Source: Prevotella sp. (GTDB lineage: Bacteria; Bacteroidota; Bacteroidia; Bacteroidales; Bacteroidaceae). From it: DNA of 46,747 nucleotides. Shown here one piece after another: positions 1 to 46,747 of the stretch. Every line of letters starts with the position of its first letter. Position 1 is the stretch's first letter. Both the position numbers and the translations under genes were made by a program. The stretch is from the NCBI GenBank assembly GCA_017467535.1, contig JAFUST010000019.1, forward strand, positions 1 through 46,747, in the 5' to 3' direction. The notes under the pieces are model-generated. The model saw only the letters and a program-made list of their open reading frames with translations, was not told the DNA's origin and did no database searches.

Positions 1-136
1 CCACGTAATGAGAATTAGAGATAATAAACATTATAAACAAATAACAAAAGAGTTAAGTACGAAGAGCCGTGTGATGGGAGACTGTCAAGCACGGTTCCGA
101 GAGAAGGGAGGGTGAAAGTCCCTCAACTTACTCGAC
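1..136 (+). mobile_element. Group II intron, 3' end only (domains V and VI)
   Basis: Positions 64-97 fold as a 34-nt group II intron domain V: it starts GAGCCGUG, has a GAGA-type loop region and closes with CACGGUUC, with the catalytic AGC triad at 65-67. Just downstream, GAGGG (108-112) pairs with CCCUC (120-124) as a short domain VI. Unpaired As at 125-126 are the likely lariat branch point. The 3' splice site is inferred, from the usual 7-8 nt spacing and the AY end, to be near C136. The reverse transcriptase ORF and domains I-IV lie outside the window to the left, so whether the intron is full length cannot be judged. Confidence 0.85.
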
Positions 137-942
137 CAAAGGGTACAAATAACAAGGAGAAATGGTCATTAACGTATAGTGATGCAAAGTCAGCCTACCT
201 GATTACAAATGTGAATTCACCAGGGAGGTTTTTAGGAAAGTATCTGACCTCAAATCTGTATATCAAGGCATATCTTACAACGTCACCAGCAGATTATCCT
301 GTGGTCTACTTATACCGCAAAGTCGGCACCTCTATCAACCTCGCTGCCGCTTGCACCGACGGCACGAAGTACTATGGGACTTATAGTAGTGGGAGTGCGT
401 TTGTGGTGCCGGAGGATCTGACGGTGTCGGAGATTAAGGTGGTCGACGGGAAACTGACGATGGGAAACTATGAGACGGGAGCCGTGGTGCCTGCTAATAC
501 GGGCGTGATGGTCTGTTCGTCTACCTCGGGGGCTCATAGCGTGACGCTGACGAGTGAGGCTGGCAGTTCGGTGTTTGGAGACGCGAATATGCTGAGGCCT
601 TCGGGCAGCGGCATTACGGCTGAGGCGATGGCAAGTGCTGATGCTGGATACAAGTACTATCGACTGACAATGCATAACAATGAGACGCTGGGCTTCTACT
701 GGGGTGCGGCTGATGGCGCGGCTTTTGCGCTGGCTGCCAATAAGGCTTATCTGGCTGTGCCGACTGGTAGCGCGGCTCGTCTGGCTGGCTTTGGTATGAC
801 GGGCGGTGAGGCTACTGGCATCGAGGCGGTGGCCGGCGAGAAAGGCAACGGCGAGACCTATAACCTGCTGGGTCAGCGGGTGACGGCTTCACAAGCCAAG
901 GGTATCGTAATCAGGAACGGAAAGAAACGTGTGGTTAAATGA
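137..942 (+). CDS. Surface/secreted protein, 3' exon only (interrupted by group II intron)
   Basis: This is the C-terminal part of a Prevotella-type secreted protein. No credible start exists: the only upstream in-frame start (GTG at 112) lies inside intron domain VI, so the N-terminal part must be outside the window, on the other side of the intron. The readable part has a beta-rich domain (KYYGTYSS, VVPANTGVMV, KYYRLTMHN, GFYWGAADG, ANKAYLAVP) that I recall from many Prevotella surface proteins. It ends in a tail of the form YNLLGQRV...KGIVIRNGKKRVVK, like the tails of the GH53 and MBG proteins in this window. Up to about 300 the DNA is AT-richer than the rest of the gene. Function unknown. 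The protein would be intact only if the intron splices or the upstream exon is present. A 50-residue ORF starts 14 nt after the stop. Confidence 0.7.
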
Positions 943-956
943 GAGGAGGACGGACA

Positions 957-1109
957 ATGAAGACATATATTGAACCAGAAATAGACATCGTTTACCTGAA
1001 GCCGGAATCGGCCTTGCTGGCTGGCTCCGGTGTGCAGGATTCTCTTGGGGATGAATATAATGACGGGGATGAGTCGTACAGCCCCTCGCTTGGACTCTGG
1101 GAGGAATAG
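957..1109 (+). CDS. Small leader-peptide-like protein, 50 aa
   Basis: The 50-codon ORF has a good GAGGA ribosome site 6-8 nt before its ATG and begins 14 nt after the surface-protein stop. The product starts MKTYIEPEIDIVYLKPESAL, then LAGSG, then an acidic/polar variable end finishing LGLWEE. The pattern MKxYxxPxIxxVxLxxExxL-(C/A)xSG is shared with the 46-aa ORF at 41772-41912, which also directly follows a surface protein with a GKKxVVK tail. No transmembrane segment is visible. Such short ORFs are common in Bacteroidales but I know of no assigned function. The layout, a conserved N-terminal half, a small-residue SG junction and a variable C-terminal half, resembles a leader-core precursor, but no processing enzyme is nearby. 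Confidence 0.7.
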   Translation: MKTYIEPEIDIVYLKPESALLAGSGVQDSLGDEYNDGDESYSPSLGLWEE

Positions 1110-1150
1110 TTTCTTGCAGCGGACAACAGGACTAAAGGACTTCTGTATGC

Positions 1151-1187
1151 AAAAAAACAAGTCGCTCAAACGAGCGACTTGTTTTTT
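1151..1187. terminator. Bidirectional intrinsic terminator
   Basis: A long perfect stem, ACAAGTCGCTC against GAGCGACTTGT, has an AAAC loop and is flanked by A6 on the left and T6 on the right. It therefore reads as a terminator on both strands. It separates the plus-strand small ORF (ends 1109) from the convergent M23 peptidase gene (stop at 1190). Confidence 0.9.
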
Positions 1188-1189
1188 GT

Positions 1190-2128
1190 TTATTTGTACT
1201 TGAGGATCTGGCCGGGCTTCAGTTTGACGTTCTTGCCGATGCGGTTCAGGCTGCAGAGGGCGCTGACGCTGGTGTGGTGCTTGCGGGCAATGGCTGAGAG
1301 CGTCTCGCCGCGCTTCACCTTGTGATAGCGCACATTGTTGTTGGCCTGGGCCTTGCCGGAGCCGGGCACCTCAGCGTAGTTGAGACCGTCGCCACCGCGA
1401 TAGACACCGCTAGTGCCGCGCAGACGGGTGGCCTGCGATGACTCATGGTTGTAGGTGGAGCGGCGGAAGGTCCATTCGTCGCCGATGACGTCCTGGTTCT
1501 TGAAGTCGAACATGATGGCGGGGTTGAGGGCTACGCCTGCCAGACGGGTCTCGAAGTGCAGGTGGGAGCCGGTGCTACGACCAGTGTTGCCGCCCAGACC
1601 GATGACATCGCCGGCGCGAACCTCCTGGTTCTCGCTGACCAGTTGCTTCGAAAGGTGACCGTAGTAAGTCTCCAGTCCGTTGGGGTGGCGGATGACCACA
1701 TACTTGCCATAGCCGCGAGCCTCATACTTCACCACGCGCACCTTGCCGCTGAAGGCAGCACGGATGGTGTCGCCAATGTAAACCTTGATGTCCAAGCCCT
1801 TGTGCTGACGGCCCCAGCGTGCACCGAAGTTGGAGGTGATCACGCGGCTGGGCGTAGGCATGCAGAAATCGCGCAGGTCGATGCGGAACGAGTCGGGCAG
1901 GTTGGCCGGCACGTGGGTGTAACTGTTGCTCCACTCCTCGTAGAGGTCGGTAGCGGGTGCTTCCCACACTTCGTTCATGATCAACTGTTGTAGCATCACT
2001 GAGTCGACGGCCTTCACCTTGCGGTCGATGGGGGCCTGATTGGCCAGCAGGTCTTGGCCGGCCATTGGCAGGGCGGCCAGCGATGCGAGTGCGACAAGTG
2101 ACAGTTTCTTTATTTGCTTGAATATCAT
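1190..2128 (-). CDS. M23 family metallopeptidase with C-terminal LysM
   Basis: Secreted peptidoglycan hydrolase of 312 aa. A signal peptide covers about residues 1-24 (basic start, then LVALASLAALPMAG). An M23/LytM domain follows (about 95-205) with zinc ligands H109xxxD113 and the HLH motif (H189, H191) in GSHLHFE. A LysM repeat, about 267-312 (VKRGETLSAIARKH...KLKPGQILKYK), should anchor it to the cell wall. The full ligand set suggests an active endopeptidase acting on peptide cross-links, unlike the degenerate EnvC/NlpD type. It is transcribed alone, from a -7 box at 2168-2176, and ends at a bidirectional terminator. The substrate bond cannot be told from sequence. Confidence 0.93.
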   Translation of the reverse strand: MIFKQIKKLSLVALASLAALPMAGQDLLANQAPIDRKVKAVDSVMLQQLIMNEVWEAPATDLYEEWSNSYTHVPANLPDSFRIDLRDFCMPTPSRVITSNFGARWGRQHKGLDIKVYIGDTIRAAFSGKVRVVKYEARGYGKYVVIRHPNGLETYYGHLSKQLVSENQEVRAGDVIGLGGNTGRSTGSHLHFETRLAGVALNPAIMFDFKNQDVIGDEWTFRRSTYNHESSQATRLRGTSGVYRGGDGLNYAEVPGSGKAQANNNVRYHKVKRGETLSAIARKHHTSVSALCSLNRIGKNVKLKPGQILKYK

Positions 2129-2167
2129 AGGTTATGTTATTTTCGTTCGGTCAGTCAATAAATCGGT

Positions 2168-2176
2168 GCAAAGGTA
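2168..2176 (-). promoter_or_regulatory. Promoter -7 box for M23 peptidase
   Basis: On the minus strand this reads TACCTTTGC, matching Bacteroidetes TAnnTTTG. It lies about 40 bp upstream of the ATG at 2128. I see no clear -33 TTG. Confidence 0.65.
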
Positions 2177-2238
2177 ATAAATAATTATGGAATATCTATG
2201 CCCTGCGGCGGATTATTTGTGTACTTTTAACATTATCG

Positions 2239-4443
2239 CTACGAAATGGCGGCCCAATTAACATTTGTCTTGCGCAGTTCGCGCAGTCGGCTCCACAGCA
2301 TCTGGTACTTGTCCGACTGGCACAGCGGGTCTTCGTCGATGATTTTCTGGGCCTCGTCGCGGGCCATCTGCACCAGTTGGCCGTCGCGGGCAATGTTGGC
2401 AATCTTCAGGTCGAAGGCCATGCCGCTCTGCTGCGTGCCCTCCAGGTCGCCGGGGCCGCGCAGTTTGAGATCGGCCTCGGCGATGCGGAAGCCGTCATTG
2501 GTCTCGCACATGATGTCGATGCGCTTGCGGGTCTCCTCGCTTAGTTTGTAGTTGGTCACGAGGATACAGAAACTCTGGTCGGCACCGCGGCCCACGCGGC
2601 CTCGCAACTGGTGGAGTTGGCTGAGGCCGAAGCGCTGGGCGTCGAGGATGACCATCACCGAGGCGTTGGGCACGTTGACACCCACCTCGATGACCGTCGT
2701 GGCCACGAGAATCTGGGTCTCGCCGCTGACGAACTTCTGCATCTCGGCCTCCTTGTCCTTGGGCTTCATCTTGCCGTGCACCTTGCTCAGGCGGAACTCG
2801 GGGAAGGCCTCGCGTAACACCTCGAAGCCCTGCTCCAGATTCTTCAGGTCGCTCTTCGCACTTTCCTCAATCAGCGGGAAGACGATGTAGACCTGACGGC
2901 CCTCGCGAATCTGGCGGCGGATGCCGTCGTAGAGCGAGGTCATGCGGCTGTCGAAGACGTGGCTCGTCTGGATGGGCTTGCGGCCGGGCGGCAGTTCGTC
3001 GATGACGCTCACGTCCAGGTCGCCATAGAGCGTCATGGCCAGCGTGCGTGGAATGGGGGTGGCCGTCATGACCAGTACGTGGGGAAGAGACTCTCCCCCG
3101 GCCCCTCCCTGTGAGGGAGGGGAGTAGTTTGTTTCGCGATGGTTGAAGTTGGTGCTCACAGAGGTATCTGCTCCCCTCCCTGCGGGGAGGGGCTGGGGGA
3201 GGGTCTTTCCCCATAGTTTGGCGCGCTGGGCCACGCCGAAGCGGTGTTGCTCGTCGATGACCACCAGTCCGAGATGGGCGAACTGCACGGTGTCCTCGAT
3301 GATGGCGTGAGTGCCTACCAATATTTGCACCTCGCCGGAGAGCAGGCCGTCGAGCACCTCCTGACGCTTCTTGCCTTTTACGATGCCGGTGAGCAGTTCC
3401 ACGCGGATTGGCATGCCCTTCAGAAACTCGCGGATGGTGGCCAGATGCTGCTCGGCCAGTATCTCCGTGGGGGCCATGATGCAAGCCTGATAGCCGTTGT
3501 CCAGTGCGATGAGCATGGTCATGAGGGCCACCAGCGTCTTGCCGCTGCCCACGTCGCCCTGCAGCAGCCGGTTCATCTGCCGGCCGGAGCACAGGTCCTG
3601 GCGTATCTCGCGCATCACCCGCTTCTGGGCGCCGGTCAGCGAGAAGGGCAGGTTGTGGGCATAGAAGTCGTTGAAGATGTCGCCGATGCGATTGAAGACG
3701 AAACCGCCGTATTTGCGCCGCTGGTCGCTCGCGTACCTTAATATATTAAGTTGAACGAAGAAGAGTTCCTCGAACTTCATGCGGACACGGGCCCGCTCCA
3801 GGTCTTTGGTGTTTTGGGGGTAGTGCAGGGTGCGCAGGGCCAGGTCGCGCTCCATCAGGTGGAGCGGGGCCGTGATGAAGGGGGGAATGGTCTCGGGGAG
3901 CGGGTCCTTCAGTTGGGTGATGAGCGTCTTGGTCAGTCGCTCTACGGAACGGGAAGTCAGGCCGGCCTTCTTCATCTTCTCCGTGGTGTTGTAGTAGGGC
4001 TGCATGCCCATAGCGGTGGTGTCTACCTTCGAGGCATCGTCCAGGTCGGGATGCTGCACCTGTATGCGGTTGTTGAAGACCGACGGGCGCCCGAAGAGCA
4101 GATAGTCCTTGCCAATCAGGTAGTGCTGCTTGGCATATTTGCCGCCGTTGAACCACACGAGGTCCATGATTGCGGTGCCATCGGTGAAGTGAGCCACCAC
4201 ACGCTCCTTGCGCAGTCCCATCTCGAAGGTCTCGAAACTCAGGATGTGGCCCACCACCTGCACGAAGGGCATGTCGCCGGTCAGTTCGCGGATGGTGTAG
4301 ACCTTCGAGCGGTCCACGTATTTGTAGGGATAGTACTCGAGCAGGTCGCCAAAAGTCTCGATGCCGAGTTCCTGACTCAGCATCTTCCTGCGGTTGGGCC
4401 CCACGCCCGGCAGGTACTTGATGTCCTGTTCGAGGATGTTCAT
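2239..4443 (-). CDS. recG: ATP-dependent DNA helicase RecG
   Basis: Branch-migration helicase that reverses stalled forks and processes Holliday junctions. It has an N-terminal wedge/OB region (residues 1-250, starting LPGVGPNRRKML), Walker A GDVGSGKT at 296-303, DEQH at 397-400, TATP at 460-463, and a helicase C domain with QLRGRVGRG followed by the RecG tail. At 734 aa it is longer than the usual ~690-700. The excess is a glycine/proline-rich in-frame insert at about residues 415-453 (LPQPLPAGRG...SPPSQGGAGG), between motifs II and III. It is encoded by two inverted palindromic repeats (3089-3127, 3169-3207). E. coli RecG has only a short loop there. The helicase motifs are intact, so the protein is probably functional. 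Likely cotranscribed with ispD upstream. Confidence 0.95.
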   Translation of the reverse strand: MNILEQDIKYLPGVGPNRRKMLSQELGIETFGDLLEYYPYKYVDRSKVYTIRELTGDMPFVQVVGHILSFETFEMGLRKERVVAHFTDGTAIMDLVWFNGGKYAKQHYLIGKDYLLFGRPSVFNNRIQVQHPDLDDASKVDTTAMGMQPYYNTTEKMKKAGLTSRSVERLTKTLITQLKDPLPETIPPFITAPLHLMERDLALRTLHYPQNTKDLERARVRMKFEELFFVQLNILRYASDQRRKYGGFVFNRIGDIFNDFYAHNLPFSLTGAQKRVMREIRQDLCSGRQMNRLLQGDVGSGKTLVALMTMLIALDNGYQACIMAPTEILAEQHLATIREFLKGMPIRVELLTGIVKGKKRQEVLDGLLSGEVQILVGTHAIIEDTVQFAHLGLVVIDEQHRFGVAQRAKLWGKTLPQPLPAGRGADTSVSTNFNHRETNYSPPSQGGAGGESLPHVLVMTATPIPRTLAMTLYGDLDVSVIDELPPGRKPIQTSHVFDSRMTSLYDGIRRQIREGRQVYIVFPLIEESAKSDLKNLEQGFEVLREAFPEFRLSKVHGKMKPKDKEAEMQKFVSGETQILVATTVIEVGVNVPNASVMVILDAQRFGLSQLHQLRGRVGRGADQSFCILVTNYKLSEETRKRIDIMCETNDGFRIAEADLKLRGPGDLEGTQQSGMAFDLKIANIARDGQLVQMARDEAQKIIDEDPLCQSDKYQMLWSRLRELRKTNVNWAAIS
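3089..3207. repeat. Palindromic element pair inserted in frame in recG
   Basis: Two GC-rich palindromes in inverted orientation, 3089-3127 and 3169-3207, are separated by about 41 bp. Each has the build CTCCCCC-nn-CCCCTCC-loop-GGAGGGG-AG. The reverse complement of the right copy matches the left at most positions. The whole stretch is open in the recG frame and encodes the extra loop between helicase motifs II and III. The build matches the repeats at 24116-24157, 24574-24614 and 25181-25221, but no nuclease ORF lies between the ends here. Confidence 0.88.
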
Positions 4444-4457
4444 CTCCTTTCCCGTTT

Positions 4458-4499
4458 AACGGTTATTGTTTATTGTCTAACGGTTATTGTTTATTGTCT
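4458..4499. repeat. Heptanucleotide array, ispD-recG junction
   Basis: A 21-bp unit occurs twice with no break, and each unit is three heptads (AACGGTT ATTGTTT ATTGTCT). On the minus strand the second copy encodes the last residues and the TAA stop of ispD (stop at 4491-4493). Confidence 0.8.
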
Positions 4500-5207
4500 T
4501 AAAAGTGTTTCGGCTATCTTAAGGTCGAAGGGGGTGGTAATCTTGATGTTTTCGCGGTTGCCGTCGACCATCGCTACGGCGTGACCGTAGGCCTCCACCA
4601 CCGAGGCGTCGTCGGTGAAGGTCTCGCTGTAGGGCTGGCGGTTGGCAGCCTTAAGCAGTTGGATGTCGAAGGTCTGCGGGGTCTGCACCAGTCGGTAGTC
4701 GGCGCGATAGACATTGCCTTTCTCCACGTGGCGCAAGGTCTCAACCACCGGTGTCACGGGGATGACGGCCTTGTGCTGGCGGGCTGCTTCATAGCAGGAG
4801 CGGATGACCTCTACCGCCACGAAGGGACGCACCCCGTCGTGCACCCCGACCACGCCCTGAGCATCGTCGGGAATCAAGGCCAAGCCGTGTTGCACGCTGT
4901 GGAAGCGTGTCTCGCCACCGTCGGCCAGCAGATATTTTACTGAGAAATTGTACTTCTCGCACAGGGCGTGCCAGTAGTCCTGCTGACTTTTCGGCAGCAC
5001 CAGGATGATCTGCAGGTCGGGGGAGTACTCTCGGAACCGCTCGATGGTTCGCATCAGCACCGGCCGCCCGCCGATGGGCAGGAACTGCTTGGGTATCTCT
5101 CCTCCCATGCGCAGGCCTTTGCCGCCTGCCACAATGATTACGTATGAGCCCCCTAAGTTAGGGGGTTGGGGGTCTGAACAAGCAGCCCCCATCTTCATTC
5201 CAGTCAT
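4491..5207 (-). CDS. ispD: 2-C-methyl-D-erythritol 4-phosphate cytidylyltransferase
   Basis: Third step of the MEP isoprenoid pathway: CTP plus MEP gives CDP-ME. The nucleotide-binding motif [21 protein letters not shown] starts at about residue 22, followed by [16 protein letters not shown] and the C-terminal [12 protein letters not shown] and [11 protein letters not shown] motifs. IspD proteins normally begin 1-3 residues before the YVIIVAGG segment. Here about 20 extra residues ([20 protein letters not shown]) precede it, encoded by the palindromic element at 5146-5260, which supplies the start codon. The C-terminal RQ and stop lie in a heptad repeat. Dxr of the same pathway is encoded at 18769-19923. 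Confidence 0.95.
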
Positions 5208-5260
5208 AATGTCTTGATTTGTGTCTGTTCAGACCCCCAACCCCTAACTTTGGGGGCTCA
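5146..5260. repeat. Palindromic element pair at the DJ-1/ispD junction
   Basis: Inverted copies lie at 5146-5180 (GAGCCCCCTAAGTTAGGGGG..., ending TCTGAACA) and 5226-5260 (reverse complement, near identical), 45 bp apart. Each copy is itself palindromic around CCCCTAA/TTAGGGG. The general build, RCCCCC-AA-CCCC-loop-GGGG, parallels the recG/gmk/nadD family, but the ends differ. The right copy encodes the last residues and the TAG of the DJ-1 gene (5244). The ispD ATG (5207) lies between the two copies. Confidence 0.85.
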
Positions 5261-5816
5261 TGAGGTGCACATAGCGCATGCCGGTGGCGACCTGGCGGGC
5301 GATGTCGGCATTCTTCAACTGAGTGAGCAGTTCGAAGGCAAAGGGGAAGGCGGCGGCGGGACCCTCGCCGGTGGTCACATTGCCATCGACGGTGCAGAGG
5401 TCGCCTGTGTAGGTGGCACCCTCCAGCGTCTGTTCGAAGCCGGGATAGCAGGTGGCACGCTTGCCGCGCAGGATGCCCAGTCCGCCCAGCACGAGCGGCG
5501 CGGCACAGATGGCGGCCACGCGACGGCCGGCAGCATTCTGGCGGAGCTGCGCCTGGCGCACTCCCTCGTGGTTGTTCAGGTTGCTGGCTCCCGGCATACC
5601 GCCCGGCAACATCAGCACATCGGCATCAGCGAAGTCGCAGTCGGTAAACATCGCATCGGCCACCACCTGCACCCGGTGGGCCGTCTCCACGATCTGAGAA
5701 TTCTCCACCACACTCACGGTTACTACCTCCACACCACCGCGACGCAGCACGTCGACGGGTATCAACGCTTCGACATCTTCGAAGCCGTTGGCAAGAAAAA
5801 CATAAACTTTTGCCAT
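5244..5816 (-). CDS. DJ-1/PfpI family protein (YajL/ThiJ type)
   Basis: 190 aa, DJ-1/PfpI fold. The start at 5816 (MAKVYVFLANGFEDVEALIP) is chosen because upstream in-frame codons run through the promoter and give a low-complexity phenylalanine tract. The conserved Glu is in NGFEDVE and the nucleophilic Cys in AAICAAPLVLGGLG, the YajL/DJ-1 elbow. Members have been reported as deglycases, chaperones or oxidative-stress proteins; the activity here is unknown. The last codons (MSPQS, stop) come from a palindromic repeat, so the native C-terminus has probably been replaced. First gene of a likely DJ-1-ispD-recG transcript. Confidence 0.9.
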   Translation of the reverse strand: MAKVYVFLANGFEDVEALIPVDVLRRGGVEVVTVSVVENSQIVETAHRVQVVADAMFTDCDFADADVLMLPGGMPGASNLNNHEGVRQAQLRQNAAGRRVAAICAAPLVLGGLGILRGKRATCYPGFEQTLEGATYTGDLCTVDGNVTTGEGPAAAFPFAFELLTQLKNADIARQVATGMRYVHLMSPQS

Positions 5817-5834
5817 ATTCTCAATTTTAATTTG

Positions 5835-5843
5835 TACTTTTGC
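5835..5843 (+). promoter_or_regulatory. Promoter -7 box for NAD kinase
   Basis: TACTTTTGC, with a TTG at 5810-5812 (22-bp spacer). It faces the DJ-1 promoter, with the two -7 boxes 5 bp apart on opposite strands. RNA polymerase probably cannot occupy both at once. Confidence 0.7.
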
Positions 5844-5848
5844 AGGCA

Positions 5849-5856
5849 CAAAGATA
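5849..5856 (-). promoter_or_regulatory. Promoter -7 box for DJ-1/ispD/recG
   Basis: On the minus strand it reads TATCTTTG, 33 bp upstream of the DJ-1 ATG (5816). It is interleaved with the divergent NAD kinase promoter at 5835-5843. Confidence 0.65.
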
Positions 5857-5893
5857 CGAAATCTTTGTGAAACGCGAAAGAAAAAGAAGAAAT

Positions 5894-6835
5894 ATGTCAT
5901 CGAAGACCCTCACATTTGCCCTCTTTGGCAACCTCTACCAGCAGGAGAAGTCGGCTGCCATCCGTCAGGTGCTGGCTTGTCTGAAAGTGCACGGCGCCCG
6001 TATCGTTGTCGACGAGGAATACTATCATTTCCTGATGGAGATGCCCGGCGTGCAGAGCATCCTGGGCATCCCCGAGACCCCCGGCAACCCGCAGAGTCCG
6101 GAAATCCCCGGCAACTTCCGCTTCTCCACCTTCTGTGGCTGTGACTTTGAGGCCGACTTTGCCATCTCGATGGGTGGCGACGGCACACTGCTGAAGACGG
6201 CCAGCCGAGTGCGGGAGAAGGAGATACCCATCGTGGGCATCAACATGGGACGCCTGGGATTCCTGGCCGATGTGAGTTCCGACGATGTGGAGAACATGGT
6301 CGATGCGCTCTACAGGGGTGACTATTCGGTGGAAGACCGTTCGCTCATCCACGTGGAGACCAACGGCGAGCCGATCGACGGCTATGAGTGTGCGCTGAAC
6401 GACGTGGCCATACTGAAGCGCGACTCGGCCTCGATGATCAGCGTACGGGCCAGTATCAATGGCGAATACCTGACCACCTATCAGGCTGACGGTCTGATCA
6501 TCTCGACGCCCACGGGTTCTACGGCCTACTCGATGTCGAACGGCGGTCCTATCATCGTGCCCCGAGCAGGCGTGAACGTGATGACAGCCGTGGCACCCCA
6601 TTCGCTGAATGTGCGTCCCATCGTCATCCCCGACTCGGCACAGATCGAACTGACGGTGAGCAGTAGGAGCCACACCTTCCTGGTGGCCATCGACGGTCGC
6701 AGCGGCAAGTTGCCCGAAGGTACCACGCTTCGCCTGACCCGTGCCCCCTACATGGTGAAGGTGGTGAAGCGTAGCGGCACGCGCTACTTCTCGACCCTGA
6801 GGGAGAAACTGATGTGGGGAGCGGATGTGAGGTGA
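5894..6835 (+). CDS. nadK: NAD kinase
   Basis: Phosphorylates NAD to NADP using ATP. 313 aa from the ATG at 5894 (MSSKTLTFALFGNLYQ). Earlier in-frame codons overlap the promoter and are rejected. GGDGTLLKT is at 94-102; later come NDVAI, the TPTGSTAYSMSNGGPI motif and a C-terminal beta-rich domain. A proline-rich stretch at about 58-75 (GIPETPGNPQSPEIPGNF) between the first two conserved blocks is longer than I expect for Bacteroidetes NadK and may be another in-frame insertion. The stop overlaps the first base of a heptad array that runs into the next gene, suggesting cotranscription. Confidence 0.96.
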   Translation: MSSKTLTFALFGNLYQQEKSAAIRQVLACLKVHGARIVVDEEYYHFLMEMPGVQSILGIPETPGNPQSPEIPGNFRFSTFCGCDFEADFAISMGGDGTLLKTASRVREKEIPIVGINMGRLGFLADVSSDDVENMVDALYRGDYSVEDRSLIHVETNGEPIDGYECALNDVAILKRDSASMISVRASINGEYLTTYQADGLIISTPTGSTAYSMSNGGPIIVPRAGVNVMTAVAPHSLNVRPIVIPDSAQIELTVSSRSHTFLVAIDGRSGKLPEGTTLRLTRAPYMVKVVKRSGTRYFSTLREKLMWGADVR

Positions 6836-6890
6836 TTGAGGATTGAAAATTGAACATTGAACATTGAAGATTGAACATTGAAAATTGAAG
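6835..6890. repeat. Heptanucleotide array ATTGAAN x8
   Basis: Eight perfectly phased heptads (ATTGAGG, then ATTGAAA/C/G variants) fill the nadK-ABC exporter gap. The last base of the nadK stop and the TTG start of the ABC gene (6885) both lie in the array. Confidence 0.9.
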
Positions 6891-8555
6891 ATTAAGGAAC
6901 TCTTCCAACTGCCAGACAACCATTACACGATTAGGCAGATTTCCAGATGGTTGTGGGATGTCCTGCGAGGCAATCGCTTGCAGGCCGTGCTCAATGCGGC
7001 CATCGGACTGCTCGGCGTGGTGCTGGGGCTGGGCTCCGTGTGGGCCATGCAGCGGGCCATCGATACCGCAGCGGGGGCTCGTGAGGGTTCCATCTATTGG
7101 GCCGTGGCTCTGATGGCCGTGCTGATACTGGGTGAGTTTGCGTTGAGCGTGTCGCGTGTCTGGATCAGGAATATCCTGGGCATCAAGGCGCAGAACCGTA
7201 TGCAGCAGCGCATCCTGGCCCGTGTGCTCCGTTCGGAGTGGCGCGGTAGAGAGGCCATGCATAGCGGCGACGTCATCAACCGCTTGGAGGAGGACGTGAA
7301 GACCGTTGTGACCTTCCTCACCGAGACGCTGCCCTCGACGCTCAGCACGGTGGCTATGTTCATAGGTGCCTTTGTCTATCTGCTGCAGATGGACACATGG
7401 CTGGCCATCACCACCGTGGCCATCCTGCCGATCTTTATTCTGGTCAGTCGAATTTATGTGGCCTATATGCGTAAGTATTCGCGTCGGGTCAGGGAAAGCG
7501 ACGGTCAGGTGCAGAGTTTGCTGACAGAGATTATGCAGCACCGTATGCTGCTCAAGACGATGGAGGCGGACCTGCAGATGCTGGGCCGGCTGGAGTCGAC
7601 GCAGACCACGCTGCGCAACTGGGTACGAAAGCGTACCATCTTTTCCGTGGGCAGCAACTTCTTCCTGAATGTGGGCTTCTCCTTGGGCTATCTCATCGCC
7701 TTCCTCTGGGGGGCCTTCCGACTGCATGCCGGCACGCTGACCTTTGGCGGCATGACGGCTTTCCTGCAACTGGTCAACCGCATACAAGGCCCGGCCCGCG
7801 ACCTGAGTCGTCTGTTGCCGGCCTTTGTCAGTGTCTTCACGGCCGCCGAGCGCCTGATGGAACTGGCAGAGATACCTGAGGAGGAGCAAGGTGAGGCTCA
7901 GTTTGTGCCCGCCCCTTGTGGTATCCGCTTCGAGCATGTAACATTTAATTATGGTGCTCCCGGGCAGCAGCCGACATTGGTGGATGCCAATTACGACTTT
8001 CCTCCCGGCTCTTGCACAGCCATCCTCGGCGAGACCGGTGCCGGAAAGACCACGCTCATCCGCCTGCTGCTGGCTCTGGTGCGTCCGCAGCAGGGGAGGG
8101 TGGTTATCTATTCTAACCAGACTGACCAATATGTTCTCTCCGCCTTGCATCGCTGCAACTTTGTCTATGTGCCCCAAGGCAACACCCTGCTGAGCGGCAC
8201 GCTGCGCGAGAACCTGCTGATAGGTAATCCTGATGCTACCGATGAGCAGATACGTGAGGCCCTCCAACTGGCCTGTGCCGACTTCGTGGACACGCTGCCC
8301 GAAGGACTCGACAGCCGTTTTTCCGAACAGGGTGGAGGACTCTCTGAGGGACAGGCCCAGCGCATCTCTATCGCCCGTGCCCTGCTCCGTCCGGGCAGCA
8401 TTATGTTGCTTGACGAGGCCACCAGTGCGCTCGACGCCGAAACAGAGCGCAAGGTGCTGGAGAACATCCTGCGCAAGAAGCGGCGCACCGTCATCTTCGT
8501 CACCCATCGCACCGCCGTGGTCGATTATTGCGACCACACCATCTCCTTCTCTTAA
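6885..8555 (+). CDS. ABC transporter, fused permease/ATPase (exporter type)
   Basis: 556-aa half-transporter. Membrane helices cover about residues 30-300. The nucleotide-binding domain (about 345-556) has Walker A GETGAGKTT, Q-loop VYVPQGN, signature LSEGQ, Walker B IMLLDEATSALD and the H-loop in THRTAV. Such exporters move lipids, peptides or drugs out of the cytoplasm; the substrate is not predictable. There is no ATG before the conserved N-terminus. The only usable start is the TTG at 6885, inside the last heptad of the upstream array, because TGA closes the frame two codons earlier. Probably a homodimer, as no second half-transporter is adjacent. Confidence 0.9.
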   Translation: MKIKELFQLPDNHYTIRQISRWLWDVLRGNRLQAVLNAAIGLLGVVLGLGSVWAMQRAIDTAAGAREGSIYWAVALMAVLILGEFALSVSRVWIRNILGIKAQNRMQQRILARVLRSEWRGREAMHSGDVINRLEEDVKTVVTFLTETLPSTLSTVAMFIGAFVYLLQMDTWLAITTVAILPIFILVSRIYVAYMRKYSRRVRESDGQVQSLLTEIMQHRMLLKTMEADLQMLGRLESTQTTLRNWVRKRTIFSVGSNFFLNVGFSLGYLIAFLWGAFRLHAGTLTFGGMTAFLQLVNRIQGPARDLSRLLPAFVSVFTAAERLMELAEIPEEEQGEAQFVPAPCGIRFEHVTFNYGAPGQQPTLVDANYDFPPGSCTAILGETGAGKTTLIRLLLALVRPQQGRVVIYSNQTDQYVLSALHRCNFVYVPQGNTLLSGTLRENLLIGNPDATDEQIREALQLACADFVDTLPEGLDSRFSEQGGGLSEGQAQRISIARALLRPGSIMLLDEATSALDAETERKVLENILRKKRRTVIFVTHRTAVVDYCDHTISFS

Positions 8556-8613
8556 CGAAAAAAGGTCCACATCGCACGCGCGAACCTTATTATATATAAA
8601 GTAATGATGTATC

Positions 8614-8736
8614 GACCACGAATTGAACGAATATGACGAATTTTCTATGCATTTTAAGTCTTTTCGTTGGTTGCATGCCGGTGCTTTATGGAATGATTGT
8701 AAACCAGCATGAATTCGATTCGTTCAATTCTTGGTC
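8614..8736. repeat. MITE-like inverted repeat in intergenic region
   Basis: GACCACGAATTGAACGAAT (8614-8632) recurs inverted at 8718-8736 with one mismatch in 19. The match extends inward through CGAATT and ATGC. The 123-bp unit sits in the 345-bp gap between the ABC exporter and the export operon. It encodes nothing I can recognise. It could be a small non-autonomous element or a long RNA hairpin. The rest of the gap is AT-rich and holds only the promoter at 8866-8874. Confidence 0.7.
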
Positions 8737-8865
8737 AAAAAGAAGGATGGGAAAGTACCATGCCTGATGTGATGTTTTGATAGCCGATTGTCTAAATATT
8801 ATACAAAAAGGTCTCATTCTACTAAAAAACATATAAGGAAAGACGGCAATACTGCAACTTTTTCT

Positions 8866-8874
8866 TAACTTTGC
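8866..8874 (+). promoter_or_regulatory. Promoter -7 box for the export operon
   Basis: TAACTTTGC, 26 bp before the ATG at 8901. A -33 TTG is not obvious. It should drive the five-gene export operon through 14544. Confidence 0.65.
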
Positions 8875-8900
8875 ACGTCAAACGGACAAAAGCGTTAATA

Positions 8901-9560
8901 ATGATACACTTAGAAAACGTCAATAAGACCTACTTCGGCGCCCAGCCGCTGCACGTGCTGAAAGGCATCAACCTCGACATCGAGGCGGGCGAGTTCGTCT
9001 CCATCATGGGTGCTTCGGGCTCGGGAAAGTCCACGCTGCTTAACATCCTGGGCATCCTGGACAACTATGACTCCGGTCTCTACACGCTGAACAACGTGCC
9101 CATCAAAGACCTCTCGGAGAGCAAGGCCGCCGAATATCGCAATCACATGATTGGCTTTATCTTCCAGTCGTTCAACCTCATCAACTTCAAGACGGCCGTG
9201 GAGAATGTGGAGTTGCCGCTCTTCTATCAGGGCGTCAGCCGCCGCAAGCGCCACACCCTCGCCTTGGAATATCTGGAGCGACTGGGCCTTTTGGACTGGG
9301 CCACCCACTATCCCAACGAACTGTCCGGTGGACAGAAGCAGCGCGTGGCCATAGCCCGTGCCCTCATCACCAAGCCGCAGATCATCCTGGCCGATGAGCC
9401 TACGGGTGCCCTCGACTCGAAGACCTCGGTGGAGGTGATGCAACTGCTGAAGGACCTGAACCAGTCGGAGCATATCACGCAGGTCATCGTGACTCACGAC
9501 CCCGGCGTGGCCGAGAAGACAAACCGCATCATACGTATCAAGGATGGAGTTATTGAATGA
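8901..9560 (+). CDS. ABC transporter ATP-binding protein (MacB/LolD class)
   Basis: 219 aa from the ATG at 8901 ([13 protein letters not shown]), the start that matches the family. It has Walker [10 protein letters not shown], signature [15 protein letters not shown], Walker [13 protein letters not shown], and the switch histidine in [11 protein letters not shown]. This class powers mechanotransmission by MacB/LolCDE-type permeases rather than transport through a channel. It overlaps the first permease gene by 17 bp and is the first gene of a five-gene operon with two permeases, a periplasmic adaptor and an outer-membrane channel. Confidence 0.95.
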
Positions 9561-10812
9561 GATATGGGCCACGGCCCGACGGAACAAACTGCGCACGGGG
9601 CTGACGGGCTTCGCCGTAGCATGGGGCATCTTTATGCTCATCGTGCTGCTGGGAGCCGGCAATGGTCTCATCAATGCGCAGTTGAGGCAGAGCGACCGTT
9701 TCCTGAGCAGTTCGATGGTGGTCTTCGGCGGCGAGACCTCGAAGCCCTATCAAGGACTGAAGGAGGGACGTGATATCCGTTTGCAGGAGCGCGACATCAC
9801 GACATCGGCCACGGAGTTTCCGGGTGTCATCGACGAGGTGGGCGCACAGTATCGCACGGTAGCGACCATCAGCAACGGACAGCAGTACATCAACGGTCAG
9901 ATAGCAGGTGTCTACCCGAATCACACGAAGATAGACAAGGTGGAGATGCTCTACGGCCGCTATATCAACAATCTGGATATCCTTGAGAAGCGCAAGGTGC
10001 TGGTGCTCAGTGACAAACAGGCGCAGGAGTTGTCGTCGGTTGCGACGCGGTCACAACAGACGGGAGGGCTCATTGGGCAGTATGTCAAGGTGGGCAATTT
10101 CGCCTTCAAGGTGGTGGGCATCTACAAGGAGCAGGAGAACGGCCGTGCCGATGTCTTCTCACCTTACTCTACCATCAAGAGTATCTATGGTGCCAAGACC
10201 GACGATGCAGGCCGCATCGAGTTCACCTTCCACGGACTGACCACCGAGCAGGCCAACGAGAAGTTTGAACAGGAGTATCGGCAACGCATCAATGCCAACC
10301 ACATGGCGCATCCCGAGGACGAGAGTGCCGTATGGCTGTGGAACCGCTACACGCAGAACATGCAGATGGAGACGGGCATCGGCATCATCCGCACGGCTCT
10401 CTGGATTGTGGGTCTCTTCACGCTGCTGAGTGGTATCGTGGGCGTCAGCAACATCATGCTCATCACCGTGAAGGAGCGCACCCATGAGTTCGGCATCCGC
10501 AAGGCCATCGGTGCCAAGCCCTGGTCGGTGCTGAAACTCATCATCTCTGAGAGCATCATCATCACCACCATCTTCGGTTACATCGGCATGATTCTTGGCA
10601 TTGCCGCCAACGAGTATATGGATGCCACGCTGGGGCATACCAAGGTGGATGCGGGCCTCTTCAAGGCCACGATGTTCGTAGACCCCACCGTGGGACTCGA
10701 CGTGTGCATCGAGGCCACGCTGGTCATGATTATCGCCGGCACTATCGCAGGTCTGATTCCTGCCTATAAGGCTGCACGCATCCGTCCCATCGAAGCACTA
10801 AGAGCAGACTGA
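9544..10812 (+). CDS. MacB-type ABC permease (FtsX domain), subunit 1
   Basis: 422 aa with the MacB layout: one N-terminal helix (about 18-40, RTGLTGFAVAWGIFMLIVLL), a large periplasmic MacB_PCD domain (about 45-280), then three C-terminal helices with the FtsX signature VGVSNIMLITVKERTHEFGIRKAIGA. The ATPase is a separate protein, not fused. The start overlaps the ATPase gene by 17 bp, implying translational coupling. With the next gene it probably forms a heterodimeric permease. Confidence 0.93.
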   Translation: MELLNEIWATARRNKLRTGLTGFAVAWGIFMLIVLLGAGNGLINAQLRQSDRFLSSSMVVFGGETSKPYQGLKEGRDIRLQERDITTSATEFPGVIDEVGAQYRTVATISNGQQYINGQIAGVYPNHTKIDKVEMLYGRYINNLDILEKRKVLVLSDKQAQELSSVATRSQQTGGLIGQYVKVGNFAFKVVGIYKEQENGRADVFSPYSTIKSIYGAKTDDAGRIEFTFHGLTTEQANEKFEQEYRQRINANHMAHPEDESAVWLWNRYTQNMQMETGIGIIRTALWIVGLFTLLSGIVGVSNIMLITVKERTHEFGIRKAIGAKPWSVLKLIISESIIITTIFGYIGMILGIAANEYMDATLGHTKVDAGLFKATMFVDPTVGLDVCIEATLVMIIAGTIAGLIPAYKAARIRPIEALRAD

Positions 10813-10814
10813 CT

Positions 10815-12062
10815 ATGAGAATAGACTTAGACAACTATCGCGAGATTCTCGATACGCTTACACGCAACAAGAGCCGGTCGTTCCTTACAGGCTTTGGCGT
10901 GTTCTGGGGCGTCTTCATGCTCGTGGCCCTCATCGGGGGCGGACAGGGCCTGAAGGAACTGCTCAACCAGAACTTCGAGGGATTCGCCACCAATTCGGCC
11001 ATGGTATGGGCACAGCCTACATCGAAGGCTTATAAAGGTTTCCGCAAGGGACGCTACTGGCATATGGACTATAAGGATGTGGACAAACTGAAACGCCGCA
11101 TTCCCGAACTCGACGTGGTGTCGCCCATGCTGTTCAGCAATGGCGGTACGGCCTACTATGGCGACCGCAAGACATCGGTGGGCGTCAATGGCGTGTTGCC
11201 TGCTTATCAACATATCAACAGTCCCAAGATGTTCTATGGCCGCTACCTCAACGAGATGGATGTAGCCCAGCATCGTAAGGTGTGCGTCATCGGCAAGAAG
11301 ACCTATAAGGATCTCTTCCCCGGCGGAGGTGATCCCTGCGGCAAGTTCATCCGCGTGGACTCTATCTACTATCAGATTGTGGGTGTCGACTACAATGTGT
11401 CGGGAGGCATATCGTTCGGTTCGGAGGCCGGCACCACCATGCTGCTGCCCATCACGCTGATGCAGCAGACCTACAACCGCGGAAACCAGGTGGACATGAT
11501 TGCCGTGACAGGACGCCCCGGCGTGGTGATGAGCACGCTGGCACCCCGCATCCGTGAGACCATCGGCCGGGCCCATCTGGTGGATGCCACCGACGAGCAG
11601 GGCATCATGGTCTTCAACACCGAGGTGCTGTTCCAGTTGCTCGACTCACTCTTCAAGGGCGTCAACTTCCTCATCTGGCTCGTCGGCCTCGGCACATTGT
11701 TGGCTGGTGCCATCGGTGTGTCGAACATCATGATGGTCACCGTACGTGAGCGCACTATTGAGATAGGCATCCGTCGGGCTATCGGTGCCACGCCGCGCAT
11801 GATTCTCTCGCAGATCATCTCCGAGAGCATTGTGTTGACGATGGTGGCCGGTATGAGTGGCATCCTCTTTGCTGTGCTCATCCTGCAGATGCTGGAGATG
11901 GGCAATACCGAGGATGGCATCGTGGCGGCCCACTTCCAGGTGGGCTTCTGGACAGCCCTCTCTGCTGCCTTCGCCATAGCCGTCATGGGTGTCTTGGCCG
12001 GTTTGGCTCCCGCCGCCCGTGCCATGAGCATCAAGCCCGTAGATGCGATGAGGGACGAATGA
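10815..12062 (+). CDS. MacB-type ABC permease (FtsX domain), subunit 2
   Basis: 415 aa, paralogous to the preceding permease and 2 bp downstream of it. N-terminal helix (SFLTGFGVFWGVFMLVALIGGG), periplasmic domain, then three helices with VGVSNIMMVTVRERTIEIGIRRAIGATP. Divergence between the two subunits suggests an asymmetric permease. This ATPase-permease-permease-adaptor-TolC order recurs in Bacteroidetes, where substrates are largely unknown (macrolides, peptides or siderophore-like molecules are possible). Confidence 0.93.
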   Translation: MRIDLDNYREILDTLTRNKSRSFLTGFGVFWGVFMLVALIGGGQGLKELLNQNFEGFATNSAMVWAQPTSKAYKGFRKGRYWHMDYKDVDKLKRRIPELDVVSPMLFSNGGTAYYGDRKTSVGVNGVLPAYQHINSPKMFYGRYLNEMDVAQHRKVCVIGKKTYKDLFPGGGDPCGKFIRVDSIYYQIVGVDYNVSGGISFGSEAGTTMLLPITLMQQTYNRGNQVDMIAVTGRPGVVMSTLAPRIRETIGRAHLVDATDEQGIMVFNTEVLFQLLDSLFKGVNFLIWLVGLGTLLAGAIGVSNIMMVTVRERTIEIGIRRAIGATPRMILSQIISESIVLTMVAGMSGILFAVLILQMLEMGNTEDGIVAAHFQVGFWTALSAAFAIAVMGVLAGLAPAARAMSIKPVDAMRDE

Positions 12063-12108
12063 ACAATGTGAAAATATAGAAAGGATAAAATATAAAAATG
12101 ATATAGTT

Positions 12109-13218
12109 ATGAAGAAGTACTTTAAATTGGCCATTGCTGCGGTCGTAGCACTGATTTTCATCGGGACCTTCGTGTTCCTCTGGCAGAAGAGCCAACCCAA
12201 GGAGATTGTCTACTCTGAGTTTGCACCAGAGCAGAAGGACCTTCAGAAGACCACCATCATCACGGGTAAGATCGAGCCTCGCAACGAGGTGAATGTCAAG
12301 CCCCAGATCAGTGGCATCATTGCCGAACTGATGAAGGAGCCCGGCGAGTATGTGCAGCAGGGCGAGGTGATTGCCCGTGTGAAGGTGATTCCCGACATGG
12401 GACAACTGAGTAATGCCGAGAGTCGTGTGCGCTTGGCCGACATCAACCTGAAACAGGTGGAGAAGGACTTTGCCCGTGTGCAGAACCTGCACGAGCAGAA
12501 CCTGGTGAGCGACGAGGAGTTTGAGAAAAGTCGCCAGCAACTCAAGCAGGCCCAGGAGGAGAAGGCAGCCGCCGTGGATGCCCTGCAGGTGGTGCGCGAC
12601 GGTGTCAGCAAGTCGAACGCCTCGGCATCGAGCACCCTTATCCGCTCGACCATCAGCGGCGTCATCCTCGATGTGCCTGTCAAGGTGGGCAACTCGGTCA
12701 TCAACAGCAACACCTTCAACGATGGTACGACGATCGCCACTGTAGCCAACATGCAGGACCTCATTTTCCGTGGCAATATCGACGAGACGGAAGTGGGCCA
12801 ACTGAGCATTGGCGTGCCCATGAAGATTACCATCGGCGCACTGCAGGATCTTCAGTTCGATGCCACGCTGGAGTACATCTCACCCAAGGCCACCGAGAGC
12901 AACGGCGCCAACCAGTTTGAGATCAAGGCTGCCGTGGCCGTCACGGCCGATGGTAAGATCCGCTCCGGCTATTCGGCCAATGCCGAGATCGTGCTGGCCC
13001 AGGCCACACAGGTGCTCAGTGTGCCGGAGAGTGCCATCGAGTTTATCGGCGACTCTACCTTTGTCTATGTGGTGAAGGAACAGGGTGCCCAGAAGCAGTA
13101 CGAGCGTCAGCCGGTGGTCACCGGTCTGAGCGATGGCGTGAATATCGAGATCAAGCAGGGCCTCACTGCCGACCAGAAGGTGCGCGGCCCTCAAATCATC
13201 ACCGACACTAACGACTAA
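12109..13218 (+). CDS. Efflux periplasmic adaptor (HlyD/MacA family)
   Basis: 369-aa membrane-fusion protein. One N-terminal anchor helix (about 5-26), a split lipoyl/barrel-sandwich domain (EPRNEVNVKPQISGIIAELMKEPGEYVQQGEVIARV and TLIRSTISGVILDVPVKVGNSV), a central coiled-coil hairpin (about 95-165, rich in K/E/Q), then beta-barrel and membrane-proximal domains. It should bridge the MacB-type permeases to the TolC-type protein encoded 6 bp downstream. The 46-bp gap before it is AT-rich, with no promoter match. Confidence 0.94.
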   Translation: MKKYFKLAIAAVVALIFIGTFVFLWQKSQPKEIVYSEFAPEQKDLQKTTIITGKIEPRNEVNVKPQISGIIAELMKEPGEYVQQGEVIARVKVIPDMGQLSNAESRVRLADINLKQVEKDFARVQNLHEQNLVSDEEFEKSRQQLKQAQEEKAAAVDALQVVRDGVSKSNASASSTLIRSTISGVILDVPVKVGNSVINSNTFNDGTTIATVANMQDLIFRGNIDETEVGQLSIGVPMKITIGALQDLQFDATLEYISPKATESNGANQFEIKAAVAVTADGKIRSGYSANAEIVLAQATQVLSVPESAIEFIGDSTFVYVVKEQGAQKQYERQPVVTGLSDGVNIEIKQGLTADQKVRGPQIITDTND

Positions 13219-13224
13219 CCCGCC

Positions 13225-14544
13225 ATGAGAATCTCCCTTGCCCTGTTTGCTGCGTTACTATCGCAGCCCCTCTTGGCCCAGACCCCCTGGACACTCACCC
13301 AGTGCTGCGACTATGCCGTGGAGCACAACATCAGCGTGAAGCAATATGAGAACCAGCGCCAGCGTCAGGAGATACAACTCTCCACGGCCCGCAATCAGCG
13401 CCTGCCCGACCTCAACGCCAGTGCCGGCCAGAATTTCTCCTTCGGCCGCGGACTGACAGCCGAGAATACCTATACGAACACAAATACCAGTAGTACCTCC
13501 TTCTCCTTGGGAACCAGCGTACCCCTCTTCACTGGTTTCCAGATTCCCAATCAGATCAAACTGAGCCGCCTGAATCTGGAGGCTGCCACGCAGGATCTGG
13601 AGAAGGCGAAGAACGACATCCGCGCACAAGTGGCCCAGGCCTACGTGCAGATTCTCTACGACATGGAGATCAGCGATGTGGCTCATCGGCAGATCAGCAT
13701 CGACTCGGGCCAGGTGGCACGTCTGCAGTCCCTGCTCGATGTGGGTAAGGTCAGCGAAGCCGAGGTGGCCCAGCAAAAGGCTGCGATGGCACAGAGCCTC
13801 CTCACCGCCACGCAGGCTGACAACAACCTGCAACTGGCTCTCCTCTCGATGACGCAACTGCTGGAACTCCCCAGCCCTGACGGCTTCACCATCGTCCGCC
13901 CTCGGGGTTCTGTAGGCTGCGATAACATCGCAGCCCTCCCAACCCCCGACGACATCTACGCCGAGGCCCTCGCCGTGAAGCCGGAGATACAGGCCCAGCA
14001 ACTGCGCCTGCGCTCTGCCGACAACAATATCAAGATTGCCCAGTCGGGGCTCTATCCCACGCTGTCGTTCAGCGCCGGCCTGGGTTCCAACTACTATAAG
14101 ACCTCGGGCTTCGTGGCCGACGGCTTCGGCGAGCAGTTGAAAAACAACTTCAGCCAGTATCTGGGCCTGAGTCTCAATATCCCCATCTTCAACCGCTTCC
14201 AGACCCGCAACAACATCCGCTCGGCTCGGATTGATCGCCAGAACCAGCAGTTGTCGCTCGACAACACGAAGAAAACCCTCTACAAGGAGATACAGCAGGC
14301 CTACTACAACACCATCGCCGCCCAGCAGAAACTGCAGAGCAGCGACCAGGCCCGCGAGAGCAGCGAGACGGCCTTCCGCTTGATGCAGGCCAAATATGAA
14401 AACGGAAAGGCCACCATCACCGAGTTCAACGAGGCCAAGAACAACTACCTGAAGTCGGAGAGCGACCTCACCCAGGCCCGCTACGAATACCTCTATCAGC
14501 AGGCCCTCATCCAGTTCTACCGCGGACAGGAACTGGCTTTCTGA
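13225..14544 (+). CDS. TolC family outer-membrane efflux protein
   Basis: 439 aa. Signal peptide about 1-18 (MRISLALFAALLSQPLLAQ), then two OEP repeats with long amphipathic helices and beta strands such as FSLGTSVPLFTGFQIPNQIKLSRLNLE and LGLSLNIPIFNRFQTRNNIRSARID. It ends AYEYLYQQALIQFYRGQELAF-like, with a terminal Phe as in many outer-membrane beta-barrels. It completes the tripartite pump. No C-terminal extension. The gene is followed by a strong hairpin (14568-14608). Confidence 0.93.
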   Translation: MRISLALFAALLSQPLLAQTPWTLTQCCDYAVEHNISVKQYENQRQRQEIQLSTARNQRLPDLNASAGQNFSFGRGLTAENTYTNTNTSSTSFSLGTSVPLFTGFQIPNQIKLSRLNLEAATQDLEKAKNDIRAQVAQAYVQILYDMEISDVAHRQISIDSGQVARLQSLLDVGKVSEAEVAQQKAAMAQSLLTATQADNNLQLALLSMTQLLELPSPDGFTIVRPRGSVGCDNIAALPTPDDIYAEALAVKPEIQAQQLRLRSADNNIKIAQSGLYPTLSFSAGLGSNYYKTSGFVADGFGEQLKNNFSQYLGLSLNIPIFNRFQTRNNIRSARIDRQNQQLSLDNTKKTLYKEIQQAYYNTIAAQQKLQSSDQARESSETAFRLMQAKYENGKATITEFNEAKNNYLKSESDLTQARYEYLYQQALIQFYRGQELAF

Positions 14545-14567
14545 TAGTTTGGACGGAGCAAACCCAT

Positions 14568-14608
14568 AGTTTAGACGGAGCAAACTCATAGTTTGCTCCG
14601 TCTAAACT
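14568..14608. terminator. Perfect 19-bp hairpin between convergent genes
   Basis: AGTTTAGACGGAGCAAACT (14568-14586) pairs perfectly with 14590-14608 across a 3-nt loop. There is no T-run. A third, imperfect copy of the arm (AGTTTGGACGGAGCAAAC) lies just upstream at about 14547-14564. It sits between the TolC stop (14544) and the convergent GH53 stop (14631), so it probably shields both 3' ends. It could also be part of a small repeat. Confidence 0.6.
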
Positions 14609-14630
14609 GTAAGGGAGGATAGTCCTAAGG

Positions 14631-15908
14631 TTACTTGATGATGCTTTTCTTGCCGTGGCTGATGTATAGCCCCTTCTGGTTGGGTGCTCCGTCCAGCCGG
14701 CGGCCGTCTGTCGTGTACCAGACATCCTCTTGGGCATCGTAGGCATGGATGGCGTTGATGCCTGTATCCTCTCCTATGAAGGTCTTCAGTTCGTAGAGGG
14801 CAGGCAGGGCCTGACCAGTCTTGTAGTGGAAGAGGGCCGCATTCCAGTAGCCACTGGTGAAGTTGTTGCTCCAGTTCTCGCTGCCATTCTTAAATACGAT
14901 ATTGTTGAGCGTATACTCCGGATACCACCAGAATATGCCGTTCACTTTGGGGTGTGCCTTCATGGCTGAGATCAAGTCGGCTGTGAAGGCCTTCTGTCCG
15001 CTTTCCGATGTGGGCCACGTGCTGGTGAAGTTGTACTTCGATCCGCCCAACTGCCATTCAAAGCCATAACCCGTCTCCACAATCATGATGTTCTTGTCGG
15101 CGTGGTTGGCCTCCAGCGTCGTCAGAATGCCATCCAGTGTTGTCAGGTTGCCGTGGAAGTCAGGATAGTAACTGAGGCCGATGATGTCATACTTGACATC
15201 GGTATATGCTTTCAGTAGGTTGTAGAACTTGGCTACGTCGTTGGGGGCATGTAACTCGGTATGGATGACTATTTTGGCTTGCGGACATTCCTCGTTGCAA
15301 GCCTGGATGCCGCTGGCCAGGTAGGCAGCGAAGTTGTCCCAAGAGCCTCCTGTGGGTGCACCGCCACTGGCATAGATCTTGCCCGTGGTCCAGAGCATAC
15401 CCGTTGTTACCTCGTTGCCCACCTGAATGAAGTCTGGGGTAGCACCAGCGGCTTTCAGTTGCTGCAAGCAGTCTTTGGTGTAGTCGTAGACTTGCGTCTT
15501 CAGTTGCGTGGCGCTCATGCTGCTCCATGCCGACGGTGTGGCATGCTGGCCGGGGTCTGTCCATGTGTCGCTATAGTGGAAGTCGAGCATGAACTGTAGT
15601 CCTGCGTCCTTGATGCTCTTGCCCAGGGCCTTGACATAGTCCAGGTCTTGTATGGCACCTTCCTTTTGGTCACTGGCGGAGGCCTTCGACGGGTCTACGA
15701 AGAGCCGGACGCGCATGGTGTTCCAGCCTTGTTCCTTGAGAAATGCCAGGGGCTGTACTTCCTTGCCGTCTATGTCCTTATAGACGGCGCCTGCGTCTTG
15801 AAACTTCTTCAGCATCGAGATGTCTCCACCCACGAATCGTGGATTAGACTGTGCCTGTGCAGTCGGCGAGGCAAAGAATAGGGTCAGGGCAATGGTAAGT
15901 GCTTTCAT
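14631..15908 (-). CDS. Arabinogalactan endo-beta-1,4-galactanase (GH53)
   Basis: Cleaves internal beta-1,4-galactosyl bonds of type I arabinogalactan or pectic galactan. 425 aa. Signal peptide about 1-19 (ALTIALTLFFASPTAQAQ). The GH53 barrel begins with FVGGDISMLKKFQDAG, followed by GWNTMRVRLFVDP. The predicted acid/base is Glu166 (IQVGNEVTTG) and the nucleophile Glu278 (IMIVETGYGFEW). After the barrel comes the tail VWYTTDGRRLDGAPNQKG..ISHGKKSIIK, shared with two other secreted proteins here. It lacks an obvious lipobox, so it may be periplasmic or exported. No SusC/D pair or other glycosidase is adjacent, so it is not in a visible polysaccharide utilisation locus. Single-gene transcript from the box at 15945. 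Confidence 0.93.
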   Translation of the reverse strand: MKALTIALTLFFASPTAQAQSNPRFVGGDISMLKKFQDAGAVYKDIDGKEVQPLAFLKEQGWNTMRVRLFVDPSKASASDQKEGAIQDLDYVKALGKSIKDAGLQFMLDFHYSDTWTDPGQHATPSAWSSMSATQLKTQVYDYTKDCLQQLKAAGATPDFIQVGNEVTTGMLWTTGKIYASGGAPTGGSWDNFAAYLASGIQACNEECPQAKIVIHTELHAPNDVAKFYNLLKAYTDVKYDIIGLSYYPDFHGNLTTLDGILTTLEANHADKNIMIVETGYGFEWQLGGSKYNFTSTWPTSESGQKAFTADLISAMKAHPKVNGIFWWYPEYTLNNIVFKNGSENWSNNFTSGYWNAALFHYKTGQALPALYELKTFIGEDTGINAIHAYDAQEDVWYTTDGRRLDGAPNQKGLYISHGKKSIIK

Positions 15909-15944
15909 TATAAGTTTAGGTTGCTGATTTTGTTTTTTATGCGT

Positions 15945-15953
15945 GCAAAGTTA
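15945..15953 (-). promoter_or_regulatory. Promoter -7 box for GH53 galactanase
   Basis: On the minus strand TAACTTTGC, 37 bp upstream of the ATG at 15908. Divergent from the ComEC promoter at 15987. Confidence 0.7.
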
Positions 15954-15963
15954 CGAAAAAGGG

Positions 15964-15995
15964 TTGGCACTTCCAAATTTTTTGTGTACTTTTGC
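15964..15995 (+). promoter_or_regulatory. Promoter (-33 TTG and -7 box) for comEC-like gene
   Basis: TTG at 15964-15966, a 20-bp spacer and TACTTTTGC at 15987-15995. The -7 box ends only 4 bp before the ATG at 16000, so the transcript would be leaderless or nearly so. The -33 to -7 stretch closely resembles that of licD (28166-28197). Confidence 0.75.
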
Positions 15996-15999
15996 ATCT

Positions 16000-17382
16000 A
16001 TGAATGCTGCGTTGAACCATCATGCGCCCCTGCTGGGACCGGCCGTCAGCCTGATGGCAGGTGTCGCGTTGATGACGCTTTGGCCGGTGCATTGGCCGGT
16101 GCTGCCCCTGCTGGCCGCATTTGTCGTGCTGACCATGCTGGTATCACGATGGCCGCTGGTGCAGACGCTCCTCTTGATGGCAGACTTCTTGCTGCTGGGG
16201 ATGCTCACTGTGCAGCGTCAGCCGCCACCCGTTAATCCGCAGATGAGTGCCGAGGCCGTGGTGGTGTCGGAGCCGGTGGAAAAGCCGAAGACCATCGCCG
16301 TGGACCTGCTGCTGCCTGAGACCGGACAGCGGGTGCACCGCTATCTGTGGAAGGACGAGCAGAGCAGGACCCTGCGGTTGGGAGATGCGCTTATATTAAA
16401 TAATGTGGGCGAGGGCTATGTGCCGCGTCGCGACTGGCAGCCCGGCGGCGACGCCCCGCAGCGAATGGGGCGCATCGACCGCGTCAGACTGAACTTCCTC
16501 TTATGGCGGCACCAACTGCTGGAACGCTATCGTCAGATGCCGATGGAGGATGAGGCCTACGCCGTGCTGGCGGCGATGACGCTGGGCGACAAGTCGGCCC
16601 TGACGGCAGAGGTGCGCGAGACCTATTCGGTGACAGGTGCCTCGCATGTGCTGGCTCTCAGCGGTCTACACCTGGGTATCATCTATATGTTGCTTAGTCG
16701 GTTGTTGATGGGTCGACGGCGATTCTGGTTGTCGCAGGTTGTCATCGTAGTGTGTATCTGGGCCTTTGCTTTCCTGACAGGGTTATCGCCGAGTGTGGTG
16801 CGTTCGGCCACGATGATTAGCATCTACGCCATTTTCTCTGTAGGCGGTCGTGGTCGTTCGTCGTTGAATCTCCTGGCTTTCGCTGCTTTCGTCATCCTGC
16901 TGCTCGACCCTGCCTCGCTGTTCGATGTCGGCTTCCAACTCTCGTTTATGGCTGTGCTCAGCATCCTGCTGTTCATGCCGTTGGTGGAGCGACATTGTCC
17001 TGTCGGTCACGGACTGCTGCACTGGATTCGTGACATGGTAGGCGTCTCGGTGGCGGCACAGTTGGGCGTGGCTCCGCTCGTAGCCTTCTACTTTGGCCGT
17101 TTCCCCACTTACTTCCTGCTGACAAATTTCATAGTCATCATTGCGGCGCCGTTTATCCTCTATGGCGCCTTGTTGGTCGTTGTGTTCCCCTCGCTGGGTG
17201 AATGGCTGGGCGTGGTGGTCAGCATACTGAATAAGGCACTTGGGTGGATTGCCCAAATGCCTTATTCGAGTATCGAAGGTCTGCATCCATCGGTCATACA
17301 GGTATGTCTGCTGTATGCGATGGTATTGCTGATCTATCTCATTACATCACTCCTATCCAACGCAAAATATCGTTCAAGTTAG
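16000..17382 (+). CDS. ComEC/Rec2-related membrane protein
   Basis: 460 aa from the ATG at 16000 (MNAALNHHAPLLGPAVSLMAG). Earlier in-frame starts would lie within the promoter. Several N-terminal helices are followed by the ComEC competence core: AAMTLGDKSALTAEVRETYSVTGASHVLALSGLHLGI and then about seven helices ending in VCLLYAMVLLIYLITSLL. ComEC forms the inner-membrane channel for single-stranded DNA uptake. This form lacks the C-terminal metallo-beta-lactamase domain and has a shortened N-terminal DUF4131-like region, so it is smaller than typical. A role in DNA uptake is inferred from family only. Its 3' end overlaps the convergent rseP by 41 bp. Confidence 0.88.
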   Translation: MNAALNHHAPLLGPAVSLMAGVALMTLWPVHWPVLPLLAAFVVLTMLVSRWPLVQTLLLMADFLLLGMLTVQRQPPPVNPQMSAEAVVVSEPVEKPKTIAVDLLLPETGQRVHRYLWKDEQSRTLRLGDALILNNVGEGYVPRRDWQPGGDAPQRMGRIDRVRLNFLLWRHQLLERYRQMPMEDEAYAVLAAMTLGDKSALTAEVRETYSVTGASHVLALSGLHLGIIYMLLSRLLMGRRRFWLSQVVIVVCIWAFAFLTGLSPSVVRSATMISIYAIFSVGGRGRSSLNLLAFAAFVILLLDPASLFDVGFQLSFMAVLSILLFMPLVERHCPVGHGLLHWIRDMVGVSVAAQLGVAPLVAFYFGRFPTYFLLTNFIVIIAAPFILYGALLVVVFPSLGEWLGVVVSILNKALGWIAQMPYSSIEGLHPSVIQVCLLYAMVLLIYLITSLLSNAKYRSS

Positions 17383-18736
17383 CCACGACCATCAGCAGGA
17401 TGAGGAGTCCGAAACCGATATACTCGGCTTTGATCATGAAGTTCTCCGACGGTTTGCGGCGGGTGATGATCTCGTAGAGCAGGAACAGCACGTGGCCACC
17501 GTCGAGGGCCGGGATGGGCAGGATGTTCATGAAGGCCAGGATGATGCTGAGGAAAGCCGTCATCAGCCAGAAACGGTGCCAGTCCCACGTGTCGGGGAAC
17601 AGGCTGCCGATGGCTCCGAAACCGCCCAGCGACTTAGCACCGTCGGCCGTGAACAGATACTTGAGGTCGTCCACATAGGAGGCCAGCACGTTCCAACCGT
17701 AACTGATGCCTGCGGGGAAACTCTCGAAGAAACCGTACTGGATGGTGTCAGGCTCGTAGAGTAACTGCGGTGCAAAGCCCAGTTTCAGTTGCTCGTTGAG
17801 CATTACGCCGATGGTGTCGCGCTGTCCGCCACGCTCGACGGCCAGTGTCATCTGACGCAGGGCGAGGCTGTCGCCGTGGGTGGTGATGTCCTGCAGTTCC
17901 TCGTTGATACGAACGATTTCGTCGGTGAACTGGTTGTAGGAGTTGATCTCCTTGCCGTTGACCATCACGATACGGTCGCCTTTCTGCAGACCAGCCTCGG
18001 CGGCCGGCATCTCTGGCAGCACGCTGTCGATGACGGCAGGAATATAGGTGCGCATGAATGGTGGCCATGTACGGCCCATGTCGAGCAGACTTAGTTCGGT
18101 GGAGATGATGACGCTGTCTGGCTTTCCGTCGCGCAGGATGTTTACGTATTTGGCATTGGTGATCTGGCGATAGGCGTTCACATCGATGCCCAGTTCATGC
18201 TTCGGGCCTTTGAATGGGCCTTCGTCGGTGCCCAGCAGGATGTCGCCGTCCTTAAAACCAATGACCTTGGCGGCTTCGTTGAACTCCATGCCCTGCGTCA
18301 TCTTTGACAGGGGAACGTAGGAGTCGCCCCAGTAGAAGAGTACCATCGAATAGATGAACAGGGCCAGCAGGAAGTTGACCAGTACGCCGCCAATCATGAT
18401 GAGCAGTCGCTGCCAGGCAGGTTTCGTGCGGAACTCCCACGGCTGTTCGGGCTGTTTCATCTGTTCGGTGTCGAAACTCTCGTCAATCATACCGGCAATC
18501 TTGCAATAGCCACCCAAGGGCAGCCAGCCGATGCCATACTCCGTGTCGCTCTTCTTTGGTTTGAACTTGAAAAGTGCTCCCTTCCATTTGCCGATGGTGA
18601 CATCGAAGAAGAGGTAGAACTTCTCCACCCTGACACCGAACAACTTCGAGAAGAAGAAGTGGCCGCCCTCATGGAGCAACACCAGGAGGCCGATGGCGAG
18701 GATGAACTGTAATGTCTTTATTAGAAATATTTCCAT
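17342..18736 (-). CDS. rseP: RIP metalloprotease RseP (site-2 protease, M50)
   Basis: Intramembrane zinc protease, 464 aa. HEGGH (H22ExxH26) lies in the first helix and LDGGH near the C-terminus. A PDZ domain sits between (EAGLQKGDRIVMVNGKEINSYNQFTDEI), with an extra periplasmic segment. In other bacteria it cleaves anti-sigma factors or remnant signal peptides; the local substrate is unknown. It is the last gene of the tsaB-DUF4290-murA-rimM-dxr-rseP transcript, 32 bp after dxr. That dxr-rseP adjacency is common in bacteria. The 3' end overlaps comEC. Confidence 0.95.
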   Translation of the reverse strand: MEIFLIKTLQFILAIGLLVLLHEGGHFFFSKLFGVRVEKFYLFFDVTIGKWKGALFKFKPKKSDTEYGIGWLPLGGYCKIAGMIDESFDTEQMKQPEQPWEFRTKPAWQRLLIMIGGVLVNFLLALFIYSMVLFYWGDSYVPLSKMTQGMEFNEAAKVIGFKDGDILLGTDEGPFKGPKHELGIDVNAYRQITNAKYVNILRDGKPDSVIISTELSLLDMGRTWPPFMRTYIPAVIDSVLPEMPAAEAGLQKGDRIVMVNGKEINSYNQFTDEIVRINEELQDITTHGDSLALRQMTLAVERGGQRDTIGVMLNEQLKLGFAPQLLYEPDTIQYGFFESFPAGISYGWNVLASYVDDLKYLFTADGAKSLGGFGAIGSLFPDTWDWHRFWLMTAFLSIILAFMNILPIPALDGGHVLFLLYEIITRRKPSENFMIKAEYIGFGLLILLMVVANLNDILRWIGVM

Positions 18737-18768
18737 TGGTAATTCCTTGTTTCGTTATTTCGTTATTA

Positions 18769-19923
18769 TTATGCTTTCAGCAGTTCCGCGGCGATGCGTC
18801 GGGCCTCGGCATCCGTCTGCAGGTAGTCCTCATAAGTGGGCTGCTGGATGAAGGTGGCACGGCTCATGGTCTGTTCAATTACCTCTCCCATCTGAAGGAA
18901 GGCGCAGCGGTCTTCCAGGAAGGCTCGGTTGACAATCTCGTTGGCCGCGTTGACGATGCAGGGCATGTTGCCCCCCTGTCGGATAGCCTCGTAGGCCATG
19001 GCCAGACAGTGGAACTTCTTCAAGTCGGGCTCGAAGAACTCCAAGGGCTGCTGGAACAGGTCGAGCCGCTTTCCGCTCAGCGGCAGTCGCTTCGGGAACG
19101 AGAAGGCATACTGGATGGGCAGGCGCATGTCGGGCACACCGAGTTGGGCTTTCACGCTGCCGTCCTGAAACTGCACGGCCGAGTGAACAATCGACTGCGG
19201 GTGCACCAAGACCTGAATCTGTGAGGCTTCTACGCCAAAGAGCCATTTGGCCTCGATGACTTCGAAACCTTTGTTCATCATAGAGGCAGAGTCGATGGTA
19301 ATTTTTGCCCCCATGTCCCATGTGGGGTGGCGCAGGGCGTCGGCCTTGGTCACATGGGCAATCTCCTCCAAGGACTTCAGACGGAACGGACCGCCCGAGG
19401 CTGTGAGCAGAATCTTGTCGATGGGGTTGTCGTCTTCTCCCACAAGAGACTGGAAGATGGCCGAGTGCTCGCTGTCTACAGGCAGTATGGAGGCGTGGTT
19501 CTCCAGAGCCAACTTGCAGATGAGTTCACCTGCCACCACAAGCGTCTCCTTGTTGGCCAGGCAGATGGTCTTGTGTGCCTTGATGGCATGGATGGTGGGC
19601 GAGAGACCGGCAAAGCCCACCATGGCGGTGAGCACCATGTCGATGGGATCTGCCTCTACGATTTCGTCCAGGGCACGGGCTCCGGCATAGACTTTCACGT
19701 CGGGCATGTCGCTCATCAGTTGCTTCAGTTCGTCGTAGCGCTGTTCGTTGGCTATGACGATGGCGGCAGGCTTGAATTTGTGTGCCTGTTCTGCCAGCAA
19801 TTCCACCTTGTTATTGGCTGTCAGGCAGTACACCTCATAGAGGTCGGCATGCTCCTCGATGACCTCGAGGGCTTGGGTGCCGATGCTGCCGGTAGAGCCG
19901 AGAATGGCTATTTGTCGTTTCAT
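18769..19923 (-). CDS. dxr: 1-deoxy-D-xylulose-5-phosphate reductoisomerase
   Basis: Commits carbon to the MEP isoprenoid pathway: DXP plus NADPH gives MEP. 384 aa, the usual length. It starts with the NADPH motif ILGSTGSIGTQALEVIE. Metal and substrate motifs are LPVDSEHSAIFQ and TASGGPFR, followed by WDMGAKITIDSASMMNKGFEVIEAKWLF. It overlaps rimM by 4 bp (ATGA). Together with ispD at 4491-5207 it shows use of the non-mevalonate route. Confidence 0.97.
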   Translation of the reverse strand: MKRQIAILGSTGSIGTQALEVIEEHADLYEVYCLTANNKVELLAEQAHKFKPAAIVIANEQRYDELKQLMSDMPDVKVYAGARALDEIVEADPIDMVLTAMVGFAGLSPTIHAIKAHKTICLANKETLVVAGELICKLALENHASILPVDSEHSAIFQSLVGEDDNPIDKILLTASGGPFRLKSLEEIAHVTKADALRHPTWDMGAKITIDSASMMNKGFEVIEAKWLFGVEASQIQVLVHPQSIVHSAVQFQDGSVKAQLGVPDMRLPIQYAFSFPKRLPLSGKRLDLFQQPLEFFEPDLKKFHCLAMAYEAIRQGGNMPCIVNAANEIVNRAFLEDRCAFLQMGEVIEQTMSRATFIQQPTYEDYLQTDAEARRIAAELLKA

Positions 19924-20426
19924 AAATCGAGAATGCCCTCTGGTAGGGCTATTGTTATTTGTTTCTTTTCTTGGTCAATATGGGTGATGAGGTCTTCCGA
20001 GGCCGGGATGAGGGTGCCGTCTTCCAGTTCGAAGAGAATGTTCATCGTGGAGTCATCCACATGGACTATCTTGCCGACGTCCTTTTTCGTTGCGGCTTCA
20101 ATGATGTTGAAACCGACAAGGAAAGTCCAGGTGAGTTCCTCGTCATCGGTGGCCATGGAGCGGGGGAAGTAGACATCGCAGTTGGTCAGTTCGCGAGCCC
20201 GTTCTTGGGTGTCTATGTCCTCGAACTTCACGAGGGCCGTGCTGTCGCTGCGGAAGCGGTATTCTTCCATAAAGAAAGGTACGAGAATGCCGTCAACCTC
20301 AAGTATCAGGTATTCGGCATCTGTGCGGTCGAAGATGTCGTCATCGAACATGAAGGAAATCTCTCCCTTCACACCGTGCGTCTTGCCCAGTCGCCCAATC
20401 TTGTAAACGTCTTCCTGCCTAATCAT
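19920..20426 (-). CDS. rimM: Ribosome maturation factor RimM
   Basis: 168 aa. An N-terminal RimM barrel (KIGRLGKTHGVKGEISFMFDDDIFDRTD) and a C-terminal PRC-barrel (TWTFLVGFNIIEAATKKDVGKIVHVDDSTMNILFEL) assist 30S maturation by binding S19. The usual partners rpsP and trmD are not adjacent; here it lies between murA (21 bp upstream) and dxr (4-bp overlap). Confidence 0.95.
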   Translation of the reverse strand: MIRQEDVYKIGRLGKTHGVKGEISFMFDDDIFDRTDAEYLILEVDGILVPFFMEEYRFRSDSTALVKFEDIDTQERARELTNCDVYFPRSMATDDEELTWTFLVGFNIIEAATKKDVGKIVHVDDSTMNILFELEDGTLIPASEDLITHIDQEKKQITIALPEGILDL

Positions 20427-20447
20427 CTGCTGTGATAGTAAATGCTT

Positions 20448-21752
20448 TTAGTTGACCCTCTCTATCCTTGCCCCTAAAGCGTTTAGTCTGGCTTCTATGT
20501 TTTCGTAACCGCGGTCTATCTGCTCGATATTGTAAATGCGGCTGGTGCCCTTGGCACTCATGGCTGCAATGAGCAGGGCGATGCCGGCACGGATGTCGGG
20601 GCTCGACATACGACCGCCGCGCAACTGCAACTTGCGGTCATGGCCTACGACCACGGCACGGTGGGGGTCGCAAAGGATGATCTGTGCTCCCATGTCGATG
20701 AGTTTGTCTACGAAGAAGAGGCGGCTCTCAAACATCTTCTGGTGGAACAGCACAGAGCCACGGGCCTGAGTGGCCACGGTGATGAGCACCGACAGCAGGT
20801 CGGGTGTCAAGCCGGGCCAGGGGGCGTCGGCCAGTGTCATGATGGTGCCGTCGATGAACGACTGTATCTCGTAGTGACGCATCTGGGGGATGAAGAGGTC
20901 ATCGCCCTCCTCCTTCACTTTGATGCCCATGCGGCGGAATGTGCTGGGGATGATGCCTAAGTCCTTGATTGATACATCCTTGATGCGGATGCCCTGTCCC
21001 ACCATGGCTGCCATGCCGATGAATGAGCCAACTTCAATCATGTCGGGAAGCACTTGATGGCTGGTGCCATGCAGTGTCTCCACACCCTCGATGGTCAGCA
21101 GGTTGGAGGCGATGCCCGAAATGCGTGCTCCCATGCGGTTTAGCATCTTGCAGAGTTGCTGCAAGTAGGGCTCGCAGGCCGCATTATATATAGTGGTGGT
21201 GCCATGAGCCATCACGGCAGCCATCACGATGTTGGCCGTACCGGTGACCGATGCCTCGTCGAGCAGCATATATCTGCCCTTCAACTGATGGGTGGATATC
21301 TCATAGATGCCCCGTTCGGGCACCGGGTTGAAGTGTGCCCCCAGACGCTCGAAGCCCAGAAAGTGGGTATCCAATCGGCGACGTCCGATCTTGTCGCCGC
21401 CAGGCTTGGCAATCACGGCCTTGCCCATACGGGCCAGCAGTGGGCCAATCATCATCACCGACCCACGGAGTTGAGCACATTTCTGCACAAACTCGTTGCT
21501 TTGCAGGTAGTCCAGATTCAGGTCGTCGGCCACGAAGGTATAGGAGTTGTCTTTGTTGGAGACCTTCACGCCGATATCCTTGAGCAGTTGGATGAGGTTC
21601 ATCACATCGCGAATCTGCGGAATGTTGTCTATCCTTACCGGCTCGCTGGTCAGCAGCGTGGCGCATATCACCTCCAAGGCCTCGTTCTTAGCACCCTGTG
21701 GCTGAATGGTTCCGCTCAGAGGATGTCCTCCTTCAATGATGAATGCAGCCAT
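20448..21752 (-). CDS. murA: UDP-N-acetylglucosamine 1-carboxyvinyltransferase (MurA, Asp-type)
   Basis: First committed step of peptidoglycan synthesis: PEP plus UDP-GlcNAc gives enolpyruvyl-UDP-GlcNAc. 434 aa. KNEAL and the inside-out alpha/beta barrel motifs are present. The active-site loop reads KPGGDKIGRRRLDTH, so Asp120 stands where E. coli has Cys115, the residue alkylated by fosfomycin. An Asp at this position keeps activity and gives fosfomycin insensitivity in mycobacteria and chlamydiae. Start and the upstream DUF4290 stop share one base. Confidence 0.96.
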   Translation of the reverse strand: MAAFIIEGGHPLSGTIQPQGAKNEALEVICATLLTSEPVRIDNIPQIRDVMNLIQLLKDIGVKVSNKDNSYTFVADDLNLDYLQSNEFVQKCAQLRGSVMMIGPLLARMGKAVIAKPGGDKIGRRRLDTHFLGFERLGAHFNPVPERGIYEISTHQLKGRYMLLDEASVTGTANIVMAAVMAHGTTTIYNAACEPYLQQLCKMLNRMGARISGIASNLLTIEGVETLHGTSHQVLPDMIEVGSFIGMAAMVGQGIRIKDVSIKDLGIIPSTFRRMGIKVKEEGDDLFIPQMRHYEIQSFIDGTIMTLADAPWPGLTPDLLSVLITVATQARGSVLFHQKMFESRLFFVDKLIDMGAQIILCDPHRAVVVGHDRKLQLRGGRMSSPDIRAGIALLIAAMSAKGTSRIYNIEQIDRGYENIEARLNALGARIERVN

Positions 21753-22357
21753 TACTTACGCTTCTTACCGTTAGCACGCTTCTGTTGCAGATCGTTCTGC
21801 TGAACGCGCTCAAAGGTGAATCTGCTCAAATCCAACTGTACGGCACCATCAGTCAGACGGGCCATGTCGTCGGCTACTTTCTCGTCTTCCAGTGAACCGT
21901 GTCCCCACTGGGCCAGGTCGCGCTTCATCTGGTTGGCCGTTAGACGCATCAACTCGTCGCGTTCGTCGCCGTCCGGCATGTCCTTCAGCCGGTCAAGCAG
22001 TTCGTTGACCAGTTTACCGTAATGGCGCAGACGGATGCCACCCTGCGGCAGGGGCAGTGCTTCAGGCTTGTTGAGGAACTTTTCGGCCTGACTCACGTCG
22101 AAGGGCCAGTCGATGTCCAGTTGCTTGTGGCTCATCAAATAGAGGTGATCCCACAACGTCTGCTCGTAGCCGTTGTTCTCGCGAATCTGGGGAACTTTGG
22201 TTTCCATCAACTTGATGATGGTCTTGGCACACTTCAGCCGTTCCTCCTTATCGGGCAGCGAAACGGCGTGGTCGATCATCCGCTGTATCTCACGGCCATA
22301 TTCCGGCAGCAGCAACTGCTCGCGTTTGGTGTTGTAGTCTAATCCTTGTATGTTCAT
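21752..22357 (-). CDS. DUF4290 family protein
   Basis: 201 aa. The start at 22357 (MNIQGLDYNTKREQLLLPEYGREIQRMID) is the family start; upstream in-frame codons lie within tsaB. Helical throughout, no signal peptide or membrane segment, basic C-terminus (QQKRANGKKRK). DUF4290 is a Bacteroidetes family without known function. It lies 2 bp after tsaB and touches murA, a recurring neighbourhood that hints at a link to envelope or translation functions. That is context only. Confidence 0.88.
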   Translation of the reverse strand: MNIQGLDYNTKREQLLLPEYGREIQRMIDHAVSLPDKEERLKCAKTIIKLMETKVPQIRENNGYEQTLWDHLYLMSHKQLDIDWPFDVSQAEKFLNKPEALPLPQGGIRLRHYGKLVNELLDRLKDMPDGDERDELMRLTANQMKRDLAQWGHGSLEDEKVADDMARLTDGAVQLDLSRFTFERVQQNDLQQKRANGKKRK

Positions 22358-22359
22358 CG

Positions 22360-23076
22360 TTAAATCAGTTTTTTTGGCATTTTGGCCACGAAATCCTTCA
22401 AGTAGAAGGGCACGAAGTAGGCCACGTCCTCCGTCATGTTGTTCATCAGTCGCCGTTCGGCCAGCGGTTGCATCCACTTAGCCAGTGGCTCGATGCCCTC
22501 TATCAGATGGGCATTGGGGTGGTTGATGGTCTCCATGCACTTGGCGGCACCGTTGCCGAAGAAATAGACGGGATGCGCATCAAGCCAGGGCTTGTAAGTC
22601 TCGGCATCAACGACATCGGCACCCACGGGCCTGACGGGCTTCAGGGCACGATCGTAGATGCCGGCATAAACCTCCATCCGTCGGGCATCGATCATGGGGC
22701 AGAGCAGTGGCTCTTGATTGTTCGCTGTTGGTTCTTGGCTGTTGGTTACTAATTCTCTTAGCAGCACAGGTACGCACAGCAATTCCAGCGTGGGCACTCC
22801 AATCAGTTTCAGGTTGCGCCCGTAGCAGATGCCCTTGGCCATTGACACACCGATGCGCAGTCCTGTGTAGGAGCCTGGGCCACAACTGACGGCCACGGCA
22901 TCGAAGGGGATGGCGTGGTTGTCGGTGAACGAGAGAGCCTCGTCGACCATCGTCCCCAGCCGTTCGGCGTGGTTAGGCCCGCTGTGATCCTCTTGCTGGA
23001 AGATGACCTGCGAGTCTTCTGAAACGGCCACCGAGCACACGTCGGTGCTGGTTTCTATATGTAGTATACACGACAT
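22360..23076 (-). CDS. tsaB: tRNA threonylcarbamoyladenosine biosynthesis protein TsaB
   Basis: Non-catalytic partner of TsaD/TsaE in t6A37 synthesis. 238 aa, ASKHA fold. Conserved starts ILHIETSTDVCSVAVSE and VAVSCGPGSYTGLRIGVSMAKGICYG are present. Between ELLCVPVLLRELV and CPMIDARRMEVYAG lies an extra Asn/Gln/Pro-rich stretch, about residues 111-123 (TNSQEPTANNQEP), encoded by a heptad tandem repeat at 22711-22752. It replaces a loop that is normally short. First gene of a six-gene minus-strand operon, with a promoter at 23107-23115. Confidence 0.95.
   Translation of the reverse strand: MSCILHIETSTDVCSVAVSEDSQVIFQQEDHSGPNHAERLGTMVDEALSFTDNHAIPFDAVAVSCGPGSYTGLRIGVSMAKGICYGRNLKLIGVPTLELLCVPVLLRELVTNSQEPTANNQEPLLCPMIDARRMEVYAGIYDRALKPVRPVGADVVDAETYKPWLDAHPVYFFGNGAAKCMETINHPNAHLIEGIEPLAKWMQPLAERRLMNNMTEDVAYFVPFYLKDFVAKMPKKLI
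22711..22752. repeat. Heptanucleotide array read in frame in tsaB
   Basis: Phased heptads (TTGATTG, TTCGCTG, TTGGTTC, TTGGCTG, TTGGTTA) lie within the tsaB coding region. The array is about 42 nt, a multiple of three, so the frame is kept. Confidence 0.75.
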
Positions 23077-23106
23077 TTCTTTATATCTTATATATAATAA
23101 TGAGGT

Positions 23107-23115
23107 GCAAAGTTA
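23107..23115 (-). promoter_or_regulatory. Promoter -7 box for the tsaB-to-rseP operon
   Basis: On the minus strand TAACTTTGC, 31 bp before the tsaB ATG (23076). Confidence 0.68.
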
Positions 23116-23176
23116 TGCATTTTTCCCCAAACTTCCGTTGTTTTTAGAAAAATTATCATTTCTTCCCGCTCTTGCG

Positions 23177-23208
23177 TTGGCTTTTTGAAGATTTTTCCGT
23201 AATTTTGC
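23177..23208 (+). promoter_or_regulatory. Promoter (-33 TTG and -7 box) for yicC
   Basis: TTGG at 23177-23180, a 20-bp spacer and TAATTTTGC at 23200-23208. The yicC ATG is at 23235. Confidence 0.72.
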
Positions 23209-23234
23209 TGCGATAAAATCAATAACCGAAAGAA

Positions 23235-24110
23235 ATGATACAATCAATGACCGGCTACGGCAAGGCAGTCGTAGCATTCAAGGATAAGAAGATCAGTGCA
23301 GAAATCAAATCGCTTAACTCGAAGCAACTGGATCTTCAGACACGCATTGCCCCGCTCTATCGTGAGAAGGAAATGGAGATCCGTCAGATGATCTCCACGG
23401 CATTGGAACGTGGCAAGGTGGACTTTGCCCTCTGGATAGAGAAGGATACGGGCGTGGATGCCACGCCGGTGAACGGCGCATTGGTGGAGAACTACTACCG
23501 TCAGTTGAAGGCCGTGGCTGAGAAGGTGGGCATCCCTGAGCCAGAAGACTGGATGTACACGCTGACCCGTATGCCCGATGTGCTGACCAAGACCGAGCAG
23601 GAGGTGCTCAGCGACGAAGAGTGGGTGGCTGCCCGTCAGGCTGTTGAGCAGGCCATCGCGGCACTGGTGGACTTCCGCAAACAGGAGGGTGCTGCTCTGG
23701 AGAAGAAATTCGCAGAGAAGATAGACAACATCGAACGCCTGCTGGCAGAGATAGAGCCTTACGAGAAGAGCCGGGTGGAGAAGATTCGCCAGCGCATCGT
23801 GGAGGGCTTGCAGCAGATTCCCGGCGTAGACTACGACAAGAACCGTCTGGAGCAGGAACTCATCTACTACATCGAGAAACTGGATATCAGCGAGGAGAAA
23901 CAGCGACTGACCAATCATCTGAAGTATTTCCGTGAGACGATGGCCAATGGTCACGGTCAGGGCAAGAAGTTGGGTTTCATCGCCCAGGAGATGGGCCGCG
24001 AGATCAATACCACCGGTTCGAAGTCGAATCAGGCCGAGATGCAGAACATCGTTGTCCAGATGAAGGACGAGTTGGAGCAAATCAAGGAACAGGTTTTAAA
24101 CGCATTGTAG
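23235..24110 (+). CDS. YicC/YloC family endoribonuclease
   Basis: 291 aa. N-terminal YicC domain (MIQSMTGYGKAVVAFKDKKISAEIKSLNSKQLDL) and C-terminal DUF1732 (LKYFRETMANGHGQGKKLGFIAQEMGREINTTGSKSNQ). Family members have been reported to act as, or with, RNases in mRNA or sRNA turnover. The gene lies directly upstream of guanylate kinase, an arrangement conserved in many bacteria (yicC-gmk), but here a DUF559-bearing element has been inserted between the two. The stop is 5 bp before that element. Confidence 0.93.
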   Translation: MIQSMTGYGKAVVAFKDKKISAEIKSLNSKQLDLQTRIAPLYREKEMEIRQMISTALERGKVDFALWIEKDTGVDATPVNGALVENYYRQLKAVAEKVGIPEPEDWMYTLTRMPDVLTKTEQEVLSDEEWVAARQAVEQAIAALVDFRKQEGAALEKKFAEKIDNIERLLAEIEPYEKSRVEKIRQRIVEGLQQIPGVDYDKNRLEQELIYYIEKLDISEEKQRLTNHLKYFRETMANGHGQGKKLGFIAQEMGREINTTGSKSNQAEMQNIVVQMKDELEQIKEQVLNAL

Positions 24111-24115
24111 GGGGG

Positions 24116-24614
24116 GCCTCCCCCAACCCCTCCGAAGGAGGGGAGTGGTCTGGCGCACGCCAAATTATGAAAAAAGACGCATATTACGGATACGAAACTG
24201 CAGGAGTAAACTATAATGTCCTCCGTAGATACTCAAAAGATAATCGGCGATATATGACTCCTGCAGAGTCTGCATTATGGGAAGTGTTACGTGGAAAACA
24301 GTTCGGTTATCGATTTAGGCGACAGCATCCCATTGGCGATTATATTCCAGATTTCGTCTGTTTACCTAAACGTCTTGTTATTGAAGTCGATGGCGGCTAT
24401 CATTTTATTGGCGACCAACAGTTAAGTGATCAAGAGCGTACGGAATATCTGAATCAGCATGGATTTGAAGTGCTGCGTTTTACAAATGATGAAGTGATTG
24501 GCAATACTGAACAAATAATTAAAAAGATACAATTGGTTATGGACAAACAACCCACTATTAAAACAAATGACAGTGCGCCAGCCACTCCCCTCCTCCGGAG
24601 GGGTCGGGGGAGGC
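24116..24614. mobile_element. DUF559-carrying palindromic element with inverted ends
   Basis: A 499-bp unit is bounded by inverted, internally palindromic ends: 24116-24157 (GCCTCCCCCAACCCCTCC, GAA, GGAGGGGAGTGG..TGGCGCA) and 24574-24614 (reverse complement, differing at a few positions). Inside is an AT-richer ORF (ATG at 24167) encoding a DUF559 nuclease-like domain. It is open through the right end into guanylate kinase. The right end is 39/41 identical to the solo repeat at 25181-25221. The recG pair (3089-3207) shares the build without the ORF. The unit looks like an autonomous member of a repeat family, with shorter non-autonomous members nearby. Confidence 0.8.
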
Positions 24615-25174
24615 TTCTGATTTTTTCGGCTCCTTCGGGCAGTGGCAAGTCGACCATCGTGCAGTGGCTGATGCAGGAGCATCCAGAGTTGAATCTTTCA
24701 TTTTCTATTTCATGTACCTCCCGAGCACCGCGTGGTACGGAGCAGAATGGGGTAGAGTACTTCTTCCTGACTCCAGAAGCCTTTAAAGAGAAGATTGCCA
24801 ACGGGGAGTTTCTGGAATACGAAGAGGTGTATGAGAATCGCTTCTATGGCACGCTGAAGGCACAGGTGGAACGCCAGCGTGAGGCTGGTCAGAATGTGAT
24901 TTTTGACGTTGACGTGAAAGGTGGCGTGAATATCAAGAAGTTCTATGGTGAGGATGCTTTGAGCGTGTTTATACAGCCCCCTTCTATTGAAGAACTTCGA
25001 AAGAGACTAATAGGGAGGGGAACAGATACTATAGAGGCTATCGAGACAAGGCTGGCAAAAGCCTCTTACGAACTGACCTTTGCTAACCAGTTTGACAAAA
25101 TAATAGTAAATGACAATTTGGAATTAGCAAAACAGAATACATTACAGGTTTTAGAAAAGTTTCTGAATGGATAG
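24167..25174 (+). CDS. gmk: DUF559 nuclease-like domain fused to guanylate kinase
   Basis: 335 aa in two parts. Residues 1-130 are a DUF559 domain (Vsr/YcjD-like, PD-(D/E)xK fold): FGYRFRRQHPIGDYIPDFVC and RLVIEVDGGYH give candidate catalytic Asp62, Glu73 and Asp75. Residues 136-150 (SAPATPLLRRGRGRL) are encoded by a palindromic repeat. From about 151 comes a complete guanylate kinase (GMP plus ATP gives GDP plus ADP) with P-loop SAPSGSGKST, the SCTSRAPRGTEQNGVEYFF GMP-binding motif and RLIGRGTDT lid. Gmk normally starts just before LIIFSAPSGSGK, so its own start codon has been lost, and an essential enzyme depends on the DUF559 start or an internal start. Overlaps nadD by 8 bp. Confidence 0.93.
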   Translation: MKKDAYYGYETAGVNYNVLRRYSKDNRRYMTPAESALWEVLRGKQFGYRFRRQHPIGDYIPDFVCLPKRLVIEVDGGYHFIGDQQLSDQERTEYLNQHGFEVLRFTNDEVIGNTEQIIKKIQLVMDKQPTIKTNDSAPATPLLRRGRGRLLIFSAPSGSGKSTIVQWLMQEHPELNLSFSISCTSRAPRGTEQNGVEYFFLTPEAFKEKIANGEFLEYEEVYENRFYGTLKAQVERQREAGQNVIFDVDVKGGVNIKKFYGEDALSVFIQPPSIEELRKRLIGRGTDTIEAIETRLAKASYELTFANQFDKIIVNDNLELAKQNTLQVLEKFLNG

Positions 25175-25784
25175 CATTATTGCGCCAGCCTCTCCCCTCC
25201 TTCGGAGGGGTCGGGGGAGGCTTGGCATCTTCGGAGGATCGTTTAATCCCATCCACGTCGGCCACATCGCGCTGGCCAGAGAACTCCGGCGAATGGCGGG
25301 ACTCGATGAGGTGTGGCTGATGGTGTCGCCGCAGAACCCGCTGAAGCAGGGCAACAGCGACCTGCTGGATGACCAGTTGCGCTATCAGATGGCGCGCATC
25401 GCCCTGTATGGCGAGGAGGGCATCGTGGCCTCCGACTACGAACTGCACCTGCCCCGGCCTTCCTATACCTGGAACACGCTGCAGCATCTGAAGGAAGATT
25501 ATCCCCATCACGAATTCACGCTTTTGATTGGCGGCGACAACTGGCAACTCTTTCCTCGCTGGTATAGGGCGGATGATATCCTGCGGGAATTCCGGATCGT
25601 GGTCTATCCGCGACGGGGCAGCGACATCGACCGCACACAATTGCCTCAGAATGTCCGGGTGGTCGACACGGAGTTGCTCGATGTGAGCAGCACGGAGATA
25701 CGCTGTCGGGTGAACGATGGCTCGGATGTCACCGGACTTGTGCCTGTTGTCATTGAGCCTTTGGTGAAGTATTGTTATAGGTGA
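25167..25784 (+). CDS. nadD: Nicotinate-nucleotide adenylyltransferase
   Basis: Transfers AMP to nicotinate mononucleotide in NAD synthesis. 205 aa. GGSFNPIHVGH (23-33) holds the HxGH nucleotidyltransferase motif; later come LLIGGDNW and VSSTEIR. NadD proteins normally begin one or two residues before the GIFGGSFNP segment. Here about 18 residues (MDSIIAPASPLLRRGRGR) precede it, of which APASPLLRRGRGRL is encoded by the solo palindromic repeat 25181-25221. The peptide is almost the same as the linker in the upstream Gmk fusion. NadK is encoded at 5894. The 3' end overlaps the convergent glycosyltransferase by 35 bp. Confidence 0.95.
   Translation: MDSIIAPASPLLRRGRGRLGIFGGSFNPIHVGHIALARELRRMAGLDEVWLMVSPQNPLKQGNSDLLDDQLRYQMARIALYGEEGIVASDYELHLPRPSYTWNTLQHLKEDYPHHEFTLLIGGDNWQLFPRWYRADDILREFRIVVYPRRGSDIDRTQLPQNVRVVDTELLDVSSTEIRCRVNDGSDVTGLVPVVIEPLVKYCYR
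25181..25221. repeat. Solo palindromic repeat in the nadD 5' coding region
   Basis: A 41-bp copy (TGCGCCAGCC...GGGGGAGGC) is 39/41 identical to the right end of the DUF559 element 600 bp upstream and in the same orientation. It is in frame with nadD, adding about 14 codons. Confidence 0.9.
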
Positions 25785-26703
25785 AGATCTGTCTGGACCT
25801 CATGCGCAACCATTTTTTGTAGAGGTGAATCGGCAGGTAGGCCGCACGGGGAGGAAGGGCAAACATCATTCGGTCTAGCAAGGGTATTTGCGGGTTGAGG
25901 TGACCTTTCAGCGAGTGGTAGTAGTCTTTGTAGACATGGAACTGCTGCTCGTCGATGAACACCTCATAAGCCTTGAGTTGATGCAACTGATACCACGGCT
26001 CTATTTCTGGCCACAACGGCTGGAGCGATTCCCGTAACACCTGGTCGTAGGTCATCTCGTGGCGTAGTGGCTTTTTGCGGGTGTTGGGCAGTCCCTGCAC
26101 GTAGAGGTAGTTGCTATGGTCGGCACAAAAGATACGCGGTTGCTTGACCAAAGCCCGGATGTGGGTAAGGATGTCTTCACCAATGATGATTTCTCGGGTG
26201 AAGTTAAGGCAGCCCTCAAGCAGTTCTTTCCTGAACAAGATGCCCCACAGGGGCTGGAAGGAGTTCTTGGTACCCAGATAGTTCTTGATGATATCACGAT
26301 AGTCAACGACTCCTCGGTAGCCGGAGTCGAAAATGTCGCCATTCTGGTTCTGATAGAGGGCAATCACCTCGTCTACATCCTGACTGACGATGAGGTCGTA
26401 GGATTGTCTCAGGGCGTTGGGCAGCAGTTCGTCGTCAGCATCCAGGAACATCACATATTTTCCGGTAGCGCGTTCCAGTCCGGTGCGCCGCGCTGCCGTC
26501 ACCCCGCCGTTCTCCGTATGAACCACCCTCAGCCGGTGGTCTTTGGCAGCCGCCCTGTCGCAGAGGACTCCCGACGAATCGGTAGAGCCGTCATCAACGG
26601 CTATCACTTCGAAGGAATCGAAGTCTTGCGACAGCGTCTGTTCCAGACAATGCTTTATGAAGGGCTCCTTGTTGTAGAGGGGAATGATGACAGATATTTC
26701 CAT
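25750..26703 (-). CDS. Glycosyltransferase family 2
   Basis: 317 aa from the ATG at 26703 (MEISVIIPLYNKEPFIKHCLEQ). Upstream in-frame codons are an out-of-frame reading of the flippase gene. The GT-A fold motifs are VIAVDDGSTDSSG, GGVTAARRTGLERATGKYVMFLDADDELLP (DxD equivalent DADD) and a later WGILFRKELLE. It transfers an unknown sugar to a surface glycan intermediate. It touches the flippase stop (one shared base) and is probably cotranscribed with it. No membrane helix; cytoplasmic. Confidence 0.92.
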   Translation of the reverse strand: MEISVIIPLYNKEPFIKHCLEQTLSQDFDSFEVIAVDDGSTDSSGVLCDRAAAKDHRLRVVHTENGGVTAARRTGLERATGKYVMFLDADDELLPNALRQSYDLIVSQDVDEVIALYQNQNGDIFDSGYRGVVDYRDIIKNYLGTKNSFQPLWGILFRKELLEGCLNFTREIIIGEDILTHIRALVKQPRIFCADHSNYLYVQGLPNTRKKPLRHEMTYDQVLRESLQPLWPEIEPWYQLHQLKAYEVFIDEQQFHVYKDYYHSLKGHLNPQIPLLDRMMFALPPRAAYLPIHLYKKWLRMRSRQIFTYNNTSPKAQ

Positions 26704-28136
26704 TAGCGTTTCTTTTTGATGAAGTCCACACATTCGTCCAGCGTCTTGACATGCAGCGCTTTCATGATGCCCAGATAGAGGATGGCCGTGATGAGAATGC
26801 GCAGGGTCAGCCGTAGCCAAAAGACGGGCGTCCAGAGTGTTGACCAGTAGGCGGTAGCCACACAGACCAAGGCGATGACGGCGAAGGGCATGGTGTCCTT
26901 CAGCACCGTTGTGGCCGGCAGCGGATGGATGCGGTTCAGGGCCAGATGCCAGCAGGCTGTGAACACCACGTTCAGGGCCGAGAAGGCCGTCACCATCGCC
27001 ATGATGCCTTTTGGGGCCAGCAGCAGCGTGAGTGCTATCAGCAAAACGATTTGCAGGGCGATGCAGTAGAGATACATGTCGCTGCGTCCTCGGCTGATGA
27101 TAAAGTTCTGGTAGAGCGTGTGCAGGGGGAGAAAGGCACCGCCCACGCAGAGTATCTGTAATAGAGGTACGCAAGGCTCCCACTTGGCGGTGATGGTCAG
27201 GACGATGAACTCGTGAGCCACCAGTGCGAGGCCCAGCATCAGCGGGAAGCAGACGAACGACGTGAAACGAAGCATCTTGTGGAACACGCGCTCCTGCCGA
27301 TCCTGTTCATTGCCCACGTTGGCCAGCACCGGTTGTGCCACCTGGGCCATTGTGTTCGAGATGAACGAATGGCCCATCGTGTTCCATTTGTTGGCCTGGT
27401 TGAACTGGCCAACAGCGCCAATGGGCAGTATCTTGCCGAAGATGAATGTCAGCACGTTGTTGCTCACCACGGTCAGGATGTTCGTCAGCAGCAGCCGTGA
27501 CGAGAATCGCAGCATGGGGCGGATGGGGCTCAGGTCAATGGGGAACGAGGGGTGCCAGCGGGTAAAGACATATTTCAGCAGACCGCTGATGCTGATGTAG
27601 GCCACCTGTTGCCACGCCAGGCTCCAGTAGCACCAGTCGTGCCAGGCCAGCCACATGCCGATGCACCCAGAAACGGTCAGGCCGGCGATGTTGGCGATGG
27701 CCATCTCGCGATTGCGAAGTTCAATCCATAGTTTGGCGTTGGGCACGATGCCCAGTGCCGAGATGGGGATGGTGAGGAAAGCCAGCCGCGACACATCCGT
27801 CAGCAGTGGCTCGTTGAAGAACCGGGCGATGAGCGGCGCACAACAGAACAGCAGCACATAGATGGCACTGCCCGCCAGGATGTTGAACCAGAACACGGCA
27901 CTGTAGTCGCGCTGTGCCGGCCGCCGCATGTTGGCCAAAGCCTGCGAGAAACCTGCACTCTGGATGCAGCCGGCCAGGAGTGTGAAGATGGTGATGAGCG
28001 CCAGGATGCCATAGTCGGCCTCCGACAGCCTGCGTGCCAGCACGATGCCAAACACCAGGTTCAGCACTTGTGTGGTGCCGTTGTTCACGGCTCCCCAGGC
28101 GATTCCTTTTGCAGTCTTCTCCTTCAGGTTTTCCAT
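26703..28136 (-). CDS. Polysaccharide flippase (Wzx/MOP superfamily)
   Basis: 477 aa with about 12-14 hydrophobic helices. The N-terminus KTAKGIAWGAVNNGTTQVLNLVFGIVLARRLSEADYGILALI is typical of lipopolysaccharide biosynthesis/Wzx-like exporters, which flip undecaprenyl-linked glycans across the inner membrane. With the downstream GT2 gene and the divergent licD gene it forms a small surface-glycan cluster. No polymerase, initiating transferase or sugar-nucleotide genes are nearby, so the pathway is incomplete here. Confidence 0.93.
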   Translation of the reverse strand: MENLKEKTAKGIAWGAVNNGTTQVLNLVFGIVLARRLSEADYGILALITIFTLLAGCIQSAGFSQALANMRRPAQRDYSAVFWFNILAGSAIYVLLFCCAPLIARFFNEPLLTDVSRLAFLTIPISALGIVPNAKLWIELRNREMAIANIAGLTVSGCIGMWLAWHDWCYWSLAWQQVAYISISGLLKYVFTRWHPSFPIDLSPIRPMLRFSSRLLLTNILTVVSNNVLTFIFGKILPIGAVGQFNQANKWNTMGHSFISNTMAQVAQPVLANVGNEQDRQERVFHKMLRFTSFVCFPLMLGLALVAHEFIVLTITAKWEPCVPLLQILCVGGAFLPLHTLYQNFIISRGRSDMYLYCIALQIVLLIALTLLLAPKGIMAMVTAFSALNVVFTACWHLALNRIHPLPATTVLKDTMPFAVIALVCVATAYWSTLWTPVFWLRLTLRILITAILYLGIMKALHVKTLDECVDFIKKKR

Positions 28137-28146
28137 ATTACAGTTT

Positions 28147-28155
28147 GCAAAAGTA
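28147..28155 (-). promoter_or_regulatory. Promoter -7 box for flippase-GT2
   Basis: On the minus strand TACTTTTGC, ending 11 bp before the flippase ATG (28136), so the leader is very short. Confidence 0.68.
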
Positions 28156-28165
28156 GCAAAAATAG

Positions 28166-28197
28166 TTGGAAGTTCAAAATTATTTGCTTACTTTTGC
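28166..28197 (+). promoter_or_regulatory. Promoter (-33 TTG and -7 box) for licD
   Basis: TTGGAAG from 28166, a 20-bp spacer after TTG, then TACTTTTGC at 28189-28197. The licD ATG is only 8 bp further on (28205). Strong resemblance to the comEC promoter. Confidence 0.76.
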
Positions 28198-28204
28198 ACA
28201 CCAT

Positions 28205-28981
28205 ATGAGACAGATAACCGATATTCAGGAACTGCGACAGTTGCAGATGGGCATTCTCCAGAGTGTCCACGACTATTGCCAAGCCCACGCCCTGTGCTAT
28301 TTCATTTCAAGCGGCACGCTGATCGGGGCGGTGCGCCATGGGGGCTATATTCCCTGGGATGACGACATCGACATCTACATGCCTCGTCAGGACTACGAGA
28401 AGTTCATACGAACCTATCACGATACCAACTACCGTGTGCTGAACCCCGATGTGGAGCCTCATTATTATTATACCTTTGCCAAGGTCACCGATGAGCGCAC
28501 CAAGATGTACGAGACCGAGACCGTGGGCTATGAGGTGGGGGTCTATATTGATGTGTTTCCCGTCGACTATGTGCCCGACGACCAGAAAGAACGTGAGCGG
28601 GTTTTCAAGCGCAAGAAACTGCTCTACAAGATCCGTCGCTGCAAAATCTCGAATACCAATCCGCTGGATTCGCGCCTGGGCTACTATTTCTATAGGTTCC
28701 TGCCCGTGAGCGTGAAGCAGTTGGAGCGCCGTATTCGCAAACTCATCGTCTCCGAGCAGCCCACTCAGACGGTCTGTCATATGACCGAGGCCGGACCGGG
28801 TGTCAAGGCTTGCTTCCCTGCTGCCGACATTGCATCGCAGGTGGACATCCAGTTCGAGGGACGCACGTTTAAGACGATGGTGGGCTATAAGGACTACTTG
28901 GAGCATACCTATGGCGACTATATGACGCTGCCCCCTGAAGATCAGCGCGTCACCCATAAGTTCAAGGCTTACTGGCTGTAA
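28205..28981 (+). CDS. LicD family phosphotransferase
   Basis: 258 aa from the ATG at 28205 (MRQITDIQELRQLQMGILQSVHDYCQAH), chosen because earlier in-frame codons overlap the promoter. The nucleotidyltransferase-fold motifs are YFISSGTLIGAVRHGGYIPWDDDIDIYMPRQDYEKF (DDDID metal site) and VYIDVFPVDYVPDD. LicD proteins attach phosphocholine or related phospho-substituents to surface glycans; which group is used here is unknown. A 23-bp tandem duplication spans its 3' end and repeats FKAYWL-stop. Confidence 0.92.
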   Translation: MRQITDIQELRQLQMGILQSVHDYCQAHALCYFISSGTLIGAVRHGGYIPWDDDIDIYMPRQDYEKFIRTYHDTNYRVLNPDVEPHYYYTFAKVTDERTKMYETETVGYEVGVYIDVFPVDYVPDDQKERERVFKRKKLLYKIRRCKISNTNPLDSRLGYYFYRFLPVSVKQLERRIRKLIVSEQPTQTVCHMTEAGPGVKACFPAADIASQVDIQFEGRTFKTMVGYKDYLEHTYGDYMTLPPEDQRVTHKFKAYWL

Positions 28982-29005
28982 TGTTCAAGGCCTACTGGCT
29001 GTAAT
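28961..29005. repeat. 23-bp tandem duplication across the licD stop
   Basis: TTCAAGGCTTACTGGCTGTA (28961-) is followed directly by a second copy from 28984, with one change (TTCAAGGCCTAC...). Copy 1 encodes the end of LicD. Copy 2, read on the minus strand, encodes the last codons and the TGA of the opine-dehydrogenase-like gene. Confidence 0.85.
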
Positions 29006-30019
29006 CACGGTCAGCCCCCAGGCCATGATACGGTCTGTCACTGGGGTGCTGACGCCCCGCTCCTTGGCCAGTCGCTGGATGATGGCCAGGCCGAAGGGGA
29101 AGTCCTCGATGAAATAGCGACTCTGGAAGTCGGGCACGTAGCCGCTTCCTGCCTCTTTCATGGGTGACATTACCTTTGACAGTGAGGAAATGCTTCTTAT
29201 TTTTCTTGTCATCGATGCCGCGTCAGTCGATTCGTAGTGCTCCAATAGTGTCTTGATGGCACCTTTCCTGATGTGCAGGGCGTTCAATAGCCTGAAGAAC
29301 TCCTCGTCCATGGCGATGATGGTCTCCGACGCCTCGTCTGTCCATTCCCGGTAAAAGAAACTTTGCTTGTCGAAGGGCCGTCCGTCCCAGTCTCTCCACA
29401 TGGAGTAGAGACGGCCGGTGTGCAGGATGGGGTTGCTGTTCGTCAGGGCCGCCTCCATATAGTCCTCCAGCAGGTTGACAGGTGTGCCGAACAGCGTGGC
29501 AAACAGGGCACGCAGGTCTTCTGTCTGTGCCTCGTCGGCATGGCAGGTTGCCATGAACACCTCATCCCTGTAGCCCCAGATGTAGGAGCGGTGGCCGTAT
29601 TCGGCTATCCTTGCGACAAAGGGTACGCGCTGGAAGCCGAACAGTGGTCGCTCTGTGCCCAGCACCTGGAAAGCATTGAAGAAAAAACCTGTGCTGCATA
29701 CAACCGATCCCACCAGTGCGTGGCTGGAGAGAAATGGCTTGATTCTCTGCAACTCCTCCGTGATGGCAAATCCGGGCAGACACAAGAGCACGATGTCGGC
29801 GTCGCTGATGGCCCGCCCGGCGTCATCGGTCACCATTGCAAGCGGGGAGGCAAACACATGACCCAGGTCGTCTTCCACACGTATCGTACTGCTCCATTGC
29901 TCTGGCCGTCGGGTGAGCAGTCTCACCTCGCCCCTGCCCTCTAAGACGGCAGCGGCACGTCCGGCAATGGAATGACCCAGGTTGCCGCCTCCGCAGATGC
30001 AAATGGTCGTCGGCATCAC
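28985..30019 (-). CDS. NAD/NADP octopine/nopaline dehydrogenase family protein
   Basis: 344 aa. N-terminal Rossmann domain with [17 protein letters not shown] and a C-terminal helical domain with [15 protein letters not shown], holding the conserved histidine of the opine dehydrogenase family. Family members reduce the imine of an amino acid and an alpha-keto acid to form opines; some act in ketopantoate or metallophore pathways. The substrate here is unknown. It overlaps metG by 4 bp (ATGA-type) and appears cotranscribed with it. The final residues TASRP come from the duplicated licD tail. Lack of metallophore genes nearby argues against an opine-metallophore role. Confidence 0.82.
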
Positions 30020-32082
30020 CCCACCACGCTGCCGGGTTTCACATCCTTGGTGGTAGTCACCACGCTGAGGCTCTCGTCGAAGTCGACGGCACTGAGTATC
30101 ATGCCCTGGCTCTCGATGCCCATCATCTTGCGGGGGGCGAAGTTGGCCACGAACAGGATGTTTCGGCCCACCAGTTCTTCAGGGTTCTCGTAGAACTGGG
30201 CGATGCCAGAACAGATGGTACGCGTTTGGCCGGAGCCATCGTCGATGAGGAACTGCAACAGTTTCTTCGACTTCGCCACACGGTCGCAAGCCAGCACTCG
30301 GCCCACGCGGATGTCCAGTTTCTCAAAGGTCTCGAAGTCCACGTTCTCCTTGACTGGGGCAGCCTTGTAGGCAGCAGCCTCATTCTGCTTCTTCGTGGCC
30401 TCCAGTTTGTCCAGTTGCTTCTGAATGGTCTCATCCTCAATCTTCTCGAACAGCAGCGCGGGTTCACCCAGTTGATGACCGGCCTTCAGCAGGTCGGTAG
30501 AGCCGAGTTGCTCCCAGTCGAACGTGTCGAGGTTGAGCATCTCGCGCAGTCTCTTGCTCGAGAACGGCAGGAACGGCTCGAAGGCGATGGCCAGGTTGGC
30601 CGTCAGTTGCAGGCAGATATTCAGGATGGTCTCGCAGCGCTTGGGGTCGGTCTTCCACACCTTCCACGGCTCGCACTCGGTGATGTAGCGGTTGCCGATG
30701 CGGGCCAAGTTCATGGCCTCGAACTGGGCGTCGCGGAACTTGAACTGGTCGAGCAGTGCCTCCACCTTCTCCTTCACGTCCTTGAACTCGGCGAGGGCGG
30801 CACGGTCCACCTCCTGCAGTTCGCCGCAGGCAGGCACCACGCCGTTCCAGTATTTCTTTGTCAGTTGTAGGGCGCGGTTGACGAAGTTGCCGTAGACAGC
30901 CACCAGTTCGTTGTTGTTGCGGTCCTGGAAGTCCTTCCACGTGAAGTTGTTGTCCTTTGTCTCAGGAGCGTTGGCCGTCAATACATATCTTAATACATCC
31001 TGCTTGCCGGGCATGTCCACCAGGTATTCGTGCAACCAGACGGCCCAGTTGCGCGAGGTCGATATCTTGTCGTTCTCCAGATTGAGGAATTCGTTGGCCG
31101 GCACGTTGTCGGGCATGATGTATTGGCCGTGGGCCTTCATCATCACGGGGAAGATAATGCAGTGGAACACGATGTTGTCTTTGCCGATAAAGTGCACCAG
31201 ACGGGTGTCCTCGTCCTGCCACCATTTCTGCCACGACCCCCACTTCTCAGGCTCCCGGTCGCAGAGTTCCTTGGTGTTCGACACGTAGCCGATGGGGGCG
31301 TCGAACCACACGTAGAGCACCTTGCCGTCGGCACCCTCTATGGGCACGGGGATGCCCCAGTCGAGGTCGCGGGTCATGGCGCGCGGCTGCAGGTCCATAT
31401 CGAGCCACGACTTGCACTGGCCGTAGACGTTGGGGCGCCACTCCTTGTGACCCTCCAGAATCCACTGCTTCAGCCACTCCTGATACTCGTTCAGGGGCAG
31501 ATACCAGTTCTTCGTCTTTTTCAGTACGGGTGTCGAGCCACTGATGGTCGACTTCGGGTTGATCAGTTCCGTGGGGCTCAGGTCGCGGCCGCACTTCTCA
31601 CACTGGTCGGCGTAGGCTCCCTGGGCGTGGCAGTGGGGGCATTCGCCCGTCACGTAGCGGTCGGCCAGAAACTGCTTGGCTTCCTCGTCGTAGAGTTGCT
31701 CGGTGGTCTCCTCCACCAGTTTGCCCTCATCGTAGAGTTTGCGGAACCACTCGGCGGCAAACTTATGGTGTGTCTCGCTGGTGGTGCGGCTATAGATGTC
31801 GAACGAGATGCCGAACTCCTCGAACGAGTCCTTGATCATCTTGTGGTAGCGATCCACCACATCCTGCGGCGTGATGCCCTCTTTGCGGGCTCTCACGGTG
31901 ATGGGCACGCCGTGCTCGTCGCTGCCGCCGATAAACAGCACCTCCTCTTTCTTCAGTCTCAGATAGCGCACATAGATGTCGGCGGGCACATAGACACCAG
32001 CCAAGTGACCGATGTGTACGCCGCCATTGGCGTATGGTAGCGCCGACGTCACCGTCGTGCGCTTAAATTTCTTCTGTTCCAT
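30016..32082 (-). CDS. metG: Methionine--tRNA ligase
   Basis: 688 aa, full-length MetG. HIGH motif in [15 protein letters not shown]; zinc knuckle [23 protein letters not shown] loop in variant form KISTSR; anticodon-binding helical domain; then a C-terminal Trbp111/EMAP-like tRNA-binding domain ([29 protein letters not shown]). Charges tRNA-Met. Transcribed from the box at 32117, with the opine-dehydrogenase-like gene downstream. Confidence 0.97.
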
Positions 32083-32116
32083 TATCTTTTTAAATACGTA
32101 TTTATTCTTTCAGGGT

Positions 32117-32125
32117 GCAAAGGTA
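32117..32125 (-). promoter_or_regulatory. Promoter -7 box for metG
   Basis: On the minus strand TACCTTTGC, 34 bp upstream of the metG ATG (32082). Confidence 0.7.
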
Positions 32126-32183
32126 CGAATTAGTGAGTGAAAAACCAAATTTATTTCGTTTTTTCGAGGTGGAGCACCTTCAG

Positions 32184-32894
32184 TCAGGGGCGGGCGTCGA
32201 CGATGTCGAGCAACTGCCCGAAGTGCTCTATCTGCACCATGTGGGGATGCTCGAAGTGGTCGGCATGCTCCAGTTCCCAGGTCACGTGGAAGGGTATGTA
32301 GACCGCCTGGCAGCCGATGGCCAGTGCAGGGGCGATGTCGCTTTTCAGTGAGTTGCCCACCATCAGCATCTCGTGTGGCTCGATGCCCAGTTTGCGACAA
32401 AGGTTGCGAAACTCCCGCTCGCCTTTGTCGCTCGTAATCTCCACGTGCTCAAAGCAGTCCTTCAGCCCCGAGCGCTCTAGTTTGTGCTCCTGGTCCAGCA
32501 GTTCGCCTTTGGTGAAGCAGACCAGCCGGAGCGCGGACTTGCGGGCCATGATGGCCTCCAGCGTCTCCTTCACCTCTGGCAGGGGCGTGCAGGGAAACTC
32601 GTTCAGCGTGTAGCACAGTTGCTGTATCTCGCTGATCTTCCGGGCCGGCATCTCGTAGCGGCTGACGCGCATCGCCGTCTCCAGCATCGACAGCGTGAAA
32701 GCCTTGGTGCCGAAGCCCAGCAGCGGCATGTTCTTCCGCTCGGTGGCAAATAGTTCCAGGGCTGCCGTCTCGCGGTCCACCCACGGCACCAGTTCGTCGT
32801 ATAGTTGTTGCATGACGCGCTCGAAGTGCCCCTGACAGTCCCACAGTGTGTCGTCGGCGTCGAAGGCAATCACCTTGATGTGTCTTGTGTCCAT
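32184..32894 (-). CDS. HAD superfamily hydrolase
   Basis: 236 aa. Motif I is FDADDTLWD (Asp12 nucleophile, Asp14 acid), motif II the Thr in CFTKGE, and motif III/IV LMVGNSLKSDIAPALAIG. The cap is helical (type C1), as in phosphoglycolate or YjjG-like phosphatases. Substrate unknown; such enzymes often clear damaged or unusual phosphometabolites. Single gene from its own promoter (32913), transcribed toward metG. Confidence 0.9.
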   Translation of the reverse strand: MDTRHIKVIAFDADDTLWDCQGHFERVMQQLYDELVPWVDRETAALELFATERKNMPLLGFGTKAFTLSMLETAMRVSRYEMPARKISEIQQLCYTLNEFPCTPLPEVKETLEAIMARKSALRLVCFTKGELLDQEHKLERSGLKDCFEHVEITSDKGEREFRNLCRKLGIEPHEMLMVGNSLKSDIAPALAIGCQAVYIPFHVTWELEHADHFEHPHMVQIEHFGQLLDIVDARP

Positions 32895-32912
32895 GTCTTT
32901 TTTGTTTTGGAT

Positions 32913-32921
32913 GCAAAGGTA
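32913..32921 (-). promoter_or_regulatory. Promoter -7 box for HAD hydrolase
   Basis: On the minus strand TACCTTTGC, ending 18 bp before the ATG (32894). Confidence 0.7.
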
Positions 32922-32930
32922 CGAAATAAT

Positions 32931-32972
32931 TCATAATTCGTGGTTCATAGTTCATAATTATTAGTTAATAAT
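32931..32972. repeat. Heptanucleotide array (TCATAAT type)
   Basis: Six phased, partly degenerate heptads (TCATAAT, TCGTGGT, TCATAGT, TCATAAT, TATTAGT, TAATAAT) lie in the gap between the HAD and phosphoesterase promoters. Confidence 0.7.
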
Positions 32973-32987
32973 TGTGTAGCGGCGGCA

Positions 32988-33038
32988 AATTCTTCACTCT
33001 TCACTCTTCACTTTTCACTTAAAATTCGTACCTTTGCA
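32988..33038 (+). promoter_or_regulatory. Heptad-array/promoter cassette, copy 1
   Basis: Four heptads TTCACTC/TTCACTT (32993-33020) are followed by AAAATTCG and the -7 box TACCTTTGC (33029-33037). The 51-bp stretch differs at one base (within the -7 box) from 42874-42924, which drives a different gene. The phosphoesterase ATG is at 33060. Confidence 0.82.
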
Positions 33039-33059
33039 CGCGATAATCAACCATTTTGG

Positions 33060-34151
33060 ATGAAGTATATGTGGATGATGCTCTTCTTGCTGCTACCCCT
33101 GCTGGGTCTGGCCTATGCGGGCTGGCACGTGTGGACGCTTGTGCCCCTGCCGCGTGTGTGGCGGGCAGCCATCGTCGTGCTTGGCGTGGGCTCATTCCTG
33201 CTCATGTTCCTCAATCTGGGCCGCTTCATCGACCGCATGCCCCTCTCCGTGGCCCGTCTGTGCTACGATGTGGGCAACTCCAGCATCTTCATCCTGCTTT
33301 ATCTGGTCATGGTCTTCCTTGTGCTCGACCTGGGGCGCCTCCTGAGGCTGGTGCCGCGCGAGTGGCTGCATCAGAACTTCTACACCACGTGTGCCCTCAC
33401 CGTGGGCATCTTCGTGGTTTTCCTGCTGGGCAACATTCATTATAATAATAAGGTACGCGAGACGCTGACACTCACCACCCGGAAGCCGCTGGTCAAGCCC
33501 CTGCGGCTGGTTATGCTCAGCGACCTGCACTTGGGCTACCACAACCCCCGCAAGGAACTGGCCCGCTGGGTGGACATGATCAATGCCGAGCAGCCCGACC
33601 TGGTGCTCATTGCCGGTGACATCATCGATATCAGCGTGCGGCCGCTCGTCGAGGAGAATATGGCCGAGGAGTTCCGCCGCATCCAGGCGCCCGTCTATGC
33701 CTGTCTGGGCAACCACGAGTACTACACCGGCGAACCGCAGGCTCAGCAGTTCTACCAGGATGCTGGCATCCATCTGCTGCGCGACACCTGCCAGGTGGTG
33801 GGCGACCTGTGCCTGATAGGCCGCGATGACCGCACGAACCCCCACCGCAAGTCGGCAGGCCGGCTCTTTGCCGAGGCCGACCACTCTAAGTATACCATCG
33901 TGATGGACCATCAGCCCTACTATCTGGAGCAGGCCGAACAGGCTGGCATCGACTTCCAGTTGAGCGGCCATACGCATCGTGGTCAGGTGTGGCCCATCTC
34001 GTGGATCACTGACCGCATCTACGAGTGCTCGTGGGGCGAGCATCGGCGCGGAGCCACCCGCTACTATGTGTCCAGCGGTCTGGGTATCTGGGGCGGCAAG
34101 TTCCGCATCGGCACGCAGTCGGAGTATGTAGTGGCGACTATAGAAAATTGA
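33060..34151 (+). CDS. Membrane-anchored metallophosphoesterase
   Basis: 363 aa. About four N-terminal helices (residues 1-135), then a calcineurin-like phosphoesterase domain with MLSDLHLGYHN (DxH), LIAGDIID (GDxxD), CLGNHEYY (GNHE), MDHQP and SGHTHRGQ. It resembles YaeI/YkuE-type enzymes, some of which hydrolyse UDP-diacylglucosamine or related lipids; the substrate is not certain. The catalytic domain probably faces the cytoplasm or periplasm depending on helix count, which I cannot settle. The TGA stop lies in a heptad array. The FMN-binding gene follows by 32 bp. Confidence 0.9.
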   Translation: MKYMWMMLFLLLPLLGLAYAGWHVWTLVPLPRVWRAAIVVLGVGSFLLMFLNLGRFIDRMPLSVARLCYDVGNSSIFILLYLVMVFLVLDLGRLLRLVPREWLHQNFYTTCALTVGIFVVFLLGNIHYNNKVRETLTLTTRKPLVKPLRLVMLSDLHLGYHNPRKELARWVDMINAEQPDLVLIAGDIIDISVRPLVEENMAEEFRRIQAPVYACLGNHEYYTGEPQAQQFYQDAGIHLLRDTCQVVGDLCLIGRDDRTNPHRKSAGRLFAEADHSKYTIVMDHQPYYLEQAEQAGIDFQLSGHTHRGQVWPISWITDRIYECSWGEHRRGATRYYVSSGLGIWGGKFRIGTQSEYVVATIEN

Positions 34152-34181
34152 AGATTGAAAATTGAAGATTGAAGATTGAAG
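34147..34181. repeat. Heptanucleotide array ATTGAAG x5
   Basis: Five phased heptads (ATTGAAG/ATTGAAA) fill the gap between the phosphoesterase and the FMN-binding gene. The TGA stop of the former (34149-34151) is in the first unit. Same unit as the array at 6835-6890. Confidence 0.9.
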
Positions 34182-34183
34182 AG

Positions 34184-34579
34184 ATGAAAAAGTTTGTATT
34201 AGTATGTGCTGCCTTGGCAGTGGTGATGGTGCTGCTGACCAGCGCCAAGAAGAAAGACAACGTGATGGTGAAGGAGAACGGCGCCTATGTGGTCAACACC
34301 ACCGAACTCGGCAAAGGCGTTGACGGCTATGTAGGCCCCACGCCCCTCAAGGTGTATATCCGCAAAAACAAGGTAGAGAAGATCGAGTTCCTGCCCAACC
34401 AGGAGACACCCAAATACTGGAATGCCGCCAAGAAGCACTTGCAGAACAAGTGGGACGGCATGAAGGTCTCCGAAGCCAAGACGGCACAGGTCGACGGTCG
34501 TACGGGAGCCACTTTCTCCAGTGATGCCATCAAGGAGAACGTCCGCCTCGCCCTCGAATACTACGAGAAGAACAAATGA
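34184..34579 (+). CDS. FMN-binding domain protein (secreted)
   Basis: 131 aa from the ATG at 34184 (MKKFVLVCAALAVVMVLL), directly after the heptad array. A hydrophobic signal/anchor covers about 4-20. The FMN_bind domain ends with QVDGRTGATFSS, where Thr110 in the TGAT motif is the expected site for covalent flavinylation through a phosphoester bond, as in NqrC/RnfG. No apbE flavin transferase or Rnf/Nqr gene is in the window. Probably an extracytoplasmic electron carrier. The neighbour downstream is a sensor kinase. Confidence 0.85.
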   Translation: MKKFVLVCAALAVVMVLLTSAKKKDNVMVKENGAYVVNTTELGKGVDGYVGPTPLKVYIRKNKVEKIEFLPNQETPKYWNAAKKHLQNKWDGMKVSEAKTAQVDGRTGATFSSDAIKENVRLALEYYEKNK

Positions 34580-34607
34580 AGTGATAAGTTAGTCCAACCA
34601 GATAGAG

Positions 34608-36293
34608 ATGCATAGACTGAGAGTTTTTGTTGTTTCCTTGTCGGTGATCGTGCTGCTCGTTGCGTGCGACCGGCTGCAGCACGACGATGCGCCGGCGGTG
34701 AGTTCGTTGGCCGAGCACTTCGGCTTCTCCAAGGACCGCCCCCTCATCATGGGCATGAACACCAGTTATGCACCCCTGCAGTACGTCGACGACCAAGGTG
34801 TGCCCAGTGGCTACGACACCGAGTTCACCAAGATTCTCATGCAGCGCATGGGCATCCCCTTCACCTTCTCACCCAACCACTGGGACAAGATGTCGCCGGG
34901 CATCATCGAGGGAAAGTATGATCTGGGCATGCTCGTCTACTCCAGTTACCGCAAGGACAAGACTAACTACTCCAATGCCGTCTTCCGCCTCTACTACCAG
35001 ATAGTCTATCGCCGGGCCGACTATACGGAGTTCGATTTTCGTCATCTGAAGGGTAAACGTATAGCCTATATGAAGTCGCGTCCCATCGGAACGATGCTCA
35101 AGGAGCAAGAGGCCGTCGACGTGCCGATTACCGATCTTAGTGAGGCCTTCTCCGACCTCACCAAGGGGGAGTACGACGGCGTCATCTGCTATCGCTTCCA
35201 GGCCAAGTACAACATCAGCCAGATGGGACTGGAGCAGGTGCTCCAGACCGATGAACTCTCGCTCGAGCCGCGCGAATACTGCTATGCCAGTAGCAATGCT
35301 GAACTCATCGACTCCATCAATGTTGAACTCCGGCGCATGGAGGCTGCAGGCATCATCGACGAGGTCTATGGCCAGGAGGTCGTGTCGCAGTTTGACATCA
35401 TCACCATCCCCACCTGGGTGTGGGCCTTGCTCATCGTGCTCACCTTCCTCTTCCTGCTCATCTTCGGCCTCAACCGCTATATGCTCAGTAAGCGCCTGCA
35501 ACTGGCCTACGACCAGATGGCGGAGAAGAACGACGCCCTCCAGGTGGCCAACGCCCGTGCCGAAGAGTCCACTCGCATGAAGAGTGCCTTCATCAAGCAG
35601 ATATCCCACGAGATACGCACGCCGCTCAACATCCTCAGCGGCTTCACCCAACTGCTGGCCGAGCCCTCCGGTGTGCTCAGCGATGCCGACAAGGCCGAGG
35701 CCTCTCAGAAAGTGCTGGAGAGTACCGACCGTATCACCGGACTGGTGGACAAGATGCTCGAACTCTCTGAGATCAGCAGCCAGACCGTGCTGGAGCGTGC
35801 CGACGAGGTGACACCCCTGCGCATTGCCCAGGAGGCCGTCATGGCCTCTGGCATCGATGAGGCTCGCCATCTTTCGTTCAACGTACAGACTGAGGTCGGT
35901 GCCGAGGTGCCTTTCCGCACCAATCTGCGTTCGGCTGTCCGCATCGTCGAGTTGCTGCTCGACAATGCCCGCAAGTTCACCCGCCCCGCCGAGGCCTATC
36001 TGGCGCAGACAGAACAGGAGTCCGAGCGGAAGGAGCGCGTCACGATGACCGTCTCCCAGTCTGGCGGCGTGGTTCGTTTTGCGGTAGAAGATACCGGCAT
36101 CGGCGTACCCCGTCAGGAGGCCGAGCATATCTTCGATGAGTTCGTCCAACTCGACGAATACTACGACGGCACCGGCATCGGCCTCGCCGTAGCCCGTAGC
36201 CAGGCCCGCCGCCTTGGTGGCGATGTTGTCCTCGACACCACCTACACCACCGGTGCCCGCTTCATCTTCACTTTGGACGGCGCAAACTCATAA
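34608..36293 (+). CDS. Sensor histidine kinase with periplasmic SBP_bac_3 domain
   Basis: 561 aa, BvgS-like. The N-terminal hydrophobic segment ends in LLVAC (Cys20), resembling a lipobox. A solute-binding-protein-3 domain covers about 45-265 (MGMNTSYAPLQYVDDQGVPSGYDTEF). One helix follows at about 277-297, then a coiled coil, HisKA with His334 (IKQISHEIRTPL) and HATPase (LDNARKFTRP, VEDTGIGVP, GTGIGLAVA). It should sense a small polar ligand, such as an amino acid, outside the cell. No receiver domain and no response regulator is adjacent, so the partner is encoded elsewhere. The stop lies in a heptad array shared with the convergent gene. Confidence 0.92.
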   Translation: MHRLRVFVVSLSVIVLLVACDRLQHDDAPAVSSLAEHFGFSKDRPLIMGMNTSYAPLQYVDDQGVPSGYDTEFTKILMQRMGIPFTFSPNHWDKMSPGIIEGKYDLGMLVYSSYRKDKTNYSNAVFRLYYQIVYRRADYTEFDFRHLKGKRIAYMKSRPIGTMLKEQEAVDVPITDLSEAFSDLTKGEYDGVICYRFQAKYNISQMGLEQVLQTDELSLEPREYCYASSNAELIDSINVELRRMEAAGIIDEVYGQEVVSQFDIITIPTWVWALLIVLTFLFLLIFGLNRYMLSKRLQLAYDQMAEKNDALQVANARAEESTRMKSAFIKQISHEIRTPLNILSGFTQLLAEPSGVLSDADKAEASQKVLESTDRITGLVDKMLELSEISSQTVLERADEVTPLRIAQEAVMASGIDEARHLSFNVQTEVGAEVPFRTNLRSAVRIVELLLDNARKFTRPAEAYLAQTEQESERKERVTMTVSQSGGVVRFAVEDTGIGVPRQEAEHIFDEFVQLDEYYDGTGIGLAVARSQARRLGGDVVLDTTYTTGARFIFTLDGANS

Positions 36294-36339
36294 ACTCATA
36301 ACTCATCACTTCTCACTCATCACTTCTCACTCATCACTC
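36284..36339. repeat. Heptanucleotide array between convergent genes
   Basis: The ACTCATAA-like units and the 14-bp units CACTTCTCACTCAT (two heptads each) run without a break. The sensor kinase stop (TAA, 36291-36293) and, on the other strand, the last codons (GSDE) and TGA of the carbonic anhydrase gene are all inside the array. Confidence 0.8.
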
Positions 36340-36836
36340 CCAATGTACACTTTGGAATACTGCACATAGTGTGCGGCATTATCCGTCTGCCCTGGGCGAG
36401 TCGGCTTGATGTATTTGGCCGGCACGCCGCCCCATATCTCGCGGGGCGGAATCTTCGTGTTCTGCAGCACCAGGGCGCCGGCCGCCACGATGGCCCCCTC
36501 GCCAATCTCGCAACCATCCAGCAGCGTGCTGCCCATGCCGATCAGAGCCCCGTCGTGTATGGTGCAGGCGTGCACCGTCACGTTGTGCCCTATGGTCACG
36601 TCGCTGCCTATGTGCACCGGCCCCGTCTCGTGGGTCACGTGTATGCAGGAACCGTCCTGCACGTTCGTCCTGTCGCCGATGGTGATGGGAGCCACGTCAC
36701 CCCTCACCACCGCATTGAACCACACCGAGCATTCGTCGCCCATCACTACGTCTCCCACAATCGTGGCGTTCTCGCTGAAGTAGCAGTCCTTGCCCCACCG
36801 GGGCTCCAGACCCTTATAAGATTTGATTAGTGCCAT
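36327..36836 (-). CDS. Gamma carbonic anhydrase family protein
   Basis: 169 aa left-handed beta-helix (hexapeptide repeats): ATIVGDVVMGDECSVWFNAVVRGDVAPITIGDRTNVQDGSCIHV. The zinc-binding histidines are H-T-H-x5-H-like in IHVTHETGPVHIGSDVTIGHNVTVHACTIHDG. Close to PaaY/YrdA proteins, many of which lack proven carbonic anhydrase activity. The start overlaps a promoter region that is partly duplicated 1.1 kb away (37913-37942). The C-terminus comes from a heptad repeat. Confidence 0.9.
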   Translation of the reverse strand: MALIKSYKGLEPRWGKDCYFSENATIVGDVVMGDECSVWFNAVVRGDVAPITIGDRTNVQDGSCIHVTHETGPVHIGSDVTIGHNVTVHACTIHDGALIGMGSTLLDGCEIGEGAIVAAGALVLQNTKIPPREIWGGVPAKYIKPTRPGQTDNAAHYVQYSKVYIGSDE

Positions 36837-36853
36837 AGTGGGGGCAAAGGTAC
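36824..36853. repeat. Direct repeat, left copy (carbonic anhydrase 5' end and promoter)
   Basis: TGATTAGTGCCATAGTGGGG followed by GCAAAGGTAC covers the first codons of the carbonic anhydrase gene and its -7 box (36844-36852, TACCTTTGC on the minus strand). A diverged copy lies at 37913-37942, beyond the TA-like pair. Confidence 0.75.
36844..36852 (-). promoter_or_regulatory. Promoter -7 box for carbonic anhydrase gene
   Basis: On the minus strand TACCTTTGC, ending 7 bp before the ATG (36836), so the leader is almost absent. Confidence 0.68.
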
Positions 36854-36990
36854 AAAATAATTCTCAAATAATTCCTTTTTTATTTGTTTCTCTGCTCGCT
36901 TATTCGTGGAATCAGTGGGATTTTTTCTGATTACCAACTTATTCGTTTCGAATATATTAAACATAAAAGTTGATTTTCTTGCCAAATTAT

Positions 36991-37022
36991 TTGGAAGAAT
37001 CAACTTTTATGCTTATTTTTGC
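36991..37022 (+). promoter_or_regulatory. Promoter (-33 TTGG and -7 box) for TA-like pair
   Basis: TTGGAAG from 36991, a 20-bp spacer after TTG, then TATTTTTGC at 37014-37022. The first ATG is at 37042. Same -33 context (TTGGAAG) as licD. Confidence 0.74.
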
Positions 37023-37041
37023 AGCGCAAATTAGTAATGAT

Positions 37042-37524
37042 ATGGAAAGAAACCTACTGATAGAACTGCTGGAAGATAGTGAGAAGGTTAGTCTCTATTC
37101 GCCCCACTTTGAGGGTGAGGAGTACTCAGAATTTGAGAAATTTCTTTTGACCTATAAAGACACATATCCTGATGATGTGCGCCAGTTAGTCTACAGGCTG
37201 GATATTATCAAGCGCGACGGTGCACGGGACATGCACTTCCGCTATGAAGGAACAAGACGTGACAGGGTGATGGCTTTGCCCTCGCATCTTGAAACCACAT
37301 CGCTTCGACTATACTTGTTGAACATACAGGCGAAGATATTGATTCTGGGAAACGGTGGGTTGAAACGTACAGCCACATACGAAGAGGATGAGAACCTGCA
37401 CCGGCAGGTGAGGACGCTTCAGAAAATTGACATTGAGTTGAAGCAGAGAGAAAAGCAAAAGGTGATAGTTGTGACTGGCACGGAACTGCTGGGCGAACTG
37501 TCGTTCTCAATAGATGACGAATAA
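37042..37524 (+). CDS. Putative toxin of a HigBA-like pair
   Basis: 160 aa from the ATG at 37042 (MERNLLIELLEDSEKVSLYSP); earlier in-frame codons overlap the promoter. I do not recognise the family with certainty. What suggests a RelE/HigB-like toxin: small size, position 14 bp before an XRE-type regulator (toxin-first order, as in higBA), and a central stretch RRDRVMALPSHLETTSLRLYLLNIQAKILILGNGGLKRTATY that resembles the strand-rich core with a K-(R/K)-T element. The region is AT-richer than its neighbours. It could instead be a regulator-associated protein of another kind. Confidence 0.6.
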   Translation: MERNLLIELLEDSEKVSLYSPHFEGEEYSEFEKFLLTYKDTYPDDVRQLVYRLDIIKRDGARDMHFRYEGTRRDRVMALPSHLETTSLRLYLLNIQAKILILGNGGLKRTATYEEDENLHRQVRTLQKIDIELKQREKQKVIVVTGTELLGELSFSIDDE

Positions 37525-37538
37525 AAAAGGAGGTAACG

Positions 37539-37862
37539 ATGAAGACGAACAGGATTATGGATGAGATTCGCGGTACGATCTCACCGGAGATGAAACTTCA
37601 GATGGAACTGTCTGTAGCCATTGCCAACCGTATTTACGAAATACTTGAGGCAAAGGGTATGTCGCAGAAGGATTTTGCGCATTTGTTGGGCAAAACGGAG
37701 ACGGAAGTGAGCCGATGGCTGTCAGGCACTCACAACCTGACAATGGCTACAATCTGCAAGATTTCCGTTGCACTTGGCGAGGACATTATCAAGGTGGCGG
37801 ACTATACCGCAGAGCCTACATACGACTTTGAACCTCTGGTGGCCGCAGAGTCGGCATACTGA
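37539..37862 (+). CDS. XRE-family HTH protein, putative antitoxin
   Basis: 107 aa. An HTH_3 domain covers about residues 40-85: GMSQKDFAHLLGKTETEVSRWLSGTHNLTMATICKISVALGEDI. A helical N-terminal arm precedes it (MDEIRGTISPEMKLQMELSVAIANRIYEIL). The short C-terminal tail (TYDFEPLVAAESAY) could wrap a partner. An AGGAGG ribosome site lies before the ATG (AAAAAAGGAGGTAACG). Probably autorepresses the promoter at 36991-37022 and neutralises the upstream gene product; both are inferred. Confidence 0.8.
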   Translation: MKTNRIMDEIRGTISPEMKLQMELSVAIANRIYEILEAKGMSQKDFAHLLGKTETEVSRWLSGTHNLTMATICKISVALGEDIIKVADYTAEPTYDFEPLVAAESAY

Positions 37863-37912
37863 AACGGGATACAAAAAAATCTGAAGTTTACTGTTCTATA
37901 TTCGCTTAATAC

Positions 37913-37942
37913 TGATTAGTGTCATAGTGGGGTCAGAGGTAA
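37913..37942. repeat. Direct repeat, right copy (decayed promoter fragment)
   Basis: TGATTAGTGTCATAGTGGGG, then TCAGAGGTAA: 19/20 identical to the left copy over its first 20 bp, then diverging. The -7 box is destroyed here. Together the two copies bracket the TA-like cassette. Confidence 0.7.
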
Positions 37943-38002
37943 TACAAACCGGATGAAAAGCCAAATTTATCTGGGTATTTCCAATTTTTTTCTTAAATTT
38001 CT

Positions 38003-38033
38003 TTGCAGATTCAGAATTAATGTTTATCTTTGC
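38003..38033 (+). promoter_or_regulatory. Promoter (-33 TTG and -7 box) for MBG surface protein
   Basis: TTTG ending at 38005, a 19-bp spacer, then TATCTTTGC at 38025-38033. Transcription should start near 38040, leaving a leader of about 570 nt before the ATG at 38610. Confidence 0.7.
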
Positions 38034-38609
38034 ACCCGAAATGCCTGCTCATGAGAGGGTGGGCACGTTAAAATAACATCGATGGAACGAGACCTGAGGG
38101 CAGTTGTACGCCCAGTCTTGAAAGGACGTTTTCTTAACGTTACTGTCTGTACGTTCAAATCTAGCAACTTTGAATCTTAATGCAGCGGTGATGCAACTGA
38201 GACGTCTACGTATGGGTTGATTTTATATCTCCTTGCGGCCATAATTCCCTTCTTATATATAATAAGGTGTATGCCACAAGATGGGCATATTGTCTTTGTG
38301 TATATAGACCAGTCGGGTGTATGTGTGCCGTAGTGTGTGCATATATATCGCTCGGCGTGGGCAGGCTTTACGTTGCTTATCCTCATTAAGGGGCAATGCT
38401 AGAGCCTGAACGTAGGGATAAGCGCGGAGAGACATTACTCCCACGTCTTTTTTGTTTCCGTATGTTTAGCATTGAGTAGATTCGTCGGCAGGGGAGTGTC
38501 GGCAAGCACCTCCGTGTGCTCATCTCAAAGCAATTGTTGGGAAACAAAGAAGACAAGATATCATTTTTATCAATTAATCATTTTATTAACAAATTAAAAA
38601 CATTTACGT
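38034..38609 (+). promoter_or_regulatory. Long structured 5' leader of the MBG surface protein
   Basis: About 570 nt with no credible ORF. Local hairpins include TATGCC/GGCATA at about 38270-38298. A large closed domain spans CGTGGG (38356-38361) to CCCACG (38440-38445). Within it two helices are interleaved: TACGTT (38369-38374) with AACGTA (38409-38414), and GCTTATCC (38375-38382) with GGATAAGC (38416-38423), a pseudoknot order. The closing strand runs straight into a U-rich tract, so the domain could act as a terminator. That tract, TTTGTTTCC (38451-38459), can instead pair with GGAAACAAA (38540-38548). This suggests attenuation or an RNA switch; I cannot match it to a named RNA family. 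Confidence 0.55.
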
Positions 38610-41600
38610 ATGAAAAGAAATTTTCTTATTCTAATGTTGATGGCATTGTTGCCGTTAGGAGGTTGGGCGGTATCCTTGGATCCTAACAACTTCTCCGCAG
38701 GTAATATTACTTACGGAACGGCTGCACTTCCTGACATCGTGGTTGCTCAAAATACCTATCAAGCAACCGACTACGCAGTGGACGATACTCAGTTCTTTAC
38801 TGATGCTAATGGTGGCGGAGCAACTCCAATAACGAACCTGCCAACCACAGATATCGGCCATTACTGGATTAAGGTTTGTGGTGCTGGTCAAACCTATAGT
38901 CCCTCTCAGGTTTTCTATGTAGACTTCTGGATCAACGCTGCTACGCTTACGGCAAACGACGTGGCTGACTTTGCTTCTGAAACATTCACTGGCAGTCAGA
39001 TTAAGCCGTCTACAACTGGCAAGGTAACTTTCAATAACGTAACGCTGGTTGAGAAACAAGACTATACCGTGGAGTATGGTGCAAATCTTAACCAGGGTAA
39101 TGCTGTCGGTACTGTGAAAATTAAAGGTATGGGTAACTTTACCACCGCTAATAATAATGCAGGTGTACAGAAGACCTTTACTATCGACAAGCGCACACTG
39201 GCTAGCGTGTCCGTTGGATCTATTTCCAACCAGACCTATGCTTATGGTGAGGCTATCACTCCTGTTCTGACCGTGACTGGTCTTGATGCAGAATCACACA
39301 ATTACACTCTTGAAGTTTCTGATTATGAAGTGAATTATAATAATTCAAACAAGAGCGTGAGCCAGAATGGTGCTGTGGGCGTGCTGACTGCTGCTCAGAA
39401 CGGTAACTTCACTTTCCCCGCTGCTGAAAATGTACAGAACGCTACCTTCACTATTTCTCCTAAGAATCTGTCTGATGATGATGTTGCCATTACTGCAATC
39501 GCTGCTCAAGGTTATACGGGTGCTGCTGTGGAGCCTGCTCCTGAAACAAAATGGACGATTGGACAGACTGCTAACAATATCAGTGGTTTCTTGAAGGCTT
39601 CTTATGATAACAATACTGTCGTTGGCTTGGCTACGGTTACAGTGGCTCCTGATTCTGAGGTTCAAGGTTATGAAAACTACACTGGTACGAAGTCTATCAA
39701 CTTTGTTATCTCTGCTGCCGACATCTCTGCTGCTACCATTCAATTTGGTCAGGACTACCCCCAAGGCGGTTACACCTATGATGGTACTTCCAAAGAACCC
39801 ACAATTACTGTGACCCTCAATAATAACACTCTGGTAAAGGATAAAGACTACACTGTTGCTTATACAAACAATAAGAACGTGGGTACGGGTGTCGTTACTA
39901 TCACTGGTAAAGGAAACTATGCCTCTGTTGACGCTCAGTCACAGCCTAAGACGAAGTCTGAAAACTTCGCTATCAATAAGCGTGTACTGGCTCTGACTGC
40001 TTCTGACGAAGTATCGACAACCTTCGGCATCGAACCCAACCTGAAAAATGTTGTCACGACAAATGTTGTAAGTGGAGAGGATATTGGTGGTATCATTACG
40101 ACTACTGTATGGGAAGACCAGGCTTGCACAACTACGCAGGTTAATGACCTCGCCACTCTTCAGGCAGGTACGACATACTACATCAAGGCCGTTTGGGCAA
40201 CGAATCCTGCTCCCCAACAAATTCCTGAGGGACATACCGCTGATGAATATGATACTGAGGAACAGGAGGCTGCTCGCGCTAACTATGACACCAATAACCA
40301 GACCTTTGAAGAAGGTGAAATCACTGTTACTGCTGCTACCCTGAGAATTGTTCCTGATAATCAGGTTAAGACTTATGGTATGGCTGATCCTGCTCTTACC
40401 TATAAGGTATATAATGGTGAAACACAGGTATCTCAGGGTACATCGGGTACTGACAACAACTTCTTCACTGTCAGCCCTGTCTTAACAAGAGCAGAAGGAA
40501 ATGATGTAGTTAATGGTGGTTATGCTATTTCCGTTCAGAATCAAAGTGGTCAAGGGGCTGCCGCAGCCGCTAACTATACTCTGACCTATGAAACTGGTAC
40601 ACTGACTATCAATAAGTTTGATATCACTATTACCGCTAATCCTCAGACTATTCTCTATGGTAGCGAGCCTAACACTGCAACCCTGTTCAACTCTAAGGTT
40701 AAGACCGTAAATGGTAATGGTGAGGAAGTGGACGGCGACTTGGTGACTGTCACAATCTCTCCCCTTCAGTTGGCTGATCAAACTCTCATCGATCGTACGA
40801 CTCTCGGCCTGACTCTTACATGGGACAATAATATTTCTATCGGCAACCATACTGGTGCTCTGGTTCCTGTTATCACAAATACCAACTTCAATCCTTCTTA
40901 TGTGCCTGGCGACGTCGAAGTGAAGGGTGATGCCTCAATCACTCTCGGTAAGGATGCTGCAAATGATGCAACTACCATTTCAAACTACAATGGCAAGCCG
41001 GTTAAGGTGAAGATGAACTTCGCGAACCGTAGCGGTCAGACTCTTGTTGAAGCCCGTTCATGGGATGCAGAGTACTGGAACTCACTCGTTCTGCCGTTCG
41101 ACATCTCTGTTGCAGACCTCTCTAAGGTTCTTGGCTATGCTATAGTGAATGTATTCAATGGCGCTCATAAAGATGCCAGCGATCAAATCATTGTCGACTT
41201 TAAGTTGACTATGAAGGGTGGCAATGGCTCTGATGATGTTCTGAAGGCTAACAAGCCTATCGTTCTGAAGACCGCCAATGCTATCGACCTTAATCAGGAT
41301 TATGATTTCGGCACTCAGACTATTGTTGCTCCTGCTTCGGCTGCTGACCTAACGGTTTCTGTAGAGAAGGGTGGTAAGACCACTTCGTTCATCGGTACTT
41401 ATGGTCAGAAGGCAATTACAAATGCAGATAATGGCTATCTTTGGTTCCTCATGGGTAACTATCGTAATGCAACAACAGGCTCAGAGTGGGCTCGCATTAC
41501 ATCTGCGAACACATGGAATGTGGTTCCGTTTGCCGCCTATGCCGATCTTTCCGAAATGTATACCTCTGGTGCTCGTGGCGTGATCTTCAATATGCAGGAA

Positions 41601-41750
41601 GCCGACGGTAGCACAACGTCTATCCGTGTTGTTGAGGGCAATGCCGCTGTTGTTGAGGGCTGGTACACAATTGATGGTATCAAACTCAATGCTGCTCCCA
41701 CCAAGAAGGGCATCTATGTCAACAATGGCAAGAAGATTGTAGTTAAATAA
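38610..41750 (+). CDS. MBG-domain repeat surface protein with GKKxVVK tail
   Basis: 1046 aa. Signal peptide about 1-20 (MKRNFLILMLMALLPLGGWA). Then several beta-sandwich repeats of about 75-90 residues, each with a YxG/YDG motif and a GxGNY end (e.g. YTYDGTSKEPTITVTLNNNT..DYTVAYTNNKNVGTG). Next come MBG-like repeats (RIVPDNQVKTYGMADPALTYKVY; ITITANPQTILYGSEPN). A C-terminal domain of about 200 residues holds SWDAEYWNSLVLPFDISVADLSKVLGYAIVN, and the protein ends GWYTIDGIKLNAAPTKKGIYVNNGKKIVVK. Such repeats occur in large adhesin-like proteins of Bacteroidetes. Codon use and GC differ from the housekeeping genes. Likely exposed on the cell surface; ligand unknown. The small ORF at 41772 follows. 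Confidence 0.85.
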   Translation: MKRNFLILMLMALLPLGGWAVSLDPNNFSAGNITYGTAALPDIVVAQNTYQATDYAVDDTQFFTDANGGGATPITNLPTTDIGHYWIKVCGAGQTYSPSQVFYVDFWINAATLTANDVADFASETFTGSQIKPSTTGKVTFNNVTLVEKQDYTVEYGANLNQGNAVGTVKIKGMGNFTTANNNAGVQKTFTIDKRTLASVSVGSISNQTYAYGEAITPVLTVTGLDAESHNYTLEVSDYEVNYNNSNKSVSQNGAVGVLTAAQNGNFTFPAAENVQNATFTISPKNLSDDDVAITAIAAQGYTGAAVEPAPETKWTIGQTANNISGFLKASYDNNTVVGLATVTVAPDSEVQGYENYTGTKSINFVISAADISAATIQFGQDYPQGGYTYDGTSKEPTITVTLNNNTLVKDKDYTVAYTNNKNVGTGVVTITGKGNYASVDAQSQPKTKSENFAINKRVLALTASDEVSTTFGIEPNLKNVVTTNVVSGEDIGGIITTTVWEDQACTTTQVNDLATLQAGTTYYIKAVWATNPAPQQIPEGHTADEYDTEEQEAARANYDTNNQTFEEGEITVTAATLRIVPDNQVKTYGMADPALTYKVYNGETQVSQGTSGTDNNFFTVSPVLTRAEGNDVVNGGYAISVQNQSGQGAAAAANYTLTYETGTLTINKFDITITANPQTILYGSEPNTATLFNSKVKTVNGNGEEVDGDLVTVTISPLQLADQTLIDRTTLGLTLTWDNNISIGNHTGALVPVITNTNFNPSYVPGDVEVKGDASITLGKDAANDATTISNYNGKPVKVKMNFANRSGQTLVEARSWDAEYWNSLVLPFDISVADLSKVLGYAIVNVFNGAHKDASDQIIVDFKLTMKGGNGSDDVLKANKPIVLKTANAIDLNQDYDFGTQTIVAPASAADLTVSVEKGGKTTSFIGTYGQKAITNADNGYLWFLMGNYRNATTGSEWARITSANTWNVVPFAAYADLSEMYTSGARGVIFNMQEADGSTTSIRVVEGNAAVVEGWYTIDGIKLNAAPTKKGIYVNNGKKIVVK

Positions 41751-41771
41751 GTAAATATTGACTAGACAGAA

Positions 41772-41912
41772 ATGAAAAATATGAATTACGAAACACCTTC
41801 AATCAAGGTGGTAAACGTGAACGTCGAGAAATTCATCTGTGCAAGTGGAGAAGAGGCTGGCGGAGGTGCTAGCGACTTCAGCCGCGAGGGATTTGTTGAC
41901 GAAGAAGAATAA
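41772..41912 (+). CDS. Small leader-peptide-like protein, 46 aa
   Basis: Starts 21 nt after the MBG protein stop. The product begins MKNMNYETPSIKVVNVNVEK, continues FICASG and then a Gly-rich acidic end finishing GFVDEEE. A second ATG at 41781 (MNYETPSIKVV) is equally possible. It shares the MxxYxxPxIxxVxxxxExxxxxSG pattern with the 50-aa ORF at 957-1109. No signal peptide or membrane segment. The lack of a Shine-Dalgarno is normal for this phylum. Followed by a hairpin at 41926-41958, so it ends the transcript. Function unknown. Confidence 0.7.
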   Translation: MKNMNYETPSIKVVNVNVEKFICASGEEAGGGASDFSREGFVDEEE

Positions 41913-41925
41913 CATCTATAAATTT

Positions 41926-41958
41926 CTGGGGCGCAGGCTCAAGCGCCTTGCGCCCCAG
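41926..41958 (+). terminator. Hairpin after the MBG/small-protein transcript
   Basis: CTGGGGCGCA (41926-41935) pairs with TGCGCCCCAG (41949-41958), with further pairs inside the arm. It is followed by an AT-rich but not T-rich stretch. Probable terminator or 3'-end stabiliser 13 bp after the small ORF. Confidence 0.7.
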
Positions 41959-41976
41959 AATTATTACTCAAAGCAA

Positions 41977-42032
41977 CGCAAAGCAGCCTAGTCGGTGGGC
42001 AATGTTGAGAGGTTCGACTCCTCGCTTCGCGA
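41977..42032 (+). other. tRNA-like relic lacking the anticodon arm
   Basis: An acceptor-like CGCAAAG (41977-41983) faces CTTCGCG (42025-42031) with one mismatch. A D-arm-like GCCT-AGTCGGT-GGGC (41986-42000) and a T-arm-like (A)GAGG-TTCGACT-CCTC(G) (42008-42024) are in the right order. Only 7 nt lie between the D and T arms, so the anticodon arm is missing. It is not a working tRNA. It may be a deletion relic or an attachment-site remnant of an integrated element. Confidence 0.5.
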
Positions 42033-42083
42033 CAACTTTTCTCATGAAAAGTTATAGTTTTAAATTGTTAATAAAGACACATT

Positions 42084-42156
42084 CGGCCGCTGGCTCGTGA
42101 GAGTAGGCCGGCCCGCAAAAACAGAAGTCGCCGGCCCGTGAGGGTCGGCGATCTTC
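42084..42156. repeat. Two tandem hairpins with GTGA loops
   Basis: Hairpin 1 (42084-42110) has CGGCC/GGCCG with inner CTC-GTGA-GAG. Hairpin 2 (42124-42156) has GAAG.TCGCCGGCCC-GTGA-GGGTCGGCGA.CTTC. Both carry the same GNRA-type loop in the same context. They lie 3' of the convergent DUF6169 gene (stop 42190) and could be terminators or a small repeat family. The rest of 41960-42189 shows no gene. Confidence 0.6.
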
Positions 42157-42189
42157 TATAATATCCGTGATTACCATATGGCAGAAAAT

Positions 42190-42636
42190 TTATAGAGGCT
42201 TTTCGGCCAAGGCTGCTACGGTACTATCAAACTCGTCAGTTATGGCTTGTAGTTGTGAATTGCGATTCTCAATGATGATGGCTACATATAGTTCCTGGCC
42301 CTCCAGATTGGCATGAGTGGTGCGAATAGTGAAGCGGTTGGGATTGGCAGCCTTTTCGAACCATCGTATAAACAGCCGATTGCGGCCAGCCTCACGATGA
42401 TCTGTTGAATCGCAGTAGTATAGCAGTACATTCTCGTATTCTGTGAAGAACTCATCGATGATGATGAATGTAATGGCACTGATATTGGGGTCGTGTGGCG
42501 AACGTATTTTGTCAATCTTAGAGATAGCGAATTGATAGGTGTCACAACCACCAATGGGATTTTCTTCAAGGAAGCGAATGCGATAGAGTATGCCGCCTTC
42601 TGTACGGAATTCGTAACCACCTCCTGCTTCCTTCAC
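42190..42636 (-). CDS. DUF6169 family protein
   Basis: 148 aa. An in-frame TAG four codons upstream leaves GTG at 42636 as the first usable start (MKEAGGGYEFRTEGGILYRIRFLEE). Motifs that I associate with this Bacteroidetes family are EGGILYRIRF, ITFIIIDEFFTEYENVLLYYCDSTDHREAGRNRLFIRWF. Homologues I recall begin slightly further upstream, so the N-terminus may be trimmed. No signal peptide. A 42-residue ORF ends 44 bp upstream on the same strand and may form a two-gene unit with it. Function unknown. Confidence 0.75.
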   Translation of the reverse strand: MKEAGGGYEFRTEGGILYRIRFLEENPIGGCDTYQFAISKIDKIRSPHDPNISAITFIIIDEFFTEYENVLLYYCDSTDHREAGRNRLFIRWFEKAANPNRFTIRTTHANLEGQELYVAIIIENRNSQLQAITDEFDSTVAALAEKPL

Positions 42637-42680
42637 CTCGTAAGGCTACTTAGCATTTATACGCTCAAGAGATAACTTTA

Positions 42681-42809
42681 TCATAAGAACACTACGTTGA
42701 CATCCTTACCCTTAAACTCTGCTTCGAGTTCTTTTTTCCACTCTTGCTTATGCTGAACGGCAGTCCTAATAAAGTCAAGAGCCTGTTCTTTTGTCTTCTT
42801 TGCTTCCAT
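42681..42809 (-). CDS. Small hypothetical protein, 42 aa
   Basis: ATG at 42809, TGA at 42681. The product starts MEAKKTKEQALDFIRTAVQH and ends FKGKDVNVVFL. It is highly charged and predicted helical over most of its length. It has its own -7 box (42838-42846) and a poly-T stretch in the leader. The coding signal rests on promoter placement and the tandem position before DUF6169. It could be a small partner of that protein. Not long enough for a firm family call. Confidence 0.6.
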   Translation of the reverse strand: MEAKKTKEQALDFIRTAVQHKQEWKKELEAEFKGKDVNVVFL

Positions 42810-42837
42810 GTTTTTTTGTTTTTTTTTGATTCATGCT

Positions 42838-42846
42838 GCAAAGATA
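42838..42846 (-). promoter_or_regulatory. Promoter -7 box for the 42-aa ORF/DUF6169
   Basis: On the minus strand TATCTTTGC, 28 bp before the ATG at 42809. No clear -33. Confidence 0.62.
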
Positions 42847-42873
42847 ACACAATTTTCTGAATAATCGTTCGCT

Positions 42874-42924
42874 AATTCTTCACTCTTCACTCTTCACTTT
42901 TCACTTAAAATTCGTAACTTTGCA
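42874..42924 (+). promoter_or_regulatory. Heptad-array/promoter cassette, copy 2
   Basis: Four heptads TTCACTC/TTCACTT (42879-42906), AAAATTCG and the -7 box TAACTTTGC (42915-42923). It differs from 32988-33038 at one base in 51. The ATG of the FAD oxidoreductase is 7 bp after the -7 box, so the leader is only a few nucleotides. Confidence 0.82.
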
Positions 42925-42930
42925 GGCGAA

Positions 42931-43938
42931 ATGGAAAAGGTGAAAGTATTGATAGCGGGCGCAGGACCGGCAGGGAGCACCTGCGGACTGCTGCTCAGGA
43001 AGAAAGGCGTGGACTGCATGGTGGTAGACCGTGCGGTGTTTCCGCGTGATAAGATATGTGGCGGCGGACTGACACCACGGTCGTATAAGTTGCTGGGCAG
43101 GCTCCTGCCTGAGTTTAAGTATGACTATAACAGCGTGCACCGCCTGAAACTCTGCATTGAGGGCGAACAGGTGCTCGACTTCCTGATGGGACGCGAACTG
43201 CGCATCGTGAAGCGCCGCCAGTTTGATGCCCAGTTGCTGGAGGCTTACCGGCAGAGTGGGGGGCAGTTTGTCAACGAGGCCCTGACGGCCATCGAGGAGC
43301 ACGACGGCGCGATAGTGGTTACGCTGAAGTCAGGCCGACAGATAGCCTGCGACTATCTGGTGGGTGCCGACGGTGCCAACAGCCGCGTGAGGCGATACCT
43401 GAACCCTAAGTCCAGCCACGGCATCCTCTGCATGGAGCAGTATGGGCCGAAGTCGGCTGACAACGCCGTGGTGGGCAACCTGTCGCGCAAGTATCAGCAG
43501 GGCTACTACTACAGTTTCCCCAACGAGGCCTACGACGTGCAGGGCTTCGGCGACGGGGTGACCACACCGGAGACCTTCCGCAGCGTACTCAACGAGATGG
43601 GCTGCCCCGACCTGAAGGCGCTGGGTGCCTATATCCCCCAGAGCATAGACTATCCCATCCGCGACCGCATCATCCTGATAGGCGATGCCGGCGGTTTCCC
43701 CAACCGACTGACCTTTGAGGGCATCTACTACGCCTTCCTCACGGCCAGTCATGCCGCCGAGGCCATCAGCACGGGTCGTCCCTTTGCTCTGGTGAACAAG
43801 CAGGTGTTCGACAACAAAAAGAAGGAGGAGCGTGCAGCCCGCTTCTTCTACAGCAATACGGGTCTGACGCTCCTGCGATGGTTGTGTAAGTATTGTTCCG
43901 GCTTAGTCGTCTGGCTCTTCAACAAGGCCAGCGACTAA
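42931..43938 (+). CDS. FAD-dependent oxidoreductase (geranylgeranyl reductase-like)
   Basis: 335 aa. FAD-binding GAGPAG at 10-15 with the downstream acid in VVDRAVFPRDKICGGGLTPRS, a motif typical of geranylgeranyl/digeranylgeranylglycerophospholipid reductase-like flavoproteins. GADGANSRVRR and the second FAD motif ILIGDAGGFPNRLTFEGIYYAF follow. It may reduce isoprenoid double bonds or modify quinone/lipid substrates; the substrate is not determined by sequence. Alone on its transcript, convergent with mdh. Confidence 0.87.
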   Translation: MEKVKVLIAGAGPAGSTCGLLLRKKGVDCMVVDRAVFPRDKICGGGLTPRSYKLLGRLLPEFKYDYNSVHRLKLCIEGEQVLDFLMGRELRIVKRRQFDAQLLEAYRQSGGQFVNEALTAIEEHDGAIVVTLKSGRQIACDYLVGADGANSRVRRYLNPKSSHGILCMEQYGPKSADNAVVGNLSRKYQQGYYYSFPNEAYDVQGFGDGVTTPETFRSVLNEMGCPDLKALGAYIPQSIDYPIRDRIILIGDAGGFPNRLTFEGIYYAFLTASHAAEAISTGRPFALVNKQVFDNKKKEERAARFFYSNTGLTLLRWLCKYCSGLVVWLFNKASD

Positions 43939-43951
43939 CCTTTTAACCTTA

Positions 43952-44956
43952 TTACAGGTTCGGGTTGATCTTGCTCCACTCGGCAATGGGGGGCACGATG
44001 TTCAGCGTGACCAGTTCGTCGCGCATCTTGCAGAGGTGCTCATAACTCTGGTCGAGTTTGGCGTTCTCCTCGGCGGTACCCTGAGGAATCTCGTACTTGG
44101 CACCCTCGGCGGTCATCGTGGTCTTCATGGCCATCATGATGTGGTCGTACTTGTCGGTCTTCACATAGGTGCCAACGGGGAAGCGGAAGGCCTCACCGCC
44201 CATAGCGGCACGAATCATCTCCACCGACAGATAGGCAGGGCTCTGGAACGACGAGCGGCCGCGCAGTTCGATGATCTTGGCACCACCCTTGGTGACGGCG
44301 GTCTTCATCTGCTCCCACTCCTCAGCGGGGAACTCGGCCGTGCCGATGATGTCGGTCAGTTTGCGACCGGCGATGGTCACGTGGCTGCCGAAGACGGCCA
44401 TCTGCTCGCCGTGACCGCCATAGGTGGCGCAGCCCTTGATCTCGCTCTGCTTCACACCGAACTTCTTGGCCAGAGCCGACTGCAGACGAGTGGTGTCGAG
44501 ACCAGCCAGCGTAGTCACCTGACCGGGCTTCAAGCCGCTGTAGAGCAGGGTGACCAGACCAGTGAGGTCGGCGGGGTTGAAGATAATCACCACGTGCTTC
44601 ACGTCGGGGCAATACTTCTTGATGTTGAGGCCCAGTTCCTCGGCAATCTTGCAGTTGCCGGCCAGCAGGTCCTCGCGGGTCATGCCTGCCTTGCGGGGAG
44701 CACCGCCCGAGGAGATGATGTACTTGGCACCAGTGAAGGCCTTCTCCACGTCGGTGGTAGCCACGATGTTGGCCTCGTCGAAGCCGCTCTGGCGCATCTC
44801 TTCGGCCACACCCTCAACGGCGTTTGCTGCCAGGGGAATATCGTAAAGACAGATTTCGCTTGTCAGACCCATCATCAGGGCGGTCTGAACCATGTTAGAA
44901 CCGATGGCGCCGGCAGCGCCAACAATCACGAGTTTGTCGTTTGTCAAAAATGCCAT
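43952..44956 (-). CDS. mdh: Malate dehydrogenase
   Basis: 334 aa LDH/MDH family. NAD motif VGAAGAIGSNMVQTA (about 12-26), GAPRKAGMTREDLLAGN, the HGEQMAVFGSHV catalytic region with the active histidine, and TTRLQSALAKKFGV. Interconverts malate and oxaloacetate, which in Prevotella feeds the fumarate-succinate fermentation branch. Own promoter (44989-44997). Confidence 0.95.
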   Translation of the reverse strand: MAFLTNDKLVIVGAAGAIGSNMVQTALMMGLTSEICLYDIPLAANAVEGVAEEMRQSGFDEANIVATTDVEKAFTGAKYIISSGGAPRKAGMTREDLLAGNCKIAEELGLNIKKYCPDVKHVVIIFNPADLTGLVTLLYSGLKPGQVTTLAGLDTTRLQSALAKKFGVKQSEIKGCATYGGHGEQMAVFGSHVTIAGRKLTDIIGTAEFPAEEWEQMKTAVTKGGAKIIELRGRSSFQSPAYLSVEMIRAAMGGEAFRFPVGTYVKTDKYDHIMMAMKTTMTAEGAKYEIPQGTAEENAKLDQSYEHLCKMRDELVTLNIVPPIAEWSKINPNL

Positions 44957-44988
44957 AATTCTTTAGAGTTTAAGATTTCATTTCGAGC

Positions 44989-44997
44989 GCAAAGTTA
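44989..44997 (-). promoter_or_regulatory. Promoter -7 box for mdh
   Basis: On the minus strand TAACTTTGC, 33 bp upstream of the ATG at 44956. Confidence 0.7.
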
Positions 44998-45006
44998 CTA
45001 TAATAA

Positions 45007-45034
45007 ATTGAGAATTGGAAATCGAGGATTGAAA
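45007..45034. repeat. Heptanucleotide array (ATTGANN type)
   Basis: Four degenerate phased heptads (ATTGAGA, ATTGGAA, ATCGAGG, ATTGAAA) between the divergent mdh and HerA promoters. Related in sequence to the arrays at 6835 and 34147. Confidence 0.65.
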
Positions 45035-45093
45035 AATTGCGGGCCGCGGCAAAAAAAATGTGGATTATGAATGACGGATTGCAAATTATTTAG

Positions 45094-45102
45094 TATCTTT
45101 GC
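45094..45102 (+). promoter_or_regulatory. Promoter -7 box for HerA-like gene
   Basis: TATCTTTGC, 30 bp upstream of the ATG at 45132. A TTG lies at 45079 but is too close for a -33. Confidence 0.65.
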
Positions 45103-45131
45103 AAAGTAGAAATGACAAAAACAAAAGCAAT

Positions 45132-46715
45132 ATGTACGACAAAGAACGCGGGCTGTACATTGCCCACTGCCAGAACGGCGCACTGAGTATTATAGGAAAA
45201 ATGGCCAACCGCCACGGACTGATAGCGGGAGCCACGGGAACGGGTAAGACCGTCACGCTGCAGGTGATGGCTGAGACATTCTGCCAGGCAGGCGTGCCCT
45301 GCTTCATGGCCGACATGAAGGGCGACCTCTCGGGCATCTCGCAAGCGGGCAAGATGAGCGGTTTCATTGAGAAGCGCCTGCCGGAGTTCTTTCCCGATGG
45401 CGAAGCCGTGGAGTTTCAGGCCTGCCCCGTCAGGTTCTATGATGTCTATGGCGAACAGGGCCACCCCATGCGGGCCACGGTATCGCAGATGGGGCCGCAG
45501 TTGCTGAGTCGTCTGCTGGGACTCAACGAGACGCAGGACGGCGTGCTGAACATCGTGTTCCGCGTGGCCGACGAGCGGGGCTGGCTCATCGATGACCTGA
45601 AGGACCTGCGCTCGGTGCTCGACTTCGTGCAGAAGCACGCCAAGGAGTATGCCACGAAGTATGGCAATGTGGCTGCCGCCTCGGTGGGTGCCATCCAGCG
45701 TGCGCTGTTGCAGTTGGAGAACCAGGGTGCCGACAAGTTCTTCGGCCTGCCGTCGTTCAATATCGAGGATCTGATGCAGACACAGGATGGCCGGGGCATC
45801 ATGAGCGTGCTGGCGGCCGACAAACTGATGATGCAGCCCAAACTCTACTCCACCTTCCTGCTCTGGCTGCTCTCTGAACTCTACAGCACGCTGCCCGAGG
45901 TGGGCGACCTGGATAAGCCCAAACTGGTGTTCTTCTTCGACGAGGCCCACATGCTGTTCGAGGGCACCAGCAAGGCTCTGCTCGACAAGATAGAGCAGGT
46001 CATCCGCCTGATCCGCTCGAAGGGCGTGGGCATCTACTTCATCACGCAGAGCCCCACGGACATCCCCGAAAACATCCTCGGACAACTGGGCAACCGCGTG
46101 CAGCATGCCCTCAGGGCCTACACGCCGAAGGACCAGAAGGCCGTGAAGACCGCCGCCGATACCTTCAGGGCCAACCCGGCCTTCAAGACCGACGAGGCCA
46201 TCATGAACCTGGAGACGGGCGAAGCCCTGGTGTCACTGCTCGACGAGAAGGGCGCACCCAGCGTGGTGGAGCGGGCCAAGATACTGTTCCCGCTGAGTCA
46301 GATAGGTGCCGTGACCGAAGGTCAGCGCAATGATATCATCCGCCAGAGCAGCATCTATGGCCGCTACGACAACCCTGTCGATCGTGAGAGTGCCTTCGAG
46401 GTGCTGCTGGCCGAGGAGGAGCGCCAACTGGCCGAGACCGAAGAGGCCGAGGAGCAGGAGCAGAAGGAGAAGGCAGAGAAGAAAGAGGAGAAGAAGAAGC
46501 CGGGCATCATGGGCAAGGTGTGGAAGGCTGTGCTCACGGCTGTCACCTCGACCATCGCCACGTTGCTGGGCACGTGGGTGAGCAACAAGGTGTCAGGCAA
46601 GCAGACGAAGAGCCGCACCTCGGCCAAGGAGAAGGTTGTGAAGAACGCCACCAGCGCCGCCACCCGCACCATCACCAAGGAACTGACCCGCGATATACTC
46701 GGAAACCTGAAGTAG
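45132..46715 (+). CDS. HerA-type ATPase, DUF853 family
   Basis: 527 aa from the ATG at 45132 (MYDKERGLYIAHCQNG); earlier in-frame codons overlap the promoter. Walker A AGATGTGKT (32-40), Walker B LVFFFDEAHMLFEG, then FITQSPTDIPENILGQLGNRVQHALRA as in FtsK/HerA helicases. An acidic-basic charged segment follows (about 435-465) and then a hydrophobic stretch (VLTAVTSTIATLLGTWVSN) before a basic tail. Members are called bipolar DNA helicase-like (E. coli YjgR), but their role is not established. No NurA partner is adjacent. Confidence 0.92.
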   Translation: MYDKERGLYIAHCQNGALSIIGKMANRHGLIAGATGTGKTVTLQVMAETFCQAGVPCFMADMKGDLSGISQAGKMSGFIEKRLPEFFPDGEAVEFQACPVRFYDVYGEQGHPMRATVSQMGPQLLSRLLGLNETQDGVLNIVFRVADERGWLIDDLKDLRSVLDFVQKHAKEYATKYGNVAAASVGAIQRALLQLENQGADKFFGLPSFNIEDLMQTQDGRGIMSVLAADKLMMQPKLYSTFLLWLLSELYSTLPEVGDLDKPKLVFFFDEAHMLFEGTSKALLDKIEQVIRLIRSKGVGIYFITQSPTDIPENILGQLGNRVQHALRAYTPKDQKAVKTAADTFRANPAFKTDEAIMNLETGEALVSLLDEKGAPSVVERAKILFPLSQIGAVTEGQRNDIIRQSSIYGRYDNPVDRESAFEVLLAEEERQLAETEEAEEQEQKEKAEKKEEKKKPGIMGKVWKAVLTAVTSTIATLLGTWVSNKVSGKQTKSRTSAKEKVVKNATSAATRTITKELTRDILGNLK

Positions 46716-46747
46716 TGATAAGTGAAGAGTGAAGAGTGAAGAGTGAA
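46715..46747. repeat. Heptanucleotide array GTGAAGA at the window end
   Basis: GTGATAA followed by three GTGAAGA units and a partial one, starting at the last base of the HerA stop and running off the window. The reverse complement of the unit matches the TTCACTC heptads at 32993 and 42879. Confidence 0.85.

Follow-up and report, generated by a model that had tools for sequence, protein, structure and literature searches.

BoxC, PIT and triplex repeats have been known since the 1990s. The intrastrand-triplex motif, CCCTCNCCC N3-6 GGGNGAGGG N3 GGGNGAGGG, was found by Holder et al. in 2015 in 262 proteobacterial genomes, varies between strains and in its E. coli form adopts a triplex in vitro, and all five inverted pairs of E. 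coli K-12 combine an A and a B type; that study reports no mobility gene near it (PMC4666352). In the REPIN/RAYT system (REPtrons, GTAG REPs), short palindromes form inverted pairs, an enzyme gene lies between the same palindromes, and a genome carries several families, each beside its own enzyme (PMC3116915, PMC3733652). Palindromic repeats lying in frame in protein-coding genes are described for the Rickettsia palindromic elements (RPE; as cited in PMC3733652). In EDxHD/Vsr-like homing endonucleases (3r3p) the nuclease is the sole gene of a mobile unit, and in MITEs short inverted-repeat derivatives depend on a full-length, autonomous insertion sequence.

The locus described here, in which a DUF559 nuclease gene lies between hairpin ends, shares features with each of these. 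As in REPIN/RAYT, the enzyme gene is flanked by inverted palindromes that are also dispersed in the genome; however, the enzyme is DUF559/Vsr-like with no HUH/Y1 match in Pfam, the ends are of a three-block, triplex type instead of GTAG hairpins (no terminal GTAG tag was seen by eye, the ends beginning AGACTC..., GCC... or CCCTCAC...), and copies also lie in frame inside genes. The system works like RAYT/REPIN yet is not a member of it, because both enzyme and tag differ. The three-block build, the inverted pairs of two end types and the strain-to-strain instability are those of BoxC/PIT/TM-ECO, the ends in our sequence having BoxC's three blocks in different letters; BoxC/PIT/TM-ECO is described without a mobility gene in PMC4666352, whereas the repeats here are tied to DUF559 (ycjD in E. 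coli). The likeness to RPE is one of description, and the portion of PMC3733652 concerned mentions no nuclease gene between their ends. The homing endonucleases are related to the present nuclease by profile, but the unit here has hairpin ends and dependents and occupies many unrelated sites. In contrast to MITEs with their insertion sequence, Pfam matched no transposase of known class in the unit, and no target duplication was seen at the three sites compared.

The nuclease unit at gmk and its repeat families

The window, that is, the whole stretch of 46,747 nucleotides from a Prevotella sp. (contig JAFUST010000019.1), contains the features listed in Table 1. The original prediction, that an ORF with a DUF559 domain lies between inverted palindromic ends, proved sound: the arms at 24116-24148 and 24582-24614 are 33 nt long and 94% complementary, and the core end pattern occurs three times in the window and in none of 100 shuffles. 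What had been overlooked is that DUF559 and gmk share one open frame, in which the right palindrome is translated (...APATPLLRRGRGRLLIFSAPSG...); Pfam places DUF559 at residues 20-124 (E 1.5e-32) and Guanylate_kin at residues 148-330 (E 2.7e-42) of the 335-residue product. Translation of the gmk part alone could begin at a further in-frame ATG downstream, at 24539, which would give it an N-terminal extension derived from the element. The upstream gene is presumably yicC. No Rfam family was found at 23000-26000.

Table 1 Features of the nuclease unit and related repeats (positions in the window)
Feature	Position	Strand	Remarks
recG, 734 aa	2239..4443	-	frame open through the insertion
ORF-less convergent pair, second repeat family	3089..3207		in frame inside recG, between the DEQHRFG and MTATPIPRT motifs
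Upstream gene	23235..24110	+	stop codon, then the element directly
Left end	24116..24157	-	three blocks GCCTCCCCC-AA-CCCCTCC-loop-GGAGGGG; outer block toward upstream gene; inner tag CTGGCGCA
DUF559 (Vsr-like / PD-(D/E)xK) nuclease part	24167..24541	+	Pfam PF04480, E 1.5e-32
Continuous 335-aa frame, DUF559 + right end + guanylate kinase	24167..25174	+	
Right end, inverted relative to left end	24574..24614	+	translated in the gmk frame
gmk (guanylate kinase)	24614..25174	+	element stands in for the native start
nadD (name from the original prediction)	25167..25784	+	carries the solo copy; Pfam CTP_transf_like, E 1.4e-21
Solo right-end copy	25181..25221	+	in frame, 5' part of nadD; includes inner tag GCGCCAGCC

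The solo end that had been claimed in the 5' coding region of nadD is present as well, the right end recurring at 25181-25223 with 95% identity over 43 nt, and it is also in frame; nadD of some relatives is without the solo copy, and solo ends in nadD occur in two further genomes of the genus (G379 and G303). The recG pair had been taken for the same build without the ORF. The build is indeed the same, but the family is not, since the left end of this pair matches perfectly the pattern (C4-type) that both ends of another DUF559 gene, on contig C4, match with 0 mismatches; a single family for the recG and gmk repeats is thereby ruled out. Within the window, in-frame copies are carried by three coding genes, recG, gmk and nadD.

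As to the enzyme, a profile of DUF559 relatives searched against the PDB matched an endonuclease-like protein (3hrl, E 1.2e-30) and a mobile intron protein (3r3p, E 9.5e-7), the family of which we take to be I-Bth0305I. Residues E34, D62, E73, D75, H79 and D88 were invariant in alignments of 14 and 32 sequences. The Vsr model TIGR00632 scored 21 bits, below its curated cut-off of 97.85, and in the nuclease part Pfam matched DUF559 and, more weakly and below cut-off, MTES_1575, with no Y1/HUH family.

Three DUF559 genes are present in the source genome (2.39 Mb, 79% complete), and the inverted palindromes around each differ in sequence from those around the others. The gmk-type pattern has seven perfect matches in this genome, the unit's own two ends counted, the C88-type pattern nine, and the C4-type pattern, taken from the recG left end, 42 at up to 3 mismatches, the recG pair's own right end not among them. 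Neighbouring C4-type copies within 500 bp are arranged convergently in 14 cases, divergently in 0 and in tandem in 2, and the widest convergent pair, with 432 bp inside, contains DUF559. Nine of 11 ORF-less C4-family elements (10 of the 14 convergent pairs plus that in recG) sit in a spanning frame of at least 160 codons, although a frame alone is no proof of a gene. Judged by these pattern matches, the same families also occur scattered through the genome as pairs lacking an ORF and as single ends, some of them in frame within genes.

Two further arrangements may be recorded here. At positions 28535-28725 of source-genome contig C71 (L318), two convergent ends enclose about 120 bp of coding-like sequence, presumably the first codons of an aminotransferase, so that solo ends lying near each other may frame host DNA. 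In genus genomes G016 and G303, the end repeat forms tandem arrays with periods of 44, 57 or 66 bp.

Three-block ends at DUF559 loci in other bacteria

The original prediction could be checked by asking whether such ends accompany DUF559 elsewhere, and they do. A motif of three blocks, namely a pyrimidine block, a spacer and a pyrimidine hairpin, was sought in a fixed strict form on both sides of DUF559 genes in any orientation, and was found on both flanks of 136 of 178 distinct loci (182 minus four near-identical ones) as against 3 of 496 displaced controls; in a relaxed form it was found at 154 of the 178. Among the 182, 42 loci failed the strict and 24 the relaxed both-sides motif. The strict form was seen at 58 of 75 loci from named genomes (controls 3/335), which are the best 80 of at least 563 relatives less 5 with short flanks; at 62 of 79 loci from the genus and order (controls 0/114), a set that omits six partial DUF559 hits (L037-L042), nine duplicates and two short-flank loci; and at 20 of 28 gammaproteobacterial loci (controls 0/47), one of 29 having been dropped. 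The corresponding relaxed counts are 68/75, 70/79 and 20/28, with 5, 0 and 1 controls. The best inverted repeat between the flanks likewise exceeded the maximum of 68 displaced controls at 38 of the 75 named loci, and the control maximum of 30 (92 windows) at 22 of the 28 gammaproteobacterial ones. Terminators or chance as the source of the motif are ruled out by the shuffles and the displaced controls. All loci were collected with DUF559 as bait, and other genes between such ends would escape notice.

The pairing extends over several bacterial phyla. By eye, the motif stood on both sides at six of nine plasmid loci fetched from 43 matched records, these six being from Sphingomonas, Picosynechococcus, Synechocystis, Pseudanabaena and two Deinococcus; plasmid DUF559 genes of Azospirillum and Methylobacterium had hairpins on the left side only, and that of Thermoactinomyces had no such ends. 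In gammaproteobacterial loci L158-L186 the outer block of the nearest motif often faces the DUF559 gene, i.e., the other way round. Some of these loci show a second, oppositely oriented unit further out, and on the Pseudanabaena plasmid (L246) two nested units, GCCCCCTAAATCCCCCAATTCTGGGGGACTT and its inverted partner, occur on each side of DUF559; repeats of this kind are abundant in cyanobacteria. In Legionella anisa (G060) ten hits to DUF559 were obtained, several of which are fragments or contain stop codons, and an inverted repeat of about 147 bp surrounds one copy.

The relation between nuclease and ends was examined within one genus, at 60 loci that were selected from 31 genomes because their inverted repeat was clear. 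For DUF559 pairs of the same genome with less than 60% identity, the median end similarity was 0.274 (66 pairs), which did not differ from the baseline of 0.289 for pairs from different genomes (1617 pairs, p 0.77); for pairs from different genomes with at least 60% identity, it rose to 0.644 (86 pairs, p 3e-19), the pair counts being mutually dependent and some of the 86 pairs sharing a locus. Among 22 related pairs chosen by hand from the tree, nine share a locus (end similarity 0.83), and 13 have flanks that, over 600-1300 bp, match weakly or show no homology (median 0.73). The ends thus being alike also at unrelated loci, shared host or locus as the sole cause of their likeness is ruled out. 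A Mantel test of nuclease against ends gave rho 0.32 (p 0.001; 94 of 155 loci) and, within Gammaproteobacteria, a weak rho of 0.18 (p 0.05, n=17). On these similarity measures, the ends track the lineage of the nuclease and not the host, and each nuclease and its cognate ends move together. Of 94 ends, 75 could be decomposed, and in these the mirror identity between outer block and hairpin strand was 0.855, against 0.797 after shuffling (z 5.8), a symmetry expected of a triplex-forming repeat.

Insertion alleles, copy number and the BoxC repeats of E. coli

The original prediction had further asked whether the DUF559 ORF and the repeats arrived independently. Like the check on other DUF559 loci, the comparison at gmk did not refute the prediction: a gmk match was obtained in 112 of 120 genomes of the genus, and among the best 30 matching loci, which were fetched, the whole unit of both ends and DUF559 precedes gmk in seven, whereas none was seen by eye within 110 nt before gmk in the other 23; the lengths of open frames suggest about five more units at the remaining loci. 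The element here starts directly at, or a few bases past, the upstream stop codon and replaces the native start. In the tree, the eight DUF559 genes situated at gmk require at least two origins, few columns being available and many forks unresolved. In recG of ten relatives fetched, the element is absent in all ten; four codons stand in its place in eight and longer loops in two, and because of this variation in loop length a 12-nt replacement at recG is not firm.

Across 120 genus genomes, at least ten gmk-type copies (up to 2 mismatches) were counted in 21 of 62 genomes with a strong DUF559 hit, in 1 of 49 without one and in 0 of 9 with weak hits, the pattern catching some other families as well and kinship being ignored; one genome (G363) has 13 copies though it is without DUF559.

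In E. coli K-12, ycjD is a DUF559 gene, and a BoxC lies between ycjD and fabI, 165 bp past the ycjD stop; the BoxC stands on the right only, with none on the left. The BoxC pattern is matched there and at ilvC-ppiC if up to 3 substitutions and loops a little wider are allowed. At the ycjD start (L045 4757-4801) a palindrome with perfect 16-bp arms (CACCTCATTCTGACAA...TTGTCAGAATGAGGTG) was observed in the place of a left BoxC. The gene is present in 3365 of 5426 complete E. coli genomes. It marks E. coli groups A, B1 and C, other groups having eefRABCD at the same position (PMC12817139). When 60 records were taken evenly from 5411 with a match and one partial record (1 place) was dropped, the 37 with ycjD had 14-34 BoxC-type places and the 22 without it 2-20 (p 4e-9), with medians of 21 (ycjD's own subtracted) and 6, a gap that is confounded with phylogroup because ycjD marks groups A, B1 and C. 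E. coli Nissle is without ycjD, the region being rearranged.

Individual BoxC places also differ between strains. The ilvC-ppiC BoxC of K-12 is absent in a shorter allele in 17 of 39 chromosome rows (from a sample of 40), and three short alleles aligned have 14 bp where K-12 has 55 bp, with no duplication. The alleles at yhjE-yhjG and barA-gudD are block replacements with other sequence, and the repeats at tldD-aaeR and zntA-tusA are nearly fixed. Depending on the strain, the yhjE-yhjG site (L262, L263, L253) was observed to hold a BoxC pair, a second repeat that we take to be REP-like, or a short allele. Three sites were compared for target duplication, ilvC-ppiC (within the species), recG and gmk, and none was seen; a clean insertion with target duplication is ruled out at ilvC-ppiC and recG, where target bases are replaced instead. 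As judged from these alignments, insertion swaps out a short target stretch with no visible duplication at the sites compared.

Predicted mechanism, competing explanations and significance

Taken as sequence evidence, the results give good support to the system originally proposed, in which mobile repeats comprise an autonomous member that carries the nuclease, and pairs and solos that depend on it. We consider it quite probable that this is a mobile element with DUF559 as its sole gene and inverted hairpin or triplex-type ends, whose nuclease would mobilise the dependents. The RAYT-like role originally suggested for DUF559 gains support from the cognate pairing of enzyme and ends and from the association with copy number, and we infer that movement driven by DUF559 itself is the best explanation. 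In the predicted mechanism, DUF559 would recognise its own end when this is extruded as a hairpin or triplex, e.g., on the lagging strand, and would nick or cut there; repair of a break elsewhere may then take up the released or copied ends, and this would account for the short length of target that is replaced. The complete unit would be the autonomous member, the pairs and solos dependents mobilised in trans, and the BoxC/PIT/triplex repeats of E. coli dependents of YcjD-type nucleases. In the open PMC papers searched, no description linking DUF559 to such repeats was found, in agreement with what had been claimed.

It may be supposed that some other enzyme, for example a transposase of Y1/RAYT or IS type acting in trans, moves the repeats and that DUF559 is captured cargo; the hairpin ends do look like the substrates of REP systems, REPs are known to occur inside genes and those of the CGTC type have no transposase assigned to them (PMC3733652), and repeated segments of L. 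pneumophila containing DUF559 together with a transposase are recombination hotspots in an evolution experiment (PMC12308824). This explanation appears unlikely, however, given that DUF559 recurs between such ends in several phyla (at loci found by DUF559 bait), that the ends follow the nuclease lineage rather than the host also at unrelated loci, and that cargo would not predict one end family per nuclease inside one genome. Quite improbable, too, is a homing-type process, in which DUF559 cuts the empty allele, the filled allele is copied by recombination and the palindromes protect or mark the edges. The relation to the mobile-intron protein 3r3p, the repeated occupation of the yicC-gmk junction, from two or more origins, and the replacement instead of duplication of the target would all fit such a process, but 13 of the 22 chosen related pairs lie at unrelated loci rather than at one cognate target site, some genomes have tens of dispersed copies, and homing alone spreads no solos.

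That DUF559 acts on its own as a Vsr-like repair nuclease, or as a nuclease controlling hairpin repeats, with the nearby repeats serving as immobile binding or regulatory sites, seems very improbable. A DUF559 protein of Caulobacter, VsrA, is needed for an SOS response in cells without a methyltransferase, and its authors propose a role in mismatch repair (PMC12907096); the weak match to the vsr model points the same way. Movement is nevertheless indicated by the presence/absence alleles of E. coli, the in-frame insertions and the related units at different loci. Least credible of all is that the repeats are ordinary transcription terminators or GC-rich sequences arising from chance or assembly, even though GC-rich hairpins are common beside genes: the shuffles and displaced controls described above speak against it, copies lie inside reading frames with the frame kept, the repeats are also present in the finished K-12 genome, and Rfam has no family for the region around the unit.

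Returning to movement driven by DUF559, we lean towards the view that such nucleases may be the enzymes, hitherto missing, that mobilise intrastrand-triplex repeats, namely BoxC/PIT and their kin in Bacteroidota, Proteobacteria, Cyanobacteria and Deinococcota. Such elements would make up a class apart from the known transposases and recombinases, with a Vsr-like nuclease that spreads a triplex or hairpin substrate, also in frame into essential proteins. Given a cognate nuclease, the origin of the BoxC/PIT/triplex repeats becomes open to test in E. coli K-12 through a single gene, ycjD. If true, the finding would mean that a further class of enzyme can spread short repeats, the widespread domain of unknown function DUF559 would gain a function, and additional peptide segments would have a recurrent path into conserved proteins such as RecG, guanylate kinase and NadD; it would also point to the agent behind bacterial repeats whose spread has long been without explanation.
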